Virus record (IMG/VR): IMGVR_UViG_3300009159_000053
Location: 22,893-86,892 of that record
DNA length: 64,000 nt
Origin: a virus
Direction: 5' to 3' (one strand)
The notes below the pieces were generated by a model. The model was not told where the DNA came from. It saw only the letters and a list, made by a program, of their open reading frames with translations, and did no database searches. The position numbers and the translations under genes are program-made. Positions 1 through 64,000 of this stretch are shown here, in pieces (the first letter of the stretch is position 1; each line of letters opens with the position of its first letter).

Positions 1-128
1 CCGCCTTCAATAAATGTTGGGGATGCTTCACGGTACTTTTTAATAACATTTTCTACATGGTCTTTAAATTGTGCTTGAGCAATATTCTGATCCCAACGAC
101 CATGAGGGTTGACTCCGAAGTAAGCCAT
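1..128 (-). CDS. Hypothetical protein, 3' end cut by window edge
   Basis: An open frame starts with ATG at 128 and runs off the left edge, giving the first 42 residues (begins MAYFGVNPHGRWDQ). The start lies one base after the stop codon of the gene to its right, the same tight packing seen in the rest of the operon. The residues predict a soluble, partly helical protein. I do not recognise the family. The reading frame is well supported by context, but the function is unknown. Confidence 0.6.
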   Translation of the reverse strand, partial: MAYFGVNPHGRWDQNIAQAQFKDHVENVIKKYREASPTFIEG

Positions 129-129
129 A

Positions 130-663
130 TTATGCCCACGCAGGTCTTAGATAGGCAAGCATTGCTTTACGGCGTGCATCAATGGTTCCTGGTTGGTCTG
201 CAACAGTGTTTGCTTTACCATCATTTACTAGATGTGGAGCAGGTGTTAGTTGTGTCTGTGGTGCACTTCTTTCTGACATATAAACAACTGCGCCATTTAT
301 GTTTACTAACTTTGCTTTCATTTGGCGTTCAATACCCGTCATTGGGTGTATTTGTTCTGGCCAATAATACATAGAAGGTTCAATGCGCTCACCCTTGTGA
401 ACACCACGTTGATAGGCCTTCTGATTTACACGGTTCTTAATAGAGTCTAATAGACGATCATCTCTTCGAGATCGCATTGTGCCAAGATAACCATCTGGAT
501 ACTCTGCAGAAGGAATGCGACCCATGCCCATGCGGGATTCATCAATTGCACTACGTGCTATAGGAGTTCCTGCACCACCTTGATTGTTATAACCGTAGAG
601 ACCTCCACCACCAAGAGATTGCCAGTTTTGTGATGCTGAAAGATTATTAACTCCACCAGCCAT
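130..663 (-). CDS. Hypothetical phage protein (177 aa)
   Basis: This gene encodes a soluble protein of 177 residues with a glycine- and asparagine-rich N-terminus (GGGGLYGYNNQGG at about residues 17-29) and a mixed, charged centre. It has no signal peptide, membrane segment or recognisable catalytic motif. The ATG at 663 overlaps the stop of the upstream gene by one base (TAATG), which supports the start. Its neighbours on both sides are also unrecognised, so the context says only that it belongs to the leftmost operon. The function is unknown. Confidence 0.7.
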   Translation of the reverse strand: MAGGVNNLSASQNWQSLGGGGLYGYNNQGGAGTPIARSAIDESRMGMGRIPSAEYPDGYLGTMRSRRDDRLLDSIKNRVNQKAYQRGVHKGERIEPSMYYWPEQIHPMTGIERQMKAKLVNINGAVVYMSERSAPQTQLTPAPHLVNDGKANTVADQPGTIDARRKAMLAYLRPAWA

Positions 664-1238
664 TACACACCTCTATCTCTGCGGTTTTTTGCAATAGTTG
701 CATAGACCTCATTTACTGAAATTTTTTTACCCTTATATGTAGAGCCACGACTTATCTGAGATTGTTCTGCAAATTCTTGAGCCTTTGGTTTTGGTTCCAT
801 TCTTTCATACTCTGCTGTTCGATGAGCACTTGCTACAAACTCTGGGTTAGATTCAACACCAGGAACTTTGCGACCAAAATAAACATTACCACCCTGTGGG
901 CGCCTTACATCTGTTCCACCTAAATCATATCCAGCAATTTGTTTATTTTCTACACCAGCGGTACGTGCTCCTGGAAGGGTACTGTGTTTAACACTTATAT
1001 CTGCAAATATTTTTCCACCAGTTTTCCATGCACCTTGATAAACATCGCCTGTTGCTTTTGTTTTATTTTCTTCTTTAAAACTCTTTGCTTGTTCTGCAGT
1101 ATATGGTGCGTCAGTAATCTTTTCAGCACCAGGAATTGAAACCATAACTCCAGGACTTTTAGGAGATTCACCAGTCTTAAAACTTCTGCTGGCTCCACCT
1201 TCGTTGGCTAAATTAGCAAATTGTTCATTACTAAGCAT
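663..1238 (-). CDS. Hypothetical phage protein (191 aa)
   Basis: I start this gene at the ATG at 1238 (MLSNEQFANL). It overlaps the upstream stop by 8 bases, the usual spacing here. A longer frame would run 100 bases into the upstream gene and begins with an improbable hydrophobic stretch. The protein is hydrophilic, rich in Lys, Gly and Glu, with no transmembrane segment. The C-terminus is basic (KNRRDRGV). No family was recognised. Confidence 0.68.
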   Translation of the reverse strand: MLSNEQFANLANEGGASRSFKTGESPKSPGVMVSIPGAEKITDAPYTAEQAKSFKEENKTKATGDVYQGAWKTGGKIFADISVKHSTLPGARTAGVENKQIAGYDLGGTDVRRPQGGNVYFGRKVPGVESNPEFVASAHRTAEYERMEPKPKAQEFAEQSQISRGSTYKGKKISVNEVYATIAKNRRDRGV

Positions 1239-1488
1239 TTGGGTTTCTACCACCAGAGTTAGGTGTAACTGATGTATTTGTAGAAGTATCATCCCAATTA
1301 AATGTTGTGCCAGCGGTTTTTTTAGATAATGATAAAGGTTTACCGCCACCAATACTTCTATTTTTCCATGCAGTTGCTTGAGCAGCAGATCCTGCTGTAG
1401 AAGAACTAAATGATAACGGCGTGTCTACATCTGGTGTTTGTGGCACCATTGAATTACTACCGCCGAATTGTGAATTCGACAATGGCAT
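1231..1488 (-). CDS. Hypothetical small protein (85 aa)
   Basis: This is a low-complexity protein rich in Ser, Thr, Asn and Gly, likely disordered. The start at 1488 (MPLSNSQFGG) falls just after the preceding stop. An in-frame ATG at 1512 would overlap the neighbour by 23 bases and is less likely. The composition resembles linker or virion-associated proteins, but nothing specific can be assigned. Confidence 0.6.
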   Translation of the reverse strand: MPLSNSQFGGSNSMVPQTPDVDTPLSFSSSTAGSAAQATAWKNRSIGGGKPLSLSKKTAGTTFNWDDTSTNTSVTPNSGGRNPNA

Positions 1489-1489
1489 T

Positions 1490-1906
1490 TTAGTAGGCGT
1501 CGCCCATTCCACCTTGGAAGTTAGGATTTTGACGTCCTGAAACCGAAGGAATGGTTCTTGCGTTAGTCATTGTTGATCCTGAACAAGGGTCAATACAAGG
1601 CATTGTTGTAGTAATTCTATGTGCAGCACCTTTGCGCTCAGACGCTGCTGAATCTGCTACAAGTACATTCTTTCTATTTGCTTTTGTACCGTACATTGGT
1701 TCTGCTGCTTGAGTGTTCTTCTTTGGCATCAATGTACCAACAGAAGGTGTACCACTTACATTAGTAAATGTTGCATTTGCACCAGATGGGGTGTATTGAT
1801 CTGGGCTCATATCTTTTTTCATTTTAGTACCTGCTGACTCTAGATGGTTTGAAGGTGCGCCCATGCGACGTCGCATTGCGTGACCCATATCTGTCCAATT
1901 TGCCAT
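1490..1906 (-). CDS. Hypothetical protein (138 aa)
   Basis: The ATG at 1906 is preceded by a good ribosome binding site (AAGGAG) 5-6 bases upstream, so the start is firm. This is the first gene of a five-gene run at the left edge. The product is polar, with basic patches (RRRMGAPSNH near the N-terminus) and a Gly/Asn-rich C-terminus, and has no membrane segment. It contains the pair CIDPC near residue 105, which could form a disulphide or bind metal. I do not recognise the family. Confidence 0.7.
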   Translation of the reverse strand: MANWTDMGHAMRRRMGAPSNHLESAGTKMKKDMSPDQYTPSGANATFTNVSGTPSVGTLMPKKNTQAAEPMYGTKANRKNVLVADSAASERKGAAHRITTTMPCIDPCSGSTMTNARTIPSVSGRQNPNFQGGMGDAY

Positions 1907-1943
1907 GGTGACTCCTTAGTGTATGTCTAAGGATAGAACTAAA

Positions 1944-2240
1944 TTAACTTGCTGTAATGGCGAATACAATGGCGGAAATTTCTCCATCACGGGATTCAAT
2001 AGTGGTAAATCCTGGTTTGCAGGTTAAATCTAAACCCCTAGGGGCTACATAGCCACGAGATATAGCAATTGCTTTAACTGCTTGATTTACTGCTCCCGCA
2101 CCTACGGCACGTAATTTTACTTCGTGTTTTTCGTAAATAACATGAGCAATTGCTGATGCCACACTTTGAGGATTTGAACTTGCACTAACTCTTAAAAACG
2201 GTTCGTCAGTAGAAATAGGAATTTCAGGTGAAGTTGTCAT
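1944..2240 (-). CDS. SpoVS-like (stage V sporulation protein S family) protein
   Basis: The 98-residue product matches the SpoVS family along nearly its whole length. It shows the N-terminal LRVSASSNPQSVASAIAHVI strand-helix, the hallmark block GAGAVNQAVKAIAISRGYV, and the C-terminal APRGLDL and a strand with SAIVFAI. Cellular SpoVS is a small Alba-like dimer that affects sporulation and cell division, and the fold binds nucleic acid. Its usual length is about 86 residues; this one has about 10 extra N-terminal residues. It stands between a RuvC-like gene and structural-type hypotheticals. The role in the phage is unknown; nucleic-acid binding or host-program interference is inference. Confidence 0.85.
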   Translation of the reverse strand: MTTSPEIPISTDEPFLRVSASSNPQSVASAIAHVIYEKHEVKLRAVGAGAVNQAVKAIAISRGYVAPRGLDLTCKPGFTTIESRDGEISAIVFAITAS

Positions 2241-2295
2241 GTCTAGTAGTCCTTTGAGTCGAATTTATGTACCGCTCCTAGAATATAGGGTAAGG

Positions 2296-2898
2296 CTAAA
2301 GTCTTGGGGCGTCTCTGTATTTAGGATCTTTCATTTGTTCGGCAACTGCCTTCTCGACCTCATTATAGAAGTTTTTTCCTAAGAGCCTTGCAAGAGCGTA
2401 AGAATCTGCGGCATTGTCATCATTAAATTCTATGCCCCATCTCTTGTATATTTGTAGCAACATCTCTTGTTTTTTTGCATTACCTTTTCCTGCAGCAAAC
2501 TTTTTTAAGGTCATAGGTGGAACTTTTAAGGGAAATTTTCGAGGATCATCCTCTTCAAAATAATCAAAAATAGTTAGTCTGACGGTGGCTGACAACTCTC
2601 CCAATACGAGGGCTGCATGACTAGCAAGAACGGTGCCCTCCATTGCTATGTCTAAAATTGTATTATTATTTTCTTCAAGATAATCTAGATGATCTACTAA
2701 CCATTGTCTAATATCAGCAAGTCTTTCAATTCCAAAATAAGGTGATTTATAAACCCATGTAATATATTTTGTTGGATCTTCAAATTGAAGTGCAGTTAAT
2801 GCAAAGCCAGTAAGTGATTGATCTATTCCTATTGTTACGTTACAGTCTTTAGGTAAATTACCATCAATCGCTTTGGTTGGCACGGCGTTCTCTTTCAT
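2296..2898 (-). CDS. RuvC-like Holliday junction resolvase
   Basis: The protein has the RuvC/RNase H-fold acidic pattern: IGIDQSLTG with Asp26 in strand 1, IAMEG with Glu87, and a C-terminal NDDNAADSYALA cluster with Asp160, Asp161 and Asp165. The length (200 aa) is normal for phage RuvC-like enzymes. It probably cuts branched DNA during recombination or before packaging. The ATG at 2898 lies 35 bases inside the previous gene and lacks a strong ribosome site; a GTG six codons later (residue 6) is an alternative. Its nearest DNA-processing neighbours are two PD-(D/E)XK nucleases and RecA to the right. Confidence 0.8.
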   Translation of the reverse strand: MKENAVPTKAIDGNLPKDCNVTIGIDQSLTGFALTALQFEDPTKYITWVYKSPYFGIERLADIRQWLVDHLDYLEENNNTILDIAMEGTVLASHAALVLGELSATVRLTIFDYFEEDDPRKFPLKVPPMTLKKFAAGKGNAKKQEMLLQIYKRWGIEFNDDNAADSYALARLLGKNFYNEVEKAVAEQMKDPKYRDAPRL

Positions 2899-3160
2899 CT
2901 ATGACCATTTGCACAGTCCCTAGATAACCCGCCCCATCAACTAGGTTGTCTCTCTTTTGTTGGTGCACTTCACGACAAATTTTTACCCATGCCATTGCTA
3001 ATCCAACCTGTTCTTCAGTTACTTTAGTATTAAAAATAACTTCCCAACCTTTAGCAATACGATTAAAATTGTCTAACGGATGATCGTAAGACTTGTTACG
3101 ATCACCCGTTATCAAACGCTGTGCTTCTTCAAGCACCGTCTCGTTATGGAACTCTGACAT
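2864..3160 (-). CDS. DUF6378-type phage protein (98 aa)
   Basis: The sequence carries the conserved features of a small phage family often labelled DUF6378: TGDRNKSYDHPLDNF near residues 18-32, an all-helical body and the motif KRDNLVDGAGYLGTVQM near the C-terminus. The layout resembles the MazG/all-alpha NTP-pyrophosphatase superfamily, and the Glu/Asp positions could bind Mg, but that is inference. The start overlaps the protease gene by 17 bases. The 3' end overlaps the RuvC-like gene. Confidence 0.7.
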   Translation of the reverse strand: MSEFHNETVLEEAQRLITGDRNKSYDHPLDNFNRIAKGWEVIFNTKVTEEQVGLAMAWVKICREVHQQKRDNLVDGAGYLGTVQMVIDERERRANQSD

Positions 3161-4037
3161 ACCGCCCAGTCACAAATTCATTCTTTGCCTCTGTGGTTGT
3201 AGCCATGATTGCATTAAAGGTCTCATCAAAGGTTGCTTTTTTATTTAACAACCACCAACCTGCTAATGCTGCTGCAGAGTTAGATGTACCAACAACAAAC
3301 TTAGTAGATCCATCTGTAAGTTTTGTGTAGTAACGAGCATTCAAATAGAAATCTACTTGACCCTGTGCGCCATTACTGTATCGAGCAATGTATGGAGCAG
3401 CCGCTGCATCATAAGCATATGGTTCAGATCCTGACCATGGATTATCAGTTGCACCAACTGCCACAGTATCTGGCAAACATGCTGGTGAGAATACGGCTTT
3501 TCTATTTGAGTCATTACCAACTGCGGCAATAACAGGAACATTTACTGCCTTTAATGTTGCAATAGATTCGCTCATTCCAGCAGGAACTCTGCAGTTACCC
3601 ATCACAGCACCCTGTGCAAGTAATACTACTGAGATGTTGTACTTTGCTCTGTTTGTAATAATCCAATCTAAAGCATTCTGCACATCATTTAAGTTATACA
3701 GACCAGCAACTCCTGCTGGAGTCATTCCAACAATTCTTATTGGAATAATCTTTGCCGATGGATTTACAGCCGTGACAATAGACGCCATCTGTGTTCCGTG
3801 ATTTAACATCTTGTCATTTGTAGGAGCAAGGTTTGCAGCCCCTGGACCTTCCATAATGCTCTGTTGATTTGGGCATCTAGGAAGATTGATTAGACAGACT
3901 TCATATGCAATTTTATTTGCAAATAAAGAAGTAGCAACACCGCTATCAATTATTGCGATTGTTGGTTCGCTGTTTGCTTTTGCAGGTGATATAAGTCCAG
4001 TTATTAAAACTAGAACAAGCATCATTATTTTATTCAT
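3144..4037 (-). CDS. Secreted subtilisin-family (S8) serine protease
   Basis: The catalytic set of subtilases is present in order: Asp31 in IAIIDSGV, His80 in NHGTQMAS, the oxyanion Asn175 in AAVGNDS, and Ser252 in GTSNSAA. Residues 1-21 form a clear signal peptide (Met-Asn-Lys, hydrophobic core, then SPAKA before the cut), so the enzyme should be exported by the host. At 297 aa it is short, with no recognisable propeptide or C-terminal domain. The usual Pro after the GTSMAxP block is absent. The start overlaps the upstream stop in an ATGA junction. A role in lysis, host-surface degradation or cutting a host factor is inference. Confidence 0.85.
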   Translation of the reverse strand: MNKIMMLVLVLITGLISPAKANSEPTIAIIDSGVATSLFANKIAYEVCLINLPRCPNQQSIMEGPGAANLAPTNDKMLNHGTQMASIVTAVNPSAKIIPIRIVGMTPAGVAGLYNLNDVQNALDWIITNRAKYNISVVLLAQGAVMGNCRVPAGMSESIATLKAVNVPVIAAVGNDSNRKAVFSPACLPDTVAVGATDNPWSGSEPYAYDAAAAPYIARYSNGAQGQVDFYLNARYYTKLTDGSTKFVVGTSNSAAALAGWWLLNKKATFDETFNAIMATTTEAKNEFVTGRYVRVP

Positions 4038-4498
4038 GTTATGAATGTATCCCTCCGTCCCATTCGGGACTCGTTTGTTCTCCGTGTTATTTCCCTCGAA
4101 ACTAAAGTGATATCCCGTTCTTGATTTGAGAGCATCATCTCTAAGATCTTGCGATAAGCATACCGTTCCTCATAGGTATCTCCTAATTGGATAATCTCTG
4201 GATCGGTAGCAATCTGAGCCTTGGCTAAACTTACGGTTGAGCCTTTTGAGGCTGCTCCCATCTTGAGTATGAGCAGTTTGTTCTCAGCCATGTCTAAGGC
4301 TCTTTGAGCCTCACGCTCACTAAGTTGAGCCTGAACTAACTGCGAAGCAAAGTAATCGGCCCAACCAGTAAGAGTAGTAAACATTATTGCTAAATCTTCA
4401 CTGCTCAACTCTGTAATGTCAGGTGGTAATACTGCTTGTTCGTACTGTGGCTTTGGTAGGGCAAGACCCCTCTTCATTAAGACTTCTATCTCACTCAT
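4034..4498 (-). CDS. Hypothetical helical protein (154 aa)
   Basis: The product is mostly alpha-helical and charged, with a probable coiled coil around residues 55-85 and a basic C-terminus (RRTNESRMGRRD). A gene of this type commonly sits next to the Cas4-like nuclease in actinophage DNA modules, so a recombination or replication accessory role is likely, but no domain can be named. The start overlaps the nuclease stop as TAATG. The stop overlaps the protease start as ATGA. Confidence 0.65.
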   Translation of the reverse strand: MSEIEVLMKRGLALPKPQYEQAVLPPDITELSSEDLAIMFTTLTGWADYFASQLVQAQLSEREAQRALDMAENKLLILKMGAASKGSTVSLAKAQIATDPEIIQLGDTYEERYAYRKILEMMLSNQERDITLVSREITRRTNESRMGRRDTFIT

Positions 4499-5340
4499 TA
4501 TTTTCCAATCAAAGAGCAGTACTTACAGCCAACAGGATCGACATTACAGGCAGGTGAAACACCTGCATCAACTGCATCTATAACTTTCTGTGCAGCATTA
4601 AAGATTCTTTCTACTACGTAGTAGTCAGATTTAATTGTGAACTCTTTATAATCTTGGTCTGCTTTTAATTCATAAATAAAAACAATTTCATTGGGAGCAT
4701 CATCGCCAAATTGTCTTTTGGCTAACTCTAAGTACATCTGTCCTTGAAGTAAGTGAGTTCTAAATGGACGGCGAATGTTTTTCCAAGCCTTTGTTAAGTC
4801 ACCGTCTGCATCATAGAGTAACTCTGGCGCTTCAAACCTAAGTGTTCCTGCCCCAATAGATTTGATTTCAATTAAACAATCATCTCCAATACCTTTGACC
4901 CAACCATCTGCATGACCATGAATACGAAGGGGTTCATAAACTAAAGGAACCTCTTTGTACTCAAAGACTGATGGGCCATTATTTACCTCAGAACTAACTC
5001 CCCACTCAGATCTATCATCTGTTTCACAGTACCAGTTTCCATACAAGACACCCATATCTGCTAATCGATTTTGCCATTTAGCATGGATGAAATGTCCTTC
5101 ATCAAATATATTTTGAAGGCGAAGATTAGGTTTTTCTTTCTTGGCCTTACCACCATTTAATAGATAATAAGCATACTTGTGACACCAGTCGGCTTTAATA
5201 ATTTCAGAAGGATGAAGTACGTCCGTCCTTCTATCTGACTCTGGCTGTCTCATTAGGTGACGTTCTATGTCTCCTATTAATCTAGTATCAGCCTTTTTAG
5301 TATCAAGGAACTTCTGTAAGTCTGTCTTAGGTGTTGCCAT
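4498..5340 (-). CDS. Cas4-like PD-(D/E)XK exonuclease with Fe-S cluster
   Basis: The core has Asp145 in HGHADGW and the Glu158-Ile-Lys160 triplet in CLIEIKS, the PD-(D/E)XK signature. One Cys near the N-terminus (C53 in DWCHKY) and three at the C-terminus (C265, C272, C275) match the 4Fe-4S arrangement of the Cas4/AddB group. The enzyme probably resects DNA ends for RecA-dependent recombination. I start at the ATG at 5340, which overlaps the WhiB stop (TAATG) and follows AAGGAA; an upstream frame of 23 codons is unlikely. The length of 280 aa is typical for the phage versions. Confidence 0.85.
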   Translation of the reverse strand: MATPKTDLQKFLDTKKADTRLIGDIERHLMRQPESDRRTDVLHPSEIIKADWCHKYAYYLLNGGKAKKEKPNLRLQNIFDEGHFIHAKWQNRLADMGVLYGNWYCETDDRSEWGVSSEVNNGPSVFEYKEVPLVYEPLRIHGHADGWVKGIGDDCLIEIKSIGAGTLRFEAPELLYDADGDLTKAWKNIRRPFRTHLLQGQMYLELAKRQFGDDAPNEIVFIYELKADQDYKEFTIKSDYYVVERIFNAAQKVIDAVDAGVSPACNVDPVGCKYCSLIGK

Positions 5341-5663
5341 TAGTATTCCTTGTCTGTACTGAAAATAAATTCTCTTAGGGACATTTTCTTTTTGTATTTC
5401 TTTTGCCACTTTCTCATTAAAGCATTACGTTCTCTGTGGCTTAACCCACCCCAGATTCCGTGTGGCTCATCTCTTTTAACGGCATCCCACAAACATTGGG
5501 CACGTACTGGACAATGGTTTTTTCCTGTCTCACCAAAACAAAATGCTTTGGCCTGATCAGCAATGTCCTTGTACTGCTCTTTATCACGAGGAGGGTAGAA
5601 GATGTCGGTGTCTTGTCCCGAACATCTTGCTTCGTATCTCCAGGCATACTCTGGTTCATCCAT
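5340..5663 (-). CDS. WhiB-family iron-sulfur transcriptional regulator
   Basis: Four cysteines (C14, C42, C51, C57) and the turn GIWGGLSHRER (from residue 69) define the WhiB/Wbl family, which is confined to Actinobacteria and their phages. The protein should bind a 4Fe-4S cluster and act with the host sigma factor. The second and third cysteines are separated by eight residues rather than the usual two. The C-terminal tail is strongly basic (RKWQKKYKKK), suited to DNA contact. It is the best evidence in the window for an actinobacterial host. AAGGA ten bases before the ATG supports the start. Confidence 0.92.
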   Translation of the reverse strand: MDEPEYAWRYEARCSGQDTDIFYPPRDKEQYKDIADQAKAFCFGETGKNHCPVRAQCLWDAVKRDEPHGIWGGLSHRERNALMRKWQKKYKKKMSLREFIFSTDKEY

Positions 5664-5666
5664 GTG

Positions 5667-5984
5667 TTAGGCATCCTTGACTTTCTCTAGCATTTCTATG
5701 AAGTCGTCTTCAAGGAGAACCACGTAATTCTCCCCATCTAAATGGATACCAAGTACTGGCATTCTTCCATCTAAAATTGCCTCTCTTACTATTTTTTTTA
5801 AGACCGTAGACTTTATCGTAGTCTGTTTTTTACCAGTCCACTTATGTTCAATCAGCAGGTCGGCTGATCTTACATCGCCTTTACGTGACCAAAACGCACC
5901 AGAAGCAGCATTACGAGAACCGTTAACTTTTTTAGCGAGTCTCTTCTCATGCTTCTGAGATTGTTTTTGTCCTTCAGTCTTCAA
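5667..5984 (-). CDS. Small PD-(D/E)XK-like nuclease (putative resolvase)
   Basis: This 105-residue basic protein has the pattern RNAASGAFWSRKGDVRSADL followed by IEHKWT, in which GDV...D and E-H-K look like a compact PD-(D/E)XK active site of the VRR-NUC/Hjc type. Similar small proteins sit in the DNA modules of many actinophages. The only possible start is TTG at 5984, because a stop codon lies two codons upstream in frame. The gene overlaps the end of its upstream neighbour by 11 bases. Substrate and function are inferred. Confidence 0.6.
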   Translation of the reverse strand: MKTEGQKQSQKHEKRLAKKVNGSRNAASGAFWSRKGDVRSADLLIEHKWTGKKQTTIKSTVLKKIVREAILDGRMPVLGIHLDGENYVVLLEDDFIEMLEKVKDA

Positions 5985-6222
5985 GTTCTATTTTGCCACT
6001 CTCGTAGCCCTCCAGCAAACGAGGAACAATATAGAACATTGTTTCACGCCAAAAACAAGGAGAACAACCACAAAATGGTTCTCCTGAAAGCGTTTCTAAA
6101 ATTTCATCTTCGTCACCTTCCCACACGGCTTCAAAAAGCATGTCTGTATAAGTTTCTACACCTTTTTCTAAATCATGCGCCCATGCTTCATCGTTTACTA
6201 TAAATTTTTTACTTTCAATCAT
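5974..6222 (-). CDS. Small CxCxxC protein (82 aa)
   Basis: The start at 6222 (MIESKKFIVN) has a strong ribosome site, GGAGG, about eight bases upstream inside the recA end. A longer frame reading 48 codons into recA is rejected. The protein is acidic and carries a tight cysteine group, FCGCSPCFW, near residue 50, which may bind metal. It lies directly downstream of recA and upstream of two nucleases. No family was recognised. Confidence 0.65.
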   Translation of the reverse strand: MIESKKFIVNDEAWAHDLEKGVETYTDMLFEAVWEGDEDEILETLSGEPFCGCSPCFWRETMFYIVPRLLEGYESGKIELED

Positions 6223-7264
6223 TGTCAAAACCTCCAGCCATCGGTACATCGGAGGAACTAAGTACAACCTTTTGTAGTTCTTCCTTGAGATCAATTTCGC
6301 CACGGATACTATCAATGACTGGTTCAATTCCCTGCCATTTTCTTTCTCCATAGTAATACCACCCACCTTTACGATCTATTATTCCTTTTACAACTGCTAG
6401 TGCTGCAATTTCTTTTGCAAAATCGTATTCTCCTGGCAAACAATGGCCTCCATCTGCAAAATAAAAATCAAAATAAGCAACTCTTTGTGGAGGTGCTGTT
6501 TTATTTTTTAATGTTCTAACTTTAATTCTTTGTCCAATACGAACCTTATTACCGCTAGGTCCAACCTCAATCCATTCGTCTCTGCGAATTTCACATCTTG
6601 TAAAGAAGGCATAATTTTTTCCTTCTCCTCCTGGAGTTGTTCTTGGGTCGCCATGCATTACGCCAATCTTCATTCGATATTGGTTAATTATTAATCCTAA
6701 AACAGGACGTTCATCTTCTACAAGACTTCTTTTAATTGCAGAACCAACAACTCGAAAAAACTTATTGGTAAGCAATGCACCTCTACCAACAGTCATTTCA
6801 TTCATATCTTTTTCCATTTCAGGAGCAGGAGATAGAGCAGGCAAAGAATCAATAACAATTGCATCTACTGATTTTGATTCAGCAAATTCAATTACAGCCT
6901 GATACGCCTCTTCCATAATATTTGTTTCAATAACAATTACCCTAGAAGTGTCTACCCCACACATTTCTGCATAGTCAGGTACCCATTGTTCTGCGGCTAC
7001 CCACACTGTTGTGTGTTCTGGGTTTAACTTTTGATTTGCTGCAATAGTTTTTAAAGCAACTGCAGTTTTTCCGTGAGAAGGTTCTCCTATTAATTCATTC
7101 CATTGATTTCCAGGAAATCCCCCTCCAAGAACATAGTCTAAGGTAGTTGAACCAGACGTAATTCTAGGAACCAAATCACTACGAATATCGGAAGCAATTA
7201 CTACAACATTATTACCAAACTTTTTATTTAATTGAGCAACAATCTTTTTGGCTTCGTCATTCAT
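6215..7264 (-). CDS. recA: RecA-like recombinase
   Basis: This is a RecA/UvsX-type strand-exchange ATPase. The Walker A motif is GEPSHGKT (residues 60-67) and Walker B is AIVIDS (135-140). The L2 region and following block (NQYRMKIG, then DPRTTPGGEGKNYAFF) are typical of bacterial-type RecA. The length of 349 aa matches the family. The start at 7264 overlaps the previous stop as TAATG and has GGGAGA upstream; an extra 12 codons upstream are unlikely. It should act with the flanking nucleases and the RuvC-like enzyme in recombination-dependent replication or repair. Confidence 0.93.
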   Translation of the reverse strand: MNDEAKKIVAQLNKKFGNNVVVIASDIRSDLVPRITSGSTTLDYVLGGGFPGNQWNELIGEPSHGKTAVALKTIAANQKLNPEHTTVWVAAEQWVPDYAEMCGVDTSRVIVIETNIMEEAYQAVIEFAESKSVDAIVIDSLPALSPAPEMEKDMNEMTVGRGALLTNKFFRVVGSAIKRSLVEDERPVLGLIINQYRMKIGVMHGDPRTTPGGEGKNYAFFTRCEIRRDEWIEVGPSGNKVRIGQRIKVRTLKNKTAPPQRVAYFDFYFADGGHCLPGEYDFAKEIAALAVVKGIIDRKGGWYYYGERKWQGIEPVIDSIRGEIDLKEELQKVVLSSSDVPMAGGFDND

Positions 7265-7638
7265 TACTCTATTCTCCCAATTATTCCTTGTGGATTCCAA
7301 TTACTTTGCGTGTCATTACCTATAGAAGATTTTATATTTCCTTCTACTTTTGCACCAGTTAGTGATCCAAATTTACTTCCTGATTGTTGTAAAGGATATC
7401 CGCAATCGTAACATCTTGGAGCAGCGTTTTGAACAGCCATGTAGTTATTACTATTACAGTCAGGACACGACTGAGTTTGACCCGTGCTTCCAATACGAAT
7501 ACTTGGTTGTTGAGGTTGTGGTGGAACATATGGAGTCATAGGTTGTTGAGAAGGAGGCATTGGAACATTCTCAGTTCTTGGTTGTACAACCTGTGGTTGT
7601 GTTCCAAGTTGTTTAGCCCACCAATCTGAGTTACTCAT
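7264..7638 (-). CDS. Zinc-ribbon protein with Pro/Gln-rich N-terminus
   Basis: The N-terminal half (about residues 10-48) is rich in Pro and Gln and likely disordered. The second half has a zinc ribbon made by CPDC and CYDC. The protein is translationally coupled to recA (TAATG) and to the 50-residue gene upstream (ATGA). A single-strand or RecA accessory role would fit the position, but this is inference only. Confidence 0.7.
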   Translation of the reverse strand: MSNSDWWAKQLGTQPQVVQPRTENVPMPPSQQPMTPYVPPQPQQPSIRIGSTGQTQSCPDCNSNNYMAVQNAAPRCYDCGYPLQQSGSKFGSLTGAKVEGNIKSSIGNDTQSNWNPQGIIGRIE

Positions 7639-7787
7639 TTTTGTTTTAACTCCTTTGCAATGGCACGACGCAATCTTCGTCCAGTTAATGTTGAAACTTG
7701 AACACGAGATGATTTTCCATGTCCAACAAGTGAAACTTTCCTTATTTTAGGAAGGTCTTTATTTAAAGAGTTTTTAGTAACAATCAT
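7635..7787 (-). CDS. Small basic protein (50 aa)
   Basis: A 50-codon frame fills the gap between polA and the zinc-ribbon gene. Its ATG overlaps the polymerase stop (ATGA), and its stop overlaps the next start (ATGA). A ribosome site, GGGGAGAGG, precedes it. The product is strongly basic (TGRRLRRAIAKELKQK at the C-terminus) and could bind nucleic acid. The double coupling and ribosome site make it convincing despite its size. No family was recognised. Confidence 0.7.
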   Translation of the reverse strand: MIVTKNSLNKDLPKIRKVSLVGHGKSSRVQVSTLTGRRLRRAIAKELKQK

Positions 7788-9784
7788 TTTGCCTCTCCCC
7801 ATTTGTCTACTATTTTTACATCGGCAATTAGTGGAACAATAATTGCTGGGATGTGTACGCCTTCCATTGATTCTCTAACTGCTTCGGCAACCGATTCTGC
7901 TAGATCTTCACGAGCAACTGTAACAAGTTCATCATGCACAGTCAAAATTACATTGGCATCAGGTTCTGTTACTAAACAAGAGTGGGCTCTAATAATTGCT
8001 AACTTCATTAAATCTGCTGCAGATCCTTGAATTACTGTGTTAAATGCTTGTCTTTCAGCCCTTGCTCTTAAACCTATCTCTTTACTTTTTAAATCTGGCA
8101 AGTATCTTCTGCGTCCATATACAGTGGGAACATATGGGACTGGACTTTTTGCCAAGGCTTGTCTAATAATTTTGGCTTTATATTTTGATATATCGTGAAA
8201 CTTTTCTGTAAATCTATTTAATAAATTTTTTGCATCAGTAACTGTACAGCCAATACTTGCTGCAATTTTTTCTGGGCCAACACCGTAAGCAATAGAAAGA
8301 ACAAGAACCTTTCCCGCTTTACGATCTACTCCCATTGTATTGCCAATTGTTGTGTAGATATCTTCTCCATCTAAATAGTTTTTTACCATAATTGGATCTT
8401 TAGAAAAAGAAGCAATGATTCTAGGTTCAATCTGAGAGTAATCAGCAACTATTAATTTATATCCAGGAGGTGCAACAAATAGGTTTCTAATTAACTTTCC
8501 ATACTCTCCTGCACTAGGTATGTTTTGTAAATTTGGATCGCTGCTGGAGAATCTGCCAGTTTCTGCTCCGTGGGCTTTAAAGTTGGTATGAACTCTGCCA
8601 TTAATTAACAAACTTTTTTTATCAAAAACTTTTTCTTTACCCATTGTAGTTCTTGTAACTTCTCCACCTAAATATGGCATAACGTAAGTTGTCATTAATT
8701 TATTTAAATCTTGATACTCAAGAATTGCATCGACTAACTCATCTTTAGACCTATAAAATTCAAGAGCATCTGATGAAACAGAGTAATGATAGATAGTTAA
8801 GTTACTTGCATCAGTTGCTGCAACGGCTTGTCCTCTTGCAGTAAGGGCTACCCGTACACGTAAATTTGGTTTAATGCCACGACCTTCTGGTTTGGAAGAG
8901 AACAACAATTCTTGTTTTTCTTTTACCGAATTCATAGCAAAAGGTTTTCCAGTTAATTTCCAAGCCTTAGCCTTTGCTAAATCAATGTCTTTTTCAAGAC
9001 TTGCTTTTAAAGAAGTAAGTTCTTTTACATCAATTGTTGCACCAGTTAATTCCATATCACATAATGCTGGAATTAATCCCATTTCTAAATCCCATACATC
9101 TTTTAATCCGTTTTGTAATTTTGGAGAAAAAGTTTTATATAAATTCCAAGTTACTTCTGCATCTATGCCTGCATATTTAGCCACGACAGAAAAAGCGTGA
9201 GCCTCAACTTCTGCACCTACGCCTTTTTCTACTTTTAAACTTAACTCTCTTTCAGCACAAGCAGCAAGATTTAAGGCTATTCTATTTCTATTGTCAATGA
9301 TAAACGCTGCCATTAGAGTATCAAAAAATGGTTTTGAGGGAACAACACCACGATAATATTTAGCAATTGATTTTAAATCAAATTTAATGTTATGTCCTAT
9401 TTTTAGTTTGTCACTAAAAAACAATGGTTTTAATGCTTGAAACACTTCACCAGGTAGTAACTGTTCTGGTGGTAAATCAAATACTGGTTTCCATTTTGCT
9501 TGGTTTTTAGAATAGTCGGCATCTGTTAAAGGTTTACCAGCAACTGCCTTGCGTTGACCACTTAACAAAATTTCTTTATCCCAACTTAAAAATTCCCCAT
9601 TAGGATGACCCATGGGAATTACATCTGTTCTTCCTTCTGTTGCTAAAGAAATCCACAATACGTCGTTTACCACAGGTTGAATTCTGTTTTCTCCAACTGT
9701 TTCTACATCAAATGCAAATGCATTTACTGATGAGTAATACTCGACCAGATCTCTTAGTTGTTCTTTAGTTGTAATAATGTTCAT
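7784..9784 (-). CDS. polA: Family A DNA polymerase (PolA-type) with 3'-5' exonuclease
   Basis: The exonuclease domain has FDVETVG (Asp26, Glu28), HNIKFD (Asp136) and the YAGIDAEVTW block (Asp208). The polymerase domain has RFSSSDPNLQNIP (411-423), motif A VADYSQIEPR (Asp448), motif B RKAGKVLVLSIAYG (488-501) and motif C HDE (617-619). There is no 5'-3' exonuclease domain, as in most phage enzymes (666 aa). The residue equivalent to E. coli Phe762 is Leu496. Motif A reads QIEPR where cellular enzymes have QIELR. GAGGG upstream supports the ATG. It is the replicative polymerase of the phage. Confidence 0.95.
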   Translation of the reverse strand: MNIITTKEQLRDLVEYYSSVNAFAFDVETVGENRIQPVVNDVLWISLATEGRTDVIPMGHPNGEFLSWDKEILLSGQRKAVAGKPLTDADYSKNQAKWKPVFDLPPEQLLPGEVFQALKPLFFSDKLKIGHNIKFDLKSIAKYYRGVVPSKPFFDTLMAAFIIDNRNRIALNLAACAERELSLKVEKGVGAEVEAHAFSVVAKYAGIDAEVTWNLYKTFSPKLQNGLKDVWDLEMGLIPALCDMELTGATIDVKELTSLKASLEKDIDLAKAKAWKLTGKPFAMNSVKEKQELLFSSKPEGRGIKPNLRVRVALTARGQAVAATDASNLTIYHYSVSSDALEFYRSKDELVDAILEYQDLNKLMTTYVMPYLGGEVTRTTMGKEKVFDKKSLLINGRVHTNFKAHGAETGRFSSSDPNLQNIPSAGEYGKLIRNLFVAPPGYKLIVADYSQIEPRIIASFSKDPIMVKNYLDGEDIYTTIGNTMGVDRKAGKVLVLSIAYGVGPEKIAASIGCTVTDAKNLLNRFTEKFHDISKYKAKIIRQALAKSPVPYVPTVYGRRRYLPDLKSKEIGLRARAERQAFNTVIQGSAADLMKLAIIRAHSCLVTEPDANVILTVHDELVTVAREDLAESVAEAVRESMEGVHIPAIIVPLIADVKIVDKWGEAK

Positions 9785-9808
9785 TATTTTCCCTCACTAA
9801 TAAGTTAA

Positions 9809-9848
9809 GTGGTGGAGCCTGAAAACGGAAATAAACAGGCTCCGCCAC
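9809..9848 (-). terminator. Stem-loop between the 219-aa gene and polA
   Basis: A 13-bp stem (9809-9821 with 9836-9848, one G-U pair) encloses a 14-base loop. It lies in the only sizeable gap of this part of the replication operon. In the minus direction it is followed by a moderately U-rich run without a clear tract, so it may be a weak terminator, an attenuator or an mRNA processing and stability element. Confidence 0.5.
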
Positions 9849-9861
9849 ATTGGAATCTTGG

Positions 9862-10521
9862 TTAAACCAAGGAACGAGCAATCTTAAGCATTTCGGAGCG
9901 AGGGGTCTCTCGAATTACTTCGGCTGTATACGGAACAGCCCGTGCTACTAGTTCTTGAACCTCATCGAGGTTCAACTTCCATTCCTCCGCTAGGTCACGA
10001 CCACGAACAAACTCCATAGTGTAGTTTGTTGTAGGCCCTGTACCCATCCGAGAAATTTCCCAGAACTCTTTTGACAGAGGTCCTTTGCGCTCATCTTCAT
10101 GAGACTTTTTAATTAGTCTTGCAAGTGTTGGAGGTGCTGTAAGAATCTGCACACCCTGTGCTTCGCCAGTTAGTACAAGCACATTAAATGCAAAACGTGA
10201 ACGTGGTTTACTTCCAAGGATGTCAGTAAACGGATCATTTTCTGCTAAAGCAACAAAAGATTTTTTGCCTGTTGGCCGTTCAATCCAATGCTGCTCGTAG
10301 ACACGGAAGGGTCCATCCTCTAAGAATTTAATTAATTGTGGTTGTTCAGAAAAACGAAACTCTGTTGGAAACTCTGAGGAATTCTCAGTTAAGAGAGCCT
10401 CTGCTGCTTCCCAACCTTGTTGAACTGTAGTACCAATCTTTGGTTCTGCAGTTTCGCTGTCTTCATCTAAATAATTTGCAGGATTTTCTGCAACATCATT
10501 TGTTGGTTTGGTTATTGGCAT
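9862..10521 (-). CDS. Possible single-stranded DNA-binding protein (219 aa)
   Basis: I start at the ATG at 10521 (MPITKPTNDV, preceded by AAAGAAG); an upstream TTG at 10572 is weaker. The core reads LIKFLEDGPFRVYEQHWIER, then GKKSFVAL, then KPRSRFAFNVLVL. This arrangement resembles actinophage proteins with a gp32-like OB fold, though the zinc cysteines are absent. The position just upstream of polA fits an SSB. The C-terminus is not the acidic tail of bacterial SSB. The assignment is tentative. Confidence 0.45.
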   Translation of the reverse strand: MPITKPTNDVAENPANYLDEDSETAEPKIGTTVQQGWEAAEALLTENSSEFPTEFRFSEQPQLIKFLEDGPFRVYEQHWIERPTGKKSFVALAENDPFTDILGSKPRSRFAFNVLVLTGEAQGVQILTAPPTLARLIKKSHEDERKGPLSKEFWEISRMGTGPTTNYTMEFVRGRDLAEEWKLNLDEVQELVARAVPYTAEVIRETPRSEMLKIARSLV

Positions 10522-10581
10522 TTGTTTCTTCTTTCGGTAATGAGGCACGGAGGATGTTGTATCACTGTACAAACTTAATCA

Positions 10582-11058
10582 CTACTGGCTCTCTAGGTTT
10601 GTGATTTCCTTCCAACGACTTATTAAAGCCTCTGTTAGGTCATCTTGGTTAGACCACTCTACACGAGCAGACCCTAGTAATCCACGTTTTGAAAACTCTT
10701 CAATAGCGGACTCAATTAATGGTCTGGTGTACACCCTATTTCCTCCAATTTTTTCTCCCTTTAGAGTTTTAGACCGAAGTCTATAAGGTGCTCTAGGTAT
10801 GTAGCCTTTTCTTTCCCATAAGCGAACAGTAACAATTGTTTTTTCTAACGCTAGTGCTAATGCACTAATAGTAAAAACCTCTGTTTCTTTTCCACTTAAT
10901 GTTTTAATGATCGGATTTGCATCCCAACCATTACTCTCCCCGTTTTTACGGCGAGAAACTTTTGGATCTTCTTCACGGCGTTTTCTTTTAGAACCTGGAA
11001 TGTATTCTAAATCAGCAAACGCTTCTAAAATTTCATCGTCTCCACGTAATCCAGCCAT
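10582..11058 (-). CDS. MerR-like helix-turn-helix DNA-binding protein
   Basis: The middle of the protein (about residues 60-130) has a winged helix-turn-helix of the MerR/excisionase type: FTISALALALEKTIVTVRLW, then ERKGYIPRAPYRL and a GNRVYTRPLIE wing and helix. The N-terminal 50 residues are basic and probably disordered. It is likely a phage regulator or a replication-origin binding protein. It lies between the SSB candidate and a coiled-coil protein. A MerR effector domain is absent. Confidence 0.75.
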   Translation of the reverse strand: MAGLRGDDEILEAFADLEYIPGSKRKRREEDPKVSRRKNGESNGWDANPIIKTLSGKETEVFTISALALALEKTIVTVRLWERKGYIPRAPYRLRSKTLKGEKIGGNRVYTRPLIESAIEEFSKRGLLGSARVEWSNQDDLTEALISRWKEITNLESQ

Positions 11059-11060
11059 AA

Positions 11061-11501
11061 TTATCTCTTATTTAAAATTAAAGCCCATACAATTTTTTGT
11101 GGATACATTAAGTCAACCTCTTCTTCAGTTAACTTTCCCTCATACAATGCGGCCATTAAAGCATCCTCATCAATAATCTGAATAGTTTTATACAACTCAG
11201 TTTCAAGACCTTTAGACACAATTAAATTATCAGCCATTTGTGGATCAATTTTACGAGACACTCTTCTTTGTTTTTGTAACATGGTTACGCCGTCTATTTC
11301 ATTTGGAAGTTCTACAAAAATATTTCCATTGCCATCGACTTCACCCTTGGTGTCTACAACTTCAAATATTTTTTCTTTGAGCAGTTTTAATTCTGACTCA
11401 AAATACTCAACTTGTTTTTTAAAAAATATATATTGTTTAGCCTGTGCTTCAAGGTCATCTATTGCAGCCACTCTAGGTTCTTCTTTTTTTATTCTTGCCA
11501 T
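11061..11501 (-). CDS. Hypothetical coiled-coil protein (146 aa)
   Basis: Residues 15-50 form a predicted coiled coil (YFESELKLLKEKIFEVVD). The rest is mixed alpha/beta with an acidic stretch LTEEEVDLMYP near the C-terminus. GAGGGGG precedes the ATG at 11501. Homologous-looking proteins are common next to the SNF2 helicase in actinophage genomes, but I know of no assigned function. Confidence 0.7.
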   Translation of the reverse strand: MARIKKEEPRVAAIDDLEAQAKQYIFFKKQVEYFESELKLLKEKIFEVVDTKGEVDGNGNIFVELPNEIDGVTMLQKQRRVSRKIDPQMADNLIVSKGLETELYKTIQIIDEDALMAALYEGKLTEEEVDLMYPQKIVWALILNKR

Positions 11502-11511
11502 GTTAACCCCC

Positions 11512-13083
11512 TCAAGGTCTCTGTTGTTGTAGGAAACTTATCAGACTTCCCACGGTTAGGTCAATTCCTCCTTTAGAATTGATTCCCGTTCCATCCATTA
11601 CTGCGTCTGCTACTGCATTTTTTTGTTGAAGCATTTCAAATTGTCGTTCTTCAATAGAGTCCTTTACAATAATATCTTGAATAATTATGCTTGGCCATCT
11701 ACTTGATGCTCGTTTAATTCGTCCATTTCTTTGTACGGCTAAACCCGCAGACCAAGGCAGATCATAGTTTATTAACAAATTTGCAATAGGTAAATCTACA
11801 CCGTAGCCACCTGCATCTGATGAAATAAACACACGACAATCTGGGTCTGTAAGAAACTTTTCTTTACTTGCTTCTTTCTCTTTTGCATTCATACTTCCCG
11901 TATATATAGTCCCACCAGTAACTTCTTTAATTCTAGAAAGCATGCCGACCCAAGATGTAAAGATAACTACTTTTGCTTCTGGATCAGTCTCTAAATGATC
12001 AGCCACATAACTTTTTAATACATCTAATTTTGGTTGTTTAGTTATGTTTTCTAACAACGAACGTTCTTTTAAACTGTATGCATAGGCACTGCCTTCGCCT
12101 TCTTGTTTTAAAAATTTTTCAGAACTATCGATCAATAAACTGGGATGATCACAAAGCATTCTTAAAGAAGTAATCTTAGACATAATAGAACCCCGCATCA
12201 TGTCTGCTGGACCACCTGGCTTACTATCGTGTCCGTAGTGTGCTAGTAAAGAAAAGTTTGCTCCAAGTAATTGTTGTGCTTCATATAATTCTTGACTCAA
12301 TTCATTAGCAATTAAGTTGTATAACTCAGAGGTTTTTGTGTCAAAAGAAATTTGAATTGGATCTAGATGAATTGTGTCGGGAAGATAGGGAGCGACGTCT
12401 GGATCTGTTTGTACTTTTCGGACCGACGCTTCTTTCATTTTTGCGTGAAATATATTTAAGTTTCTATACCGTTGAACACCACCAAAGTGATTTCTTACAA
12501 TAAAAGTTTGATCAAACAAATCAAATCTTCCAAGTAATTTTGAATCTACAAATTGCATAATGCTATACACCTCTTCTGGTTTACCATTTTCTATTGGGGT
12601 GCCCGTAAGAGCAAATCTAATAGGTACATTTGCAGATAACTTTTTTACAGCCTTTGAACGTTTAGATCTAAAACCTTTAATGGCTGTGGCTTCATCGCAC
12701 ACAACCGCTCCCCAGTCTTCGTCTTTAATAGAGTCCCAATCATTAACAACTGTTTCATAATTACAAATAATATAATCTGCAGATCGTACTCCACTAAGTT
12801 CTCTATCCCAACGAATTAACCGAGTACTTTTTGAACCGTCTATAACTACGGTTCTTGCGTCAGAAAACTTTTGAATTTCTTTTTCCCATTGATATTTTAA
12901 ACTAGATAAAGCAATTATTAAAATAGGTTTAGTTAACTCTCCGTTCTCTTTTAATTTTTCAAGTGCTGCAATAGTCATACAGGTTTTTCCAAGACCCATC
13001 TCATATGCAACAAGCATTCGTTTACGATTAACCATTTTGTCTACTGCTTCGGGTTGATATGGTTTTAAAATTCCTTTAAACAT
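11512..13083 (-). CDS. SNF2-type superfamily 2 helicase
   Basis: The N-terminal ATPase half has motif I YEMGLGKT (27-34), DEAT box (130-133) and ALTGTP (158-163). The C-terminal half has motifs V and VI (GYGVDLPIANLLINYD, then QRNGRIKR). This is the SWI2/SNF2 translocase layout, 523 aa long. Phage versions probably remodel or unwind DNA during replication or recombination. The ATG overlaps the end of the upstream 56-residue gene by 8 bases. Confidence 0.9.
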   Translation of the reverse strand: MFKGILKPYQPEAVDKMVNRKRMLVAYEMGLGKTCMTIAALEKLKENGELTKPILIIALSSLKYQWEKEIQKFSDARTVVIDGSKSTRLIRWDRELSGVRSADYIICNYETVVNDWDSIKDEDWGAVVCDEATAIKGFRSKRSKAVKKLSANVPIRFALTGTPIENGKPEEVYSIMQFVDSKLLGRFDLFDQTFIVRNHFGGVQRYRNLNIFHAKMKEASVRKVQTDPDVAPYLPDTIHLDPIQISFDTKTSELYNLIANELSQELYEAQQLLGANFSLLAHYGHDSKPGGPADMMRGSIMSKITSLRMLCDHPSLLIDSSEKFLKQEGEGSAYAYSLKERSLLENITKQPKLDVLKSYVADHLETDPEAKVVIFTSWVGMLSRIKEVTGGTIYTGSMNAKEKEASKEKFLTDPDCRVFISSDAGGYGVDLPIANLLINYDLPWSAGLAVQRNGRIKRASSRWPSIIIQDIIVKDSIEERQFEMLQQKNAVADAVMDGTGINSKGGIDLTVGSLISFLQQQRP

Positions 13084-13246
13084 TATCTATTGGCGTTGGA
13101 GCAGTTGCTAAACTGCCACACAAGGCGCACTCCATATCTAACATATATAAAGATACTTCTCCATCTTCAAACATTGCTTTTACATTCCACAAAGTAGAGC
13201 CGCAAATACATACGTGTAAGGGTTGATCTTTATCTCTTAAGTCCAT
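13076..13246 (-). CDS. Very small zinc-ribbon protein (56 aa)
   Basis: A 56-codon frame fills the gap between primase and helicase. It starts at an ATG that overlaps the primase stop (TAATG) and ends 8 bases inside the helicase gene. Two cysteine pairs, CICG near residue 13 and CALCG near residue 40, form a classic zinc ribbon. The protein may be a replisome adaptor, but that is inferred from position only. Confidence 0.72.
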   Translation of the reverse strand: MDLRDKDQPLHVCICGSTLWNVKAMFEDGEVSLYMLDMECALCGSLATAPTPIDNV

Positions 13247-14178
13247 TATAGGTAAGCGGCTTTTCCATGCAACATGTGTTTTGCAGTTTCTAGTCCAGTC
13301 AATATTTCTGACGGAGTCATATCTCCCACATCTTTTACATCAACACCCGTGTAATTAAAAAACAATAAATCAAAACCATATTTACGAGCATAATCTCGTA
13401 TTTGTTCACAGGCTTTTTTTCCAGCAGGATCATTATCAAATGCGGCTATCACTCTTTTTGCTCTACGAATTATTTTTGCTTGCTCTTCACTCATCATTGC
13501 GCCATAAATTGATACGGATCCACAAATTCCGACAGAATCTAACCTCACCACATCTAAGGGAGATTCAACCACTATTAATTGTTCCTCGTTTAAATGTTGA
13601 ACTCCAAAAACAGTTTTAGATTTTTTAACTCCAGCAGGTTGATTTTTAAAAAATCTCCCTCTAGCGCCTTTTTCTTGCCAACCTAATAATGAAAAGGTTT
13701 CGGGATCACGAATAGGTAATATCCAGGCTTCATTTGTTTTGTCCCATAAAACTTCATATTTATTTACGGCCTCTCGTGTTAAAAATCTTTTCTTTAGTTC
13801 TATGTCGGGCGGCTCTCCGTATACCGCTAATCTAGCCTCAGACATTGGTATGGTTTCTTCAGCAACAACGTACTGTGGTAACTCTTTAATTCTTTTCATT
13901 AAAGAATCAATAGGAACTTCTGCGGTATCGTCAATGTAGTCTCGTGCATCATGATAATCAATACCTTTTATATCTGAAATTAAAGTATAAATATTTCCTT
14001 TATAACCACAAGAAAAACAAATGTGAGCGCCTGTTTCAGAATTTATCCACCAAGAAGGCCTGTGATCATCTTTACCTGTTCTTTGTTTATGCATTGGGCA
14101 TAAACCATTAACTTCAGAACCTCTTTGTGCGTGAAGAGGTACCTCTAAAAATAAAAGAATTTTTTCTACATCAATCAC
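13246..14178 (-). CDS. DnaG-type DNA primase (CHC2 zinc finger plus Toprim)
   Basis: The N-terminal zinc-binding domain has CPMH (C27, H30) and CFSC (C54, C57). The Toprim domain has Glu205 in VVESPLDV and FDND (247-250). The enzyme makes RNA primers at the fork. At 310 aa it lacks the helicase-binding C-terminal domain of bacterial DnaG. I start at the GTG at 14178, which overlaps the helicase stop (GTGA); the in-frame TTG at 14190 is less likely. Confidence 0.9.
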   Translation of the reverse strand: MIDVEKILLFLEVPLHAQRGSEVNGLCPMHKQRTGKDDHRPSWWINSETGAHICFSCGYKGNIYTLISDIKGIDYHDARDYIDDTAEVPIDSLMKRIKELPQYVVAEETIPMSEARLAVYGEPPDIELKKRFLTREAVNKYEVLWDKTNEAWILPIRDPETFSLLGWQEKGARGRFFKNQPAGVKKSKTVFGVQHLNEEQLIVVESPLDVVRLDSVGICGSVSIYGAMMSEEQAKIIRRAKRVIAAFDNDPAGKKACEQIRDYARKYGFDLLFFNYTGVDVKDVGDMTPSEILTGLETAKHMLHGKAAYL

Positions 14179-15425
14179 ACACGGCCCCAATCAGAACAAA
14201 ATTTGCATTTCATCATTTGTTCTTCGTCATGAAAGCAACCTGTTTCCCAACGCCAAGTTAAAGCAGTTTCACTAGGACCACAGTTACGGCTGGCAACAAT
14301 TTTTAATAATCTAATATCTTCATCTTCTTCAACTGGCTCTAATCCTAAAATAACATCAGAGTCTTGAAAGAAAGAAGATGAGTAACCAATTGAGTCGGCA
14401 GTAACCTTTCCAGCACGCATTTTCCATAACAAGGTTTGTGTTGTAATGATGATTGGTTTGTTTACTCTTTGGGCTAACCGTTTTAACGATCGAGTAACAT
14501 TTGTTATTGCTTGTGGTGTATTCATTTCTCCACTTACTTCATCCAACATTAAATAAACACCGTCTACAAATACTATGTCTGGTTTTGTTTGCTCAATCTT
14601 TGCTGCTAAGGCTGAGACCGTAATTCCATTTACAGCATCAATTAAATGAAAAGATGGTTCGGTTTCCATTTTATTTAAAATATCTATATACCTATCTTCT
14701 TCTGCTGGTAATAGTTTTCCACGACGTAATCTGCCATGAGAAATATTTGCTCTCATTGCATCGTGTCTTTGTTGTTGTTCATGGTTGTTCATTTCAAAAG
14801 ATTGAAACATTGGAATAAATCCCTGCATATGAACATTGACAGCCATCTTTAATGCAATCTGCGACTTACCAGTTTTTGGTGGAGCAATTATTGTTATTAA
14901 TTGACCGCCTTGTAAACCTGCAGTTGCTTCGTCGATCTTTGAAAAACCAGTAGGAATACCTAAGAACTCTTCGTTCTGTAGGGCTTGATATTCTTTGTAA
15001 CGTTGTTCTGTATTTTTAGTTAAATCTATTTCATGTGTGCCAAGAATGCCTTGTTCATTAACCTTGGTAATAGTTGCTTCCATCGCAAGAAGAGCGGCAT
15101 CGTGATTATTGTCCTGTAATTGTTCAACTGCAGTTTCAAGTCCCTGTCGAGTAAGTAATCTGCGACGAAAGTCAACCATGGTATCCAAGAGGTACTCAAG
15201 ATTGTCTTGAACATCCAAAACTTTGTAATTGGGATAATGATCTTTGACTGTTACGGCAGTAGGAACTTCGCTGTACTCACCATAGTGTTTACGAACAAAT
15301 GACCATGCTTTACGGTTGTCGTCATCTAAAAACCAAGACTCATTAACACCACGCTGTAGTGCTGGAACGATGTCTCGATCACGGATGACCTTACTGACTA
15401 AACGATGTTCGTTGTCAGATGCCAT
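14175..15425 (-). CDS. DnaB-like replicative helicase
   Basis: The RecA-like ATPase core has Walker A APPKTGKS (181-188) and Walker B IVFVDG (284-289). A DnaB-N-like helical region occupies about residues 1-130. The 416-residue length fits phage DnaB-like helicases. The C-terminus adds a small cysteine pair (KCKFC) that could bind zinc. GAGGGGG precedes the ATG. It is coupled to the primase through a GTGA overlap and should work with the DnaC-like loader downstream of 16879. Confidence 0.9.
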   Translation of the reverse strand: MASDNEHRLVSKVIRDRDIVPALQRGVNESWFLDDDNRKAWSFVRKHYGEYSEVPTAVTVKDHYPNYKVLDVQDNLEYLLDTMVDFRRRLLTRQGLETAVEQLQDNNHDAALLAMEATITKVNEQGILGTHEIDLTKNTEQRYKEYQALQNEEFLGIPTGFSKIDEATAGLQGGQLITIIAPPKTGKSQIALKMAVNVHMQGFIPMFQSFEMNNHEQQQRHDAMRANISHGRLRRGKLLPAEEDRYIDILNKMETEPSFHLIDAVNGITVSALAAKIEQTKPDIVFVDGVYLMLDEVSGEMNTPQAITNVTRSLKRLAQRVNKPIIITTQTLLWKMRAGKVTADSIGYSSSFFQDSDVILGLEPVEEDEDIRLLKIVASRNCGPSETALTWRWETGCFHDEEQMMKCKFCSDWGRV

Positions 15426-15438
15426 TTAGTGCCCCCTC

Positions 15439-15855
15439 TTACAAGTTATCTAGTTCTATTCCTGCTGATCCGTATCTTGCTACTCTCCATTGAACATCTA
15501 CTACGCCACGAAGATTAGCACGGTAAGGAAGTTTTCTAACTAACTCACCTGGGTCCTCGTAGAGGTTCCAATAGTTAAATGGATTGACTACTTCTCTTTC
15601 TAACTTTTCAAAGGCTTTTTCAAGTAACTCTTTGGTCCACCCTTGATCAGCATAACCTGCTAACTCTAAAGAGATACCATAATTGTTTGATAACAACCAG
15701 AGTTTGTTAGCACCCTGAAGATTTATTTCCCCTAACTTTAAGCCAACTTTTGTAACTAATAATTTCTTAGTAACTTCTTCTACTAAAGGAATTACTACAT
15801 CTGTTACACAAATGACTTGCGGAGAGGAGACGTTTGATATGTCTCCATTTTTCAT
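15439..15855 (-). CDS. Hypothetical protein (138 aa)
   Basis: The product is a soluble alpha/beta protein without recognisable motifs. The centre has aromatic residues (NPFNYWNLYED). Its start overlaps the SWIM protein stop (ATGA), and it lies directly upstream of the DnaB-like gene. A replication accessory role is plausible by position alone. Confidence 0.65.
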   Translation of the reverse strand: MKNGDISNVSSPQVICVTDVVIPLVEEVTKKLLVTKVGLKLGEINLQGANKLWLLSNNYGISLELAGYADQGWTKELLEKAFEKLEREVVNPFNYWNLYEDPGELVRKLPYRANLRGVVDVQWRVARYGSAGIELDNL

Positions 15856-16160
15856 AGTACCTCGACTTTAGCATACCTAACTACAAAATCACGAAATGCC
15901 TTTGGGTCAGAGTTGGCTTGTGAGGCTAACTCTTCTGGGATTTCTTCTGGCACAAGGATCGAATAATGTCCGTTGTTCATTCTCATTTTATTGTTAACAA
16001 AAGAGACGTGCTTACACTTTAAACTCTTTTTCCAAACAGGGCAACTACACCTGACTCTTTTTGTTCCAGTATCAACCTCAACCTCAAACACGCCCGCAGC
16101 CTGAGAAGAGATAAACAATTGAACTGTCCGCCAAGGACTATCCATGCTCATCCCTTTCAT
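15852..16160 (-). CDS. SWIM-type zinc-finger protein
   Basis: The region RCSCPVWKKSLKCKHVSFV (about residues 37-55) is a good match to the SWIM motif CxCx(n)CxH. SWIM domains mediate DNA or protein binding and occur with SNF2 helicases and recombination factors. Here it is a small stand-alone protein of 102 aa. The gene is coupled on both sides by ATGA overlaps, to the DnaC-like ATPase and to the next gene. The SNF2 helicase elsewhere in this operon is a possible partner, by inference. Confidence 0.8.
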   Translation of the reverse strand: MKGMSMDSPWRTVQLFISSQAAGVFEVEVDTGTKRVRCSCPVWKKSLKCKHVSFVNNKMRMNNGHYSILVPEEIPEELASQANSDPKAFRDFVVRYAKVEVL

Positions 16161-16879
16161 TGTGCTGCTCTTAAATCTGCACCGACTATTGGAACTCGAA
16201 TAAAGGCTTCGTTAGCAAAACTTGCCATTGCTTCCTTATACTCTGCTTCCCAATTCTCTAATTTTACATTGGTTGTAATAATTGTTGGCAGAGCCTTGTC
16301 GTATCTAAGACGTAGTATCTCATCAAATGATGAGTCATCGTACTTAGAACCGTATTCTTTTCCTAAGTCATCGATTACAAGAATTCTTACATTTAACCAA
16401 TCAAATTTAGATCTGCCATGAAAGCCATCTATCTCATAGACAGATTGCTTCTTATCCTCAAAGTCAGAATCAAAGGTTGCTTTCTTTCTAGATAAGAATT
16501 CAGGATAAGTCATGTAGTACACAGGCCTAGCGCCAAGACCAAAGTCAGATGCACTCATGCCCAATACTCTTGCAGCATCAGCATCAGTATCAGGAAGGCG
16601 GCGAACAAACTCCATAGCAGCAACTACTGCGTGGGTCGTCTTACCAATTCCAGGTCCGCCATCAAATAGAAGACCAACTCCATTAACTCCGATATGGCCG
16701 ATCTGCTTTATAACCTGACCGCTCACACAGTCATCTATCCACGTACTCACCTCGTCAGGAAAGGATCCCGCTCTGTCCACAAGGTCTTGTGGCTCAAGGC
16801 CGAGGAAGCGACGTGGGATATTTGAGTTACGAAGTAGCCAGTGCTTCTTTAAGGCTGAGAGTTGATTGATGTCATACAT
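16157..16879 (-). CDS. DnaC-like AAA+ ATPase (helicase loader)
   Basis: Walker A is GGPGIGKT (74-81) and Walker B is ILVIDD (166-171), followed by a sensor strand ending TIITTN. This is the DnaC/IstB-like AAA+ layout. It should load the DnaB-like helicase encoded just downstream. I start at the ATG at 16879 (MYDINQLSAL), which overlaps the upstream stop in ATGTATGA. Upstream in-frame ATGs would read through the small gene before it. Confidence 0.85.
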   Translation of the reverse strand: MYDINQLSALKKHWLLRNSNIPRRFLGLEPQDLVDRAGSFPDEVSTWIDDCVSGQVIKQIGHIGVNGVGLLFDGGPGIGKTTHAVVAAMEFVRRLPDTDADAARVLGMSASDFGLGARPVYYMTYPEFLSRKKATFDSDFEDKKQSVYEIDGFHGRSKFDWLNVRILVIDDLGKEYGSKYDDSSFDEILRLRYDKALPTIITTNVKLENWEAEYKEAMASFANEAFIRVPIVGADLRAAQ

Positions 16880-17018
16880 CGTCGTCTTCAAACTCATACT
16901 CATACATACCGCCATAGCGCATGCCTACATTTAGGATCCAGGAACCAATCATTATCATTACATCGCCAAAAAATCTAAGCGCTCTATTATTAGTTGGATA
17001 AATTAATCTGTTACTCAT
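16872..17018 (-). CDS. Small hypothetical protein (48 aa)
   Basis: This 48-codon frame starts 8 bases inside the end of the preceding zinc-ribbon gene and ends 8 bases inside the DnaC-like gene, the same spacing as many junctions here. The sequence has a hydrophobic centre (FFGDVMIMIGSWILNVG) that may be one membrane-associated helix, then a very acidic tail (YEYEFEDDDV). No family was recognised. Confidence 0.6.
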   Translation of the reverse strand: MSNRLIYPTNNRALRFFGDVMIMIGSWILNVGMRYGGMYEYEFEDDDV

Positions 17019-17160
17019 CTGACCCTCTGTCTACTATGACCTTTTCCCAATCGGTATTACAAGAGTAACACTTAAAATCCATATTCATGCTACCTCGTTC
17101 AACTGCTACGCCTTGTGTCTTGTCTTTACAAGAAGGGCAAAAGAAACTGAACTCGAGCAT
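17011..17160 (-). CDS. Very small zinc-ribbon protein (49 aa)
   Basis: A 49-codon frame from the ATG at 17160 encodes a zinc ribbon with CPSC (about residues 8-11) and CYSC (31-34). It starts four bases after the stop of the 93-residue gene. This is one of several stand-alone zinc ribbons in this replication module. The function is unknown; binding a nucleic acid or replisome partner is inference. Confidence 0.7.
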   Translation of the reverse strand: MLEFSFFCPSCKDKTQGVAVERGSMNMDFKCYSCNTDWEKVIVDRGSDE

Positions 17161-17163
17161 TAT

Positions 17164-17445
17164 TTAAGATCTAAAAGTTACAACGCCAACAAATGATGTT
17201 GGCTTTCCTTTAGCGTCTTTTCCTTCGCCTGCAATCATCTTCACGCTCTTGCGTGGTGTAAGTGCTTGCACTTGGCTTTTGACCCAGCGCTTGCCTGCTG
17301 ATGCGTTTGACCATGCAGCCATGTTCAGTGTCTCTGTGCCATCTATACCTTCAGTTGTTACACTGATGATAGCCATCCATGCGCCACCCTTTTCAACATT
17401 TTTATTTAGATGTGCACTAAATGTCTTTACTACCTTTTTAGCCAT
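17164..17445 (-). CDS. Hypothetical protein (93 aa), beta-rich
   Basis: A strong ribosome site (AAGGAG) precedes the ATG at 17445, which lies 8 bases inside the previous gene. The product is small, basic and probably beta-rich (WMAIISVTTEGID, FVGVVTFRS), possibly an OB-like fold. It could be a second single-strand-binding candidate, but there is no diagnostic motif. Confidence 0.65.
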   Translation of the reverse strand: MAKKVVKTFSAHLNKNVEKGGAWMAIISVTTEGIDGTETLNMAAWSNASAGKRWVKSQVQALTPRKSVKMIAGEGKDAKGKPTSFVGVVTFRS

Positions 17446-18424
17446 TTACATTCTCCTTTAGTCGTTTTTCGTATCTTGCTAGTTGTGCTCTACCAGAAAG
17501 TGAATTCTGGAAAGTACGTCCATCACTTGCTTGCATTGTTCCCATCTTAACTGATGTATCTATTGGGGCGTTAATTTTATTAAGACCAAGGTTCTCTCTG
17601 GCTTGATTCATCTTCTTCCCAAAAGAAGCAAGGTACATCTTATACAGCATAGGTGCTTCATCGCCAATGTTCTTAAAGTTTCTCTCATCTGCCATAAACA
17701 GACGGAGTAACTCTAACTCAATGAGGGCGTTGGTTTCGTATTGCTTTCTAAATTTAGCGAGGGCTCCTGAGAGTTGTTTGACGCTAACTGTTCCAGGGAG
17801 TAAGGGGTACTTGCGCCCGACACGATAAGAAAACTCTGCAGCGACATCCATTGGAGTCCACTCATGCTCTGGTCGTCGTCCCCTAGTCTTAGGATCGGAT
17901 TTTCTGATCTTAGGGCCTGGAACATCTTTCGGTTCGACGAGTCCAAAGCCTGCCAGATTATCTCCATCATCTTGATATTGTCTCATAGGTACTCGTATCT
18001 CTTTCATTAGAATCCCTTTGGATTCAGAATCTTTTAATTTATTACTATCTTTACTATTAGGTACTAATGACTTATTAGTCATACTACTATGTGACTTATA
18101 GTCATGTGAGGTGCGGTAATTTTCAGTGCGGTAATCTACTGCATCCTTTTCTGTAGTGCGGTAATTTTCCACCACTTCATACCAGTCCATACCTTTAAAA
18201 CCATTAGCCCTCTTGCTGGGAGTTCTAATAAGTAGCCCATGCTTCTCTAAGGCTTTGAGAGCACTTCTAACGGTTCGGTCAGAAGTTTTGTTAGTCTGTC
18301 TACACAACTCCTCTACTGAGGTCTTAAAACGGTCTTTGGAGCCCGATAAATGGCAAATTACAGCAAGCAGTCGGAACTGATAATCGGTAAGGGGAACTGA
18401 ATAAGCCTCTAAAGGGATTTTCAA
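17438..18424 (-). CDS. Winged-helix replication initiator-like protein
   Basis: Residues 10-75 form a winged helix-turn-helix of the kind found in phage replisome organisers: YQFRLLAVICHLSG, then TSDRTVRSALKALEKHGLLI. The middle (about 85-150) is polar and repetitive with ENYRT repeats. The C-terminal part is helical. This layout resembles RepA/DnaD-like initiators, and the gene is followed by loader, helicase and primase. Translation starts at TTG at 18424, overlapping the upstream stop (TTGA). An initiator role is inferred. Confidence 0.65.
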   Translation of the reverse strand: MKIPLEAYSVPLTDYQFRLLAVICHLSGSKDRFKTSVEELCRQTNKTSDRTVRSALKALEKHGLLIRTPSKRANGFKGMDWYEVVENYRTTEKDAVDYRTENYRTSHDYKSHSSMTNKSLVPNSKDSNKLKDSESKGILMKEIRVPMRQYQDDGDNLAGFGLVEPKDVPGPKIRKSDPKTRGRRPEHEWTPMDVAAEFSYRVGRKYPLLPGTVSVKQLSGALAKFRKQYETNALIELELLRLFMADERNFKNIGDEAPMLYKMYLASFGKKMNQARENLGLNKINAPIDTSVKMGTMQASDGRTFQNSLSGRAQLARYEKRLKENVNG

Positions 18425-19011
18425 GGGGTGTCTTCCTTAAAGGGGGATATGTCTTTGCCCCCATCTCCCTCTTCAATGCGCTTGGCTACTTCAATGGCTA
18501 ACACATCAAGCACCGTGGTCATTATGTAGTCAGCCATGTGTTCCACAAAGACACCCATACTATCCATCATTGCGGTATACAGTTCGTCAGTTCCTACCTC
18601 TGAGTAATCAACCTCAATCTTATCTAATCCTTCTGAGATATCCCAGACCTCTATACCAAAATCTTCAACAGCGCCAAGTATTAGATGAGCCTGTGTCGAG
18701 TTGTCCCACGCTATTCCAATTACATCATTAGGAGTTATCTGGCGAATAATTTCTTTTACTGGGTTATCGGTAATAACTATGTCATCCGCAGCAATGAGTA
18801 GATGATCTATTTCAAAAGCATTTACTATAAAGCAAGTTATCTTTATAGAGTGCTTCTTACATACCTCTATAACACTCTCAGCAAAATGGTTTTCATTTCC
18901 CGTTACTGGAATAAAGACCTTTAACTCATTAGTTGCGCCGTATTTATTAATGAGGGCTTCCATACCCTCATCAACACATACGTCTTCAAAAGAGATAACT
19001 CCTATATTCAT
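18421..19011 (-). CDS. Hypothetical protein (196 aa), Rossmann-like pattern
   Basis: GGAGG precedes the ATG at 19011. The first 125 residues alternate strands and helices (NIGVISFEDV, ITCFIVNAF, DVIGIAWDN) in a Rossmann-like way. The C-terminus is helical and acidic. Similar hypotheticals are frequent in actinophage genomes. No catalytic residues can be identified. Confidence 0.65.
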   Translation of the reverse strand: MNIGVISFEDVCVDEGMEALINKYGATNELKVFIPVTGNENHFAESVIEVCKKHSIKITCFIVNAFEIDHLLIAADDIVITDNPVKEIIRQITPNDVIGIAWDNSTQAHLILGAVEDFGIEVWDISEGLDKIEVDYSEVGTDELYTAMMDSMGVFVEHMADYIMTTVLDVLAIEVAKRIEEGDGGKDISPFKEDTP

Positions 19012-19018
19012 ACGCCTC

Positions 19019-19297
19019 CTACAGTTGTGATAAACGAGTAGGTGATTTAATCACTACTGGTTTGTTTAAGTACATTCCTATTGCTAAAGATACAAAAGTT
19101 GCTGCAGGAACTAAAACAAAAAAATCATAATACAAATCCATTTGCGCCCAAAGACCTAAGAAACTTAGAGGTAGCGCAAAGTATTTGTTTAAGGTTGGCT
19201 TAGTAATAAAGCCAGAAATAAATAGATCTAGAAATTCAATTACGTAAGTAACTGCCATTCCTGTGAGTAATACTGGGATAACTATGTCTGTAGTCAT
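19019..19297 (-). CDS. Small membrane protein (92 aa, about three TM segments)
   Basis: Three hydrophobic segments are visible (about residues 4-31, 38-57 and 60-76), with a basic C-terminus. It lies between the baseplate genes and the replication genes. A holin-like role is possible by size and topology, but no lysis gene is adjacent, so it is best left as a membrane protein. Confidence 0.6.
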   Translation of the reverse strand: MTTDIVIPVLLTGMAVTYVIEFLDLFISGFITKPTLNKYFALPLSFLGLWAQMDLYYDFFVLVPAATFVSLAIGMYLNKPVVIKSPTRLSQL

Positions 19298-19308
19298 AGC
19301 CCAAGATC

Positions 19309-21519
19309 CTACACCGTAGTGGTGGTGTACTCCACTCCATCATAGGTGCGTAATCTCCAGAAGGCATTCTGGGGTACCCAGTCATTCATAGTCTTACCTA
19401 ATCTAGGAACTTTTTTAGGTTTATTTGGGTACAAATGGGTATAAGAAGCATCATCAGTTCCTTCCCAAACCGCTCCATACTCTGAAGGCAATGACCCATC
19501 AAAGTAATCTGTGGCTATCTGAGACTGTTCAAACTGAATCAAATCAAGAAAAATGGTTCCAGCGGTAGTTCCATAAAAAGAAACCTTGGCATAAGAAGCA
19601 TTTGATGCGGAATCTGTTAATCCAGTTAAAGTAAAATTTGCAAAAGATGTGGTTACAGATATAACTTCAGTTACCGTTTCTACAACAGAATCAGCATCAT
19701 TGTAAAAAGTAATTTTTAAATTTGCAGATAAAGCGGCCAACGCTTTTATGGATGCAGATAATGTGTAATATTTTCCAACAGTAATAGGTATCTCATAGTC
19801 AGTAGTAATACTCCATGGGTTTGTTACTACAAATCGACCACTGTAATCTCCTGAATATCCATATGTTGGAACACTAGAGTTTTGTGTAAAGGTTGCCCCA
19901 CTTAATGCCCACGTAGTTGAGTTGACCTCAAAAGATGGATTTTTAATATAGTTTGTTTTTAAAGGAAGTAAAAACACATCAATTGCACGTGCTTCATCGT
20001 AAGCAACAACGGCGCCCTCCTGCATACAGACCTGGTCTATATAATAAGTACCAGCAGCGCTGTAATCAATTGAAATTCCTGCATAACTAGAGTCTGCATC
20101 AGACGTTGCAGTTTTGCTTGCAGACTTCCACGTATTATTAGCAGCAACAGCAGTAGAACTTTTTGCTGCTGATGTAGGTTGTCCATCTTTATTGTAAAAT
20201 GTAACTGATAAAGTTATATTTCCCGCACTTGCTGGAGACTTTAATTTACAAGAAACAGTGTACTCAGTGTTTGGTAATACTGGAACACCTTGTGTAATTA
20301 CATTGCCACCTCCCACAACTGCAATAACTGAACCATTAAGAGCAGAAGCGTTATAAGAAGTAGTTGCAACTGTTGTTACATTAAACTGATTACTTGCTGG
20401 AACAGTAGTGATAGAATATGTTCCATTAAAATCTGAAGTTAATCCTGAAAGAATAACTGTTTGACCTACTGAATACCCGTGGTTTGCAACAGCAACTTGA
20501 AGAACGGTTGTACCTGCATTTCGTTGTAAACCAGTTACTGTTTTTGCGGTTGGGTTTGCATAACCCAAAGCCATACTGCCTGCGGCTGATGCAACTACTT
20601 TTCCAGTCTTTGTTGTGTCAATTTGGTTTGTATTTGAGTCAGGAACTTGTTCAGTGCTAGAGGTTAGCACTGCGTTACTAACAATCCAATTTCCAACTCC
20701 TCCATAAAAAGTCGAGTCTTGAACTGTTAATAATAAGTTTTCAGAAACAGTAATAGTTGGTTCAAATCCAGTCAATGATTCAGCATATGTTTCAATACCG
20801 TTTTGAGTTCCTTTATGAGTATACATATAAAGGGCTTCACGAATTAATCTTTTTTGATTTTTAACTGGCAAAGCAGATTCTGAAAGTAATCCGTAGTTTG
20901 TAACTTCTGCTGGTATTAATTCAAAAGGAGTTTCTAACCCCGTATGTCTTGGCTTTAATAGATCAATCAAAGTGTATAATTCTTCTTGAGCAAAAGTTAA
21001 TCCCGACATAAATTTATAAAGGTCAGAATCTACATCAACTGCTCCCAAGGGTTCTTGAGATTTGCTTGTAAAAACTCTTGGAATAGTTGCCATAAACCTA
21101 TCTTGTATACCGTGGTCTGACGGAACAATTGCTGTAATAGAACCAGCAACTTTCCAGACTAAAGTATTAGTAAACAAAAACATTCTGTAATAAACTTGTC
21201 TGCCAGGAACTAAAGGTATATCTGTTGGGTTATCTTCTCCATCAATAATTGATGTTCTACTAACAGTTCCTTCTGTTGCAAATTCATCATAAATAATTAC
21301 GCCGTCTTCAGAAGTTTCGGGAAATCCTGCTTGATTTCTTACAAGTCTTATGCGAGTAAATTCACCTCTAGGGGTTTGCCATTCAACAAGCACTTTCGAA
21401 AAAGAAGACACCGTAGATAGTTCTGTTGCCAATACTGACATTGGTTGAACAGAGAATCTAAGATTAACAAAAGACCCATAACTAGATGAGCCGTAATAAT
21501 TTACGCCATATTTTGCCAC
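19309..21519 (-). CDS. Baseplate/tail protein, gpI-like N-terminal half with carbohydrate-binding-like modules
   Basis: The N-terminal 270 residues follow the P2 gpI/phage tail protein pattern (LYKFMSGLTFAQEELYTLID and the helix GTQNGIETYAESLTGF). The rest contains two beta-sandwich modules of the kind that bind sugars (about 270-320 with 405-505, and 515-680) and a small inserted domain at about 320-396. That inserted domain is copied in the gene at 60971-61642. Translation starts at GTG with AAGGGG upstream. The product probably links the baseplate to the fibres. Confidence 0.75.
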   Translation of the reverse strand: MAKYGVNYYGSSSYGSFVNLRFSVQPMSVLATELSTVSSFSKVLVEWQTPRGEFTRIRLVRNQAGFPETSEDGVIIYDEFATEGTVSRTSIIDGEDNPTDIPLVPGRQVYYRMFLFTNTLVWKVAGSITAIVPSDHGIQDRFMATIPRVFTSKSQEPLGAVDVDSDLYKFMSGLTFAQEELYTLIDLLKPRHTGLETPFELIPAEVTNYGLLSESALPVKNQKRLIREALYMYTHKGTQNGIETYAESLTGFEPTITVSENLLLTVQDSTFYGGVGNWIVSNAVLTSSTEQVPDSNTNQIDTTKTGKVVASAAGSMALGYANPTAKTVTGLQRNAGTTVLQVAVANHGYSVGQTVILSGLTSDFNGTYSITTVPASNQFNVTTVATTSYNASALNGSVIAVVGGGNVITQGVPVLPNTEYTVSCKLKSPASAGNITLSVTFYNKDGQPTSAAKSSTAVAANNTWKSASKTATSDADSSYAGISIDYSAAGTYYIDQVCMQEGAVVAYDEARAIDVFLLPLKTNYIKNPSFEVNSTTWALSGATFTQNSSVPTYGYSGDYSGRFVVTNPWSITTDYEIPITVGKYYTLSASIKALAALSANLKITFYNDADSVVETVTEVISVTTSFANFTLTGLTDSASNASYAKVSFYGTTAGTIFLDLIQFEQSQIATDYFDGSLPSEYGAVWEGTDDASYTHLYPNKPKKVPRLGKTMNDWVPQNAFWRLRTYDGVEYTTTTV
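20321..20540. repeat. Copy 1 of a dispersed intragenic domain repeat
   Basis: About 220 bases inside the gpI-like gene resemble 61070-61290 closely, including a 30-base stretch that is identical in both places (it covers codons for TTVLQVAVA). The encoded domain is about 75 residues long (FNGTY and TTSYNAS are landmarks). The DNA-level identity implies recent duplication or recombination. Confidence 0.8.
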
Positions 21520-21531
21520 TAGGGAATCCCC

Positions 21532-21981
21532 TTAACAGCCAGCGAGTAAGAAAGAACTAATTGTTTCTCCTGTTGCGTTAACCGCAGCCCAAGAGGCGGC
21601 TGTTCCGTTAGTGGTTAAATAGTACCCACTATTTCCTGTTTGAGAAGGTAACGCATTAATTGTAGTCCAAGAAGTTGCATAATCACTACCAGATGATTTA
21701 GTTAATACTTGACCTGTAGATCCACCACTGGGCACTGCTCCCCAGACATCTGTTAACCCGTACTCAATATTAGTAATTCTATCTTTTAAAGTATTCCAAG
21801 CCGTGGTTACGGTGTCATAGTTACCTACACCACCAGAGCCTGTCTTTATATTAGTTCCGAGGTTAGCCTGTATAGAATTTACTTCTTCTTGAAGGCTATT
21901 AACGTGTTCGGCCAGAACGGTATCAGTAAAGTCAACTTTTGTAGTAAAAGACTTTACCGATGCTGGATATGATGCTGTCAC
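21532..21981 (-). CDS. Tail fibre-like protein (149 aa)
   Basis: The N-terminus (VDFTDTVLAEHVNSLQEEVN) has a short coiled coil found at the base of many phage fibres. The C-terminal half has the repeat GGSTGQVLTKSSGSDYATSW and GNSGYYLTTNGTAASW, a motif typical of tail fibre shafts. It is likely a short fibre or fibre adaptor on the baseplate. Translation starts at GTG. Confidence 0.65.
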   Translation of the reverse strand: MTASYPASVKSFTTKVDFTDTVLAEHVNSLQEEVNSIQANLGTNIKTGSGGVGNYDTVTTAWNTLKDRITNIEYGLTDVWGAVPSGGSTGQVLTKSSGSDYATSWTTINALPSQTGNSGYYLTTNGTAASWAAVNATGETISSFLLAGC

Positions 21982-22047
21982 TTAATTTCCTCTCAGACCT
22001 AACGGTCTATTTTCTCTTGTTTGTCTCCTATTTACTGTCTTAACTCC

Positions 22048-22575
22048 CTACCCATTGGTTGTATGGGTATGCCCACCAGTAGTTCTTGTTGCTAAAGTAG
22101 ACTTTAAAGTACTTACTGTGCTCTCTAAAGTAGTTATCTTTCCTTCTGCCGTTGTCATACGTGTCTCTAAACTTTTTACCTTATTTGCTAAAGCCATAAA
22201 GGTAGCGGTCAAATCTACTTCTGTAGTTCCGTCAGATTTTTTGACAGTTATAATATGAGCCGATAGTCCAGTTAAAGAGGTTGTATTAGCCAGAGGTTTG
22301 ATAAATATCTTTTTATTCTTACCCTGGTTTTTACCAAATGATCCAATCCAAATAGGGTAGTTTAAACTACCTCCAATAAATTGAATCCAAACACCCTGAC
22401 CTATAACGGGAACGTCAATACTTAGATTAGAGGGTTCTACAGAATCAATCCAATCCGTTATCTCTGTCCCTGTAAGTTGTGGAATAGAAACTTTTAGACG
22501 TCTTTGATCTTTTGGATCCCTATTGTTTTTAACAACTCCCCTATATATTCCAAAGTACAGATTATCTGTATTCAT
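22048..22575 (-). CDS. Baseplate spike/assembly protein with OB fold (gpV/gp5-like)
   Basis: The N-terminal 95 residues show the OB-fold pattern of gpV/gp5/VgrG N-termini: FGIYRGVVKNNRDPKDQRRL, then VPVIGQGVWIQFIGG and YPIWIGSFG. A trimeric coiled coil follows (about 125-165) and a His/Thr-rich C-terminus (GGHTHTTNG) that may bind a metal at the tip. The start ATG at 22575 overlaps the gpJ stop (TGATG). Confidence 0.75.
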   Translation of the reverse strand: MNTDNLYFGIYRGVVKNNRDPKDQRRLKVSIPQLTGTEITDWIDSVEPSNLSIDVPVIGQGVWIQFIGGSLNYPIWIGSFGKNQGKNKKIFIKPLANTTSLTGLSAHIITVKKSDGTTEVDLTATFMALANKVKSLETRMTTAEGKITTLESTVSTLKSTLATRTTGGHTHTTNG

Positions 22576-24134
22576 CAAATCTCACTAAGGTTTACGTTTT
22601 CTTCTAAGAAACGAAATATTTCATCAGGTTCTCCTATTAGCGTTGTTAAAGAAGATCCTGCTCCAAACTCATACAGAGCAGTAACCGTTACGGTTTCTAT
22701 ACCTGGGGCTTGTTGAACTACAAACTCAATGTCTCTAGGATAAATCGTGTCTTCAAATGCCATATTTACATAACCAAAACCTGTAAGCAAAGCATTCTTT
22801 ATGTTTTCTTCTGCTTCGTCAGTTGTGTAGGTTTCTAATTTTGTGTACTGCATAGTGACAACTGCGTCAACATATGTAGGAGGTTGAATTGTTACAGTGC
22901 TTCCAATCAAAACCTTGTCAGCAAGATACTCGGAAACATCTTCTTGAAGTCGAGTAAATTCCGCTGTTGGGTCCTCATTGTCATCTAACCCAGGAGCAAT
23001 GTCGGTATCTTGCGCTGTTCTAGTTGGAGCAAGGTATAGAGTCACTGATGTCCAAACATTTGCAGTTGCATTTGCTTTTCCTACTCCACTTACCGAAACC
23101 GCAAGATCAGAAAAATCTTTTAATGTTACGGCTCTATTTCCTGAACGCAGAGACGATGGAGCAGCAACACGGATCTGTTCATTACTTTCAGGATCTGAAC
23201 CACCTAATCCAACAGCAGCATTTGTTAAAGTAATTGCACCTTGAATTGCGGTTGTCTGACCTTCGGATAACCCAGGAATATAATCAATACTATCTAAAGT
23301 ACTGGCTGATATATTTCCAATAGACCCTCCACCAACAGTGTACCTAACTCTAATTTCTGAGTAGTTTGTAGGAATCGCTCCTGATACACCGTCACCAAAA
23401 TTTATAGTAACAATATTGTCTGAGTCAGAAAAAACTGAGTAAACAAGATTTGTTGGACCGTAATCTAACAAGTGTTGCACTTGTGTCCATTTAGAAAATA
23501 TGTCTCCATCTTGAACAAATACCTCAATTGTTCCATCAACTACTGGTGTCTCTCCAAGTTCAAAAGACATATTCGGAGTGCCATCTGCTGTTCCAACTAA
23601 CTCTCCATATGTAGTTACATCTTCAGCAACAAGAATTACTGATCGTCCCTGTGTTGCTCCCACCGTATATGTACCAGGAGTTTCTCCAGCAATAGCGGCT
23701 ACAACAGCCTCCGCATCAGTAGTAAAGTAAACGGTTTCAACAGTGTCTTCAATAACAACTGTTCCAGTTAGTACAGTTCCTGCGGGTATGGTTACCGAAC
23801 TTGCTGATGTATTTGAAAAAATAACATCAACGGTTGCTGCTCTATAGCCAGCGGGAGTATAGCCATAAGTTAAAGCAATATTTAAAATACTATCTCTTTG
23901 AGTAGCAGTTGCTAAGAAAGCCTCATTAGCGGTTCTATCTATATAGTAAGAGACTAAGTCTCCCATATATGCAAAAGCCTCAACTAAAGCAACACCAAAG
24001 TCTGCAGGATCTGCTGCGGTCCACTCAGGAATTCGATCTTGAATTCGGGCAATCAGTGCGTCTCTAAGCGAATAGTAATCCCTACCAGTGTAATCAACTG
24101 ATACTGGGATATTAGATACTGGGGCTATGGTCAT
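22575..24134 (-). CDS. Baseplate wedge protein, gpJ/gp6-like
   Basis: The N-terminal region (PVSVDYTGRDYYSLRDALIA, then DFGVALVEAFAYMGDLVSYY) and the central conserved helices are typical of Baseplate_J proteins. The length of 519 aa is normal. It forms the baseplate ring with gp25 and the gpI-like protein. It is coupled to gp25 through an ATGA overlap. Confidence 0.92.
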   Translation of the reverse strand: MTIAPVSNIPVSVDYTGRDYYSLRDALIARIQDRIPEWTAADPADFGVALVEAFAYMGDLVSYYIDRTANEAFLATATQRDSILNIALTYGYTPAGYRAATVDVIFSNTSASSVTIPAGTVLTGTVVIEDTVETVYFTTDAEAVVAAIAGETPGTYTVGATQGRSVILVAEDVTTYGELVGTADGTPNMSFELGETPVVDGTIEVFVQDGDIFSKWTQVQHLLDYGPTNLVYSVFSDSDNIVTINFGDGVSGAIPTNYSEIRVRYTVGGGSIGNISASTLDSIDYIPGLSEGQTTAIQGAITLTNAAVGLGGSDPESNEQIRVAAPSSLRSGNRAVTLKDFSDLAVSVSGVGKANATANVWTSVTLYLAPTRTAQDTDIAPGLDDNEDPTAEFTRLQEDVSEYLADKVLIGSTVTIQPPTYVDAVVTMQYTKLETYTTDEAEENIKNALLTGFGYVNMAFEDTIYPRDIEFVVQQAPGIETVTVTALYEFGAGSSLTTLIGEPDEIFRFLEENVNLSEI

Positions 24135-24532
24135 AGCAACTCCTCATAGATTGGTTTAGTACCTTGAATAAGAACCAATCCGACGACGGTACTTACTATT
24201 TCGTCGTTTGGTAATCCATATATTACTTCTATAGTTAGAACGTTTGTGTATGGGTCACTGGTTACGTTAACTTTTTCCAGAGTTAATAACGCTAATTGCT
24301 CTGTAAATGCTTTAGTTACCTCTGACTCTATTTCAACAGCCGCTGTGTTTTCTGTGTTAAAAAGAGAGTAAGGAATTAAAGTACCAAAATTAGGACGCAT
24401 AACTCTTTCTCGTAATGTAGTGCCTAATACTGATTTAACTTTATCTGACCAAATTTTTGATTGAGATTGGCTTGAAGCCACTCGACCATATGGGTCAATT
24501 AAAAAAGGAAGAGAGATCGCTTTTTCAGCCAT
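24131..24532 (-). CDS. Baseplate wedge protein, gpW/gp25-like
   Basis: The 133-residue protein matches the GPW/gp25 family: LPFLIDPYGRVA at the start, LGTTLRERVMRPNFGT in the middle with the conserved Arg-rich turn, and a helix plus strands at the C-terminus. It joins sheath and baseplate in contractile tails. TAATG and ATGA overlaps couple it to its neighbours. Confidence 0.92.
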   Translation of the reverse strand: MAEKAISLPFLIDPYGRVASSQSQSKIWSDKVKSVLGTTLRERVMRPNFGTLIPYSLFNTENTAAVEIESEVTKAFTEQLALLTLEKVNVTSDPYTNVLTIEVIYGLPNDEIVSTVVGLVLIQGTKPIYEELL

Positions 24533-25782
24533 TATTTACCTGTCCACTTTCTTGGGGTAACTTTGTAACCAGCAGATCTTTGAGACACTAGTGGCGACTT
24601 AGCACTTAGTTTAGTGGATGTTGCCTTCCCCTTGGCCTGAGCGTTTTTCAAATCTCTTGTTGGAACAGTACCAGCATTAGAAGGTCTAAATGCACTAGAT
24701 TTGTTATCACCAACTCCATCGGTTACACAAACAAACTCTACTTGGTATCTACCATCGGCATGCATATAGTGTTGTACTTTTTTTACAATCCAAAAGCCAT
24801 CACTATTGTCTCCAGTACCCCTTACTTCAATAGTTCTCCAAGGAGCGATTCTTGGGTCCCCTTGTCCAACACCCGTTGCTGGAATTTTAAATCTTCCCAA
24901 ATGAGATGCGGCTTCAGATAATGATCTAGCCATTGCGTTACTGTTTACCACAACGGTGGTTTTATTTTGAAAAAATAATGGGTCTTTTGTATTTTGTCTT
25001 AAAGACTTTCCTACTTTATTTGGTGAAGTTGTTGATGAGTAAACTTTACCAGTTACTGGATCAACACCGCTGACTGTGTTTCTGGTTCTATTGTACTCAT
25101 CTGGATTTTCAATATAATCTCCAATACGGCTTTCAAACACATCTAGAGTAGGTGCGCTGTAATAATTAGATGGAGATGTTAACAGATCTTTAAATGCCAT
25201 AACTGGAATTACGGTCATAAATTGATTTATCATTTTATCTATAGGATGAAAATGTAATTCAGTTCCTGATACTTGCATTCCATAACCAATTTGATTTGCT
25301 AATTCATTTAATTTTTCCCAGTAAGATTGACCAGCCAAAGACTGTTGAGTAAATCTAGTTGGATGAGATGTAACTACTGGTTTTAATTTAAACTTTCTAG
25401 CAATATCAATAGCAATCTCAGGGGCTGTTTTATTTATCCATACCTTAGAAGACTGTTCTTTTAAAGGATAGGATGCTCCTACACAAATAATTTTTAATTC
25501 ACGATATTGATCTTGTTTAATTGGAAAAGAAACTATGTTTGTATATCCCCTAAAGATGCCAGATACTTTATCGTTTTTCCAAGTAATCTCAACGGGCACT
25601 CCAGTCTTTATACTTTTATATAAAGATGTTGTAACACTTCTATATTTAATTTCCACAATGTCATGTTTACCCATTTCTTGATGTAAAGTAATGCTGCGTG
25701 GTAAAGATGTTATAGAAGGAAAGTCTGGATAGGTAACTTTAAAAGAAGTACTTCTTCTATTTTGAAGTCCTGGATTAAGCAT
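24532..25782 (-). CDS. Baseplate hub protein (gpD/gp27-like)
   Basis: The 416-residue protein has the beta-rich organisation of late control D/gp27 hub proteins (YRELKIICVGASYPLKEQS, then IAIDIARKFKLKPV and LANQIGYGMQVSG). It lies between LysM and gp25 genes, as in other contractile tails. It should form the trimeric hub on which the spike sits. Confidence 0.8.
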   Translation of the reverse strand: MLNPGLQNRRSTSFKVTYPDFPSITSLPRSITLHQEMGKHDIVEIKYRSVTTSLYKSIKTGVPVEITWKNDKVSGIFRGYTNIVSFPIKQDQYRELKIICVGASYPLKEQSSKVWINKTAPEIAIDIARKFKLKPVVTSHPTRFTQQSLAGQSYWEKLNELANQIGYGMQVSGTELHFHPIDKMINQFMTVIPVMAFKDLLTSPSNYYSAPTLDVFESRIGDYIENPDEYNRTRNTVSGVDPVTGKVYSSTTSPNKVGKSLRQNTKDPLFFQNKTTVVVNSNAMARSLSEAASHLGRFKIPATGVGQGDPRIAPWRTIEVRGTGDNSDGFWIVKKVQHYMHADGRYQVEFVCVTDGVGDNKSSAFRPSNAGTVPTRDLKNAQAKGKATSTKLSAKSPLVSQRSAGYKVTPRKWTGK

Positions 25783-26050
25783 TTGGAATCCTTAATTGTG
25801 TACCTGGTTGTATTGTGTCTGGATTTATAATTTTAGGATTAATGTCTAAAATTTGCCACCATAAACCAGGGCTTCCTAAAAATTTAGTTGCTAATATATC
25901 TAGTCGATCAGTTTCAACCCACTCATATATAAAATAACTTTGTAAATAATCTGGGTAAGTTCTAAAAACTGTTAAGTGATACTCTTGTTTTTTAGCATGC
26001 CAAGCCTTAAATAGAGGTCCATCAGCGTATCTGCTATCTAAAAAGATCAT
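25775..26050 (-). CDS. LysM-type tail/baseplate protein (gpX-like)
   Basis: The 91-residue protein has a C-terminal LysM-like unit (ILATKFLGSPGLWWQILDIN, then IQPGTQLRIP). Small LysM proteins bridge the tape-measure end and the hub in myovirus tails. AAAGGA precedes the ATG. Its 3' end overlaps the hub gene by 8 bases. Confidence 0.78.
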   Translation of the reverse strand: MIFLDSRYADGPLFKAWHAKKQEYHLTVFRTYPDYLQSYFIYEWVETDRLDILATKFLGSPGLWWQILDINPKIINPDTIQPGTQLRIPNA

Positions 26051-26052
26051 TT

Positions 26053-27429
26053 TTAATCCTTTATTTCTGGAGGGTCGTAGAATCTATGACAACTAATTTG
26101 TACGTTAGAAATAATAGGAACCATTCTGTCATTAAATACAGTGTGATTTATATTTATGGAACCTATTCTTACCAAGTACCTAAGTCCATCACCTAAATGA
26201 AGTTCTACTTGAGCACCCGTTAAGTAACCTCTATCTGCAGTTTTATCATTTAGACTAGATGTATAAGTTGCGTTTGGTCCATTTATTGTTCTAAACAAAT
26301 ATTCTAAATCATACATAGTACCTTTTTTATAAATCATTTTTAAATCTTCTAGTTTATTAAAGTTTCCTGGATAAGGATTCTCTGCACCAGTTATAAATCC
26401 ATTAGAATCTAGATAAGTCATGTCGCCAATTCTATTTAATAACAAAGTAAAATCTACAGTGCTTTGATTTAATCCAGCACCTACAGGAGTTATACCCCCA
26501 TCAGCACCGCTCTGTACAACTTCTGGGTTAAATCCTTCGGCAATTCCCCACCCCATACTTACCTCTGTTGGATTGTATAGAAATTTAAATCCATACATTT
26601 TAGGATCAATTGATGAGTCAGTTTTTTTATTATAAAACTGTGTATTATCTATACGACTACGAGACATTTGAATAGTTCCCTTAGCGGCAGGCGCTGACTC
26701 AAGTACTGTTCCAGTAATTGGGTCGTATTTAATTGGGGTATACATATTTTTTGCATCTGTGTAATTGCCTGCATCTGAAATTCCCCTAAAAGTATTTTCA
26801 CTTTGAGGACCCTTACTTCTAAAATATGCGGATCTAACCATTGGTGCGTTGTAGGTATAGAAAGGTGTTGGAGGTGTTGTAGTTGGTGGAGGGTCTTCTG
26901 TAGCACCTTTTATTGGTTTTTCTACAGATTTCTTTCCACTTGGCTTTTTTGTTTTTGGATTAATCACAGGTTTTCTTGCATCAAATTCTTTTTTTGCAGC
27001 AGCCTGAGAAGAAGATATTAATTGATTTTGAATAGATTTCTTTAAAGTTTCAGCCGTATTTATTCTAGTTGTAAGAACAGCGATTGCTGAATTCATTGCA
27101 TTTATATTACCTATAGCCGTATTTAAGTTTGCTTGTTCCCCCGCAGAGTATGGAGGCGGTGCATAAGCGGTGTAAAGGTTTCTTAAGGTAGTTTCTAATC
27201 CAGCCAACTCTACATACCTTGCTTTTTTTGCAGTTGTTAGTACGTCAAACTCAAAGACCGCTGCTTGTAATGCCTTCTGTTGTTTTGCTTTTTCAGCCTT
27301 AATGTTCTTTTCTTCATTAACTCGTTGCTGTTCGTTTTGTACGTTAGAAATAATTTGGGCTGTAGTTAAACTAACAGATCCTGGTCTAGCATATTTATTA
27401 GGGCCACTTGTTATTAATCTACCAGCCAT
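26053..27429 (-). CDS. Tail tube/baseplate initiator-like protein (458 aa)
   Basis: The N-terminal third is a long helical, Lys/Ala/Gln-rich coiled coil. A Pro/Thr linker follows (about 165-190). The C-terminal half is beta-rich and has FKFLYNPTEVSMGWG and an ending ISNVQISCHRFYDPPE. The NPTEV motif resembles tube-initiator proteins of contractile injection systems. Its place between tape measure and LysM supports this. The exact family was not determined. Confidence 0.6.
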   Translation of the reverse strand: MAGRLITSGPNKYARPGSVSLTTAQIISNVQNEQQRVNEEKNIKAEKAKQQKALQAAVFEFDVLTTAKKARYVELAGLETTLRNLYTAYAPPPYSAGEQANLNTAIGNINAMNSAIAVLTTRINTAETLKKSIQNQLISSSQAAAKKEFDARKPVINPKTKKPSGKKSVEKPIKGATEDPPPTTTPPTPFYTYNAPMVRSAYFRSKGPQSENTFRGISDAGNYTDAKNMYTPIKYDPITGTVLESAPAAKGTIQMSRSRIDNTQFYNKKTDSSIDPKMYGFKFLYNPTEVSMGWGIAEGFNPEVVQSGADGGITPVGAGLNQSTVDFTLLLNRIGDMTYLDSNGFITGAENPYPGNFNKLEDLKMIYKKGTMYDLEYLFRTINGPNATYTSSLNDKTADRGYLTGAQVELHLGDGLRYLVRIGSININHTVFNDRMVPIISNVQISCHRFYDPPEIKD

Positions 27430-29468
27430 TATTTACTCCCCATCGCTTGAAGATCTTTATCATTTAATAGTATTTCTTTTATTTTTTTGGCTAGAGAGTT
27501 AGCCTCTGCTATTGATGCATTGGCTAAATTTACATTTACATTTACGGTGTTTGTTCCAACACTTGCGGTAGATACTCCTGAAGTATGTTGCAAATACTTT
27601 CCACTAGTATAGGTAGTCCATGGATTAAAGTTTGTTCCACCTTTAGAAATATCATAAGCAATTTTTGCATTTATAGTTGGATCTTTAAGACTTTCAGGTC
27701 CTGTGTAACCTATGGATTTATATTTCTTTAGATAAGCCTCATTACGTTTTACGCCCATATTAGGATTACGAGGATCATTGTTCTCCATATTAATTTGAAA
27801 TAATCCGTAAGACTTATCAAGACCTGTTGGATTGTATGCGTTTGCTCTTCCACCAGATTCAGCCTTTACAATTCCGTAGGCTGTATTTAAGGATGCTCCG
27901 CTAAACCCAGCATTTTGTAGAGTTTGTACTAAACCAGGATCCATTCCAGCCGCCATCTGTGTTCCTGTTTGAGATGTTTGGACTGCGTTAGCAGGAGTTC
28001 CAAACATACTTGCTAATGCTTTAGTACCTAAATAACCAAGGCCAGATAAAATTCCCCCACCAATTGCTCCAGGAACTGCGCCAATTCCACCAAAGAATGC
28101 TCCACCAATTCCACCAGCCGCAGCACCTATGCCAACTGTGCTTAAAAATCCCTGACCAGTTGCTGCACCAACAGCGCCACCAAGCACTGGTACTGCTCTT
28201 CCTAACCCTGTCATACCAACCTTAGCAGCAGTTGCAGCGCCACCAGATGCAAGCACACTCGTCGCACCCTTTGCAGCCATTGCAGCCATTGCTTTCCTTG
28301 CGCCAGCGGCTATTGCAACTGTGGATACACCCGCAGCAATTCCTCCAGCAACTCCACTGACAACTGACCCGCCAGGTGTATTAGAGAATCCTTGAACAAA
28401 TCCTTTTGCTTTAAAGAACCCATCAGGCAATCTTTCTAACTGTGCATTTAATGCGGCCGCTGCAGTTGCTGCATTATTAAACCCAGCAATCATTGGCTCT
28501 GTACCCCGCTCCATCAATGACGTCATTGATGTAGCAATTTTCATTTGTGCATTTAATGGGTTATCAGGATTAAAGGGTGCATTTTCTAAATCAATATTTC
28601 TTTTACCTGCAGCCATGTCTGTGAGCAGGGTTCCAAACATTTCTTGTTGTGATTGAGAAAATCCTAGAGCCTTTAAAGATTGTCCTGCAAAACCCTCACG
28701 CAAAGCCACCGACATTTGTTCAGCAGTTACTTTTCTACCTTGCGTCATTCTGTCAAAGAGTTGTTTAGCAATGTCTCCAGTAGATCTGGCTTTTCCAGTT
28801 TTTGGATCAAAAGTACTAATACCATATTGATAAAGATTTCCACCCATTGCACCAGTGTGCAAACCACCTATAGCCTGAGCAGCAGTAGCATTTGGCATAC
28901 CTAAGTAACGTGCAGCGCCACCAACTTCTTGCATTGCTCTAGTAAAGTCTGCAGTTCCTGGCATGTAATTATATCCTTGGACAAGCATTGCAGCGGCTGC
29001 GGCATCTTCACCAGGACCTGTAATTCCTCCACCCAAAGCACCAAAGGTGGCCCGTGCTAATCCAGCACGATTCATGGCTCCAGCACTACGAAGTGATGCG
29101 GTGTAAAAACCAGATGCACGAGCAATAGTTGTTCCAAGATCTGGAATTGCATCGTACATTCCGCCAGCAACACCTAAACCAAACTGAACTCCACCAACTG
29201 CAGCAGCACCTTTTTTAGTGTATAGCCATGGCATCATTCCGCCTTGGCTATTACCTGTTCCATTACTAAACTGAGCGTTGTTACTTCCTAAACCTAAACT
29301 AGATCCTTGGCCAACACTTGGAGTTAAGATTGAAGTTACAGATTTTAAAGTGGTACCAGCAAGTCCACTTAATCTTTTTAATGCCGACTCTATAGAACTT
29401 AATTTTTTTACAGTATTATCTAGACCTGCATTAAGCCCAGATACTTGGGAGATAGGGTCTTTAGCCAC
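27429..29468 (-). CDS. Tape measure protein with C-terminal lysozyme-like (SLT) domain
   Basis: The protein has a coiled-coil N-terminus, a long Ala/Gly-rich hydrophobic middle (about 330-500), and a C-terminal transglycosylase domain. The active-site Glu is predicted at 537 in IVKAESGG, with YGLFQIN downstream. At 679 aa it implies a tail of roughly 100 nm if the usual length rule applies. It starts at GTG at 29468, 8 bases inside the frameshift ORF. The enzyme part likely opens the cell wall at injection. Confidence 0.88.
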   Translation of the reverse strand: MAKDPISQVSGLNAGLDNTVKKLSSIESALKRLSGLAGTTLKSVTSILTPSVGQGSSLGLGSNNAQFSNGTGNSQGGMMPWLYTKKGAAAVGGVQFGLGVAGGMYDAIPDLGTTIARASGFYTASLRSAGAMNRAGLARATFGALGGGITGPGEDAAAAAMLVQGYNYMPGTADFTRAMQEVGGAARYLGMPNATAAQAIGGLHTGAMGGNLYQYGISTFDPKTGKARSTGDIAKQLFDRMTQGRKVTAEQMSVALREGFAGQSLKALGFSQSQQEMFGTLLTDMAAGKRNIDLENAPFNPDNPLNAQMKIATSMTSLMERGTEPMIAGFNNAATAAAALNAQLERLPDGFFKAKGFVQGFSNTPGGSVVSGVAGGIAAGVSTVAIAAGARKAMAAMAAKGATSVLASGGAATAAKVGMTGLGRAVPVLGGAVGAATGQGFLSTVGIGAAAGGIGGAFFGGIGAVPGAIGGGILSGLGYLGTKALASMFGTPANAVQTSQTGTQMAAGMDPGLVQTLQNAGFSGASLNTAYGIVKAESGGRANAYNPTGLDKSYGLFQINMENNDPRNPNMGVKRNEAYLKKYKSIGYTGPESLKDPTINAKIAYDISKGGTNFNPWTTYTSGKYLQHTSGVSTASVGTNTVNVNVNLANASIAEANSLAKKIKEILLNDKDLQAMGSK

Positions 29469-29637
29469 TTGTCATCCTTTCGTATCTAACTCGGGCAACC
29501 TCTAACCAGTTACTTCTCTCTCGTCGAGACATGTCCTTTATCTCTGAGAGAGACCAACTGTCGTACAACTCACTTATGGCAGACCATTCAGAGAACAATC
29601 TGACATAACCAATTACATTAGAACTGAAATAAGGATC
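29461..29637 (-). CDS. Tail assembly chaperone, frameshift extension
   Basis: An open frame of 58 codons starts without an ATG or GTG just inside the end of the upstream chaperone gene and stops in the first codons of the tape measure gene. It encodes a hydrophilic, helical sequence (LFSEWSAISELYDSWSLSEI, then SRRERSNWLEVARVRYERM) that looks like real protein, not noise. It lies +1 relative to the chaperone, and the two frames overlap by about 20 bases. Chaperones before tape measure genes are usually made as such a fusion. Without a shift it would have no good start. Confidence 0.7.
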   Translation of the reverse strand, partial: DPYFSSNVIGYVRLFSEWSAISELYDSWSLSEIKDMSRRERSNWLEVARVRYERMTSG

Positions 29638-30421
29638 CTAAATTAATAGGAACCGTTACCTCACTTCCTGTGTCAGGATCAACAACTACCACATCCTCAA
29701 ACTGAGGACCTGGTGCTCTCTTGTTAATCTCGTCAATAATTTTTCTACGATCAATTACGCTAAGTGCAAGCACTTGGCTCTTGCTATATACAGGGTTCTC
29801 ACCAATACGGACAACGGTGTTCTCTAGAACAATTGTGCTTAGTTCTGCAGGTGTCTTCTCCATATTGTTAATCATTTCTCGCTGTACAACTCCATTAGGA
29901 AGTTTGACTGTGTAGTCAATAGACTTTCCTTTAACAGTAAATACCCGCTCATTTATTGGGTCAGTAAGAAGTTTTACTTTAATATCTGTATTGACATCAA
30001 CTTCTACAAGTTTATCTTCACCATCAACAAATATTGGGATCTTTATTTTGCTACCAAAGGTTGCTTTTAAAATTCCAAGAAGAATGGCATCTCTATCACC
30101 AACTAGTAGATCATCAAGGATCTTGTCTGTGGCTGGTTCATTACCAATCTTTACAGTTCCTAGTTGTAGAACTGTAAGAATTGCTTTACCTAAATTATTA
30201 GTCTTTGAAATTGTCTCTTCATCTTTACCGTTAAGTTCACGAACTTCTGCGGTTCTGATGACCTCCCCAGCGGCGTTTATATAGCCGCCAGGAAGTTCAA
30301 CAGTAGTATCTGAAGGAGATACAATTTCAGGCGTTCTTTCTTTTGGCGTTTCATTTATCGCCTTGTTTAACAGTTGATTTGCTAATGCGGGATTAACCGC
30401 TGCACTAATTGTGTTCGTCAT
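29618..30421 (-). CDS. Tail assembly chaperone / T4_baseplate-type protein
   Basis: The central part (LDDLLVGDRDAILLGILKAT) matches the T4 baseplate/tail chaperone family in which a GDRD-x-LL motif is conserved. The length is 267 aa. It lies between tail tube and tape measure, the classic place of the chaperone pair. The ATG follows AAAGGATAACA. The last codons read TTA TTT CAG TTC TAA, and the sequence TTT C could allow a +1 slip of tRNA-Phe. Confidence 0.78.
   Translation of the reverse strand: MTNTISAAVNPALANQLLNKAINETPKERTPEIVSPSDTTVELPGGYINAAGEVIRTAEVRELNGKDEETISKTNNLGKAILTVLQLGTVKIGNEPATDKILDDLLVGDRDAILLGILKATFGSKIKIPIFVDGEDKLVEVDVNTDIKVKLLTDPINERVFTVKGKSIDYTVKLPNGVVQREMINNMEKTPAELSTIVLENTVVRIGENPVYSKSQVLALSVIDRRKIIDEINKRAPGPQFEDVVVVDPDTGSEVTVPINLGSLFQF
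29623..29639 (-). promoter_or_regulatory. Candidate +1 ribosomal frameshift site (TTT C)
   Basis: In the 20-base overlap between the chaperone stop and the open +1 frame, the only good slip is at the codon TTT followed by C: tRNA-Phe can move from UUU to UUC. The fusion would read Gly-Ser-Leu-Phe, then Ser-Ser-Asn-Val. No downstream pseudoknot was examined. Confidence 0.45.
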
Positions 30422-30444
30422 TGTTATCCTTTGTTAGATTATGC

Positions 30445-31068
30445 TTAGAACGCTGCTGCGTCTGTAGATAAGTTTGCTGCCCAGTTAACATTAAAGCCCT
30501 CATGGACTAGAGTCATCTGTTCAACAAGTAGAGCATTATCACCTGCGTTTAGATCTGAGTATGCCACAGCAGTTGGCCAGCAGTTGTAAACTTCAAAACG
30601 CATTGCTACGTGGTCTGTTGCTGCTGGAGAGTTTTGAGCAGTCTCACCTGCTGATGGAACTGGATGAGATAAGACTTTAATCTCTAGATCGCAACGGAAG
30701 TTTTCATTCTTAGCACGGGTTGAACCCCCACCTTGAACTGTTGCGAATAGGTTACGCATCCATTCCCAGTTTTGATTTGTTCCAAGAATTACGCCACGTT
30801 GTAACGTAATAGGAGCAAACGTAGTCTGTCCAGGAATCTGGTGAACGGTAGTGTTGTATCCACCTTCACGGTAAGGAATGGAGTCGGTTGTAACCGCCAT
30901 TCCAGAGATTGATGTAAAACCAAAAGTAACTGCATTAGCAAGATTGTTAGTTGCAGTACTAGTTGGTGCACCACCAACACTTGTCAATGGTTTAAACGTA
31001 ACTAAAAATCTAAAGTTACGTAACGGATCGGTAATTAAATTTGACCGATTATTAATGATTGTAGGCAT
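30445..31068 (-). CDS. Tail tube protein (gp19-like)
   Basis: The 207-residue protein has the T4 gp19-like pattern: PLRNFRFLVTF at the start, FTSISGMAVTTDSIPYREGG, VHQIPGQTTFAPITLQRGV and the C-terminal YNCWPTAVAYSDLNA. AAGGAG lies upstream. It stacks inside the sheath, whose gene is directly upstream. Confidence 0.92.
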   Translation of the reverse strand: MPTIINNRSNLITDPLRNFRFLVTFKPLTSVGGAPTSTATNNLANAVTFGFTSISGMAVTTDSIPYREGGYNTTVHQIPGQTTFAPITLQRGVILGTNQNWEWMRNLFATVQGGGSTRAKNENFRCDLEIKVLSHPVPSAGETAQNSPAATDHVAMRFEVYNCWPTAVAYSDLNAGDNALLVEQMTLVHEGFNVNWAANLSTDAAAF

Positions 31069-31089
31069 TTATTTATTATCTCCTTCGGG

Positions 31090-32601
31090 TTAGTTCAGCG
31101 TCTTTTGGCTGAGATCGATGACGATGAACTCTGCTGGATATTGAAGAGCAACACCAACTTGAATGTGAACTTCACCATTTGCAATATCTGCATCTGAGTT
31201 GTTCTCTGCATCGCACTTTACAAAGTAAGCCTGTGCTGGAGTTGCTCCACGCAGACCACCCTGATTGCGATACTCATTTAAGAATGATCCAAGATTTGTG
31301 TTTATACGTGCCCACAGTCTTTCATCATTGTTTTCAAATAATGCAAACTCTGTTAAGTTCTTTAGGTTCTTGCGGATGTAAATTAAAGAACGACGCATGT
31401 TCACATACTTGTTTGCAGTTCCATCTTGCTTTAATGTACGAGCACCCATTACAGAAAGTCCAGCACCAGGGATTTGGCGAATTGGATTTACTGGGGATGT
31501 GCTTGCATTCATTGTGTCTAACTCTGCAGAGGTAAATGACTTTTCTACAGAAACGATTCCTAGTACTGGAGTTGAGATACCAGCAGGAGCCTTGAATACG
31601 CCACGGCTTGCATCTGTTGATAGGTAAAGACCAACAACTGCGCCAGTAGGTTCAATCTTACGAAGTGCTCCAGAACTACGTCCTAGTGGATCAGAAATGA
31701 ACACGTTAGGATAGTAGACAGCAGCATTGCTTGTATCTGCAAGAGAACCAGCAAAAGAAACAGCATTTGCAACTGTTAAATCTGGATCGGTTCCAATTAC
31801 AACAAAGCCGTTACTGTCTTCTGCCCAAGATGTTGCAGCATCAAAGACTGAAACTGTTCCAGATGCTAATGCATTTGCAACAGGTAGGAATAGTACTAGT
31901 GGACGGTCTAGTGAGGTAAAGCGCTCAAATACTGACGAACCACCAGCCTTGTAGTTGGTGTAGTCAGTAGCAGCGGTTGCTGTGCCATTTGAACCACTTG
32001 TTAGTGGGTAGGTTGCTAGAGTAATAGATGCACCAGCATAACCACCAGCAACAGATACTGAGATGTTTGGTGAAATAATGTTAATTACTGTTGGAGCATA
32101 ATCACTTGAAGCAGCGTCATTAAATACAATATTTGAATATTGTTCAAGAAGAATGTCATCAGAAATGTCGTTTGCTACACCTGACTCTTTGTAAAGAGTA
32201 AGTGTATAAGTGCTTGCAACGTCACCAGCAGTCAATACAACACGAAGGTTGTTACCATCTGTTCCAGCGTTCTTTGAAGTAACAGTCGCAGCAGTTGCAC
32301 CGCCACCATCTGTTAAGTTTCTAGAAGCAGCAACAGCGTTAGCCGCAAGCAGACGTTGAACATAAAGTTCACGTCCACCATTACTAAAGAATGAGCCAAC
32401 TTGGAAGGTGGCTGGATAGGTTGCGTTGTAACCTCCGAAGTACTTGGTAAATTCATACCAAGAGTTAACAAGGGTTACTGTTTCTGGGCCTTGTGCAAAA
32501 GGTGCAACAATTGCGCCAGCAGCATTTGCAGTAACTCCACTTGGGAGTACTGGTGGTAGTAGGCGTTCACTTATGTAAACACCTGGACGGCTATAAGCCA
32601 T
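31090..32601 (-). CDS. Contractile tail sheath protein
   Basis: The N-terminus (SRPGVYISERLL) and the C-terminal block (GARTLKQDG, RRSLIYIRKNLKNLTEFALF) are those of Phage_sheath proteins. An inserted variable domain occupies about residues 90-230. The length of 503 aa is typical. It proves that the phage is a myovirus. AGGAG precedes the ATG. Confidence 0.96.
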   Translation of the reverse strand: MAYSRPGVYISERLLPPVLPSGVTANAAGAIVAPFAQGPETVTLVNSWYEFTKYFGGYNATYPATFQVGSFFSNGGRELYVQRLLAANAVAASRNLTDGGGATAATVTSKNAGTDGNNLRVVLTAGDVASTYTLTLYKESGVANDISDDILLEQYSNIVFNDAASSDYAPTVINIISPNISVSVAGGYAGASITLATYPLTSGSNGTATAATDYTNYKAGGSSVFERFTSLDRPLVLFLPVANALASGTVSVFDAATSWAEDSNGFVVIGTDPDLTVANAVSFAGSLADTSNAAVYYPNVFISDPLGRSSGALRKIEPTGAVVGLYLSTDASRGVFKAPAGISTPVLGIVSVEKSFTSAELDTMNASTSPVNPIRQIPGAGLSVMGARTLKQDGTANKYVNMRRSLIYIRKNLKNLTEFALFENNDERLWARINTNLGSFLNEYRNQGGLRGATPAQAYFVKCDAENNSDADIANGEVHIQVGVALQYPAEFIVIDLSQKTLN

Positions 32602-32632
32602 TTTTTCTCCTAACTAGTTTGGGGGAGGGACC

Positions 32633-33532
32633 TTATGGTGCCGATTGAGTGTACGTATCGATGGTAGTGAACTGAGAGCGACCAAGGGTCTGACTTCCAG
32701 TTGTACCTGTGACGTTTAGTTGCAACACTTTGTACATCTTATTGAATGTTTCAGCCGCAATCTCAGATGAGACACGGACTGTTATTGCATTTACAAATAG
32801 TCTTTTTCCTTGTTCTGTAATATCTCTCTTAGAAATATCAAGAACATCCAAACGACGAGTTGTTCCAAACACAGTATTTGGTCCTGTATCTAAAACAGCA
32901 AATCGTAATGGAATCTTTGAGTAAAGAAGTTGTGCCAAAATTTGACGGTCATGTCTTGGTTGGCGAGAAAAAGAAGTTATTTGATAATCAATGTTTACTG
33001 GAATTGGATAGTTTATATCCCAGTTATGCTCATCAGTATCCCAAGCAGTATTTGTACCAATGACTGATGGGTTAGTTAAATAGGCTGGCTTTACTCTACC
33101 TCTCATGGCACGAGAAAAGTCTTCAGAGATATCAATCATATCAATAGTTATATAAGGATAAGACTGCGCTCTGATTTCCTGATCGGGTTGTCCAAACCAT
33201 ACTCCTACTTTTCTAGTAGTTCCTGGAGTAGCAGTGCCACCTGAAGCAACTCTTGCAATGTTTGCATTTGTTTTTGCATATTTAAATGTAGTAGAAGTTG
33301 GAATTAACGTAATGTTGTAGGTGCCATTAAAGGGCGTTGAAGCACCAGCAATTGTAACTGTGTCTCCAACTTCAAAGCCGTGCTCTGTAGATGTAGTTAT
33401 TGTAACTACATTGGTAGTAAGCGCTTTGTGTGTAATAGTTTTTGCCGTTGCAGATGCAGCCTGTTGATCAGTAACGGTCATCTCCTTTAAGAGATTTCTT
33501 AGTGCTTCATCTTCATCTAATAAGAATGTCAT
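32633..33532 (-). CDS. Tail terminator/completion-like protein with inserted beta domain
   Basis: Residues 24-102 hold a small beta domain (HGFEVGDTVTIAGAS, FNGTYNIT) related to the one at 20.4 and 61.2 kb. The rest (VWFGQPDQEIRAQSYPYITI, then NIDYQITSFSRQPRHDRQI) resembles proteins that close the tail above the sheath. The position next to the sheath supports a completion role, but no named family is certain. Confidence 0.6.
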   Translation of the reverse strand: MTFLLDEDEALRNLLKEMTVTDQQAASATAKTITHKALTTNVVTITTSTEHGFEVGDTVTIAGASTPFNGTYNITLIPTSTTFKYAKTNANIARVASGGTATPGTTRKVGVWFGQPDQEIRAQSYPYITIDMIDISEDFSRAMRGRVKPAYLTNPSVIGTNTAWDTDEHNWDINYPIPVNIDYQITSFSRQPRHDRQILAQLLYSKIPLRFAVLDTGPNTVFGTTRRLDVLDISKRDITEQGKRLFVNAITVRVSSEIAAETFNKMYKVLQLNVTGTTGSQTLGRSQFTTIDTYTQSAP

Positions 33533-33849
33533 AGGTGACCATCCAGATGTCTCATAGCACGATTAACTAAAAACTTTTCAGCCTCAGTCTGTCTGTTATT
33601 AAATCTACGTATAGCAGCAGTTGGCTGTGTATCTGGGGTTCCGTATTCAAGATCTAGGATCTGAACTTTATGGGCTGGGTTTCCATGAACTGTAAAGGAT
33701 CCATTATCATGGCGAACATGCAGGTGCTTAACAATCTTTTCTGGCCAACCAGAAGCACGGGCCTCTGAACGCAAGTGAGCGCCCATGAAGCGTGTAGTTT
33801 CTACACTGGCTTTAGTTAGGGATTCTTTGGCTCTCTTTAGGTAGGTCAC
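33529..33849 (-). CDS. Probable neck/tail-completion protein (106 aa)
   Basis: The short basic protein has a helix-beta pattern (SFTVHGNPAHKVQILDLEYG) like HK97 gp10-type minor tail or neck proteins. It starts at GTG (GTGA overlap) and ends in ATGA with the tail completion gene. The function is inferred from location and general shape. Confidence 0.55.
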   Translation of the reverse strand: MTYLKRAKESLTKASVETTRFMGAHLRSEARASGWPEKIVKHLHVRHDNGSFTVHGNPAHKVQILDLEYGTPDTQPTAAIRRFNNRQTEAEKFLVNRAMRHLDGHL

Positions 33850-34052
33850 TTCTTCTTCTTCGCTTTCGCCTTCGCTTTTGCGCCAACGTACACAGCACCA
33901 GCAAGATAGGCTGCGGTTGTACCTGCAAGAATCGATGCGATAGCGGGACGTTTTTCTTTAGGGCGGAATCCAAACACACCCCGAATAAACTCTTCACGTT
34001 CGCCTTGATTATTCATCTCAGCGACCTGTTCGTACCAAGGCTTATAAGCCAT
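33846..34052 (-). CDS. Small protein with hydrophobic segment and Lys/Ala tail (68 aa)
   Basis: I start at the ATG at 34052 (MAYKPWYEQV), which has AAAGGGG upstream; a longer frame running through the terminator is rejected. A hydrophobic segment (AIASILAGTTAAYLAGAVYV) is followed by the basic tail AKAKAKKKK. It may be a membrane or DNA-associated virion protein. It is the first gene after the terminator at 34131-34154. Confidence 0.6.
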   Translation of the reverse strand: MAYKPWYEQVAEMNNQGEREEFIRGVFGFRPKEKRPAIASILAGTTAAYLAGAVYVGAKAKAKAKKKK

Positions 34053-34095
34053 AATAAATAACCCCTTTATCGCAACCTGTGGGACAGTAGTCAGG

Positions 34096-34108
34096 CACCG
34101 CAGCGGTG
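34096..34108. promoter_or_regulatory. Perfect 13-base palindrome, possible operator or hairpin
   Basis: The sequence CACCG-CAG-CGGTG lies in the 78-base region between a terminator and the first gene of the tail operon. It could be a regulator site or a short RNA hairpin. No -35/-10 pair was convincing around it. Confidence 0.3.
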
Positions 34109-34130
34109 TTCTGATATAGCAATGATAAAT

Positions 34131-34154
34131 GAAAAAGCCACCCGTAGGTGGCTT
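34131..34154 (-). terminator. Intrinsic terminator with UACG tetraloop
   Basis: An 8-bp stem (34135-34142 with 34147-34154) encloses the loop TACG, closed by C and G (a UNCG-type loop), and is followed on the minus strand by TTTTT. It lies six bases after the last of the tiny basic genes and before the tail operon. Confidence 0.85.
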
Positions 34155-34159
34155 AGTCA

Positions 34160-34405
34160 TTACTTCTTTTTCTTTTCTCGCTTGTCTTCAGCCTTCTCGC
34201 CTTTTTTACCTTCTTTGGCTTCGTGCTTCTTAGATGCGGATTTAATCTTCTTTATATTAGCAACATCCATCTTGCGGTCATCCTCTTGGGACTTAGGCTT
34301 GCGATGCTTCTTATCCATCTTTTCAAACTTGGCCTTCTCTTCTTTATCCAATCCCTTTGTGGTCTTGGCATCCTGCTTCTTGTCAGAGGCCTTGGTGTAC
34401 TTCAT
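34160..34405 (-). CDS. Lysine-rich protein (81 aa)
   Basis: About 29 of 81 residues are Lys, with many Asp and Glu and almost no hydrophobic residues, so it should be unfolded or bind DNA or RNA. The C-terminus is KREKKKK. The ATG overlaps the previous stop as TAATG. It is the last gene of the small-gene chain; the terminator follows its stop by six bases. Histone-like condensation of phage DNA is a guess. Confidence 0.65.
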   Translation of the reverse strand: MKYTKASDKKQDAKTTKGLDKEEKAKFEKMDKKHRKPKSQEDDRKMDVANIKKIKSASKKHEAKEGKKGEKAEDKREKKKK

Positions 34406-34524
34406 TAGACGATCTTCTTTTTCTTCTTCTTCTTTAGCGCTTTAAAATCTGCGCCAGTAATTTTATCAGCAGGCTTTGCAGCGTTAGCAATCTTCATCTG
34501 CTTAGGGCTTAGTGACTTCTTCAT
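34405..34524 (-). CDS. Lys-rich small protein (39 aa)
   Basis: This 39-codon frame (MKKSLSPKQMKIANAAKPAD...) ends in a run of seven lysines followed by IV. It is coupled on both sides by TAATG overlaps. It is part of a chain of tiny genes with the same chemistry. The function is unknown. Confidence 0.6.
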   Translation of the reverse strand: MKKSLSPKQMKIANAAKPADKITGADFKALKKKKKKKIV

Positions 34525-34589
34525 TACTTACCCTTCTGGCAAGTGGAACACTTGCACTTGCAGTTCTTCATTGTGCACTTAAGAGCCAT
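34524..34589 (-). CDS. Tiny cysteine-rich protein (21 aa)
   Basis: A 21-codon frame codes for a peptide with five cysteines (positions 5, 10, 12, 14, 17) among lysines. AAGGAC lies upstream, and both ends are TAATG junctions, which argues for real translation. It looks like a metal-binding peptide of the metallothionein or zinc-knuckle kind; the metal is unknown. Confidence 0.5.
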   Translation of the reverse strand: MALKCTMKNCKCKCSTCQKGK

Positions 34590-34708
34590 TATTTTTTGTC
34601 CTTCTTTTTCTTGTCTGTCTTCTTCTTAGCATACTTCTTATTAGCAGCGGCTAGAGTCTTCATGCCGTGCTTATCTTTTGGCTTCATACAGCCACAGGTG
34701 CTACACAT
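34589..34708 (-). CDS. Small protein with CxxCxC motif and lysine tail (39 aa)
   Basis: The N-terminus reads MCSTCGCMKP, a tight cysteine motif, followed by a lysine-rich helix (KKYAKKKTDKKKKDKK). Its cysteine group recalls that of the 21-residue neighbour, and the tail recalls the other chain members. The start follows the upstream stop by two bases. Confidence 0.55.
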   Translation of the reverse strand: MCSTCGCMKPKDKHGMKTLAAANKKYAKKKTDKKKKDKK

Positions 34709-34710
34709 AT

Positions 34711-34887
34711 TTATTTACCTTTCGTCTTAGTCTTCTTAGCCTTTTTAGCAACTGCTGCATTATCGACTAAGTTTGGGTAGGGGCGTCCTGCTGCCTTGGC
34801 TCTCGCCTTAGCCGCAGACTTCTGAGATGGTGTTAACTTCTTATCTTTACCTGAAGGATCTTTTGTATTCCAAAATGCTTTTGCCAT
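34711..34887 (-). CDS. Basic small protein (58 aa)
   Basis: I start at the ATG at 34887 (MAKAFWNTKD), a TAATG junction. The sequence has LTPSQKSAAKARAKAAGRPY in the middle, a pattern common in small phage proteins, and ends with KKAKKTKTKGK. It is basic with few hydrophobic residues. No specific function is known to me. Confidence 0.65.
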   Translation of the reverse strand: MAKAFWNTKDPSGKDKKLTPSQKSAAKARAKAAGRPYPNLVDNAAVAKKAKKTKTKGK

Positions 34888-35147
34888 TAACAATCCCACT
34901 TTCTTAATGCTAGTGCCTTACGAGTTGGCTTGCCATTCTTTTCCATTGGTCCCTTGACCCCACCCATTCTTGCACAAAATGATTTACGACGTGCTGCTTT
35001 TTTAGGAGACTTCTTTGCCTCTTTTGCCGATACTGGAGGTTTTAATGTTCCGCCAGTTTCACGCTTATAGGATGCACGACCCTTTGCATTTAATCCACCC
35101 TCTGGATTCTTACCTTCCTTGCGTTGCCATGCTGCTGTCTTTGCCAT
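34887..35147 (-). CDS. DUF6321-like basic protein (86 aa)
   Basis: The N-terminus (AAWQRKEGKNPEGGLNAKGR) and the C-terminal block RRKSFCARMGGVKGP then KALALRKWDC match a family of small phage proteins labelled DUF6321, which are found near structural genes of many aquatic phages. It has two conserved cysteines, 29 residues apart. The function is unknown. Confidence 0.75.
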   Translation of the reverse strand: MAKTAAWQRKEGKNPEGGLNAKGRASYKRETGGTLKPPVSAKEAKKSPKKAARRKSFCARMGGVKGPMEKNGKPTRKALALRKWDC

Positions 35148-35398
35148 TATCGTCCCTGACTTCTATGAGGATTGCTTTTGTGCCAACTCTTTACAGCCTT
35201 GACACCTTGCTTAACAGTCTTTGATCCGCCCATTTTTGTGAGATTGATTTTATCCCACTTACCTTGATTGGTATTGGTGTGCTCAACAACCACATCACCC
35301 TTTTTATTTTTAGAAACTTTATGAACTACCTTGGCTTTTTTCTTAGGAACACCAATAGCAAGAGTTACTGGCTTTTCTGGCTTCTTCTTATCAGCCAT
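35147..35398 (-). CDS. Basic small protein (83 aa)
   Basis: The product is Lys-rich (VPKKKAKVVHKVSKNKKGDV) with a somewhat more ordered C-terminus (GGSKTVKQGVKAVKSWHKSN). It is coupled on both sides by overlapping starts and stops. No family was recognised. Confidence 0.6.
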   Translation of the reverse strand: MADKKKPEKPVTLAIGVPKKKAKVVHKVSKNKKGDVVVEHTNTNQGKWDKINLTKMGGSKTVKQGVKAVKSWHKSNPHRSQGR

Positions 35399-35580
35399 TA
35401 AGCCACCGACTTCTTATGCTTATAACGAATTGGGGCTTTAGGTTTTCTCACTATGCCGCCCTTCTTTCGTTTTAATTTAGCACCGCCAGCCTCGTATTTA
35501 CTCTCAGTAACATTTGTTTGAATATTCTTCTGTGGCTGCTTACCAGCCCTTGCTCCAATGTTCCTGCGCCGTCTTGCCAT
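35398..35580 (-). CDS. Arg/Lys-rich small protein (60 aa)
   Basis: The sequence begins MARRRRNIGARAGKQPQKNI and ends RKPKAPIRYKHKKSVA. It is strongly basic throughout and probably disordered. It lies inside the small-gene chain with TAATG junctions on both sides. Nucleic-acid binding is likely on composition only. Confidence 0.6.
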   Translation of the reverse strand: MARRRRNIGARAGKQPQKNIQTNVTESKYEAGGAKLKRKKGGIVRKPKAPIRYKHKKSVA

Positions 35581-35756
35581 TACTTACTCTTCTTCTTCTT
35601 TGACATTCCCGCTTCGCTCATTGCAATAGCAACAGCCTGCTTCTTTGATTTAACAACTGGGCCTTTACCAGGACCCCTCTTACCTGAGTGCAACTTTCCT
35701 TCTTTGTACTCCTTCATAACCTTTTCAACTTTGCCTTTTGCTTTTTTAGTTGCCAT
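35580..35756 (-). CDS. DUF6496-like basic protein (58 aa)
   Basis: The sequence KVEKVMKEYKEGKLHSG, then VVKSKKQAVAIAMSEAGMSK is the signature of the small DUF6496 family found in many bacteria and phages. I choose the third of three consecutive ATGs (35756), which has GAGG at the right distance. It opens the chain of tiny basic genes. Confidence 0.72.
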   Translation of the reverse strand: MATKKAKGKVEKVMKEYKEGKLHSGKRGPGKGPVVKSKKQAVAIAMSEAGMSKKKKSK

Positions 35757-35841
35757 CATCATCCTCTTCTACTTGGTCATCTAATTCTACCGCATCAAAC
35801 TCAAAGAGAGATGGGTCTAATAACTCTTCAAAATTTCCCAA
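35746..35841 (-). CDS. Possible small acidic ORF with TTG start (31 aa)
   Basis: Between the neck-type gene and the DUF6496 gene lies a 31-codon frame starting with TTG two bases after a stop. It is very acidic (ends EEDDDGN), in contrast to the basic genes after it. There is no good ribosome site, so it might instead be expressed by a frameshift or not at all. Confidence 0.3.
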   Translation of the reverse strand: MGNFEELLDPSLFEFDAVELDDQVEEDDDGN

Positions 35842-35843
35842 GG

Positions 35844-36377
35844 CTAGTTTGCGTATGCTTGGAACTGAGGATCATTTACTAACTCCTCTGAGTTGACTAG
35901 GTTGCAGTCTATAGTTACTACTGAATAACGTTCGGCGTATCTTCCACGAGGTAAGACTCTGGTAGGAACAAATACTGCATCTTGGAATACGACACGATCC
36001 TTAATGTGTTGGTTTGGATCGGTGACCATTGCAGGGAGTAATCTATTTATATCTGCTACAGAAACAACGAGGCGCAGAGTATCTACTACGTAGAATCCTC
36101 GTTCATTCATTATGTTTGTACCACGCATTAATTGCGCCAAAATTACGGGCAAATCAAAGGGGTCATTCCATCTGCGGCCCTTAGTAGGATCTTGATTTGA
36201 TACATCGTAAACTGGATCTACGTAATTGGCATAGTCAGCAGCAAGTGCTGCATCATCCCAACTCCACCAATCAACAATTGTTCCTACAGGATCACGGAGT
36301 TCATCGACCATACCCTCATCCATAGAGAGAGTCTCAAAACCTATCTTAAATCGTCCTTGGACTTTTGAACCACGCAT
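35844..36377 (-). CDS. Probable neck/head-completion protein (177 aa)
   Basis: GGGGAT precedes the ATG at 36377. The protein is mixed alpha/beta with a Trp-rich stretch (IVDWWSWDDAA) and LRLVVSVADINRLLPAMV. Similar proteins lie between capsid and sheath genes in actinobacterial myoviruses. A head-tail connection role is a reasonable guess from position; no family could be named. Confidence 0.5.
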   Translation of the reverse strand: MRGSKVQGRFKIGFETLSMDEGMVDELRDPVGTIVDWWSWDDAALAADYANYVDPVYDVSNQDPTKGRRWNDPFDLPVILAQLMRGTNIMNERGFYVVDTLRLVVSVADINRLLPAMVTDPNQHIKDRVVFQDAVFVPTRVLPRGRYAERYSVVTIDCNLVNSEELVNDPQFQAYAN

Positions 36378-36415
36378 GGTGTGGATTATCCCCTACCGTT
36401 ATTTTTATAAAAGGA

Positions 36416-37777
36416 TTAACTATTAGGATAACGAATAATTACTAAACCTGAACCGCCTGCTCCACCATTACCGTTGCTGTAACCGCCACCACCACCACCA
36501 CCGCCAGTATTAGCAGTACCAGCAGTTCCAGCAGTTCCATTACCTGCACCACCAGCACCTCCACCACCAGTACTTGCTGCACCACCAGTTCCAGTACCTC
36601 CAGCGCCCCCTGCGCCACCACCGCCACCGCCAGCGTAAAAATAAGTATTATTTGAAATTTGACCAGTTACAGTTGCATAACCCCATGCAGAAGCAGCGGA
36701 TGAACCAATACCTCCAGCACCACCTGCTCTACTACTAGTTCCATCTCCACCTACGCCCCCTGCGCCACCACCGCCACCAGCACCGTAGTTTGCACTTGCA
36801 CTATTTGTACCTGAATAACCACTATTGTTTCCTTGTGAAGGAGACGTTGATGGTATATTACCTAATCCAATATTTGATGTTGTACCAAATCCGTTAGTTC
36901 CTCCACCTGAACCACCATCTTCAATTCCTGAATAATTACCGTCTCCACCAATTCCACCACCACCACCAGTTGATGTAATAGTAGAAAATACAGAATTTGA
37001 ACCATTGGTTCCATTATTAACTGAAATAGAACCACCATTACCACCTGCACCAACAGTTACTGTGTAAGTATTTCCTGCTGGTAATAATAAACCAGAAACA
37101 ATACGGAACCCACCTGCTCCACCACCACCAGCATAGTTTCTTCCACCCCCACCACCACCAGCAATTACAAGTGCTTCGGCATTTTTAATTTTTTCATTTG
37201 CAGTAAAAGTACTAGTAGAAGTAAATGTATGATAAGTGTAAGCGCCATCAGCAGTAATAGTTCCACCAGTGGCACGAGTACCACCTACGCCGTATAGGTA
37301 AGCAGTTGAGTGTTGGTCAAAAGTTCCAGCACCAGCAGTTATAGTAATTTTTGTTATTGCTGAAGAATCACTCCACTGAGAAGCACTTATTTGAACATAA
37401 GCGGTAGTCGCATTGTTTTCAGTTACTGTATCCACACTAACAGATTTATTATTTGAACTTGTATAATTTGAAATATAAACAGAAGAACTGCCAAAAACGC
37501 TAGCAGTTGAACTAGCATAATTATCAAAAGTTTCAAGAAAAGACGTAACTTGATCACTTGATGTAGCAGTAGCGCCATTACCTCTTAAATAGCGGTTAAG
37601 ATAATTTGAGGTGCTATCGTTAAAAGTAATTTGAGCAGTAGCAGAATTACCTGATTCTCTTAAAGAATGAACTAATAATAAATCTGTATAGGTTGCTGGG
37701 ATATTGTTAAAATTAATACTAGCCGCACCGCCACTACCAACAGTGACTGCTCCAATTAATTGATATGACTGTGCCAT
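36416..37777 (-). CDS. Glycine-rich tail fibre protein (paralogue 1)
   Basis: The N-terminal 170 residues form a beta-domain (SINFNNIPATYTDLLLVHSL; ends with LYGVGG). A linker strand (TADGAYTYHTF) leads to a 250-residue glycine-rich domain in runs such as GGGGGG. The final residues SGLVIIRYP are the conserved end of the family. This Gly-rich domain folds as polyglycine helices in phage adhesins. It is a likely receptor-binding fibre, coupled (TAATG) to the next paralogue. Confidence 0.8.
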   Translation of the reverse strand: MAQSYQLIGAVTVGSGGAASINFNNIPATYTDLLLVHSLRESGNSATAQITFNDSTSNYLNRYLRGNGATATSSDQVTSFLETFDNYASSTASVFGSSSVYISNYTSSNNKSVSVDTVTENNATTAYVQISASQWSDSSAITKITITAGAGTFDQHSTAYLYGVGGTRATGGTITADGAYTYHTFTSTSTFTANEKIKNAEALVIAGGGGGGRNYAGGGGAGGFRIVSGLLLPAGNTYTVTVGAGGNGGSISVNNGTNGSNSVFSTITSTGGGGGIGGDGNYSGIEDGGSGGGTNGFGTTSNIGLGNIPSTSPSQGNNSGYSGTNSASANYGAGGGGGAGGVGGDGTSSRAGGAGGIGSSAASAWGYATVTGQISNNTYFYAGGGGGGAGGAGGTGTGGAASTGGGGAGGAGNGTAGTAGTANTGGGGGGGGYSNGNGGAGGSGLVIIRYPNS

Positions 37778-39126
37778 TATGCTGAGTACCTCACAATCAC
37801 AATACCCGAACCACCAGCACGTGAACTTCCACTGCTAGGAGAACCTCCGCCACCACCGCCGCCAGTATTTACTGTTCCAGCAACTAAACCAGCACCGCCG
37901 CCGCCTGTTCCACCTGAACCAGCGCTGACTCCACTGGCAGAACCTCCACCACCGCCACCTGCGAAGTAGTAGTTACCGCTAGATAAAACTCCAGTACCAG
38001 TTGCTAAAGCCATTGCGTTTATAGTTGCGTAATTGGCGTAACTAACGCCACCTGCACCGATTCCACCTGCACCAGATTGTCCACCTGTTCCATTGGCACC
38101 AGCAGCACCTGCGCCTCCACCACCGCCTGCGTATGAATTGCTTGATGAATTACCATTACCACCAGCGTAACCTTCTACAGGAGAATATGATCCAGCGTTA
38201 CCTGCTCCACCAAATCTTTGTGCACCATCTTGAGACAAACCACCACCACCTGAGCCGCCTGATCCTCCAGCACCATCTCCACCGCCAGTAGCACTAATAG
38301 ACCCTAAAGATGAGTTAACCCCACTGGAACCTGAAGCCCCACCCGCTCCAACTGTAACTGTATAAGATTGTCCTGATAAAGATTGAGATAAAAGAACACG
38401 GAATCCACCTGCTCCACCACCTCCACCTGTTTCTGCTGAACCACCTACAGATGCACCTGCACCGCCGCCTGCTACTACCAAGTAATCAGCGGTAATTCCT
38501 TGAGTAGGTGTAAATACTCCTGAAGAAGTAAATGTGTGATACCAATAAGTTCCATCTGTTCTTACTGTATTTCCACCAGTTGCTTTTGGCTTTAATGCTG
38601 CTGCTATTCCATAGAGTGTTGCTGTGCAACCCGATGCTAAATTATTAACGCCAAAATCTCGACTTAAAGTAACTGAGTCAATAGCACTAGTAGAACGCCA
38701 TAAGGTTGCATATGCTTCCACTACACTGCTTGGAGTATTTCCTCTTGATATAAATGTTTTATATGTTGTTGTATTTGAATAGTTCATAAAATTAATTATA
38801 ATAGTTGATAAACTTGTACTACTAGTTTGAGCAATATCTGCTGGTTCAAAAAATGCAGTACTAGTATATCTAGTACCGCTAGCCGTAGAACCATCACCTT
38901 TTATTGGAGTTCCTGAATAATTTGAGCCAGTATCACCATTAACTCTACATCTAAAACCATTTGTTGCAGAACCTGTAGTCGTACTTTTTCCAGTAAATAC
39001 AATAACTAAATCTGTATAATTTTGTGGTATATTAGAAAACGTAATCGATGCCGTCGCACTACCTAAAGTCTGACTAGCAATTTTTGTATATGTAGGACCT
39101 GCATTATAGTTGTATACAACAGCCAT
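37777..39126 (-). CDS. Glycine-rich tail fibre protein (paralogue 2)
   Basis: The build is the same as its neighbour: N-terminal beta-domain (ASITFSNIPQNYTDLVIVFT), strand GTYWYHTFTSSGVFTPTQ, Gly-rich region and the ending GGSGIVIVRYSA. The Gly-rich part is interrupted by a variable segment (SYANYATINAMALATG), a position that may face the receptor. The gene is three bases from the 199-aa paralogue. Confidence 0.8.
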   Translation of the reverse strand: MAVVYNYNAGPTYTKIASQTLGSATASITFSNIPQNYTDLVIVFTGKSTTTGSATNGFRCRVNGDTGSNYSGTPIKGDGSTASGTRYTSTAFFEPADIAQTSSTSLSTIIINFMNYSNTTTYKTFISRGNTPSSVVEAYATLWRSTSAIDSVTLSRDFGVNNLASGCTATLYGIAAALKPKATGGNTVRTDGTYWYHTFTSSGVFTPTQGITADYLVVAGGGAGASVGGSAETGGGGGAGGFRVLLSQSLSGQSYTVTVGAGGASGSSGVNSSLGSISATGGGDGAGGSGGSGGGGLSQDGAQRFGGAGNAGSYSPVEGYAGGNGNSSSNSYAGGGGGAGAAGANGTGGQSGAGGIGAGGVSYANYATINAMALATGTGVLSSGNYYFAGGGGGGSASGVSAGSGGTGGGGAGLVAGTVNTGGGGGGGSPSSGSSRAGGSGIVIVRYSA

Positions 39127-39726
39127 TTATGCTCCTCGAATTCCGTATAGGGCAAAATGGCTGTATTGAGAAAATGTGCCTGAACTTATAATAATTTCTA
39201 TTGTTGTAATTGCGGCTGGGGTAGCAGACCATAGACCTGAGTAAAGACCTAAAGCACCACTTCCATTAGCATCAAAACCTTCTAATATTTTTACAGTTTT
39301 ATTTTTAGAAGTTGATGTGTAATCCAATATATCAACAATACCTCCGTTAAATGTACTTGATGCACTAGTAAATCCTTGCCCTGATAAAACTATCGCATTG
39401 AAAGAACTTCCCGAATACGCTTGTGCGCCCAGTGATCCGCCACCACCACCATAAAGTTCGTGTGTATAATAATTGGTGCTGGTATCTGAATTAAATCTTA
39501 AACGACTATAAACAGTACTGCTTGAACCACGACCAATATACCTAATTTGTAAATGTTTATAATTTTGCGGAATATTAGAAAAAGTAATGGTACTAGCACC
39601 ACTGCTATCAACTATTGCAGTAGAGATACTTTCAAATGTACCTGGAAAAGTTTCTTGGTCCCAGAGTTTAGATGACTTTATAACAGCACTAGAGATGCTG
39701 GCTGAAGTAAACTTTCTAACGCTCAC
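39127..39726 (-). CDS. Fibre paralogue without the glycine-rich half (199 aa)
   Basis: It shares the beta-domain pattern (STITFSNIPQNYKHLQIRYI ... FALYGIRG) but ends where the Gly-rich domain would start. It has its own N-terminal extension (VRKFTSASISSAVIKSSKLW). Translation starts at GTG with AAAAGGA upstream. It probably attaches to the same site or anchors the longer paralogues. Confidence 0.7.
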   Translation of the reverse strand: MSVRKFTSASISSAVIKSSKLWDQETFPGTFESISTAIVDSSGASTITFSNIPQNYKHLQIRYIGRGSSSTVYSRLRFNSDTSTNYYTHELYGGGGGSLGAQAYSGSSFNAIVLSGQGFTSASSTFNGGIVDILDYTSTSKNKTVKILEGFDANGSGALGLYSGLWSATPAAITTIEIIISSGTFSQYSHFALYGIRGA

Positions 39727-39759
39727 AGGACAAATCCTTTTCTAGAAAAAGGGGGAAAC

Positions 39760-39990
39760 TTAAATTACTAGTACTGCTGCTTCTTCGGCAGTTAAAGGTT
39801 CTCCTGCAATTAATTTTGCCTTTGCAGATTCTTTTAGCGCAGCCTTTGCAGCAGCCTCTTCTTCACGAGCCTCTTGTGCTTCTAGTGCAGCAGCAGCATC
39901 TTGATCACGTTGTGCAATTTCTGCAGCAGTTAGTGGAACAATCTGTGTTTGACCAGTAGCGCAATTTACAATTACTTTTGTATCAGCCAT
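39760..39990 (-). CDS. Ala/Glu-rich small protein (76 aa)
   Basis: The N-terminal part is beta-like (TKVIVNCATGQTQIVPLTAA), then a long Ala/Glu helix. Small proteins of this pattern follow fibre genes in many aquatic phages. It may be a fibre-associated or chaperone-like protein. TAATG couples it to the 124-aa gene. Confidence 0.65.
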   Translation of the reverse strand: MADTKVIVNCATGQTQIVPLTAAEIAQRDQDAAAALEAQEAREEEAAAKAALKESAKAKLIAGEPLTAEEAAVLVI

Positions 39991-40364
39991 TATTCAGTTA
40001 CCTCTTTCCAGGATGTGGTTGCTTCGTCCCATGTGAAGAACTTTCCTTCTTCAACAGGCATTGGTGTTGGTGCCTCCCAAAGGCATGTGTCATTGTTTAA
40101 TGTCCATGATGGGAATGGCTTTGGTGGAATGAATGCATCTTTTACAGCATCGTACTTGTATCCGATGCCAGCATAATTTTTGCGATAGGCAGTTCCACCA
40201 CTTGTGTGTACTCCACCAACGGTGTTGTATGAAGTCTTCTTCCAGGTGCCACCTAATCCTAAATCATCTGCCAAAAATTCTTGGCCACGATTCTCTTGAT
40301 CATCAGCAACAACTAGAACACGAAGTACTATTCCAGCGTTATCAATCTCGGCAAAATGTGCCAT
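39990..40364 (-). CDS. Fibre-associated protein (124 aa), cyanophage-type
   Basis: The sequence MAHFAEIDNAGIVLRVLVV, NYAGIGYKYDAVKDAFIPPK and the C-terminal FTWDEATTSW are typical of a small protein found beside fibre genes in aquatic myoviruses. It is probably a virion component. The start has AAGGAGAAACA upstream. The function is not known. Confidence 0.65.
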   Translation of the reverse strand: MAHFAEIDNAGIVLRVLVVADDQENRGQEFLADDLGLGGTWKKTSYNTVGGVHTSGGTAYRKNYAGIGYKYDAVKDAFIPPKPFPSWTLNNDTCLWEAPTPMPVEEGKFFTWDEATTSWKEVTE

Positions 40365-40373
40365 TGTTTCTCC

Positions 40374-40547
40374 TTAATTCAATCCACTGTAGAGTGAAAT
40401 ACTATCCTTTAATTCTACATCACGCTTGGTAACGTAGCCACCATCTTTATCTAATTTTTCTTTTGCAGCCTCTTCATCCTTAGCCAGAATTTGAATTAGC
40501 ATCCTTACTTCATATGTATAACAGGTTGTAGTTTCATCTTGCGCCAT
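40374..40547 (-). CDS. Small hypothetical protein (57 aa)
   Basis: A 57-codon frame lies in the gap between the fibre-associated gene and the next Gly-rich gene. Its ATG has AAAGGAG upstream, a strong site. The product is alpha/beta (TYEVRMLIQILAKDEEAAKE) and hydrophilic. Its frame ends in TAA just before the AAGGAG of the next gene. No family was recognised. Confidence 0.6.
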   Translation of the reverse strand: MAQDETTTCYTYEVRMLIQILAKDEEAAKEKLDKDGGYVTKRDVELKDSISLYSGLN

Positions 40548-40558
40548 TTATTTCTCCT

Positions 40559-41851
40559 TTAGCCTTTATATCTTACAACAATGATACCTGAACCACCAGC
40601 AGATTGATCACTACCTCCACCACCGCCAGTATTTGATTTTCCATTGGCTACAGATCCACCTCCACCAGCGCCACCAGTTCCATATGTGGCGTTACTTGGA
40701 GCGCCACCGCCACCTCCTGCAAAATAAGTGTTTCCTGAAACAGTTTCTCCAGCACCAATAGAGCCTATAGAATTTATAAGACCACTTGTTCTACCAATGC
40801 CACCATTGGCATCTGTTGCTGCTGCTCCAGCGCCTCCACCACCGCCAGCCCTTTGACTTAAATTGTAGGTATAACCATTATTTCCTTGACCAACGGTTCC
40901 AGTACCAGCGGTTCCTGTTTGTCCACCACCTCCACCAGAGCCACCATTCTTACCATTACCCCCGCTAACACCGCCACCGCCACCGCCACCGCCAATAGTT
41001 TCTGTTAAAGATCCAAATTGTGAGTTACTGCCATTATTTCCAGGGATATTAGTTACAACTCCAGTTGCTCCTGCACCAACAGTGCAAGTATAACTGTTAC
41101 CACTTGATAAAGACTGTAATGCAAACTCTAGTACTCCACCACCGCCACCGCCTGCGCCAAAGTATGATCCAGCACCACCACCACCTGCAACTACCAGTAC
41201 GTCAGCAGTTAATGGTTGAGAAGGAACAAATGCACCAGTAGAGTTAAACACATGGTAAACATAAGTACCATCAAAGGATATGTTTCCACCTGTGGCTTTT
41301 ATTGAGTTGCCTGCTGTCTGCCGTGCATTTTTTATGCCGTAGAGTGTGAAAGTTGAATGTTGGGCAAAGGCTGTTTGTCCTGCGGTAAGAATAATCTCTG
41401 TTACTGGATCTGTTTTTGTTGTTGAGACACCGCCTAGCATTAGTCTTAATGTAGTATCGTTATACTCAGGCACAGCCTCATAAATAATACTTTTGGCATT
41501 ATTTAACGTGTAATTTGGTATATCTACGTTAACGCTTGCAAAGGTACTTGCGGTAGAACCGCTGCCATTTAACCAGTATATAGGCTGTGATGTCGCTACT
41601 ACAGAATTAGTAGTGGAGTACGCCGCAGTTCCGTTTGCACCAAGTATTCTTTCAGTCCAGGTGTATGACGTAGAGCCAAAACTAAAACTTATAGTTCCGA
41701 GTTCGCTGCTGCCACCGACGCCACCCGTTGTTCTTCCAGATACAGATATTTTTAGGTCCGTGTATGTTTGCGGTATATTAGAAAACGTCACACTTGCAGT
41801 ACTAGTACTTAATGTAGTAGTAGCCAACTTTGTCATTGTTTCTAGACTCAT
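40559..41851 (-). CDS. Glycine-rich tail fibre protein (paralogue 3)
   Basis: The beta-domain (ASVTFSNIPQTYTDLKISVS, ends LYGIKN), the strand YVYHVFNSTGAFVPSQP and the Gly-rich domain ending GGSGIIVVRYKG show family membership. It overlaps the next paralogue by an ATGA junction. Paralogues 3 and 4 with the 203-aa gene repeat the layout of paralogues 1, 2 and the 199-aa gene. Confidence 0.8.
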   Translation of the reverse strand: MSLETMTKLATTTLSTSTASVTFSNIPQTYTDLKISVSGRTTGGVGGSSELGTISFSFGSTSYTWTERILGANGTAAYSTTNSVVATSQPIYWLNGSGSTASTFASVNVDIPNYTLNNAKSIIYEAVPEYNDTTLRLMLGGVSTTKTDPVTEIILTAGQTAFAQHSTFTLYGIKNARQTAGNSIKATGGNISFDGTYVYHVFNSTGAFVPSQPLTADVLVVAGGGGAGSYFGAGGGGGGVLEFALQSLSSGNSYTCTVGAGATGVVTNIPGNNGSNSQFGSLTETIGGGGGGGGVSGGNGKNGGSGGGGGQTGTAGTGTVGQGNNGYTYNLSQRAGGGGGAGAAATDANGGIGRTSGLINSIGSIGAGETVSGNTYFAGGGGGAPSNATYGTGGAGGGGSVANGKSNTGGGGGSDQSAGGSGIIVVRYKG

Positions 41852-43194
41852 ACTGCATACCTCACAATTACAATACCTGAAGCACCATTAGATCCCTCAC
41901 GACCATTGACTGAAACATACGCTCCTCCGCCACCGCCACCACCGCCATTAATTGTTGGACTTGTTGGATTTACGTTTCCACTTGAAGTTTGTTGTCCACC
42001 AGTTCCAGCATTTGTACCAGCAGTTCCTGCTGTACCAGTAGAACCACTAACATAAATACCGCCAGAACCTCCAGAACCAAAATGTGTTAAGCCTGAAATA
42101 GTTAGTCCAGAAAATATATTTGATAAGGCATATCCCTGTCCGCCAGCACCTGAAACACGAGTAGATGCATTTGCGGCTCCACCAGCAGAGGTTGCACCTC
42201 CACCTCCACCACCAGCATATCTTTCAGGTCCGCTACCTACTGCAAAACCTGCACCACCAATATTTGTATTAGAACCTGAAGCGCTACCGCCAGCACGGCC
42301 TAAAGCACCACCGCCACCTGAGCCACCAGTTTGTCCAGCCTCATTAGCAGCAGATGCATCACCAGTTCCACCGCCACCTCCACCTAAAGATGATGTATCA
42401 CTTGCAAAAGTTGTAGTTACACCATTTGCACCTGCAGATGAGGTGCTGGTTGCTCTAGCGCCACCGCCACCAATAGTAACTGTTTTAGTAACTCCAGAGG
42501 CAATTGATAGACTACTAAGGATATCTACTTCACCACCGCCACCGCCACCTGCGTTATTCCATCCTCCGCCACCGCCACCGCCAACAGATAGAACATCGCA
42601 AGTTAATGCCTTACTTGTAACAAGAGAACCTGAAGCGGTAAAAGTGTGATACCAATAATTACCATCAGATGATATATTCCCGCCAGTTGCTTTTGGTACT
42701 CCTACACCAATTCCATATAGATCAAAGGTTGAGCCTGCTGCCCAACTACCTGTATATGGTGCAATTGAAATAATGTTAATTGCGCTAGTTGAACGCCATA
42801 AACCAACAGCGCTTCTTAAAGATACTGAAGGCGCATGACTTTTTGACAAAACTGTTTTGAAAGTAGTGCTATTAGAATAATTTATAAATTGTAACACTGT
42901 ATTTCCAGTAGATGTGCCACTTGTTGATATCAATACATTCAGATAACTTGTACCTGTATCTCTATAACTTGCTGCTGATGTTCCATTGCCATAGATTTCC
43001 GTCATAGAATAGTTATTACCAGTATCTAACGAGTTATTACCAACTCTAATAAGACTACCAACCTCGCCACCACTAGCAGTATTTCCTGTTACTACAACTA
43101 TCAAATCAGTATAATCCTGCGGTATACCAGAAAAAAGAACACTACTAGCAGAAGTGCTTAAGACTATTGATTGTATTGGTTTGTAGGTTGCCAT
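41848..43194 (-). CDS. Glycine-rich tail fibre protein (paralogue 4)
   Basis: N-terminal beta-domain (SVLFSGIPQDYTDLIVVVTG) ending LYGIGVG, strand NYWYHTFTASGSLV, then Gly-rich runs and the end GASGIVIVRYAV. The variable part differs from paralogue 2 (SNIFSGLTISGLTHFG). The DNA is rich in ACC/GCC repeats on the plus strand, which give long spurious frames there. Confidence 0.8.
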   Translation of the reverse strand: MATYKPIQSIVLSTSASSVLFSGIPQDYTDLIVVVTGNTASGGEVGSLIRVGNNSLDTGNNYSMTEIYGNGTSAASYRDTGTSYLNVLISTSGTSTGNTVLQFINYSNSTTFKTVLSKSHAPSVSLRSAVGLWRSTSAINIISIAPYTGSWAAGSTFDLYGIGVGVPKATGGNISSDGNYWYHTFTASGSLVTSKALTCDVLSVGGGGGGGWNNAGGGGGGEVDILSSLSIASGVTKTVTIGGGGARATSTSSAGANGVTTTFASDTSSLGGGGGGTGDASAANEAGQTGGSGGGGALGRAGGSASGSNTNIGGAGFAVGSGPERYAGGGGGGATSAGGAANASTRVSGAGGQGYALSNIFSGLTISGLTHFGSGGSGGIYVSGSTGTAGTAGTNAGTGGQQTSSGNVNPTSPTINGGGGGGGGAYVSVNGREGSNGASGIVIVRYAV

Positions 43195-43209
43195 TTTATA
43201 TACCCGCTT

Positions 43210-43821
43210 TTATTTAATTCCATAGAGGGCGAATTGAGTATGTTGAGCAAAATTATTGCTAAATTCTACTGTTAATGTTATTGAATTAATTGCAGAAGTA
43301 CTCATCCACAGACCAGATATAAATCTAATACTACCACTTCCGTTAAGGTCTTGTCCGTTAAGGCATCTTGTTACTTTATACTTGTTTGTATTTGCATAAT
43401 CTAAAATATCGCAAATCCACACACTATACACATTTGCGGTATTTCCATTATTTAGAAAGTAAGCATTTGCTATTTTATTTATAGCCCCAGTTGAAGTACC
43501 ACTAGCAACCGCAAAAACACTACTACCATCTCCACCAATTTGTTTATACCCTCGATAATTAGTACCAGTATCGCTATTAAAATTCATAAACAAATCAGAT
43601 GAACTGGCACTAGCACCAGTATTTCTTAAAATACTTCTTATTTGTAAATGCGTATAAGTTGAAGGTATTGAAGTAAACTCAACAGTAGCAGCACCAGCAG
43701 AACCAACTGCCACAACACCTAAAGTATCAATAGAAGATGTAGCGGTTTTGCCATCCCACAAGTTATCGAACTTTGGAAGGCCATCTTGTATAGAAGCGTC
43801 TGATAATCTGCTAATCGCCAT
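43210..43821 (-). CDS. Fibre paralogue without the glycine-rich half (203 aa)
   Basis: The protein parallels the 199-aa gene: an N-terminal extension ending in LWDGKTATSS, then the beta-domain (ATVEFTSIPSTYTHLQIRSI ... FALYGIK). It lacks the Gly-rich half. AGGAGG precedes its ATG. With 41848-43194 and 40559-41851 it forms the second copy of a three-gene set. Confidence 0.7.
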   Translation of the reverse strand: MAISRLSDASIQDGLPKFDNLWDGKTATSSIDTLGVVAVGSAGAATVEFTSIPSTYTHLQIRSILRNTGASASSSDLFMNFNSDTGTNYRGYKQIGGDGSSVFAVASGTSTGAINKIANAYFLNNGNTANVYSVWICDILDYANTNKYKVTRCLNGQDLNGSGSIRFISGLWMSTSAINSITLTVEFSNNFAQHTQFALYGIK

Positions 43822-43836
43822 TACTAGCGACCTCCT

Positions 43837-44181
43837 TTAAGAAATTTCAGAACCGAATGCGGAGAAGGACATATTTGCAGATGATGCATACACTGAAACG
43901 ATGTCCCCATTAGTACCATTATGATCTAAGGTAAGTCCTAATGTTAGTGCAATTGTATCATTTGCTGCAATTGGTGTGTCATAGGCAATGTAGTGTTGTG
44001 CTGCTAATGATGCTGAATATTGACGAACTGCAATGCGGAATGTTCCTGCAGTTGAGGCTTGGTTACAAACGGTGATTGTAGAAACAACAGTATCAGTTCC
44101 TGAAGTTGGCACTGTATAGAGTGTGGTTGCTGTTGTTGCTGCTGGGTTTGATTGCCCTAGCGTTTTGTATACTGTTGGCAT
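43837..44181 (-). CDS. Small structural protein (114 aa), fibre region
   Basis: I start at the ATG at 44181 (MPTVYKTLGQ), with GAAGGAG upstream. The product is a beta-sandwich-like, Ser/Thr/Ala-rich protein (TLYTVPTSGTDTVVSTITVC, then SVYASSANMSFSAFG) of the type often found next to fibre genes. Its promoter region is shared with the opposite-strand cassette. Probably virion-associated. Confidence 0.65.
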   Translation of the reverse strand: MPTVYKTLGQSNPAATTATTLYTVPTSGTDTVVSTITVCNQASTAGTFRIAVRQYSASLAAQHYIAYDTPIAANDTIALTLGLTLDHNGTNGDIVSVYASSANMSFSAFGSEIS

Positions 44182-44250
44182 GAGACTCCTTCGAAGGGGA
44201 TAAGCATAGGTTAGTTGGTACAAGAATACTATGTGGGCTAAAGTGTCCCT
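44182..44250. promoter_or_regulatory. Divergent intergenic region
   Basis: This is the only divergent junction in the window. Both the leftward fibre genes and the rightward sugar cassette should start here. I see no good -35/-10 pair; the best on the plus strand is TTGGTA with TACTAT, but the 8-base spacing is wrong. The GAAGGAG of the minus gene is clear. Confidence 0.35.
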
Positions 44251-45252
44251 ATGAATTTGGTGCAAAAATCGGTTTCTCAAGGGGGCAAATTAGCGCCCCT
44301 AATTCTACCTCATTCAACCTCATACGGTATGGGTCTAATGAATCCATCTATCTTTATTGATCATGATGGCGATATATTAGTAAATATTCGTCACGTAAAT
44401 TACACGCTCTATCACTCTGAAAAAGATCAAAGATTTTTTAGTCCTTGGGGACCTCTCTCTTATCTACATCCTGAAAGAGACCAACGACTAGTTACGACCA
44501 ATTACCTAGGCCGTCTTGATAAGGATTACAATTTAATTAATTTTACTAAAGTTGATTATTCTAAATTTGATGTTCCACCTATCTGGGAGTTTGTTGGTGA
44601 AGAAGATGTCCGCATTACTCAGTGGGATGGTAACTACTACCTGATCGGGGTACGGCGTGATACCACGCCCAATGGGCAAGGTCGCATGGAGTACTCCAAA
44701 ATAGAATTAGATAAAACCAATTGGACAGCCAAAGAGGTACAACGAGTTCGTATCCCACCTCCTGTAGATGTTAATTCTTATTGTGAAAAGAATTGGATGC
44801 CTATCCTTGATATGCCATATCATTTTGTTAAGTGGGCTATGCCTACCGAAGTCGTTTGGGCTGATCCTGATAAGTCTGAATGTAAGCAGATACAAGTAAA
44901 AGAAACTCCGCCGATTTCTCCTGATCAACGTGGTGGCACTAACATCGTTGCATGGGGCGATTATTATATTGCATTTACTCATGAGGTTAGATTGTGGAAA
45001 AATTATTTAAATCAAAAAGACTCTACATATCGTCATCGAATGATTGTGTGGGATAAAGAGTTTAACTTTGTTGGCGTGACAAATCCATTTGCATTTTTAG
45101 ATACACCTATTGAGTTCTGTGTTGGCGCAGCAATTCTTAAAGGAAAATTATTACTAACATTTGGTGTTCAAGATAACTGTGCATTTCTTCTTGAGGTTCC
45201 TAAGAAGGTTGTGAACGGGATAATTACGGAGGCCATGTCTTATGGACGTTAA
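44251..45252 (+). CDS. GH130-like five-bladed propeller protein
   Basis: The sequence has propeller-blade motifs typical of GH130/GH43-like proteins: MNPSIFID (30-37), GEEDVRITQWDGNYYLIG (116-133), KNWMPI and GGTNIVAWGDYYIAFTHEV. GH130 enzymes are mannoside phosphorylases; versions in viral glycan clusters may bind or process sugar. The ATG has no clear ribosome site, so a GTG two codons later could be the start. It is the first gene on the plus strand. Confidence 0.7.
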   Translation: MNLVQKSVSQGGKLAPLILPHSTSYGMGLMNPSIFIDHDGDILVNIRHVNYTLYHSEKDQRFFSPWGPLSYLHPERDQRLVTTNYLGRLDKDYNLINFTKVDYSKFDVPPIWEFVGEEDVRITQWDGNYYLIGVRRDTTPNGQGRMEYSKIELDKTNWTAKEVQRVRIPPPVDVNSYCEKNWMPILDMPYHFVKWAMPTEVVWADPDKSECKQIQVKETPPISPDQRGGTNIVAWGDYYIAFTHEVRLWKNYLNQKDSTYRHRMIVWDKEFNFVGVTNPFAFLDTPIEFCVGAAILKGKLLLTFGVQDNCAFLLEVPKKVVNGIITEAMSYGR

Positions 45253-45805
45253 AGAGTTGGCTTTAAAACTGGCTGAAAATCCTAATGATCCTCAGATTAA
45301 CTTTGATTTAGCATCTGCTTATGAAGAGCAGTTACAGTACGCATCTGCAGCAGGGTTTTACTTAAGAGCCGCTGAACACGGGTATAAAACCCACCCATTA
45401 ATTACCTACACATCTCTGTTAAAGATGGCTCTATGTTGGGGTGCTCAAGGAGATAGAAACCGCACCGTGTACAACAACATTATGCAGGCTATTGCTTATT
45501 TACCAAATAGACCAGAGGCATACTTCCTGCTCTGTAGAATTAAAGAACGAAATAAGGAGTATCAAGAATGCTATACCTATGCTGAACTAGGTCTGCTATT
45601 TGCTACTACTACCTATAATCAGCCACTGCCAGGATATGTTGAATACAACGGCTCATACTGCCTACTATTTGAGAAGGCTGTTGCTAGTTGGTGGATTGGG
45701 CGTAGAGATGAAAGTAAGATTCTGTTTGAACATCTGTTAGATAATTATGAGATGTCTCAAGAGTATGTGAATGGATGTCTTAACAATATGAAGTTGTTTA
45801 ACTAA
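45242..45805 (+). CDS. TPR-repeat protein (187 aa)
   Basis: Helical repeats are visible, e.g. NPNDPQINFDLASAYEEQLQ and RPEAYFLLCRIKERNKEYQE, then the last helix pair (WWIGRRDESKILFEHLLDNY). TPR proteins often sit with glycosyltransferases, either as substrates adaptors or fused to them. The start overlaps the propeller gene by 11 bases. The catalytic role is probably none. Confidence 0.75.
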   Translation: MDVKELALKLAENPNDPQINFDLASAYEEQLQYASAAGFYLRAAEHGYKTHPLITYTSLLKMALCWGAQGDRNRTVYNNIMQAIAYLPNRPEAYFLLCRIKERNKEYQECYTYAELGLLFATTTYNQPLPGYVEYNGSYCLLFEKAVASWWIGRRDESKILFEHLLDNYEMSQEYVNGCLNNMKLFN

Positions 45806-46338
45806 TGTTTCCTAATTGGTTTAAAGATGTAGAGAAGTACTTCAGACATGTACCAAGTGTTCCACTTCGTGCACTGCAGATCGGCACCTACACAGGAGAC
45901 GCCACGCAGTGGCTACTTACTAATCGAGAGATTGAATATCTAGATGATGTAGATACATGGGAAGGCAGTGAAGAGACCGCCCATGAAGATTTAGATTTTG
46001 TTTCAGTAGAGGCTTACTATGATTCAAGATTCCCAAAGGATGGAAGAATCTTAAAGCACAAGATGACCAGTGATGACTTCTTTATTCGTAACGCTAGTTC
46101 ATATAACTTCATATACATAGATGGCGACCACACCGCTCTGCAGACCGCTATGGATGGCTTAAATGGCTTCAGGCACCTGGAATCAGGTGGGGTGATGGCA
46201 TTTGATGATTACCTCTGGAACTACGGCGGAGGAGAGTACAGAGAGCCAAAGAGGGGCGTGGATTGCGTTCTTAATCTCTGTAAAGGCGAGTACACAATGA
46301 TTGAATCTGGATATCAAGTATGGATTGAGAAGTGCTAG
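45805..46338 (+). CDS. Class I SAM-dependent methyltransferase
   Basis: Motif I is LQIGTYTGDAT (24-34). YIDGDHT (104-110) and GGVMAFDDYLW (128-138) are the hallmarks of the Methyltransf_24 group, often in surface-sugar or antibiotic clusters. It is coupled to the TPR gene (TAATG). It may methylate a sugar or other acceptor made or transferred by the cassette. Confidence 0.82.
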   Translation: MFPNWFKDVEKYFRHVPSVPLRALQIGTYTGDATQWLLTNREIEYLDDVDTWEGSEETAHEDLDFVSVEAYYDSRFPKDGRILKHKMTSDDFFIRNASSYNFIYIDGDHTALQTAMDGLNGFRHLESGGVMAFDDYLWNYGGGEYREPKRGVDCVLNLCKGEYTMIESGYQVWIEKC

Positions 46339-47063
46339 ATAACGCCTGCTTTGAGGTCTTTCATACTGATACTGGAAATGAACTAAGAAACAAATCTTAT
46401 GAGGGCATTTTAAACTCTATGTCCTTCTTGCCACGCCTTGGCTCTGAGACTATGTATCTAAATACAGCAGAGAAGGCTGAAGCATTTATTAATCAAACCC
46501 CAGAGTTTAAAGTAAATACGGTTACTGATTTCTGTAAGCCAGGAGAGACCTTCCCTCCAAGTTCTGGTGTTGTGGGAGTTTGGGCAAGTACTTACTTGGC
46601 ATATAAAAAGTTTTTAGAGTCTGATAAAAAGGTATTAATATTGTTTGAAGATGACATAGTCATAAGTAAAAACTTTAAAGGTATTGCAGAGTTATACATG
46701 AGCGAACTAATGCCTATCTGGGATTTCTTTTCTTTTTTTGTACCTGATGATTCACTCTTTGCATATAATGAATCTGAGCATGATTTAAGTGAAGAGCACA
46801 TTTGCAAGTCTTATCAGCAGTGGTCTTGTGCAGGATATGCTGTAAGTAGACGTGGGGCAGAAAAAGCAATTGCAGATATTAAATTACAAGGAATTAACTG
46901 CCCTATAGATTGGTATATATTTAACTTTAGAATGAAGCAAGAAAAAAATCAAATGCGATTTAATACCTTTACAGTAAAACCACAAATATATAAACCTATA
47001 AAGTTTTTATCAGAAGCGGCTCAACACAGCCAAATTCACAACGGCAGTACAGAACTACTTTAG
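46332..47063 (+). CDS. Glycosyltransferase family 25-like protein
   Basis: The features of GT25 (LPS-type galactosyl or glucosyltransferases) are present: GVVGVWASTYLAYKKFLES (79-97), then LILFEDDIVIS with the acidic triplet (106-108), and SCAGYAVSRRGAEKAI later. The start is GTG overlapping the methyltransferase stop. Its stop is immediately followed by the stop of the convergent collagen-like gene, with no base between. The sugar acceptor is unknown. Confidence 0.78.
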   Translation: MLDNACFEVFHTDTGNELRNKSYEGILNSMSFLPRLGSETMYLNTAEKAEAFINQTPEFKVNTVTDFCKPGETFPPSSGVVGVWASTYLAYKKFLESDKKVLILFEDDIVISKNFKGIAELYMSELMPIWDFFSFFVPDDSLFAYNESEHDLSEEHICKSYQQWSCAGYAVSRRGAEKAIADIKLQGINCPIDWYIFNFRMKQEKNQMRFNTFTVKPQIYKPIKFLSEAAQHSQIHNGSTELL

Positions 47064-48416
47064 TTACATTCCACCGTACAACAACACTGTAGTTGTTGGA
47101 TCAGCAGCAACTTGTCCAATAGTTCCTTGTGTACCTTGAGTACCGTTAGTTCCGCCAATACCTTGGGTACCTAGAGTACCTTGAGTACCTTGAGTACCTT
47201 GTGTTCCTTGTGAACCTACCGTACCTTGGGATCCATTAGATCCTACAAAACCAGCAGTACCTTGAGTACCTTGGGCTCCATTAGATCCTACAAAACCAGC
47301 AGTACCTTGAGTACCAACACTTCCCTGAGCACCAACAGTGCCTTGAGCACCTGTGTCACCCTTGTCACCAGTACGAGCAAAGGTAATTAAAATATCATCA
47401 GAGTTAGATAATGTTCCATTTCCAGAAACATAAGCAATATTAACAGTAAACCAACCTGTGTTATCTGTAAGAGAAGAAATTGTATAAAGTTTAAATACAC
47501 TGGTATCTAATTTCTTTGATACACGGAAGTGTCCTTTAATTGTTGAAGTAGAATCATCAATTGTTTGTAAGAAGGAAGAGATGTCTGTAGAATCATCATT
47601 ACTTGCATCAATGTACATAGCAGTTGCTGTTGTAGGAGATGCGTTAAATCTTAAGTTTCCAGTTCCTGGATCAGCATTAGTAGTACTTGTTAAAAAAGTG
47701 TAATCAAAGGTGGCTCCACCAAAACTACCAACAGTACCTTGGGTACCTAGAGTTCCTTGAGTACCTGTAGTTCCTTGAGAACCTACAGTTCCTTGTGCAC
47801 CAACAGTACCTTGGGATCCAGTAGAACCATTTAAACCTTGAGTTCCTTGTACTCCTTGGGTTCCCTGAGTTCCTTGAGTTCCCTGAGTTCCTTGTGTACC
47901 TTGTGTACCAACACTTCCTTGTGTTCCTGTAGTTCCTTGAGCACCTAAAGTTCCCTGTGTACCTTGAGTTCCCTGTGTACCTTGAGTTCCTGTTGGTCCT
48001 TGTAATCCCTGTGTACCTTGAACGCCTTGAGCACCTGTAGTTCCCTGTGCACCAGTAGTACCTTGAACTTGAGTTACAGTTGTATTAATTACCTGTGTTC
48101 CAGCATCGTAGGTAAATGTAATACCTGTTTTACTGCCGCTATTTAAGGCATTTGCAATACGTGTATTTGTAGCATATTTATTTACAGTACCTTCAGAAAG
48201 ATCGTCTGTAGTGCTTAATGCTGAACCTGCGATAAGTGCAGCAATTGCATCCTCATCAATAAAGTATGGCAAAGTAGCATAAGCAGTACTGCCATCACCA
48301 ATTTTAAATGTCTTATTTGTAGTGTCGTAGCAAACTTCACCAGCATATGGCGTTGGATTATTTGCAGTCCATTGACCAGCGGTTCCTCGTCGTACTTGAA
48401 TGCGTACTGATGCCAT
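47064..48416 (-). CDS. Collagen-like fibre protein with Mtd-type N-terminus (450 aa)
   Basis: Residues 1-60 have the fibre-base pattern RIQVRRGTAGQW, YAGEVCYDTTNKTFKIGDGS. Two collagen-like tracts (about 117-230 and 354-435) repeat GTQ/GAQ triplets. A 120-residue beta module stands between them ([15 protein letters not shown] as its mark). The protein is likely a long trimeric fibre. It is convergent with the GT25-like gene. Confidence 0.85.
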   Translation of the reverse strand: MASVRIQVRRGTAGQWTANNPTPYAGEVCYDTTNKTFKIGDGSTAYATLPYFIDEDAIAALIAGSALSTTDDLSEGTVNKYATNTRIANALNSGSKTGITFTYDAGTQVINTTVTQVQGTTGAQGTTGAQGVQGTQGLQGPTGTQGTQGTQGTQGTLGAQGTTGTQGSVGTQGTQGTQGTQGTQGTQGVQGTQGLNGSTGSQGTVGAQGTVGSQGTTGTQGTLGTQGTVGSFGGATFDYTFLTSTTNADPGTGNLRFNASPTTATAMYIDASNDDSTDISSFLQTIDDSTSTIKGHFRVSKKLDTSVFKLYTISSLTDNTGWFTVNIAYVSGNGTLSNSDDILITFARTGDKGDTGAQGTVGAQGSVGTQGTAGFVGSNGAQGTQGTAGFVGSNGSQGTVGSQGTQGTQGTQGTLGTQGIGGTNGTQGTQGTIGQVAADPTTTVLLYGGM

Positions 48417-48697
48417 TAAATTACTCCTCCACCATCATACGAAAGGGCATAAACATCTGACCCACCTGCTTCATTTCCGCCATCAATTGTTGCTGAATAA
48501 GAATCACTTCCTCCAGCCTCATCTCCGCCTTCAAGTATATCTGCTGCTGCGTTAGTAACAATCTCAAACCACTGTGCACCATCAAATACAAATAGATTCT
48601 TTGCATCTGTGTTGTAGTAGATGTCACCAGCGTACCTGCCTGTAGGCTCTGTGCCTATGGCAAGTACGTTGATAGGTACTAAGGCTCTTTTACTCAC
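48416..48697 (-). CDS. Small fibre-base protein (93 aa)
   Basis: The first 50 residues (SKRALVPINVLAIGTEPTGR, then YAGDIYYNTDAKNLFVFDGA) are the same N-terminal attachment domain as in the 918-aa fibre protein, without a shaft. The rest is Gly/Ser/Asp-rich with EAGGSD repeats. It starts at GTG. It may cap or anchor the collagen-like fibres. Confidence 0.65.
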   Translation of the reverse strand: MSKRALVPINVLAIGTEPTGRYAGDIYYNTDAKNLFVFDGAQWFEIVTNAAADILEGGDEAGGSDSYSATIDGGNEAGGSDVYALSYDGGGVI

Positions 48698-48700
48698 GTA

Positions 48701-51457
48701 TTAAGCCTTTACTACGACCCGATAAGTTTCACCTGAAGTAGGAGCAACTGCAAATCCGATAGTTACAGCAGATGTAGTTGATGCAATTACATCAGTAACT
48801 ACTTCGTTGTAAGTAGCGTCTTGAACAGTTACTAACACATCTCGTGTTCCAAGGCTGTGTGTAATTGTAAATGTTGTTGCTGAGTATGGAGACACTGGAG
48901 TAATAGTCTCTGCGTAAGTTCCAAGTTGACCAGAGATACCTTGAGTTCCAAGAGTTCCTTGGGTTCCTGTTGTACCTTGAGAACCAACAGTTCCTTGTGC
49001 ACCAGTCGTACCCTGTACACCAGTAGCACCGTCTAAGTTAATTGACCATGCAGAGTATGTTCCTGAACCTCTAACGTCATTAACGTTTACAACAAGTGTG
49101 TCAGTGTTTGATGTGTAACTTACTACAGTTGCAGACATGTTGTTGTTTACATCGTAAGCAACTACTACGTCTTGACCTACTGAGTATGAAAGATTTGGAT
49201 CAACTAGTACAAAACTTACGTTGTTTGCTACTGCAATTGAACGTGAAGTTGTAGAGGTAGTCTTGTAGCGATCAGATTGTCCTTGAACACCTTGAGCACC
49301 AAGGGTACCTTGAGTACCTTGAGCACCTAAAGTTCCTTGGGTACCTTGAGCACCTACGGTTCCTTGAGATCCAACTGTGCCTTGAGCACCTACTGTGCCT
49401 TGAGCACCGACAGTTCCTTGAGCACCGACAGTTCCTTGAGCACCTACAGTACCCTGTGCACCAACAGTTCCTTGTGAACCAACTGTGCCTTGGCTACCAA
49501 CAGTACCTTGAGTTCCATCAGTACCTTGAGTACCTTGGGCTCCTAGTGTTCCTTGAACGCCTTGAGTTCCTTGAGAACCGACAGTTCCTTGAGCACCAAC
49601 TGTACCCTGTGTACCTTGAGCGCCAGTTGTACCTTGGGCTCCAAGAGTACCTTGGGTTCCTTGGCTACCAACTGTACCTTGTACGCCTTGTGCACCTGTT
49701 GTACCCTGAGCACCAGTATCACCCTTGTCACCAACTCGTGCAAATGTTAAATATGCTGGATCAGTGTTACCAATTGATAGAGAACCAGAAACGTATGCAA
49801 TTGGAACCGTAAAATATGCACCAGAGTTCTCATTGTGAGTACCAACAATCTGGAAGAACGCATAGTTAGCATTAGGCTCGTCTGCACCTGATATCTTAAT
49901 TGTTCCTTTGATGCCTGATGTTGAGTCATCAATAGTTTGTAAGAATGAAGTAATGTTAACTGCATTTCCATCGATATTATCAATGTAAAGTGCAGTTGCC
50001 GAAGCAATTGTTCCATTGTTAAATTTAAAATTACCTGAACCTGGGTCTGTGTTTGAGGTACTAGTTAGGAAATCGTAGTTGAAAGTTTCTCCACCAAATG
50101 TACCTGTAGCACCTTGAGTTCCTAATGTTCCTTGTGAACCAACAGTACCTTGAGCACCAACAGTTCCTTGAGCACCTAATGTACCTTGAGTTCCTTGAGT
50201 ACCAACTGTACCTTGTACGCCTTGAGATCCAACAGTTCCTTGTGTACCTTGTGTGCCGACACTTCCTTGTACACCTTGAGCACCTACAGTACCTTGAGTA
50301 CCTTGGGCTCCTACAGTTCCTTGAGAACCTACAGCACCTTGAGCACCAAGGGTACCTTGGCTACCAACGGTTCCTTGAGATCCAATTGTTCCCTGTGAAC
50401 CAACGGTACCTTGAGTACCTTGAGAACCAACAGTACCTTGTGATCCAACGGTACCTTGGGTTCCTTGTGAGCCAACTGTGCCTTGTACTCCTTGAGAACC
50501 AGTTGTTCCCTGGGTTCCTTGAGCACCAACATCACCTGTACGAGCAAATGTAAATAAAAGTTCTTCGCCATTGGTAAATGTTCCGTTACCAGATACGTAA
50601 GCAACTTCTATATCAAACCAATTTGGGGCTGAGTCTGTAAGACCAGCAATTGTGTAAAGTGCAAAGACAGATGTATCAAATTTCTTAGATACTTTTACGT
50701 GACCTTTAATTGTTGATGTTGAATCATCAATAGTCTGTAAGAAATTAGAAATATCGTAGTTACCATCAGAAGGATTATCATCTAATGCAATGTGTGAAAC
50801 TAAAGTTAAGTTAGCATTGTTTAGACGAGCAAAGTTGTCGCCTGGGTCTGACATAGTTGTGTTATTACTATATGTATACTCAACAGTAATACCACCAAAT
50901 GAACCTTCAGTACCTTGAGTACCCTGAGTACCATCAAGACCTTGTGCACCAGCAGTTCCTTGAGTTCCTTGTGAACCTAAAGTTCCTTGAGTACCTTGTG
51001 AACCTAAAGTTCCTTGAGTACCTTGTGAACCTAGAGTTCCTTGAGTTCCTTGTGAACCAACAGTTCCTTGTGCACCTAAGGTACCTTGTGTACCTTGAGC
51101 ACCATTAGAACCGTTTAAACCTTGTGCACCAGCAGTTCCTTGGGAACCTACTGTGCCTTGTGAGCCAACTGCTCCTTGTGAGCCAACAGTACCTTGACTA
51201 CCTACCGCACCTTGTGTTCCAAGAGTTCCCTGTGCACCAAGGGTACCTTGTGTACCTTGTGCTCCAGTAGTTCCTTGCGAACCTTGACTTGCATTAATCC
51301 ATGCAGTGCCATTCCATGTACGTAGATATAATAATACTGTGTCAAAATAAACTTGACCAACTACGGGAGATGCTGGGGCGGTCGCTAAGTTTTGTATTCT
51401 TGCATTTTGTAATTCTAATTTGTTTAAATCAATCGGGGTTAAAAACTTACGGGCCAT
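48701..51457 (-). CDS. Long collagen-like tail or head fibre protein (918 aa)
   Basis: The attachment domain is at 1-58. Four collagen-like tracts follow at about 60-184, 309-450, 579-727 and 812-842. Two copies of a 120-residue beta module (both with [14 protein letters not shown]) and a smaller beta domain stand between them. The C-terminal 70 residues ([19 protein letters not shown]) resemble the tip-like 104-aa gene upstream. AAGGAG precedes the ATG. It should form a long triple helix. Confidence 0.85.
49275..51290. repeat. Collagen-like triplet repeat DNA
   Basis: Three dense blocks (about 49275-49720, 50105-50530, 50905-51275) consist of 9-base units coding for Gly-X-X triplets, mostly GTQ, GAQ, GSQ, GTV. 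Unit variants such as cttgagtac and cttgtgcac are scattered. The plus strand shows long false frames here. Confidence 0.85.
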
Positions 51458-51470
51458 CTACATTATCTCC

Positions 51471-51785
51471 TTAAGATAAATATGCTTTTCCTGAAAAGGC
51501 TTGAGAAAACGAGACCGTAAGTGAGTTCGAATTAGTGTATGTTATTTCACCTTCATATATTGTACCCCCAGAGTCTACAACTGTAACGTTAGGCTTAAAG
51601 CCTAAATTATGAGTTATTACCCAAGAAGAACTAACTGCATTTTGAGTATGCTCATACGCTAAGGCTTGTGGCTCTAGTGCACCGCTAGTTGTTCCAAAGT
51701 CTTGAGTACCAGAGGGTGTAGTTATTAAGATTACGTCATTTACTACAATTGGAACAGTAGTTCCTGGTCTTACGTACTGACTCAT
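51471..51785 (-). CDS. Fibre tip-like protein (104 aa)
   Basis: The C-terminal 65 residues (SSSWVITHNLGFKPNVTVVD, then SNSLTVSFSQAFSGKAYL) match the end of the 918-aa fibre, so this may be a separate tip or cap. The N-terminus is a beta strand region (RPGTTVPIVVNDVILITTPS). An ATGA overlap couples it to the connector gene. Confidence 0.68.
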   Translation of the reverse strand: MSQYVRPGTTVPIVVNDVILITTPSGTQDFGTTSGALEPQALAYEHTQNAVSSSWVITHNLGFKPNVTVVDSGGTIYEGEITYTNSNSLTVSFSQAFSGKAYLS

Positions 51786-52837
51786 TCTGTTACCTCTTCT
51801 GTCTTAAATATCTTTCCTCTAACATATGTTTGAGTGACCCCGTCTTTAGTTAACTGAACATCATAATAAGAGGTTCGAGGTAACATACGTGTCTGTGTTC
51901 CAGTGAGTGCTAATTTTAGAGTACGAAGGCCTGCTCCGTCTGCTGTACCGACATTTGGAAATGTAATTGTAAAAGTTGTTATAACTCCAGGAATACCTAC
52001 TCCTAGAATATCTGCTTTTGCGGTATAGGTATCCACTTCAAAATCAAGAACGATAGTAAACTCGTAGGCATCTCCCTCATAGACAAAGAGGTCCTGAGTA
52101 ACAATTGATACTGGAGTTTCCACATTGCCATAGGTAGGAGTAGGCAGGTGGACACGGGTAGCGGCTGAGCGGTCGTCGATCTCTTGTGGTTGAAAGATTG
52201 GTACGTAGTGATTAGTAGTCTTAGAAATTCTGCGGAAACTAAAGACATCAATTTTATAAAGACCAATACCAAGTTGGGAACACAACTCTTTGTACTGCTG
52301 TTTTCTAGATTCAATCATCTGCATTAATTGTTGATAACGTTCAGACCTTGGAATTGTTACACCATCTGGAGCAAAGACGTTAATATCAAAAGCAGCATCA
52401 TTAGCCAATGCATAAAGCGCTAGAGTTGATGCGTAAATAACTACGGGATACTCTTCAAGTGCAGGCATATTCTGCAGACTAACACTGCGACCGTAGGCAT
52501 CGGTGTGGAAGGCTGAGTGTTCTAAAAACGCTGTGCTTATGTAAGATTGAACTTCGGTTGTTGTAAAGTATCTAAAGTAGTTTCCAGCAACAATTATTGC
52601 AGCATCTGCCGCAGGCACCGTATCAAAAACAATATAACCAGTTGCTTCTTCAACCTCTACATCATCAGATACATCTGTTCCGTTTAAGTTAATTATTAGA
52701 TTTAATCCATCTAAAGGGGAGTAAGGAATTAGGTAGCGGTTAGTAGTCCCATCAGCAGTAAACTGATAAACAAAAGACTTTGGGATATCGCCAATTTCAG
52801 ACCGTAATCGATCCGCTAGGCTTGCAATCGTAGCCAC
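51782..52837 (-). CDS. Head-tail connector/adaptor-like protein with Ig-like end (351 aa)
   Basis: The N-terminal helix (ATIASLADRLRSEIGDIPKS) and the mixed core (YPVVIYASTLALYALANDAA) resemble connector proteins that follow the capsid gene. Residues 240-350 look like an Ig-type beta-sandwich (YEGDAYEFTIVLDFEVDTYT). AACGGAGG precedes its GTG start. The family is not certain; a fibre-base protein is possible. Confidence 0.55.
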   Translation of the reverse strand: MATIASLADRLRSEIGDIPKSFVYQFTADGTTNRYLIPYSPLDGLNLIINLNGTDVSDDVEVEEATGYIVFDTVPAADAAIIVAGNYFRYFTTTEVQSYISTAFLEHSAFHTDAYGRSVSLQNMPALEEYPVVIYASTLALYALANDAAFDINVFAPDGVTIPRSERYQQLMQMIESRKQQYKELCSQLGIGLYKIDVFSFRRISKTTNHYVPIFQPQEIDDRSAATRVHLPTPTYGNVETPVSIVTQDLFVYEGDAYEFTIVLDFEVDTYTAKADILGVGIPGVITTFTITFPNVGTADGAGLRTLKLALTGTQTRMLPRTSYYDVQLTKDGVTQTYVRGKIFKTEEVTE

Positions 52838-52895
52838 ATAACCTCCGTTAAAATTCTATGCCAATCATCTCGTGTATTAAGAATTTATTCAGCGC

Positions 52896-52973
52896 AAAAA
52901 TAAAAAGGTCCAACTCCCAACTGGGAGGAGGGCGGGAACCAGTTGAGAGTCGGACTACTAGCGACGGCTAGTC
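52896..52973 (-). terminator. Strong intrinsic terminator after the capsid operon
   Basis: A 17-bp stem (52908-52924 with 52939-52955, two G-U pairs) with a 14-base loop is followed on the minus strand by TTTTTATTTTT. A second small hairpin (ACTAGC/GCTAGT) lies just before it at 52956-52973, adjoining the end of the 123-aa gene. Together they should end the head transcripts. Confidence 0.85.
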
Positions 52974-52974
52974 T

Positions 52975-53346
52975 TTAGTTTGGCCGCCAAATGTAACCTA
53001 GTTGTTCTAGGTAATCGGCAAGAGATTTTGGAACCCTGTACTTAACACCTGCTTTAAAGGTGTAGGTATTGCCAACTCCATAACTCATATCATCAATGTC
53101 GGTGATTGTGCGAATGACAACCATGTCACCTGCAGTTGAAACTCCAACATTCTCGATTTCATCCAGCACTAATGGTGCATCTGGTTTTTTAGGATCAAAG
53201 ACATCTTTTTCTAGACTCTCTGATTCAAGTTGAGTAGCGATAGAAATTTCTTCTTTACGCTTTTTTAATGCTTCTGCATTTTTCTTTGCTGCTTGCTCCG
53301 CTGCTTTGCCTGTTGCATCAAGCGGACTTGTTTGTGTGTTTGCCAC
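52975..53346 (-). CDS. Small head-associated protein (123 aa)
   Basis: The first 50 residues are a charged helix (AAKKNAEALKKRKEEISIAT); the rest is beta-like (GDMVVIRTITDIDDMSYGVG, then YRVPKSLADYLEQLGY). It follows the capsid gene and starts at GTG. A head stabiliser or connector role is likely from location only. Confidence 0.6.
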   Translation of the reverse strand: MANTQTSPLDATGKAAEQAAKKNAEALKKRKEEISIATQLESESLEKDVFDPKKPDAPLVLDEIENVGVSTAGDMVVIRTITDIDDMSYGVGNTYTFKAGVKYRVPKSLADYLEQLGYIWRPN

Positions 53347-53373
53347 GGTGTTTATTCTCCTAAGTTAGTTAGT

Positions 53374-53414
53374 GATGGCTGGGAGCCAAAAAAGGAGTAA
53401 GGCTCCCAGACATC
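53374..53414 (-). promoter_or_regulatory. Stem-loop downstream of the capsid gene
   Basis: A 9-bp GC-rich stem (53379-53387 with 53401-53409), extended by four more pairs past one mismatch, lies just after the capsid stop. There is no U-tract after it in the minus direction, so it may protect the capsid mRNA or partly reduce read-through rather than terminate. Confidence 0.5.
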
Positions 53415-53429
53415 AGGTAAAGCGATTTA

Positions 53430-54557
53430 TTAGTTGGTGTAAACCTTAACAATTGCTTGATCGGTAATTACGCCAAGACCCCAAATTGCATACCAAGCAA
53501 GAGCGTGCTCACGACCGAAGTCAAGAACGCCACCATCACGAAGTTCAACTGGAAGAGAGATTGCGTGACCAAATGCGTTGTCACCAATCATGATTGATTC
53601 GTAAACTTCAGCACCGTTACCAGTTGCTGATGTTAGGTAACCTTTTTCTGCTGTGTAATTTGCAGACTCTGGGTTTCCACCACTTCCTGGAGCAGTGTTA
53701 GCCTTAACAGGAACTTCAATTTGAGATGCTGGAAGACCAACAGAAGTTGAAGTTGTGTATGCAGCGTTAACTGATAGTTTTTTAACCTGTGTTGTTTCGA
53801 TGAATACTACGTCGTATAGACGACCGATTTCACCTAGCATGAAGTTACCTGGAGCAGCGTACTTAGTTACTTCGATGAACTCTGGGTTCGAACGAATATC
53901 ACGTGACTGCTTTGGGTGTACGAACTGTACGTATGTCTCGCCTAAACGAGGGATGTTCTTACCAGCAAGGGTAAGAGCAGCATCCTTTACAGCACCAGTT
54001 GATAACTTGTAGTTACCATCAAGGTCTGACATTTGTGTTGCTACTGTACCTTCGTTGTACCAGTCATTAACACCTTGTACTGATGAACGGTCATAACCGA
54101 ACACTGCAGAAGTTGCTGCAGATAAAGTGTTACGTGCTTGTACATCTAGGTATTGCGCCATTTGGCGTCCTAGAAGACGAGATGCTGAAGCCATTACATC
54201 ATCGAATGATGCATTAAGTAGCAATTCAGAAACAGCAACGGCATAACCGTGTTCTGCTACTGTGATTGCAATTTGCTCTGCAGTAAGTGCATTCGTAGTC
54301 ATACGAACACCTTCTGTTAGAGGAGTTGGATCTACTGCGAAGTTCTTGTAACGAAGGAAGTTCACACGAAGACCAGGTGCTACACCTAGTTCAGTCTTCT
54401 TAACTGCGAATTGTTCGAAACGAAGAATTGGCATTGCCTGGAACAAAATTTCTTTCGACCAGATTGTTTGAATTGCTTGGCTCAGGCTTGTATTTGAGCC
54501 TGAGTATGCGGTTGGGGCTCCTGCGAGTTGCCCTGTACCTGTAATTGCACTTGCCAT
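53430..54557 (-). CDS. Major capsid protein (N4-gp56/HK97-fold type)
   Basis: The 375-residue protein has the pattern ILRFEQFAVKKTELGVAPGL, LTEGVRMTTNALTAEQIAIT, HGYAVAVSELLLNASFDDVM and the C-terminal VELRDGGVLDFGREHALAWY, typical of the N4-gp56-like capsid proteins of actinobacterial myoviruses. It follows portal and scaffold genes. GGAAAGGA precedes the ATG. A hairpin after it suggests high expression. Confidence 0.9.
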   Translation of the reverse strand: MASAITGTGQLAGAPTAYSGSNTSLSQAIQTIWSKEILFQAMPILRFEQFAVKKTELGVAPGLRVNFLRYKNFAVDPTPLTEGVRMTTNALTAEQIAITVAEHGYAVAVSELLLNASFDDVMASASRLLGRQMAQYLDVQARNTLSAATSAVFGYDRSSVQGVNDWYNEGTVATQMSDLDGNYKLSTGAVKDAALTLAGKNIPRLGETYVQFVHPKQSRDIRSNPEFIEVTKYAAPGNFMLGEIGRLYDVVFIETTQVKKLSVNAAYTTSTSVGLPASQIEVPVKANTAPGSGGNPESANYTAEKGYLTSATGNGAEVYESIMIGDNAFGHAISLPVELRDGGVLDFGREHALAWYAIWGLGVITDQAIVKVYTN

Positions 54558-54591
54558 TTAGGTCAAGTCCTTTCCTAGTAGTTGTTTGGGA

Positions 54592-55368
54592 TTAACCGAA
54601 CAGTCCCTGACCACGATTGCTGGCTGCTGTGCCAAGTAGTTTGGCTCTTTGTTTCGCATAATCCGCCAATGACATTTCCCTGATCGAATCAGGTGAGTAC
54701 GATTTTTGTTCCGAATCATTATCGAGGGGTCCTGCGGCAGGATTAGTAATTCTAGTTCCTGCCATTTGTTGTCTTGCGCTTTGCATTGCTTGTTGAGCAG
54801 ATGACAAAATTCGAGCAGATTTTTCTTTCAACATTGCGATGCTCTGCTCTACTTCATCTGCACTGTTGCCGTCAATCAAGTCAATCAATTCAGGAACAAT
54901 ATTGTCCCGCTCTTGCTCAACTCTTTGTTGACGATAATTCATAACTTCTTGGAACTTACGTTCCTGTTCTAATAGAGCAAAGGCACGTTCTCTCTCAAGA
55001 CGCTCAGCCTCTAATTGAGACTGAAATTCTTGCTCCTTCTTTTTTAGGAGGTCTTTAAAAGAAAGTTCAGATTCCTCTTCTTCTTTCTTTTGTGCTTCTT
55101 TGCGAACTAACTCTTCAGCAACACGTTGTTCACGTTCTGCTTCTTTAGCGGCTTGTTCTTCACGAGCCTTCTTTAAAGATGATAGTTCTTCTTTCATCTT
55201 TTCCATCTGAGGGTATAACTTTGCTTTCTCTTGTTCACGAGCCTTAGCAATGTCTTCTGCGCTATACACAGAACCTACCTCACTTGGATTTTCTTGTGCT
55301 GGTATTGCTGCCAGAATTTCTGGTGACAATAGATCAGCGGTTTCTACTGTATTTTCCATAGGTTTCAC
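54592..55368 (-). CDS. Scaffold-like coiled-coil protein
   Basis: The middle (about 45-160) is a long coiled coil of Glu, Lys, Arg and Gln (e.g. KLYPQMEKMKEELSSLKKAR). The protein is acidic at the N-terminus and ends in a Gly-rich tail. This is the usual build of capsid scaffolds, and it lies between portal and capsid. The start is either GTG at 55368 or ATG at 55359; the first has AAGAAAG at good distance. Confidence 0.78.
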   Translation of the reverse strand: MKPMENTVETADLLSPEILAAIPAQENPSEVGSVYSAEDIAKAREQEKAKLYPQMEKMKEELSSLKKAREEQAAKEAEREQRVAEELVRKEAQKKEEEESELSFKDLLKKKEQEFQSQLEAERLERERAFALLEQERKFQEVMNYRQQRVEQERDNIVPELIDLIDGNSADEVEQSIAMLKEKSARILSSAQQAMQSARQQMAGTRITNPAAGPLDNDSEQKSYSPDSIREMSLADYAKQRAKLLGTAASNRGQGLFG

Positions 55369-55489
55369 TTATCTTTCTTGGGTCGTTGTCCGAATGCCTT
55401 TCGGCGTATCACTGGTTTTTAACAAGATAATTGCAGTCTATTAAACTGCATATGTCTCGGTAAAATCTGATTTTACATCAGAATTTTAA

Positions 55490-57226
55490 TTAATCCCTGT
55501 CTACTGTTCTTCTTTGTGGAATTTTTGTTCCATAAGCGTCAGTGACAAGTTTGTTTCTTATCTCAGCCTCTGCTTCAACTTCCATGCCTTTTGTTTCTTG
55601 ACTGGCTGGATTTAAAGGATTATCAGCATCTTGAGGGCCCTGCATTCCGTCACCCATCATGTCTCCATCACCTATAACGGTAGGCTGCATTGGAATAGCA
55701 CTATTACCATCGGGTCCTGGCATCATGCCAGTCATGTCCATAATCTGTTTTTGAATTTGAATTTTTATAAGTTGTAGAGCACCATCAGCCTCAGCATCGG
55801 CCATGAGTTCTTTACGAATTTCTTGCAACTTCTCTTCAGGGAATTCTTCACCAAGTTGACGTAATGCACCCTCTTTAGACTCAAGTCCCATACCCAATTT
55901 AGTTTGAAGTTCATTAAGAACAATTAGTTTATCAAGAGGTAGAGGTTGTGGAAACTGTGCATAGTTAATGTAAGTAACGGGATCATTAGGATCTAGTTGT
56001 GGATACTGACCTTCTTTGATTGGTCCATCTTCATCTGGATTATAAATAAATGTCTGTGGTTCTTTAACTGCAAGAGTCTTCATTACTAATTCGTTTATCT
56101 TTTCTAAACCTTTACCATACTGTGCAACTTTTTGGGAGTAACGATTCATCAATGGTTGGTATTGAATAGAAAGAGCAACGCCAGAAGTATTTGAAATTGG
56201 TTGAACTTGTCCCAGTGCGGTTTCTGGAATGTTCATAAGTTCATGCATTGAGCGCTTTAATAGTTCTAGGTACTTTAAGGCTCCGTCTATACCTTGTGCA
56301 CCACCTTCTAAGTTGAAGACTTGAGCATCTTTTGGAAGACCGCCCCAAACCTTCTTAGCGCCTTTTTCTAAGTTAGAGGCTTTAGCACCCACGATTACCG
56401 TTACTGGCGATGCGTGGTAGTTAATGATGTCTGCAACATCAGTGCTAATTTCGTTATATGCACGGTTTATAGTGATGATGTCGTGTGCGTCCGAGAGACC
56501 CCACGGCGATCCTGAAACAGGAACATTAGGAATATGAACTACAGGAATTACGCCCAAAGGATTTGGACGTGAATCAATTAGTTCATCATTTACGTACTCT
56601 TCAATAATGTCATCAGTAAGAATTTCAGTATAAGTAAATACTTGACGAGTACCTTCTAAAGATGTACCCCAGAAACGATATTTTTGTTTAAATCTTAAAA
56701 GTCTATTTCTATCATGTGGATGAAATTCTGGAAAACAGAAAGAGGAGTTCATAGGAAGAATACGAACACGACCAGGATGTAATAATCCTGCAGAGTCTGT
56801 CCAAGGTTCTTCGTATGCTACTTTAACAAAACAATCTCCTGTAATTCCGCCTTGCTGTCCCATTTCAAGTAGGACACGCATCTTGTCATTATCTACCGTC
56901 CAAACCCGTTCCAACCTGTCAGGTACAATCGCTTCAGTCGCTTTCGGAGACCTGTAATGCACCCCACGACCAAAAGTAAAACGGGAAAGATAATCATTAA
57001 ACGCCCGATAGTAGTTAACAGCAATTTGCATTTCGCCTTGCTCACGACGGTACCCCCAATGGTGACCTAGATACATTGCCCAATTTAATGAATAACGGTT
57101 TAGGCGAGGACCATGAACTTCAAATTCTTCGTCAGCAAGTTCTACTAATCCAAGTGGAGAAATAGAAATAGTTAAATCAGATGATGCCGCTCTATATGAC
57201 GGCGGACTAAAGTCCAAAAATGACAT
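55490..57226 (-). CDS. Portal protein
   Basis: The 578-residue protein has the phage portal pattern: an N-terminal wing (YYRAFNDYLSRFTFGRGVHY), VIPVVHIPNVPVSGSPWGLS, then IPETALGQVQPISNTSGVAL with the crown and helical C-terminus (QLIKIQIQKQIMDMTG). It lies between terminase and scaffold. It forms the ring at the packaging vertex. A TAATG overlap couples it to the gene before. Confidence 0.9.
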   Translation of the reverse strand: MSFLDFSPPSYRAASSDLTISISPLGLVELADEEFEVHGPRLNRYSLNWAMYLGHHWGYRREQGEMQIAVNYYRAFNDYLSRFTFGRGVHYRSPKATEAIVPDRLERVWTVDNDKMRVLLEMGQQGGITGDCFVKVAYEEPWTDSAGLLHPGRVRILPMNSSFCFPEFHPHDRNRLLRFKQKYRFWGTSLEGTRQVFTYTEILTDDIIEEYVNDELIDSRPNPLGVIPVVHIPNVPVSGSPWGLSDAHDIITINRAYNEISTDVADIINYHASPVTVIVGAKASNLEKGAKKVWGGLPKDAQVFNLEGGAQGIDGALKYLELLKRSMHELMNIPETALGQVQPISNTSGVALSIQYQPLMNRYSQKVAQYGKGLEKINELVMKTLAVKEPQTFIYNPDEDGPIKEGQYPQLDPNDPVTYINYAQFPQPLPLDKLIVLNELQTKLGMGLESKEGALRQLGEEFPEEKLQEIRKELMADAEADGALQLIKIQIQKQIMDMTGMMPGPDGNSAIPMQPTVIGDGDMMGDGMQGPQDADNPLNPASQETKGMEVEAEAEIRNKLVTDAYGTKIPQRRTVDRD

Positions 57227-57489
57227 TACTTCTTGCCTTTATCTTTTTCTTTTTTAGAATTCTTTGTGTCTTTGTTACTTTCACGTTCTTTATTTTTTGC
57301 GTTCTCTTGTTTTTTCTTAGCCATATTTGCCCGACGACTTGCTTCAGTTGTTTCAACATACTGTCCGCCTGCTTGTTGATACTTTTTACTTACCCATGCC
57401 GATGCTCCAGGATTTGGATAGTTAGAATATTTTGCTCGTGCTTGAGCAACAAACATCGCATACAGTTTTGGGTTAGCAGGTTTACGCAT
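57226..57489 (-). CDS. Small basic protein (87 aa)
   Basis: The N-terminal half (NPKLYAMFVAQARAKYSNYP, then PGASAWVSKKYQQAGGQYVE) is a small conserved phage domain found near portal genes. The last 35 residues are Lys/Glu/Asn-rich and disordered (KEKDKGKK), like the proteins of the chain at 34-36 kb. The function is unknown. Confidence 0.7.
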   Translation of the reverse strand: MRKPANPKLYAMFVAQARAKYSNYPNPGASAWVSKKYQQAGGQYVETTEASRRANMAKKKQENAKNKERESNKDTKNSKKEKDKGKK

Positions 57490-57510
57490 TTACGTCTCCT
57501 CCGTAGATGA

Positions 57511-57549
57511 CCAATCTCCGCTCATACCTTATAGTATGAACGGAGTTGG
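57511..57549 (-). promoter_or_regulatory. Stem-loop before the small basic gene and portal
   Basis: A 12-bp stem (57516-57527 with 57534-57545, one G-U pair) and a six-base loop lie between two genes, extended by CCAA/TTGG past one bulge. There is no U-tract. It could be a weak terminator or processing site upstream of the portal transcript. Confidence 0.45.
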
Positions 57550-57564
57550 GTGTTAATAAGTAAC

Positions 57565-57960
57565 TTAGTCGTTTACGACTGTTGGGGACTGACGTTGAGT
57601 CCGTCCACCTGAACGAGCAACTGTCTCAATCTGTGCTGCTGAGTAGTCGTTCATTGTTCCATGAGCAAACTCACCAAGAAATGTTGGTGCTTCTGTCCAT
57701 GATGCAGAACCTACGTGAGCACGTTCAGCAAGTGTTTCTGCAGCAGGCTTTTGCCATACTGGTGCATTACGGTTTGGACGTCCTGCAGCAACGGCTGAAC
57801 CTTGTTGCATTCCTAATTGAAAATCGTTTGGAATATCGGTATCAGTTGCGACACCCTCTTCAAAACGTAGTGGTCCACGGCGAGTTGCATTATCTGCACC
57901 CTTGCGCTCATAAACCTGTGGTGCACGCTCTGGGAAGCGAGGTGCTGGTGATATTGTCAT
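57565..57960 (-). CDS. Hypothetical protein (131 aa)
   Basis: AAGGAGTC precedes the ATG at 57960. The protein is polar, rich in Ala, Gly, Arg and Pro (APRFPERAPQVYERKGADNA) and has no membrane part. It lies between terminase and portal, a place where small head or packaging proteins occur. No family was recognised. Confidence 0.65.
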   Translation of the reverse strand: MTISPAPRFPERAPQVYERKGADNATRRGPLRFEEGVATDTDIPNDFQLGMQQGSAVAAGRPNRNAPVWQKPAAETLAERAHVGSASWTEAPTFLGEFAHGTMNDYSAAQIETVARSGGRTQRQSPTVVND

Positions 57961-58043
57961 TTATGACTCCTTAAGGATTGAATTGGGAAAGGCCTTTTCC
58001 TTGGTAATAGTTTCCACCCTTTTTGGTCTAAATTGTTGTTTAA

Positions 58044-59630
58044 CTAGAAAAAAGGATTGCTAGAGGCTACTACTTCTGGCATTACTAAGTCTTGGGTTAA
58101 GGAACAAGCAATGGATAAAGAATCTACAAAATCGTCATGTGCGTAGGATTCATCGGGGGCTGCTACAAGAAAATTTGGACCCTTATATTGTACTTCTGCA
58201 TCAACCATCTGTTGATAAAACCGTTTCCATGTACGTAGGCGCCTAGTTTTTGCATGAGCAGGCCACGCAATCATCTTACGTTGAATTAATGCTTGTAGGT
58301 GTTTCCATCGTTTTGATTGTTCAGATGGGCTAGACGTTAAAGACATAACCTCTGCTCTTGGTAATAAAAGTTTTAAACGTTGGGCAACAGCATCTCCTAC
58401 ACCGTTAGCGTCTACACCAACAGCAAGTACATCATAGTTACTTAAAAAGTTTACTATTTGATAATACTGCTCTTCCCAATCATCTCCTTGCATTTCTAAC
58501 CAGTTAAGAATTCGATGATCAAAATAACCAAACTCATCAGGACGATCCCAATCAACCCAGACAACAGTAACAACTGTACTGTCAGTTTTACGAGCAGGGT
58601 CAATACCAACAACAACTGGGGTCTTGTGCCATACCTTGACAAGTTCTTGAGACGTGTCGCCTAAGTCATCCATAATTGAAGAGGTAACAAACATTCCTCT
58701 TTCTAAGAGCCACTTACAGTTATAAGACATTTGAAACTCATCGGACTCTTCTCCAATACGCAACATCTCTTTACGAATAAACTTTTCGTAGTTTGGATTA
58801 AATTTTGCTACATCTTTCCAATCCCATTGGAAATGATTTTGCCTGTTACCTTTTGTAGTTTGACGTCTGCGATTTAATTGAATAGATCTATAAAAATTAT
58901 TTTTAGTTGTAGTGGGAGTTCCTGTCTTAACCATTGTTCCTGCGTAGTATGCAAGCATAGGAGAAATAGACTTAGAAACTACAAAGTCATCTGCTTCTTG
59001 ACACTCATCCACAACAATCAAATGAAAAGACTTAGACTCAATCTTTGCTCGTGGGTTTGCAGTCATCATGGTTATTGTTGAACCTGATTTCTTTAATTTT
59101 AGTTGTCTAGTTACACCGCCAACACGAACTGCAGAATCGTCAATTTCGACATCGCCCATAATATCTACGGCTCTTTCAGAGGTTAAACGAGTTACAGCAC
59201 GACCAAACAATGTTTCGGCCTGAGATTCAGTTGGGGCAAATAACCCAACCCAAACTCCATCTTTAAACTTACCTAATAAATCAGGATATAACTTAGCAAG
59301 ACGAGGTAAGAGAATCATCAGTGTGGCTACAGTGTCAGCGACGGTTTCAGACTTACCAGACTGACGTGAAGCAAGAGCAGTTACTTCTTCACCGTCGTTG
59401 ATAATTACTGATTCCATAATACGACGGGCTAGAGGTTTCTGATAAGCATGCAAATCATGCCCGACAAGAACCTTTAAAAAGTCCATCATCTTATCTATTA
59501 ATGTATCTACAAATTTTTGCGATAACTCATCGAGTAAATCTTCTACAGGATCTTCTACAGGTTTTTCTTCAGCCTGATAAAACTCAGGACTAATCTCTTC
59601 AAACTTATCTTTGTCGTATTTAGATTCCAT
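58044..59630 (-). CDS. Terminase large subunit
   Basis: The ATPase has Walker A ASRQSGKS (87-94) and Walker B LIVVDE (204-209). The RNase H-type nuclease has GIDPARKTDS (Asp344), VGVDANGVGD (Asp407) and HDDFVDS near the C-terminus. The length of 528 aa is typical. It drives packaging with the portal. ATAAGGA precedes the ATG. No small terminase subunit was recognised nearby; the 132-aa gene just upstream is the nearest candidate but lacks a helix-turn-helix. Confidence 0.95.
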   Translation of the reverse strand: MESKYDKDKFEEISPEFYQAEEKPVEDPVEDLLDELSQKFVDTLIDKMMDFLKVLVGHDLHAYQKPLARRIMESVIINDGEEVTALASRQSGKSETVADTVATLMILLPRLAKLYPDLLGKFKDGVWVGLFAPTESQAETLFGRAVTRLTSERAVDIMGDVEIDDSAVRVGGVTRQLKLKKSGSTITMMTANPRAKIESKSFHLIVVDECQEADDFVVSKSISPMLAYYAGTMVKTGTPTTTKNNFYRSIQLNRRRQTTKGNRQNHFQWDWKDVAKFNPNYEKFIRKEMLRIGEESDEFQMSYNCKWLLERGMFVTSSIMDDLGDTSQELVKVWHKTPVVVGIDPARKTDSTVVTVVWVDWDRPDEFGYFDHRILNWLEMQGDDWEEQYYQIVNFLSNYDVLAVGVDANGVGDAVAQRLKLLLPRAEVMSLTSSPSEQSKRWKHLQALIQRKMIAWPAHAKTRRLRTWKRFYQQMVDAEVQYKGPNFLVAAPDESYAHDDFVDSLSIACSLTQDLVMPEVVASSNPFF

Positions 59631-59651
59631 GGTGTCCTTATAAAACAGCGA

Positions 59652-59673
59652 AACCCATCACTAAGGATGGGTT
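59652..59673 (-). terminator. Terminator-like hairpin upstream of terminase
   Basis: An 8-bp stem AACCCATC/GATGGGTT with a six-base loop, followed on the minus strand by TCGCTGTTTT. The U-run is short and delayed. It separates the upstream small genes from the terminase and may modulate read-through. Confidence 0.5.
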
Positions 59674-59706
59674 AACGCCTGACCTGTAAGAGAGTAAGAC
59701 AGTTAA

Positions 59707-59844
59707 TCATAGCACAGACTTAGATCTACGCTTTAACTCTTTAGCAATTGCATGGAAGACTTCGGCGCCCATAAGAATTTCATCAAGGTCTGCTTCACTC
59801 TGTTGTCTTTGCCAGATTGTAATGTGTTTTCCAATCGTATACAT
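59707..59844 (-). CDS. Small helical protein (45 aa), probable
   Basis: The best start is the ATG at 59844 (MYTIGKHITIWQRQQ), with GGAG at the right distance; it overlaps the upstream gene by 50 bases. Longer versions of the frame would lie mostly on that gene. The product is an amphipathic helix pair with a basic end (KELKRRSKSVL). Its small size keeps this uncertain. Confidence 0.5.
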   Translation of the reverse strand: MYTIGKHITIWQRQQSEADLDEILMGAEVFHAIAKELKRRSKSVL

Positions 59845-60193
59845 CGACTGCTCCATCCATGAAATCAAATCTGGAGTAGGGATTGTTGCCACCCGCTTCT
59901 CTATCCGAGTCTGGGGCTGGTGTCCATCCTGCTTCTTCCGTAAAATCATCGTAGGTTACTTCCCGCTTTCCTAGTGCCATTGTTAATGCTTCTTCTTCAT
60001 TTTTTGTACCAGTCCACTTTCCAAACACTAACGCTTTATATCGTGGCAAGCGTACTATAAAGGGAGTGGATGTGCGAAATGGGTACTCAATTTCTTGAGT
60101 CCAACCACGAACAAAGAACTTAAAACCCCATTTAAAAGGAAAATTTGTTAATTGTACGAAATGTTTTGGTCCAATTTTATGTACCTTGGGCAT
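59795..60193 (-). CDS. Hypothetical protein (132 aa)
   Basis: The protein is beta-rich with aromatic residues in the first half (HFVQLTNFPFKWGFKFFVRG) and an acidic second half. It is coupled by TAATG to the KTSC gene upstream. It lies just before the terminase. No family was recognised; a small packaging or head protein is possible. Confidence 0.6.
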   Translation of the reverse strand: MPKVHKIGPKHFVQLTNFPFKWGFKFFVRGWTQEIEYPFRTSTPFIVRLPRYKALVFGKWTGTKNEEEALTMALGKREVTYDDFTEEAGWTPAPDSDREAGGNNPYSRFDFMDGAVDVYDWKTHYNLAKTTE

Positions 60194-60951
60194 TATTTCC
60201 TTTTCTTAGGCGGACGTCCTCCATAGTTTAATTGAGCAGCACGAGTAAACCTGTAGAAAGTTTTTCTAGCATTTGCAGATAAACTAGAAACATCCGCAGC
60301 GCCACGAGGTTTGTAATCTAGAAACGTATAGATGTACTGGCCCTTAGAAACTACAGACTTAAACTTTTGCCAATCTCCTGCCGAACATTCGTAGTAATTG
60401 TAGAAGGTTCCATCTCTAAACACAACTGTAATAACCTCACGGGTATTGTCGTAGCCTGCGGCGACGGTACGTGGCCGTGCTGGATCAGAGGTACTAGTTG
60501 GAACAACTGTTATGGGAGCAGGGGCATCGGACTCACCAAATTGAGGTCCCTTTTCACCAGGAACAATTAACTCACCCGTATCTTCATCAACGTCGTAAGA
60601 CTGGCGATACGCAGACCTATCAACAAAGTTTCCATCTTTGTCTACATAATAAACATCACTATCAAGATTTGGGGCTAATGCTTCTCCCGCTAAGTTTGCA
60701 ACTTTTTTTGTGCCAGTGTAATAACGCATTGTGTCATTTGCTTTAGTTAAAGATATAAACTCACTAAATTCACCAACAGAACTTGCGGTTGGTAGACCAG
60801 CAAACATACTGGCGCCTGATCCTGTTATTTTAGAAATTCCTGCGGTTTGTTTAGAGCCTAAACCGTAAAACGCTCCTAATAATTCTTGAGCAGAAGGAAG
60901 AGCAGCCCGTTTATTACGACGAGCCGCTCCTCCACCTGCAATACGTGCCAT
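60193..60951 (-). CDS. KTSC-domain protein (252 aa)
   Basis: The C-terminal part has the KTSC pattern (AGYDNTREVITVVFRDGTFY, then YYECSAGDWQKFKSVVSKGQ, YIYTFLDY). The first half is low-complexity (Ala/Gly/Ser) with an acidic stretch. KTSC domains bind nucleic acid or protein and are widespread in phages. The C-terminus is basic (GGRPPKKRK). It may be a virion or DNA-associated protein. Confidence 0.75.
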   Translation of the reverse strand: MARIAGGGAARRNKRAALPSAQELLGAFYGLGSKQTAGISKITGSGASMFAGLPTASSVGEFSEFISLTKANDTMRYYTGTKKVANLAGEALAPNLDSDVYYVDKDGNFVDRSAYRQSYDVDEDTGELIVPGEKGPQFGESDAPAPITVVPTSTSDPARPRTVAAGYDNTREVITVVFRDGTFYNYYECSAGDWQKFKSVVSKGQYIYTFLDYKPRGAADVSSLSANARKTFYRFTRAAQLNYGGRPPKKRK

Positions 60952-60970
60952 TTGTCTATTTAGACTCCGA

Positions 60971-61642
60971 TTAAGATGCTGCTGCGAATGGTGTAATTGT
61001 TACTGCTGCACCTACAGAGATGTTGTTTGCTCCTGCTGCAACTGATTGAGTCTTTATAGTTCCTGCAACTCCAGCAACGGTTCCAGAAAGACCAGATGCG
61101 TTATATGAAGTAGTTGCAGTTGTTGTTACGTTAATTTGGTTTGCACTTGCAACAGTAGTAACTGAATAGGTTCCATTGAAATCAGCACTAAGTCCTGCAA
61201 GTGTTACTTTTTGACCAATAGAATAGCCGTGACTTGCTACAGCAACTTGAAGAACGGTTGTACCTGCAACACGTTGTAGAGCAGTTACTGTCTTTGCAGC
61301 ATTTGTTGCTGCTGTTGCAGTTGTTGGAACAAGACTTGCATCTTTCATTGCGTCAGTTGCTTCTGCTGTTGTTAAACCAACTACGCTTGGTACAAGTACG
61401 TAATCGGTTGGACCTGCGACATCTTCTCCTGCACTGTTTTCGGCAAATAAAGGATATCCACCCCATCCAGATAGAGCGGTGATGTGATTATCTAATAATG
61501 GATCAAGACGACCTGGTGTGCCAACTGCACTTACGGCATTTGGACGAACGTCGTTTGGTTGCATAGGAAGATTTCCCCATACAAAATCAATTGCGACTTC
61601 ACCAGCGGTATCTAAAAGATTACCGTTGTTATTTACTGCCAT
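60971..61642 (-). CDS. Head or fibre protein with PASTA and copied beta domain (223 aa)
   Basis: The N-terminal 75 residues are unknown. Residues 80-112 (VPSVVGLTTAEATDAMKDAS) fit a PASTA repeat, a domain that binds peptidoglycan fragments. Residues 117-192 are the beta domain seen in the gpI-like protein (FNGTYSVTTVASANQINVTT). The end is Ala/Thr-rich. It is a likely decoration or host-contact protein. A candidate promoter lies 62 bases upstream. Confidence 0.72.
   Translation of the reverse strand: MAVNNNGNLLDTAGEVAIDFVWGNLPMQPNDVRPNAVSAVGTPGRLDPLLDNHITALSGWGGYPLFAENSAGEDVAGPTDYVLVPSVVGLTTAEATDAMKDASLVPTTATAATNAAKTVTALQRVAGTTVLQVAVASHGYSIGQKVTLAGLSADFNGTYSVTTVASANQINVTTTATTSYNASGLSGTVAGVAGTIKTQSVAAGANNISVGAAVTITPFAAAS
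61070..61290. repeat. Copy 2 of the dispersed intragenic domain repeat
   Basis: The pair of 20321-20540. The two copies share long identical DNA stretches, among them 30 bases coding for TTVLQVAVA, while the flanking gene parts are unrelated. Confidence 0.8.
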
Positions 61643-61703
61643 GTTTTCTTCTTTCTCTAGAGAGGTTTATTTTCCCCATGCGCTTAGGGGACCCTTAAAA
61701 GTA

Positions 61704-61732
61704 AGTATCCAAGAAGATAGGTAAAATGTCAG
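61704..61732 (-). promoter_or_regulatory. Candidate sigma-70-type promoter
   Basis: On the minus strand CTGACA (61732-61727) and GATACT (61709-61704) are 17 bases apart, a match of 5/6 and 4/6 to the consensus. The start site would be near 61697, leaving a leader of about 55 bases with a small hairpin before the gene at 61642. Confidence 0.4.
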
Positions 61733-61735
61733 GGT

Positions 61736-61975
61736 TTAATCATCCCACTCATCACATTGATGCTCTTCTAACTCTAACTCTTCTAGAATACGTTCACAAT
61801 CTTTACATTTAAAAAACCTGACATCATCTAATGCCACATGTAAAGAATCAGCATGTTCAAGGTCCTGCTCCATTTGTGGTCCCGCTAAAACTTCTGGAGG
61901 AAATGGACCCCTAGGAGCATGAGAAGACTTTGGAATGGCATGGCCTTGCACTGCAAACTTACGAATTAACTTCAT
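61736..61975 (-). CDS. Small zinc-binding protein candidate (79 aa)
   Basis: The C-terminal part has CKDCERILEELELEEHQC, a Cys/His group that may bind zinc. The N-terminus is basic and Pro-rich (PRGPFPPEVL). It directly follows the stop of the preceding zinc-ribbon gene (TAA then ATG). No family was recognised. Confidence 0.65.
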   Translation of the reverse strand: MKLIRKFAVQGHAIPKSSHAPRGPFPPEVLAGPQMEQDLEHADSLHVALDDVRFFKCKDCERILEELELEEHQCDEWDD

Positions 61976-62221
61976 TTATTTTTCCGACTTTTTAGATGCA
62001 GCCTTCTTCTTTGGTGCTTCAACGGATTCAGTAGTTGCAGGTTTTAAAGCCGCAAGTGCTGATGTTTGATCTTCCTTGTACTCTTCGGTAATAGTTAACA
62101 ACCCTGCTTTTTTACGTTCATTTAAAAAGGAAGGCAAACACTTACCACAATACAAAATAGATTCTACTTTTGAAATTTTATACTCAAACATTGCTCGTCT
62201 GTCACAATTAACACAATTCAT
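61976..62221 (-). CDS. Zinc-ribbon protein (81 aa)
   Basis: Start at the ATG at 62221 (MNCVNCDRRAMFEY), a TAATG junction; a GTG two codons upstream is an alternative. CVNC (3-6) and CGKC (25-28) form a zinc ribbon. The C-terminus is Lys/Ala-rich (KKKAASKKSEK). The binding partner is unknown. Confidence 0.7.
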   Translation of the reverse strand: MNCVNCDRRAMFEYKISKVESILYCGKCLPSFLNERKKAGLLTITEEYKEDQTSALAALKPATTESVEAPKKKAASKKSEK

Positions 62222-62571
62222 TACCACTCCACTCCATGAGAAAACTGTTTACCATAAACATCTACAGGTGCTCCACCAGTCATTGGTCCTGGACGTGATG
62301 GTTCAGAAAATATCCTAGACAGTTGTTCCTTAGATTGTGGGTCAACCTCTGGGTGATCTGACAGGTTTTGAGCACGAGTCCAGAACTCAGGTGGGTACAT
62401 ACCAAAATTACGTAGTATCTGACCATGAGTCTTTATTGCTGGATTTCTTGAAACTTTCATAGCAAAGTTTAAAATCTTTTTATCAATCGCAGATAGCGGC
62501 GCTTGTTTTGATTCAGCACCAGAGTTAAAATCATTATAAGACTGATGGCCTTTGTCTATTGCACCAGCCAT
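62221..62571 (-). CDS. DUF3263-like protein (116 aa)
   Basis: Residues 25-85 (DKKILNFAMKVSRNPAIKTH, then ILRNFGMYPPEFWTRAQNLS) resemble the DUF3263 helical domain, known mainly from Actinobacteria and their phages, which looks like a helix-turn-helix. A small DNA-binding or packaging role is possible. It supports an actinobacterial host. Confidence 0.65.
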   Translation of the reverse strand: MAGAIDKGHQSYNDFNSGAESKQAPLSAIDKKILNFAMKVSRNPAIKTHGQILRNFGMYPPEFWTRAQNLSDHPEVDPQSKEQLSRIFSEPSRPGPMTGGAPVDVYGKQFSHGVEW

Positions 62572-62966
62572 TACGGAACTTTCTTTCCGCCTCTTACTTT
62601 CTTAACAGGAACTCTTCCTGGTTTTGAAACAGCAGTAGGAGTTGGCATTTTAGAGGTATAACTTGCAGACGCATCTCCATACTTTACAGATACTTGTGTT
62701 CCTGGTTGTGCAAAGCCATGGACGCTCTCTGCAAAGTGCATTGTTCTTCCGTGCCCTGCTTTTGCAGATCTTTCAGTAAGACGTGCTTGTTGAGCGGTGC
62801 TTCTAGTTGTTGCCTCATGTTGAGCCGCATGCATTGCTAGAGTTGTTTGAGTTAAGTTCATTTGATCAGAGTCACGTTGAGAACGTGCCCCCTCTTTGTA
62901 CTTGCTAGCCAAAAACCTACCTGCTATAGCGAATGGGTTTGGATCGTTTGGGGTCTGCATACTCAT
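62571..62966 (-). CDS. Hypothetical protein (131 aa)
   Basis: The protein is polar, with a Gln/Ala/Thr-rich helical middle (TLAMHAAQHEATTRSTAQQA) and a basic end (VKKVRGGKKVP). AGAG lies upstream of the ATG. It sits between the membrane genes and the zinc-ribbon genes. No family was recognised. Confidence 0.65.
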   Translation of the reverse strand: MSMQTPNDPNPFAIAGRFLASKYKEGARSQRDSDQMNLTQTTLAMHAAQHEATTRSTAQQARLTERSAKAGHGRTMHFAESVHGFAQPGTQVSVKYGDASASYTSKMPTPTAVSKPGRVPVKKVRGGKKVP

Positions 62967-62980
62967 AGGTATATCATCTC

Positions 62981-63352
62981 TTAAACAGGTTCTTTAGACT
63001 TGCTAACTGATAGATGTTCTTCAATACTAATTAAACGCTCTCCCATTTCAACAAAGGCCTCCATTAGGACTCCCTGGTTGTCATACATTTTATTTACTAC
63101 ATCTTTTGTTGAACTTCCTCCATTACTGGAAAGTTCTCCGTCTAGGCGATTTAATCTTTCCATAACTCCTGGAACACGATCTCGGCCTGGAGACTCCTCT
63201 TCTCCAGACCAATCTCGTTTAAAATCTTCAAACCAACTCATAAATAAATCTGCCTTTTTTTTGTAAGGTTCAACTAATTGACGAAGCCCTAATAGGGCTG
63301 CGGTTATTATTCCAACCGTTGCAAAGACAGTGATTATCATATTGTTGGTCAT
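62981..63352 (-). CDS. DUF2746-like membrane protein (123 aa)
   Basis: One N-terminal transmembrane segment (MIITVFATVGIITAALLGLR) is followed by a charged, helical cytoplasmic part with GERLISIEEHLSVS. Actinophages carry proteins like this, often labelled DUF2746, beside the holin. It may be a lysis accessory. Topology: N-terminal anchor. Confidence 0.7.
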   Translation of the reverse strand: MTNNMIITVFATVGIITAALLGLRQLVEPYKKKADLFMSWFEDFKRDWSGEEESPGRDRVPGVMERLNRLDGELSSNGGSSTKDVVNKMYDNQGVLMEAFVEMGERLISIEEHLSVSKSKEPV

Positions 63353-63376
63353 CCGACTTATGTACCTTTCTTGAAG

Positions 63377-63571
63377 TTACTTCTTAGCGCCAAATCCGTA
63401 GGACGCATCCTTTGGATTTAATGCTTTGGCTAATGGGCCGAGAAGACCTGCAAGAAAAGCATTTGCTAAAGTCTTTGGGTCTGTAATACCGCTCATATAC
63501 AAAGCGGCAACTGCTGCTGCTGCTGCACGTAGGTACGTACCTGCTGCGGCTTCTAGTGCTTTCTTATCCAT
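63377..63571 (-). CDS. Holin candidate (64 aa)
   Basis: Start at the ATG at 63571 (MDKKALEAAAGTY), with AAGGAGATGT upstream; a 29-codon upstream extension is rejected. Two short hydrophobic helices (LRAAAAAVAALYM and LANAFLAGLLGPLA) and a charged end make a small holin-like protein of the kind common in actinophages. Confidence 0.7.
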   Translation of the reverse strand: MDKKALEAAAGTYLRAAAAAVAALYMSGITDPKTLANAFLAGLLGPLAKALNPKDASYGFGAKK

Positions 63572-63614
63572 ACATCTCCTTACAAAGTGCCCAACCTCAA
63601 GAACAAATAATCCC

Positions 63615-63779
63615 TTAATCTTCTCGATTACGCAGTGGATACGTAACTGCCCATGCAATTAAAGTTCCAACAATTGCATATCCAACTATGGTTTTTGCAC
63701 TTCCGTCTAAAACTACCCAGGCAATAAACATGCCGAGTAGTGTCCAGAGTTGGTCAACCATATCTTTTAATATTTTCAC
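63615..63779 (-). CDS. Small two-TM membrane protein (54 aa)
   Basis: A 54-codon frame starts at GTG, overlapping the upstream stop (GTGA). Two hydrophobic segments (about 11-25 and 30-48) and a basic C-terminus (PLRNRED) are visible. It lies directly upstream of the holin candidate. It may be a second holin or antiholin. Confidence 0.65.
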   Translation of the reverse strand: MKILKDMVDQLWTLLGMFIAWVVLDGSAKTIVGYAIVGTLIAWAVTYPLRNRED

Positions 63780-63997
63780 GGCTTACGTCTCCTAACCGTT
63801 CTCTTTGGTTTGTCATTGCCAGCGGCAGGGCCGCCAGCACCTCCACCACTTGTTGGTGTTGTTCCCCCTGTTGTAGTTCTTGCTGCACTAACTGCAGCAG
63901 ATGTTGCTGCACCTGTTGCTGCGTTAATTGCTGCACCTGTTGCAACCACTGTTGCAACAACCATCTTTGTTGCTTCTTCACGTTCTTCTGTACTCAT
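63776..63997 (-). CDS. Ala/Thr-rich small membrane-associated protein (73 aa)
   Basis: Residues 11-40 are Ala/Val-rich and may form a membrane helix; the rest is Gly/Thr/Pro and ends with RTVRRRKP. The ATG at 63997 lies at the window edge, so the upstream context cannot be checked. A competing frame (63754-63981) is rejected. The role is unknown; the neighbours suggest the lysis region. Confidence 0.55.
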   Translation of the reverse strand: MSTEEREEATKMVVATVVATGAAINAATGAATSAAVSAARTTTGGTTPTSGGGAGGPAAGNDKPKRTVRRRKP

Positions 63998-64000
63998 GTC

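Follow-up and report, generated by a model that had tools for sequence, protein, structure and literature searches.

A recurrent four-gene cassette beside collagen-like fibre genes may decorate the fibres of a probable actinobacterial myophage

The window analyzed here, a stretch of 64,000 nucleotides (positions 22,893 to 86,892) from the IMG/VR virus record IMGVR_UViG_3300009159_000053, contains, among its fibre genes, a cassette of 4 genes. Their products are a GH130-like protein, a TPR-like one, a Methyltransf_24 enzyme, and a GT25 transferase. With moderate confidence, we interpret it as a cassette for virion glycosylation in an actinobacterial myophage, with the phage's own fibres as its target. 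Glycosylation and methylation of these fibres is the most likely function, with coating of the host surface as a real rival, and our best guess is that the collagen-like fibre protein is the acceptor.

Organization of the cassette

The 4 genes (Table 1) were described in the earlier note as tightly coupled, and consecutive ORFs indeed overlap by 11, 1, and 7 bases. The note also saw no other genes on the plus strand of the window, and this held true, since all remaining plus-strand ORFs of at least 100 amino acids overlap minus-strand ORFs. Outside the window, a plus-strand block is also present in the 86,892-base record. The location between genes for Gly-rich and collagen-like fibres was confirmed, with minus-strand neighbors on both sides. 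The stop codons of the GT25 gene and the first collagen-like ORF abut, while the other end of the cassette is separated from the fibre-related gene, for which the ATG start at position 44181 was picked by eye, by a spacer of 69 bases that contains the promoter. No transmembrane-like segment was observed in the 4 proteins (best 19-residue hydropathy 1.42).

The cassette apparently has its own promoter, as judged from a sequence box of the leaderless type. A TANNNT box ending 5 to 7 bases before the start codon was identified in 69 of the 72 distinct upstream sequences in the group of close relatives described below, with 5.4 expected from base shuffles. This box marks the first cassette gene, whereas the late genes differ. 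The promoter was not among the predictions of a plain sigma-70 scan.

Table 1. Positions in the window of the cassette genes, the predicted promoter, and the neighboring fibre genes
Feature	Position	Strand	Basis or detail
Gly-rich fibre or adhesin, alternative candidate acceptor	40559-41851	-	ORF translation
Gly-rich fibre or adhesin, alternative candidate acceptor	41848-43194	-	ORF translation
Fibre-related protein, divergent neighbor	43837-44181	-	phrog_693 tail fiber, 7.3e-8
Leaderless-type promoter (predicted)	44215-44250	+	TTGGTA 44215-44220, 18 bases, TAAAGT 44239-44244, 6 bases, ATG 44251
GH130-fold enzyme gene, probable mannoside phosphorylase or mannosyltransferase	44251-45252	+	ORF list
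TPR-like gene	45242-45805	+	ORF list, TPR models barely below cut-off
Methyltransf_24 gene	45805-46338	+	ORF list, Pfam
GT25 gene	46332-47063	+	GTG start; ORF list, Pfam
Collagen-like fibre protein, candidate acceptor	47064-48416	-	Pfam Collagen 3.6e-29, Mtd_N 1.8e-14
Another collagen-like fibre protein, 918 aa, also a candidate acceptor	48701-51457	-	Translation: long Gly-X-Y runs

The GH130-fold enzyme

The description of the first gene product as a GH130-like propeller was upheld by the predicted fold and a profile comparison, although its score of 17.8 bits is below the Pfam GH130 cut-off of 26 bits. Pfam and NCBIfam by themselves did not secure the assignment, and because of the low score the protein is here called GH130-like rather than filed as GH130. 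The best Foldseek match of the AF2 model (pLDDT 88.6) was a GH130-type enzyme (E 4.4e-9), and the best match in VIA was a GH130-type phosphorylase (Z 23.6, rmsd 3.4, 284 aligned); GH43 entries reached Z values of about 18. The sole matches in a sequence search of PDB with the GH130-like profile, to short propeller stretches of Photorhabdus lectins, were dismissed as repeat-level similarity.

In an alignment of 163 phage sequences, residues N31, E118-D119, and D308 were each retained by 99% or more. A published study of Teth514_1788 places the -1 mannose site at Asn28, Asp92, and Asp281, with Glu91 preceding Asp92, and the spacing of 189 residues between the 2 Asp residues is the same as in the phage family. 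In an hhalign comparison with about 30 cellular GH130 proteins, residues N31, D119, and D308 coincided with the FNP, EDPR, and AD(S/T) motifs (global probability 94.7, local E 3.8e-6, for a single profile pair and no database search). The match was significant only with deep alignments on both sides, and not when the profile was compared with the single protein L358. The phage clade has its own conserved motifs, YCEKNW and RRD, and residues R136, K180, K194, R227, and H244 are highly conserved in a region without reliable residue-by-residue alignment to the phosphorylase and hydrolase sites. From its modeled fold and retained residues, the protein is probably a mannoside phosphorylase or a mannosyltransferase.

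The TPR-like protein, the methyltransferase, and their partners

The second product was called a TPR protein in the earlier note; TPR models do match, but with scores just under the Pfam cut-offs (TPR_17, 23.3 vs. 24.4 bits; TPR_19, 23.0 vs. 25 bits), for which reason we use the term TPR-like. The GH130-like gene and the TPR-like gene make up a constant pair with exchangeable partners. The two were adjacent or fused in 179 of 199 cases; in a count over 202 cases, the TPR-like gene came directly behind the GH130-like gene in 177 and was fused to it in 2. The partners include methyltransferases, glycosyltransferases, ATP-grasp, and radical-SAM proteins, with FkbM, TylF-like, GT17, GT2, and ATP-grasp among the types seen. 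In locus L211, a single ORF with GT17 and Methyltransf_24 parts follows the GH130-like part, and the third gene in L190 carries a mannose-6-phosphate isomerase-type domain. A GDP-mannose 4,6-dehydratase is encoded by phage DSL-LC02, according to an excerpt of the published description (PMC10611076). We propose that the TPR-like protein is a docking or adaptor subunit.

The Methyltransf_24 identity of the third product was borne out by a Pfam match above the cut-off (9.2e-12, 46.2 vs. 26.3 bits), and many positions are conserved in 73 aligned sequences. We propose that this class-I SAM enzyme is a sugar O-methyltransferase.

The GT25 enzyme and its collagen-like neighbors

The fourth product agreed with its label as a GT25-like transferase in its Pfam match (Glyco_transf_25, 9.3e-8, 32.6 vs. 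24 bits), its EDD motif (E106-D107-D108, invariant in 21 aligned sequences), and its GT-A fold. The best match of the model in VIA was the human collagen galactosyltransferase COLGALT1 (Z 19.0), followed by mimivirus R655 (16.2) and a bacterial GT25 protein (14.5). By sequence alone, it was equidistant from COLGALT1 and a bacterial GT25 protein.

The ORF after the GT25 gene was collagen-like in 68 of the 75 related GT25-type cassettes that have a next ORF, which do not represent 75 independent events since loci in the close group share ancestry. As a control, collagen was located within 3 kb of the tail-sheath gene in only 1 of 59 cases. The opposite strand, which the earlier note had treated as a feature of the cassette, is not essential, as 64 of the collagen neighbors were convergent and 4 were on the same strand.

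Of the 71 loci examined in the more distant group, 25 had collagen within 3 kb, and 5 of 20 record fragments were without a collagen match. A GT25-like gene near the GH130-like gene was associated with less collagen in this group (Fisher p 0.009 at 5 kb, 0.10 at 3 kb): loci with GT25-like genes had collagen in 5 cases and lacked it in 18, loci with collagen and no GT25-like gene numbered 25, and 19 had neither. The GT25 gene thus fails as a predictor of collagen across all lineages. Among the matches listed, inspection by eye of the long distant records placed the nearest collagen at about 1 to 5 kb in some and 8 to 29 kb in others. In the Synechococcus phage S-SCSM2R, which carries the GH130-TPR pair, about 8 kb separates it from the closest Gly-X-Y ORF, and no Gly-X-Y run was found within the 18 kb examined in DSL-LC01, a 25% relative. 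Hence, the cassette of the full GT25 type stays beside collagen, whereas its distant core often occurs without it.

In the Gly-X-Y runs of the 2 collagen-like ORFs (217 triplets), Thr accounted for 53% of the X positions. Lys represented about 1% of the Y positions and was outside the 8 leading residues at X. Hydroxylysine chemistry of the animal type is therefore unlikely, and the hydroxylysine acceptor in Gly-X-Y of COLGALT-type enzymes was not recognized in the phage collagen. PF13640, a 2OG-Fe(II) oxygenase family sought as a sign of animal-like hydroxylation, had no match in the record. Gly-X-Y runs with Thr were also observed in S-CAM7 (27 triplets) and HTVC010P (6 triplets), in neither of which a GH130-like gene was detected; control triplets were too few for Thr-richness to be used as a mark of the cassette.

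Distribution of the cassette

The loci compared comprised 118 in the close group and at least 71 in the distant group. The 4 genes recurred as a set in other phages, in the same order in 67 of the 118 dereplicated close loci from IMG/VR, all of which were retrieved by searching with a cassette gene; another 14 were truncated by contig ends. The 4 genes also recur as a unit in another phage backbone. All were present, with 64% to 80% identity, in loci L031, L033, L036, and L037, the record fragments of which (20 to 79 kb) contained no match to the sheath of the window. With 19 window proteins tried, and the matches of 2 Gly-rich queries filtered out, only the 4 cassette proteins matched these loci, along with a small fibre-adjacent protein in 2 of them. 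The adjacency of GT25 and collagen was seen in this other backbone as well.

The GH130-like family was identified in 3 of 50,697 deposited phage records, and matched at least 600 stretches in IMG/VR, several of which may fall in one gene. Five contigs in GTDB (L188 to L192) contained relatives of the cassette; L190, L191, and L192 resemble phage contigs by eye, and the single match among 198 genomes of one phylum came from L188, which is too short to be classified in this way. A search of plasmids for cassette relatives gave no match. Among the literature matches listed for phage and GH130, no paper concerned the cassette by title, and none was found that covered as many as 4 of the 5 topics phage, FkbM, tail fiber, tetratricopeptide, and mannosyltransferase. 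Mannosyltransferase, FkbM, and collagen were all absent from the main text of the Dishui Lake paper.

Proposed function and alternative explanations

The host is probably an actinobacterium, as suggested by 2 WhiB genes and by the TerL (53%) and PolA (37% to 38%) matches to BRock-type Streptomyces phages; 'Ca. Planktophila' would be a guess at the hosts of this actinophage type. In the 40 kb examined of BRock, the nearest named relative by TerL, we found no run of 6 Gly-X-Y repeats and no annotated glycosyltransferase. An actinobacterial host would have no LPS, which makes LPS, mentioned in the earlier note as a target of GT25 enzymes, a weak candidate here.

The computations above establish the gene identities, folds, conserved motifs, constant pair, fibre surroundings, recurrence of the 4 genes as a unit in another backbone, and promoter box; from these we infer the activities, donor sugar, acceptor, order of steps, and timing as follows. 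The GT25 enzyme would use a nucleotide sugar as donor to glycosylate the fibre, with the hydroxyls of the Thr-rich, GTQ-type collagen-like shafts as the likeliest sites. The GH130-fold enzyme would add, or trim, a residue of the beta-mannosyl type, using a sugar phosphate or a nucleotide sugar, and might be docked by its TPR-like partner, either on the fibre or on the other enzymes, while Methyltransf_24 would cap the glycan through O-methylation. A promoter separate from the late fibre operon would allow the enzymes to be made independently of the fibres. The earlier suggestion that the cassette glycosylates the phage's own fibres is favored by the coupling of sugar genes to fibre genes, the COLGALT1-like fold, and the collagen neighbor, but a role restricted to collagen is not.

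The main alternative is that the enzymes alter a glycan of the host envelope, for superinfection exclusion or receptor masking, and that their placement reflects the clustering of host-recognition genes. We regard this as possible, albeit doubtful. Excerpts of a pelagimyophage study show that its authors read the glycosyltransferases in host recognition clusters in this way (PMC7029224), the core is found in distant, partly T4-like, phages without nearby collagen, and a separate promoter would permit action ahead of the late genes. On the other hand, the probable host would lack LPS, the 4 proteins include no membrane protein or hydrophobic segment, and the GT25 type directly adjoins collagen even in another backbone. 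The earlier note had held that finding the cassette in phages without collagen-like fibres and with strong links to host surface-polymer genes would refute fibre glycosylation; this was borne out by half, in that core relatives without nearby collagen were found, but no strong tie to host polymer genes was seen and cassettes of the full GT25 type remained beside collagen.

That the GH130-fold protein is instead part of the virion, or secreted, and itself cleaves beta-mannosides of the host, as a receptor-destroying enzyme or depolymerase with the other genes as helpers, is improbable. It has retained the sugar-site residues and its gene sits in the fibre region, but with 333 amino acids it has no added domain for virion attachment, its gene has a fixed overlap with the TPR-like gene, and the ORF arrangement in L211 indicates a biosynthetic path. 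Still harder to credit is modification of DNA or a small molecule such as a nucleotide or metabolite, unconnected to any surface; phage glycosyltransferases have been proposed to act on DNA (PMC10202952), but the fibre-region location in several lineages and the types of partner proteins speak against it.

If the phage does decorate its own fibres, sugar decoration of tail fibres would be common in uncultured phages, beyond a few mycobacteriophages, with a bearing on receptor binding, fibre stability, and recognition by other organisms. More tentatively, the cassette could represent a phage pathway for collagen glycosylation, independent of those in animals and giant viruses and present in many uncultured phages, in which a COLGALT-like GT25 enzyme primes the Thr residues of GTQ-type collagen shafts, the GH130-fold enzyme, docked by its TPR-like partner, lengthens the glycan with beta-mannose, a methyl group caps it, expression is from a dedicated leaderless promoter, and swaps of exchangeable tailoring genes around a constant core diversify the fibre coat. 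The analysis also delineates a GH130-fold family that is specific to phages and conserves its active-site motifs, and it opens the glycosylation of phage collagen to direct tests.

Comparison with known systems

The phage protein shares its fold and the Asn, Glu-Asp, and Asp mannose-site motifs with the GH130 mannoside phosphorylases and the MPT mannosyltransferases of Leishmania (family GT108), but differs from them by its score below the Pfam GH130 cut-off and its own motifs. The GT25-type fold is shared with COLGALT1 and mimivirus R655, and R699 of mimivirus belongs with the collagen glycosyltransferases (PMC9546862). The proximity to a collagen-like protein is another feature in common with the animal and mimivirus enzymes. 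In contrast to these, the phage Gly-X-Y repeats are almost devoid of Lys, the record has no PF13640 match, and the cassette adds GH130-like, TPR-like, and methyltransferase genes.

BclA of Bacillus spores is a glycosylated bacterial collagen-like protein and similar in this respect, but it is a spore protein with different enzymes, as described in an excerpt of PMC8968730. As here, pelagimyophages and cyanomyophages have glycosyltransferases within a tail-fibre island, their host recognition cluster, but these were read as modifying the host LPS, and the excerpts of that study make no mention of the GH130-TPR pair (PMC7029224).

The closest known counterparts are the virion glycosylation loci of mycobacteriophages. 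In cluster O, 3 glycosyltransferases behind an O-methyltransferase modify the capsid and tail tube (reported by Freeman et al. 2023, according to an excerpt of PMC11600133). Glycosyltransferase and methyltransferase genes in an operon of a probable actinophage were found here as well, with virion acceptors that are only proposed. The cassette differs from these loci in its core of a GH130-fold and a TPR-like protein, its GT25 transferase, its location in the fibre region, and its leaderless-type promoter.

Organization of the cassette in the fibre region

As the earlier note had described, the cassette consisted of four plus-strand ORFs for a GH130-like, a TPR-like, a Methyltransf_24 (MT24) and a GT25 protein. 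The ORFs overlapped successively by 11, 1, and 7 bases. They were also found to be the only plus-strand genes in the window, since all other plus-strand ORFs of at least 100 aa overlapped minus-strand ORFs. In a Pfam scan of the cassette proteins, Methyltransf_24 and Glyco_transf_25 were above the cut-offs, and GH130 and TPR were below. One flank contained a pair of Gly-rich ORFs together with a small fibre-related gene (phrog_693, 7.3e-8), the other a protein with Mtd_N and collagen parts and a second long Gly-X-Y protein, all encoded on the minus strand. The stops of the GT25 and collagen-like genes abutted at 47063/47064.

Coordinates of the cassette and of features noted in the window and in other stretches
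Feature	Sequence	Position	Strand	Observation
Four-gene cassette	window	44251-47063	+	
Collagen-like fibre	window	47064-48416	-	N-terminal Mtd_N domain
ORF of 204 aa	locus L152	7139-7753		HNH endonuclease-like by eye, between the GH130-like and TPR-like genes
Three ORFs	locus L191	29-2977		radical SAM-like by eye, upstream of the GH130-like gene
Open frame	L193, outside the window	11486-12000		by eye resembles part of a tyrosine recombinase, facing L194
Open frame	L194, outside the window	2-823		by eye resembles part of a tyrosine recombinase, facing L193

Predicted folds and conserved residues of the GT25 and GH130-like proteins

The predicted model of the GT25 protein (pLDDT 81.1) aligned with COLGALT1 at a VIA Z of 19.0 (rmsd 3.3, 213 aligned), with lower values for mimivirus R655 (16.2) and a bacterial GT25 (14.5). 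The sequence comparison gave a tie between COLGALT1 (9.4e-8) and bacterial GT25 (1.1e-7). Residues E106-D107-D108 were invariant in an alignment of 21 GT25 sequences.

The GH130-like model (pLDDT 88.6, pTM 0.90) matched GH130-type mannoside phosphorylases (Foldseek E 4.4e-9; VIA Z 23.6, rmsd 3.4, 284 aligned), followed by Leishmania MPT mannosyltransferases with a Z of about 18. Residues N31, R47, E118, D119, K180, R227, H244, and D308 were conserved in at least 99% of 163 aligned phage GH130-like sequences. Furthermore, when the profiles of the phage family and of about 30 cellular GH130 proteins were compared, N31, R47, E118-D119-R121, and D308 fell on the equivalent cellular motifs (global probability 94.7, local E 3.8e-6). 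The mannose site is described as Asn73, Asp131, and Asp344 in BF0772 and as Asn28, Asp92, and Asp281, with Glu91, in Teth514_1788 (PMC4264767, PMC4599007). It was also noted that the GH130-like gene in locus L180 was split into two ORFs of 216 and 70 aa, possibly by a frameshift or a sequencing error.

Core gene pair and variable neighbours

Dereplicated loci contained 202 GH130-like ORFs. A TPR-like ORF came directly next in 177, was fused in 2, was located within five ORFs in 13, and was absent in 7; in the remaining 3, the contig ended. The order GH130-TPR-MT24-GT25 was found in 67 of the 118 close-group loci, which are dereplicated IMG/VR loci identified by searches with the cassette genes. 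An additional ORF of 270 to 289 aa preceded GT25 in 12 loci and replaced MT24 in 2, and an ORF of 210 to 259 aa followed the TPR-like gene in 14; the rest were cut by contig ends (14) or had other arrangements (9). In the representatives scanned, the longer ORF was an ATP-grasp protein (2 sequences) and the shorter an FkbM methyltransferase (1 sequence). Neighbours in other loci included GT2, GT17, radical SAM with SPASM, DUF6445, and 2OG-Fe(II) oxygenase proteins, a single ORF with GT17 and Methyltransf_24 parts behind the GH130-like part (L211), a CTP-transferase plus mannose-6-phosphate isomerase-type protein as third gene (L190), and an FkbM-GT25 fusion (L192). The cassette thus reads as a constant core of GH130-like and TPR-like genes with exchangeable tailoring enzymes.

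In three loci (L053, L056, and L057), a minus-strand ORF of 178 aa, methyltransferase-like by eye, was located between GT25 and the collagen-like gene, and L053 and L057 had an ORF of ATP-grasp size in place of MT24. The ORF within the core of L152 (see table) resembles an insertion of a homing gene into that cassette.

Distribution in other phages

Relatives of the GH130-like protein were encoded in all 600 matching IMG/VR stretches among the matches listed, the total being at least 600, and a distant GH130-like query gave 577 of 600 among the matches listed. The corresponding numbers were 127 of 135 for GT25 and 323 of 327 for the methyltransferase. The best 80 loci were kept from each scan, and some of the stretches belong to the same gene or phage. 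Two GH130-like genes per record were observed in the records behind L229, L255, and L258 and also in locus L078. The GH130-like genes of L190, L191, and L192 were in bacterial and archaeal genome bins, on contigs that by eye resembled those of phages, binned together with cells.

Of 50,697 phage records, 3 encoded a GH130-like relative, 2 of them with the TPR-like gene. One deposited phage, DSL-LC02, is a metagenome assembly (PMC10611076). Its collagen-like and fibre genes share one strand. The opposite strand carries a GH130-like gene, a TPR-FkbM-radical-SAM gene, and a DUF6445 gene, with a tail fibre behind. This phage, of a cyanophage family, has the same layout as the window cassette.

All four genes were also carried, at 64% to 80% identity, by loci L031, L033, L036, and L037. 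When 19 window proteins were compared with these records, only the four cassette proteins matched in all, with an additional match to a small fibre-adjacent protein in L031 and L036 (matches of two Gly-rich proteins were filtered from the output), and no match to the window's sheath was found in these fragments of 20 to 79 kb. The four genes therefore recur as a unit, here too beside collagen, in an apparently different backbone.

A putative promoter in front of the cassette

The 69-base spacer before the cassette contained TTGGTA, 18 bases, TAAAGT, 6 bases, and the ATG. A TANNNT box ended 5 to 7 bases before the cassette start in 69 of 72 distinct close-group upstreams (5.4 expected from base shuffling), and an SD-like run was found in 10. 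These upstreams are related, yet the box persists where the remaining upstream differs. The box was rare at the internal starts (TPR-like 0/77, MT24 4/56, GT25 0/50) and at late-gene starts (collagen 1/56, divergent fibre gene 1/42, sheath 0/29), the latter having SD-like runs in 53/56, 38/42, and 29/29 cases, respectively. A loose scan with alternative starts placed a TANNNT-type box at 5 of 87 window ORFs, including the first cassette gene. In the distant group of compared loci, the box was at chance level (8/74). A TANNNT box about 12 bases before the start, counted from the first T, marks leaderless genes, which are common in Actinobacteria (PMC3160421, PMC3898074). With this precedent, the box makes the cassette look like a transcription unit of its own, putatively leaderless, among the fibre genes.

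Association with collagen-like genes

GT25 was present in 86 close-group loci and was the last ORF of the contig in 11. In 68 of the remaining 75, the next ORF was collagen-like, in convergent orientation in 64 and on the GT25 strand in 4. Collagen, taken as a run of 10 or more triplets no further than 3 kb away, was found near 83/118 close-group and 25/71 distant-group loci and 1/59 tail sheath genes, a control from the window's own lineage only. A set of 20 long records, which are related fragments, came from scans with cassette genes (8) or with the sheath (12). Both a GH130-like gene and a Pfam collagen match were present in 12 of these records and neither in 6; 2 had a GH130-like gene alone, one of them truncated at the end of its record, and none had collagen alone.

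The neighbour relation to collagen, considered suggestive in the earlier note, thus stood for the close group with GT25 but not for the distant group, where GT25-like genes near the cassette did not accompany collagen. Within 5 kb, 5 distant loci had both, 18 GT25-like only, 25 collagen only, and 19 neither (Fisher p 0.009); within 3 kb, the numbers were 4, 17, 21, and 29 (p 0.10). The corresponding close-group counts, from related loci, were 71, 16, 12, and 19 at 3 kb (p 2e-5) and 61, 11, 14, and 7 at 5 kb (p 0.11). Moreover, a collagen match was absent from 5 of 20 distant record fragments, and in the Synechococcus phage S-SCSM2R, which has the core pair, the nearest Gly-X-Y ORF was about 8 kb off. 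The general claim is therefore restricted to a location in a region of fibre or host-recognition genes. Only for the GT25-type cassette of the window lineage do we take collagen as the best guess of the acceptor.

Probable host and function of the cassette

The source IMG/VR record is 86,892 bases long, and the window covers bases 22893 to 86892. Two WhiB genes are present in the record, and WhiB has been suggested as a key indicator of actinophages (PMC10202952). TerL was 53% and PolA 37% to 38% identical to those of BRock-type Streptomyces phages. Together with the WhiB genes, this makes an actinobacterial host probable. From the recombinase-like frames at the facing ends of L193 and L194, the phage may be temperate.

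We consider it moderately probable, and the most likely reading, that the fibres of the phage itself are the target of glycosylation and methylation by the cassette enzymes. That the cassette modifies the host surface is a less probable but real alternative in our estimate. The LPS reading of GT25 is weakened because an actinobacterial host has no LPS. The nearest known precedent comes from mycobacteriophages, whose virions are glycosylated: an O-methyltransferase and three glycosyltransferases modify the capsid and tail tube (PMC11600133). The cassette differs from that system in its GH130-TPR core, its GT25 gene, its location among fibre genes, and its own putative promoter.
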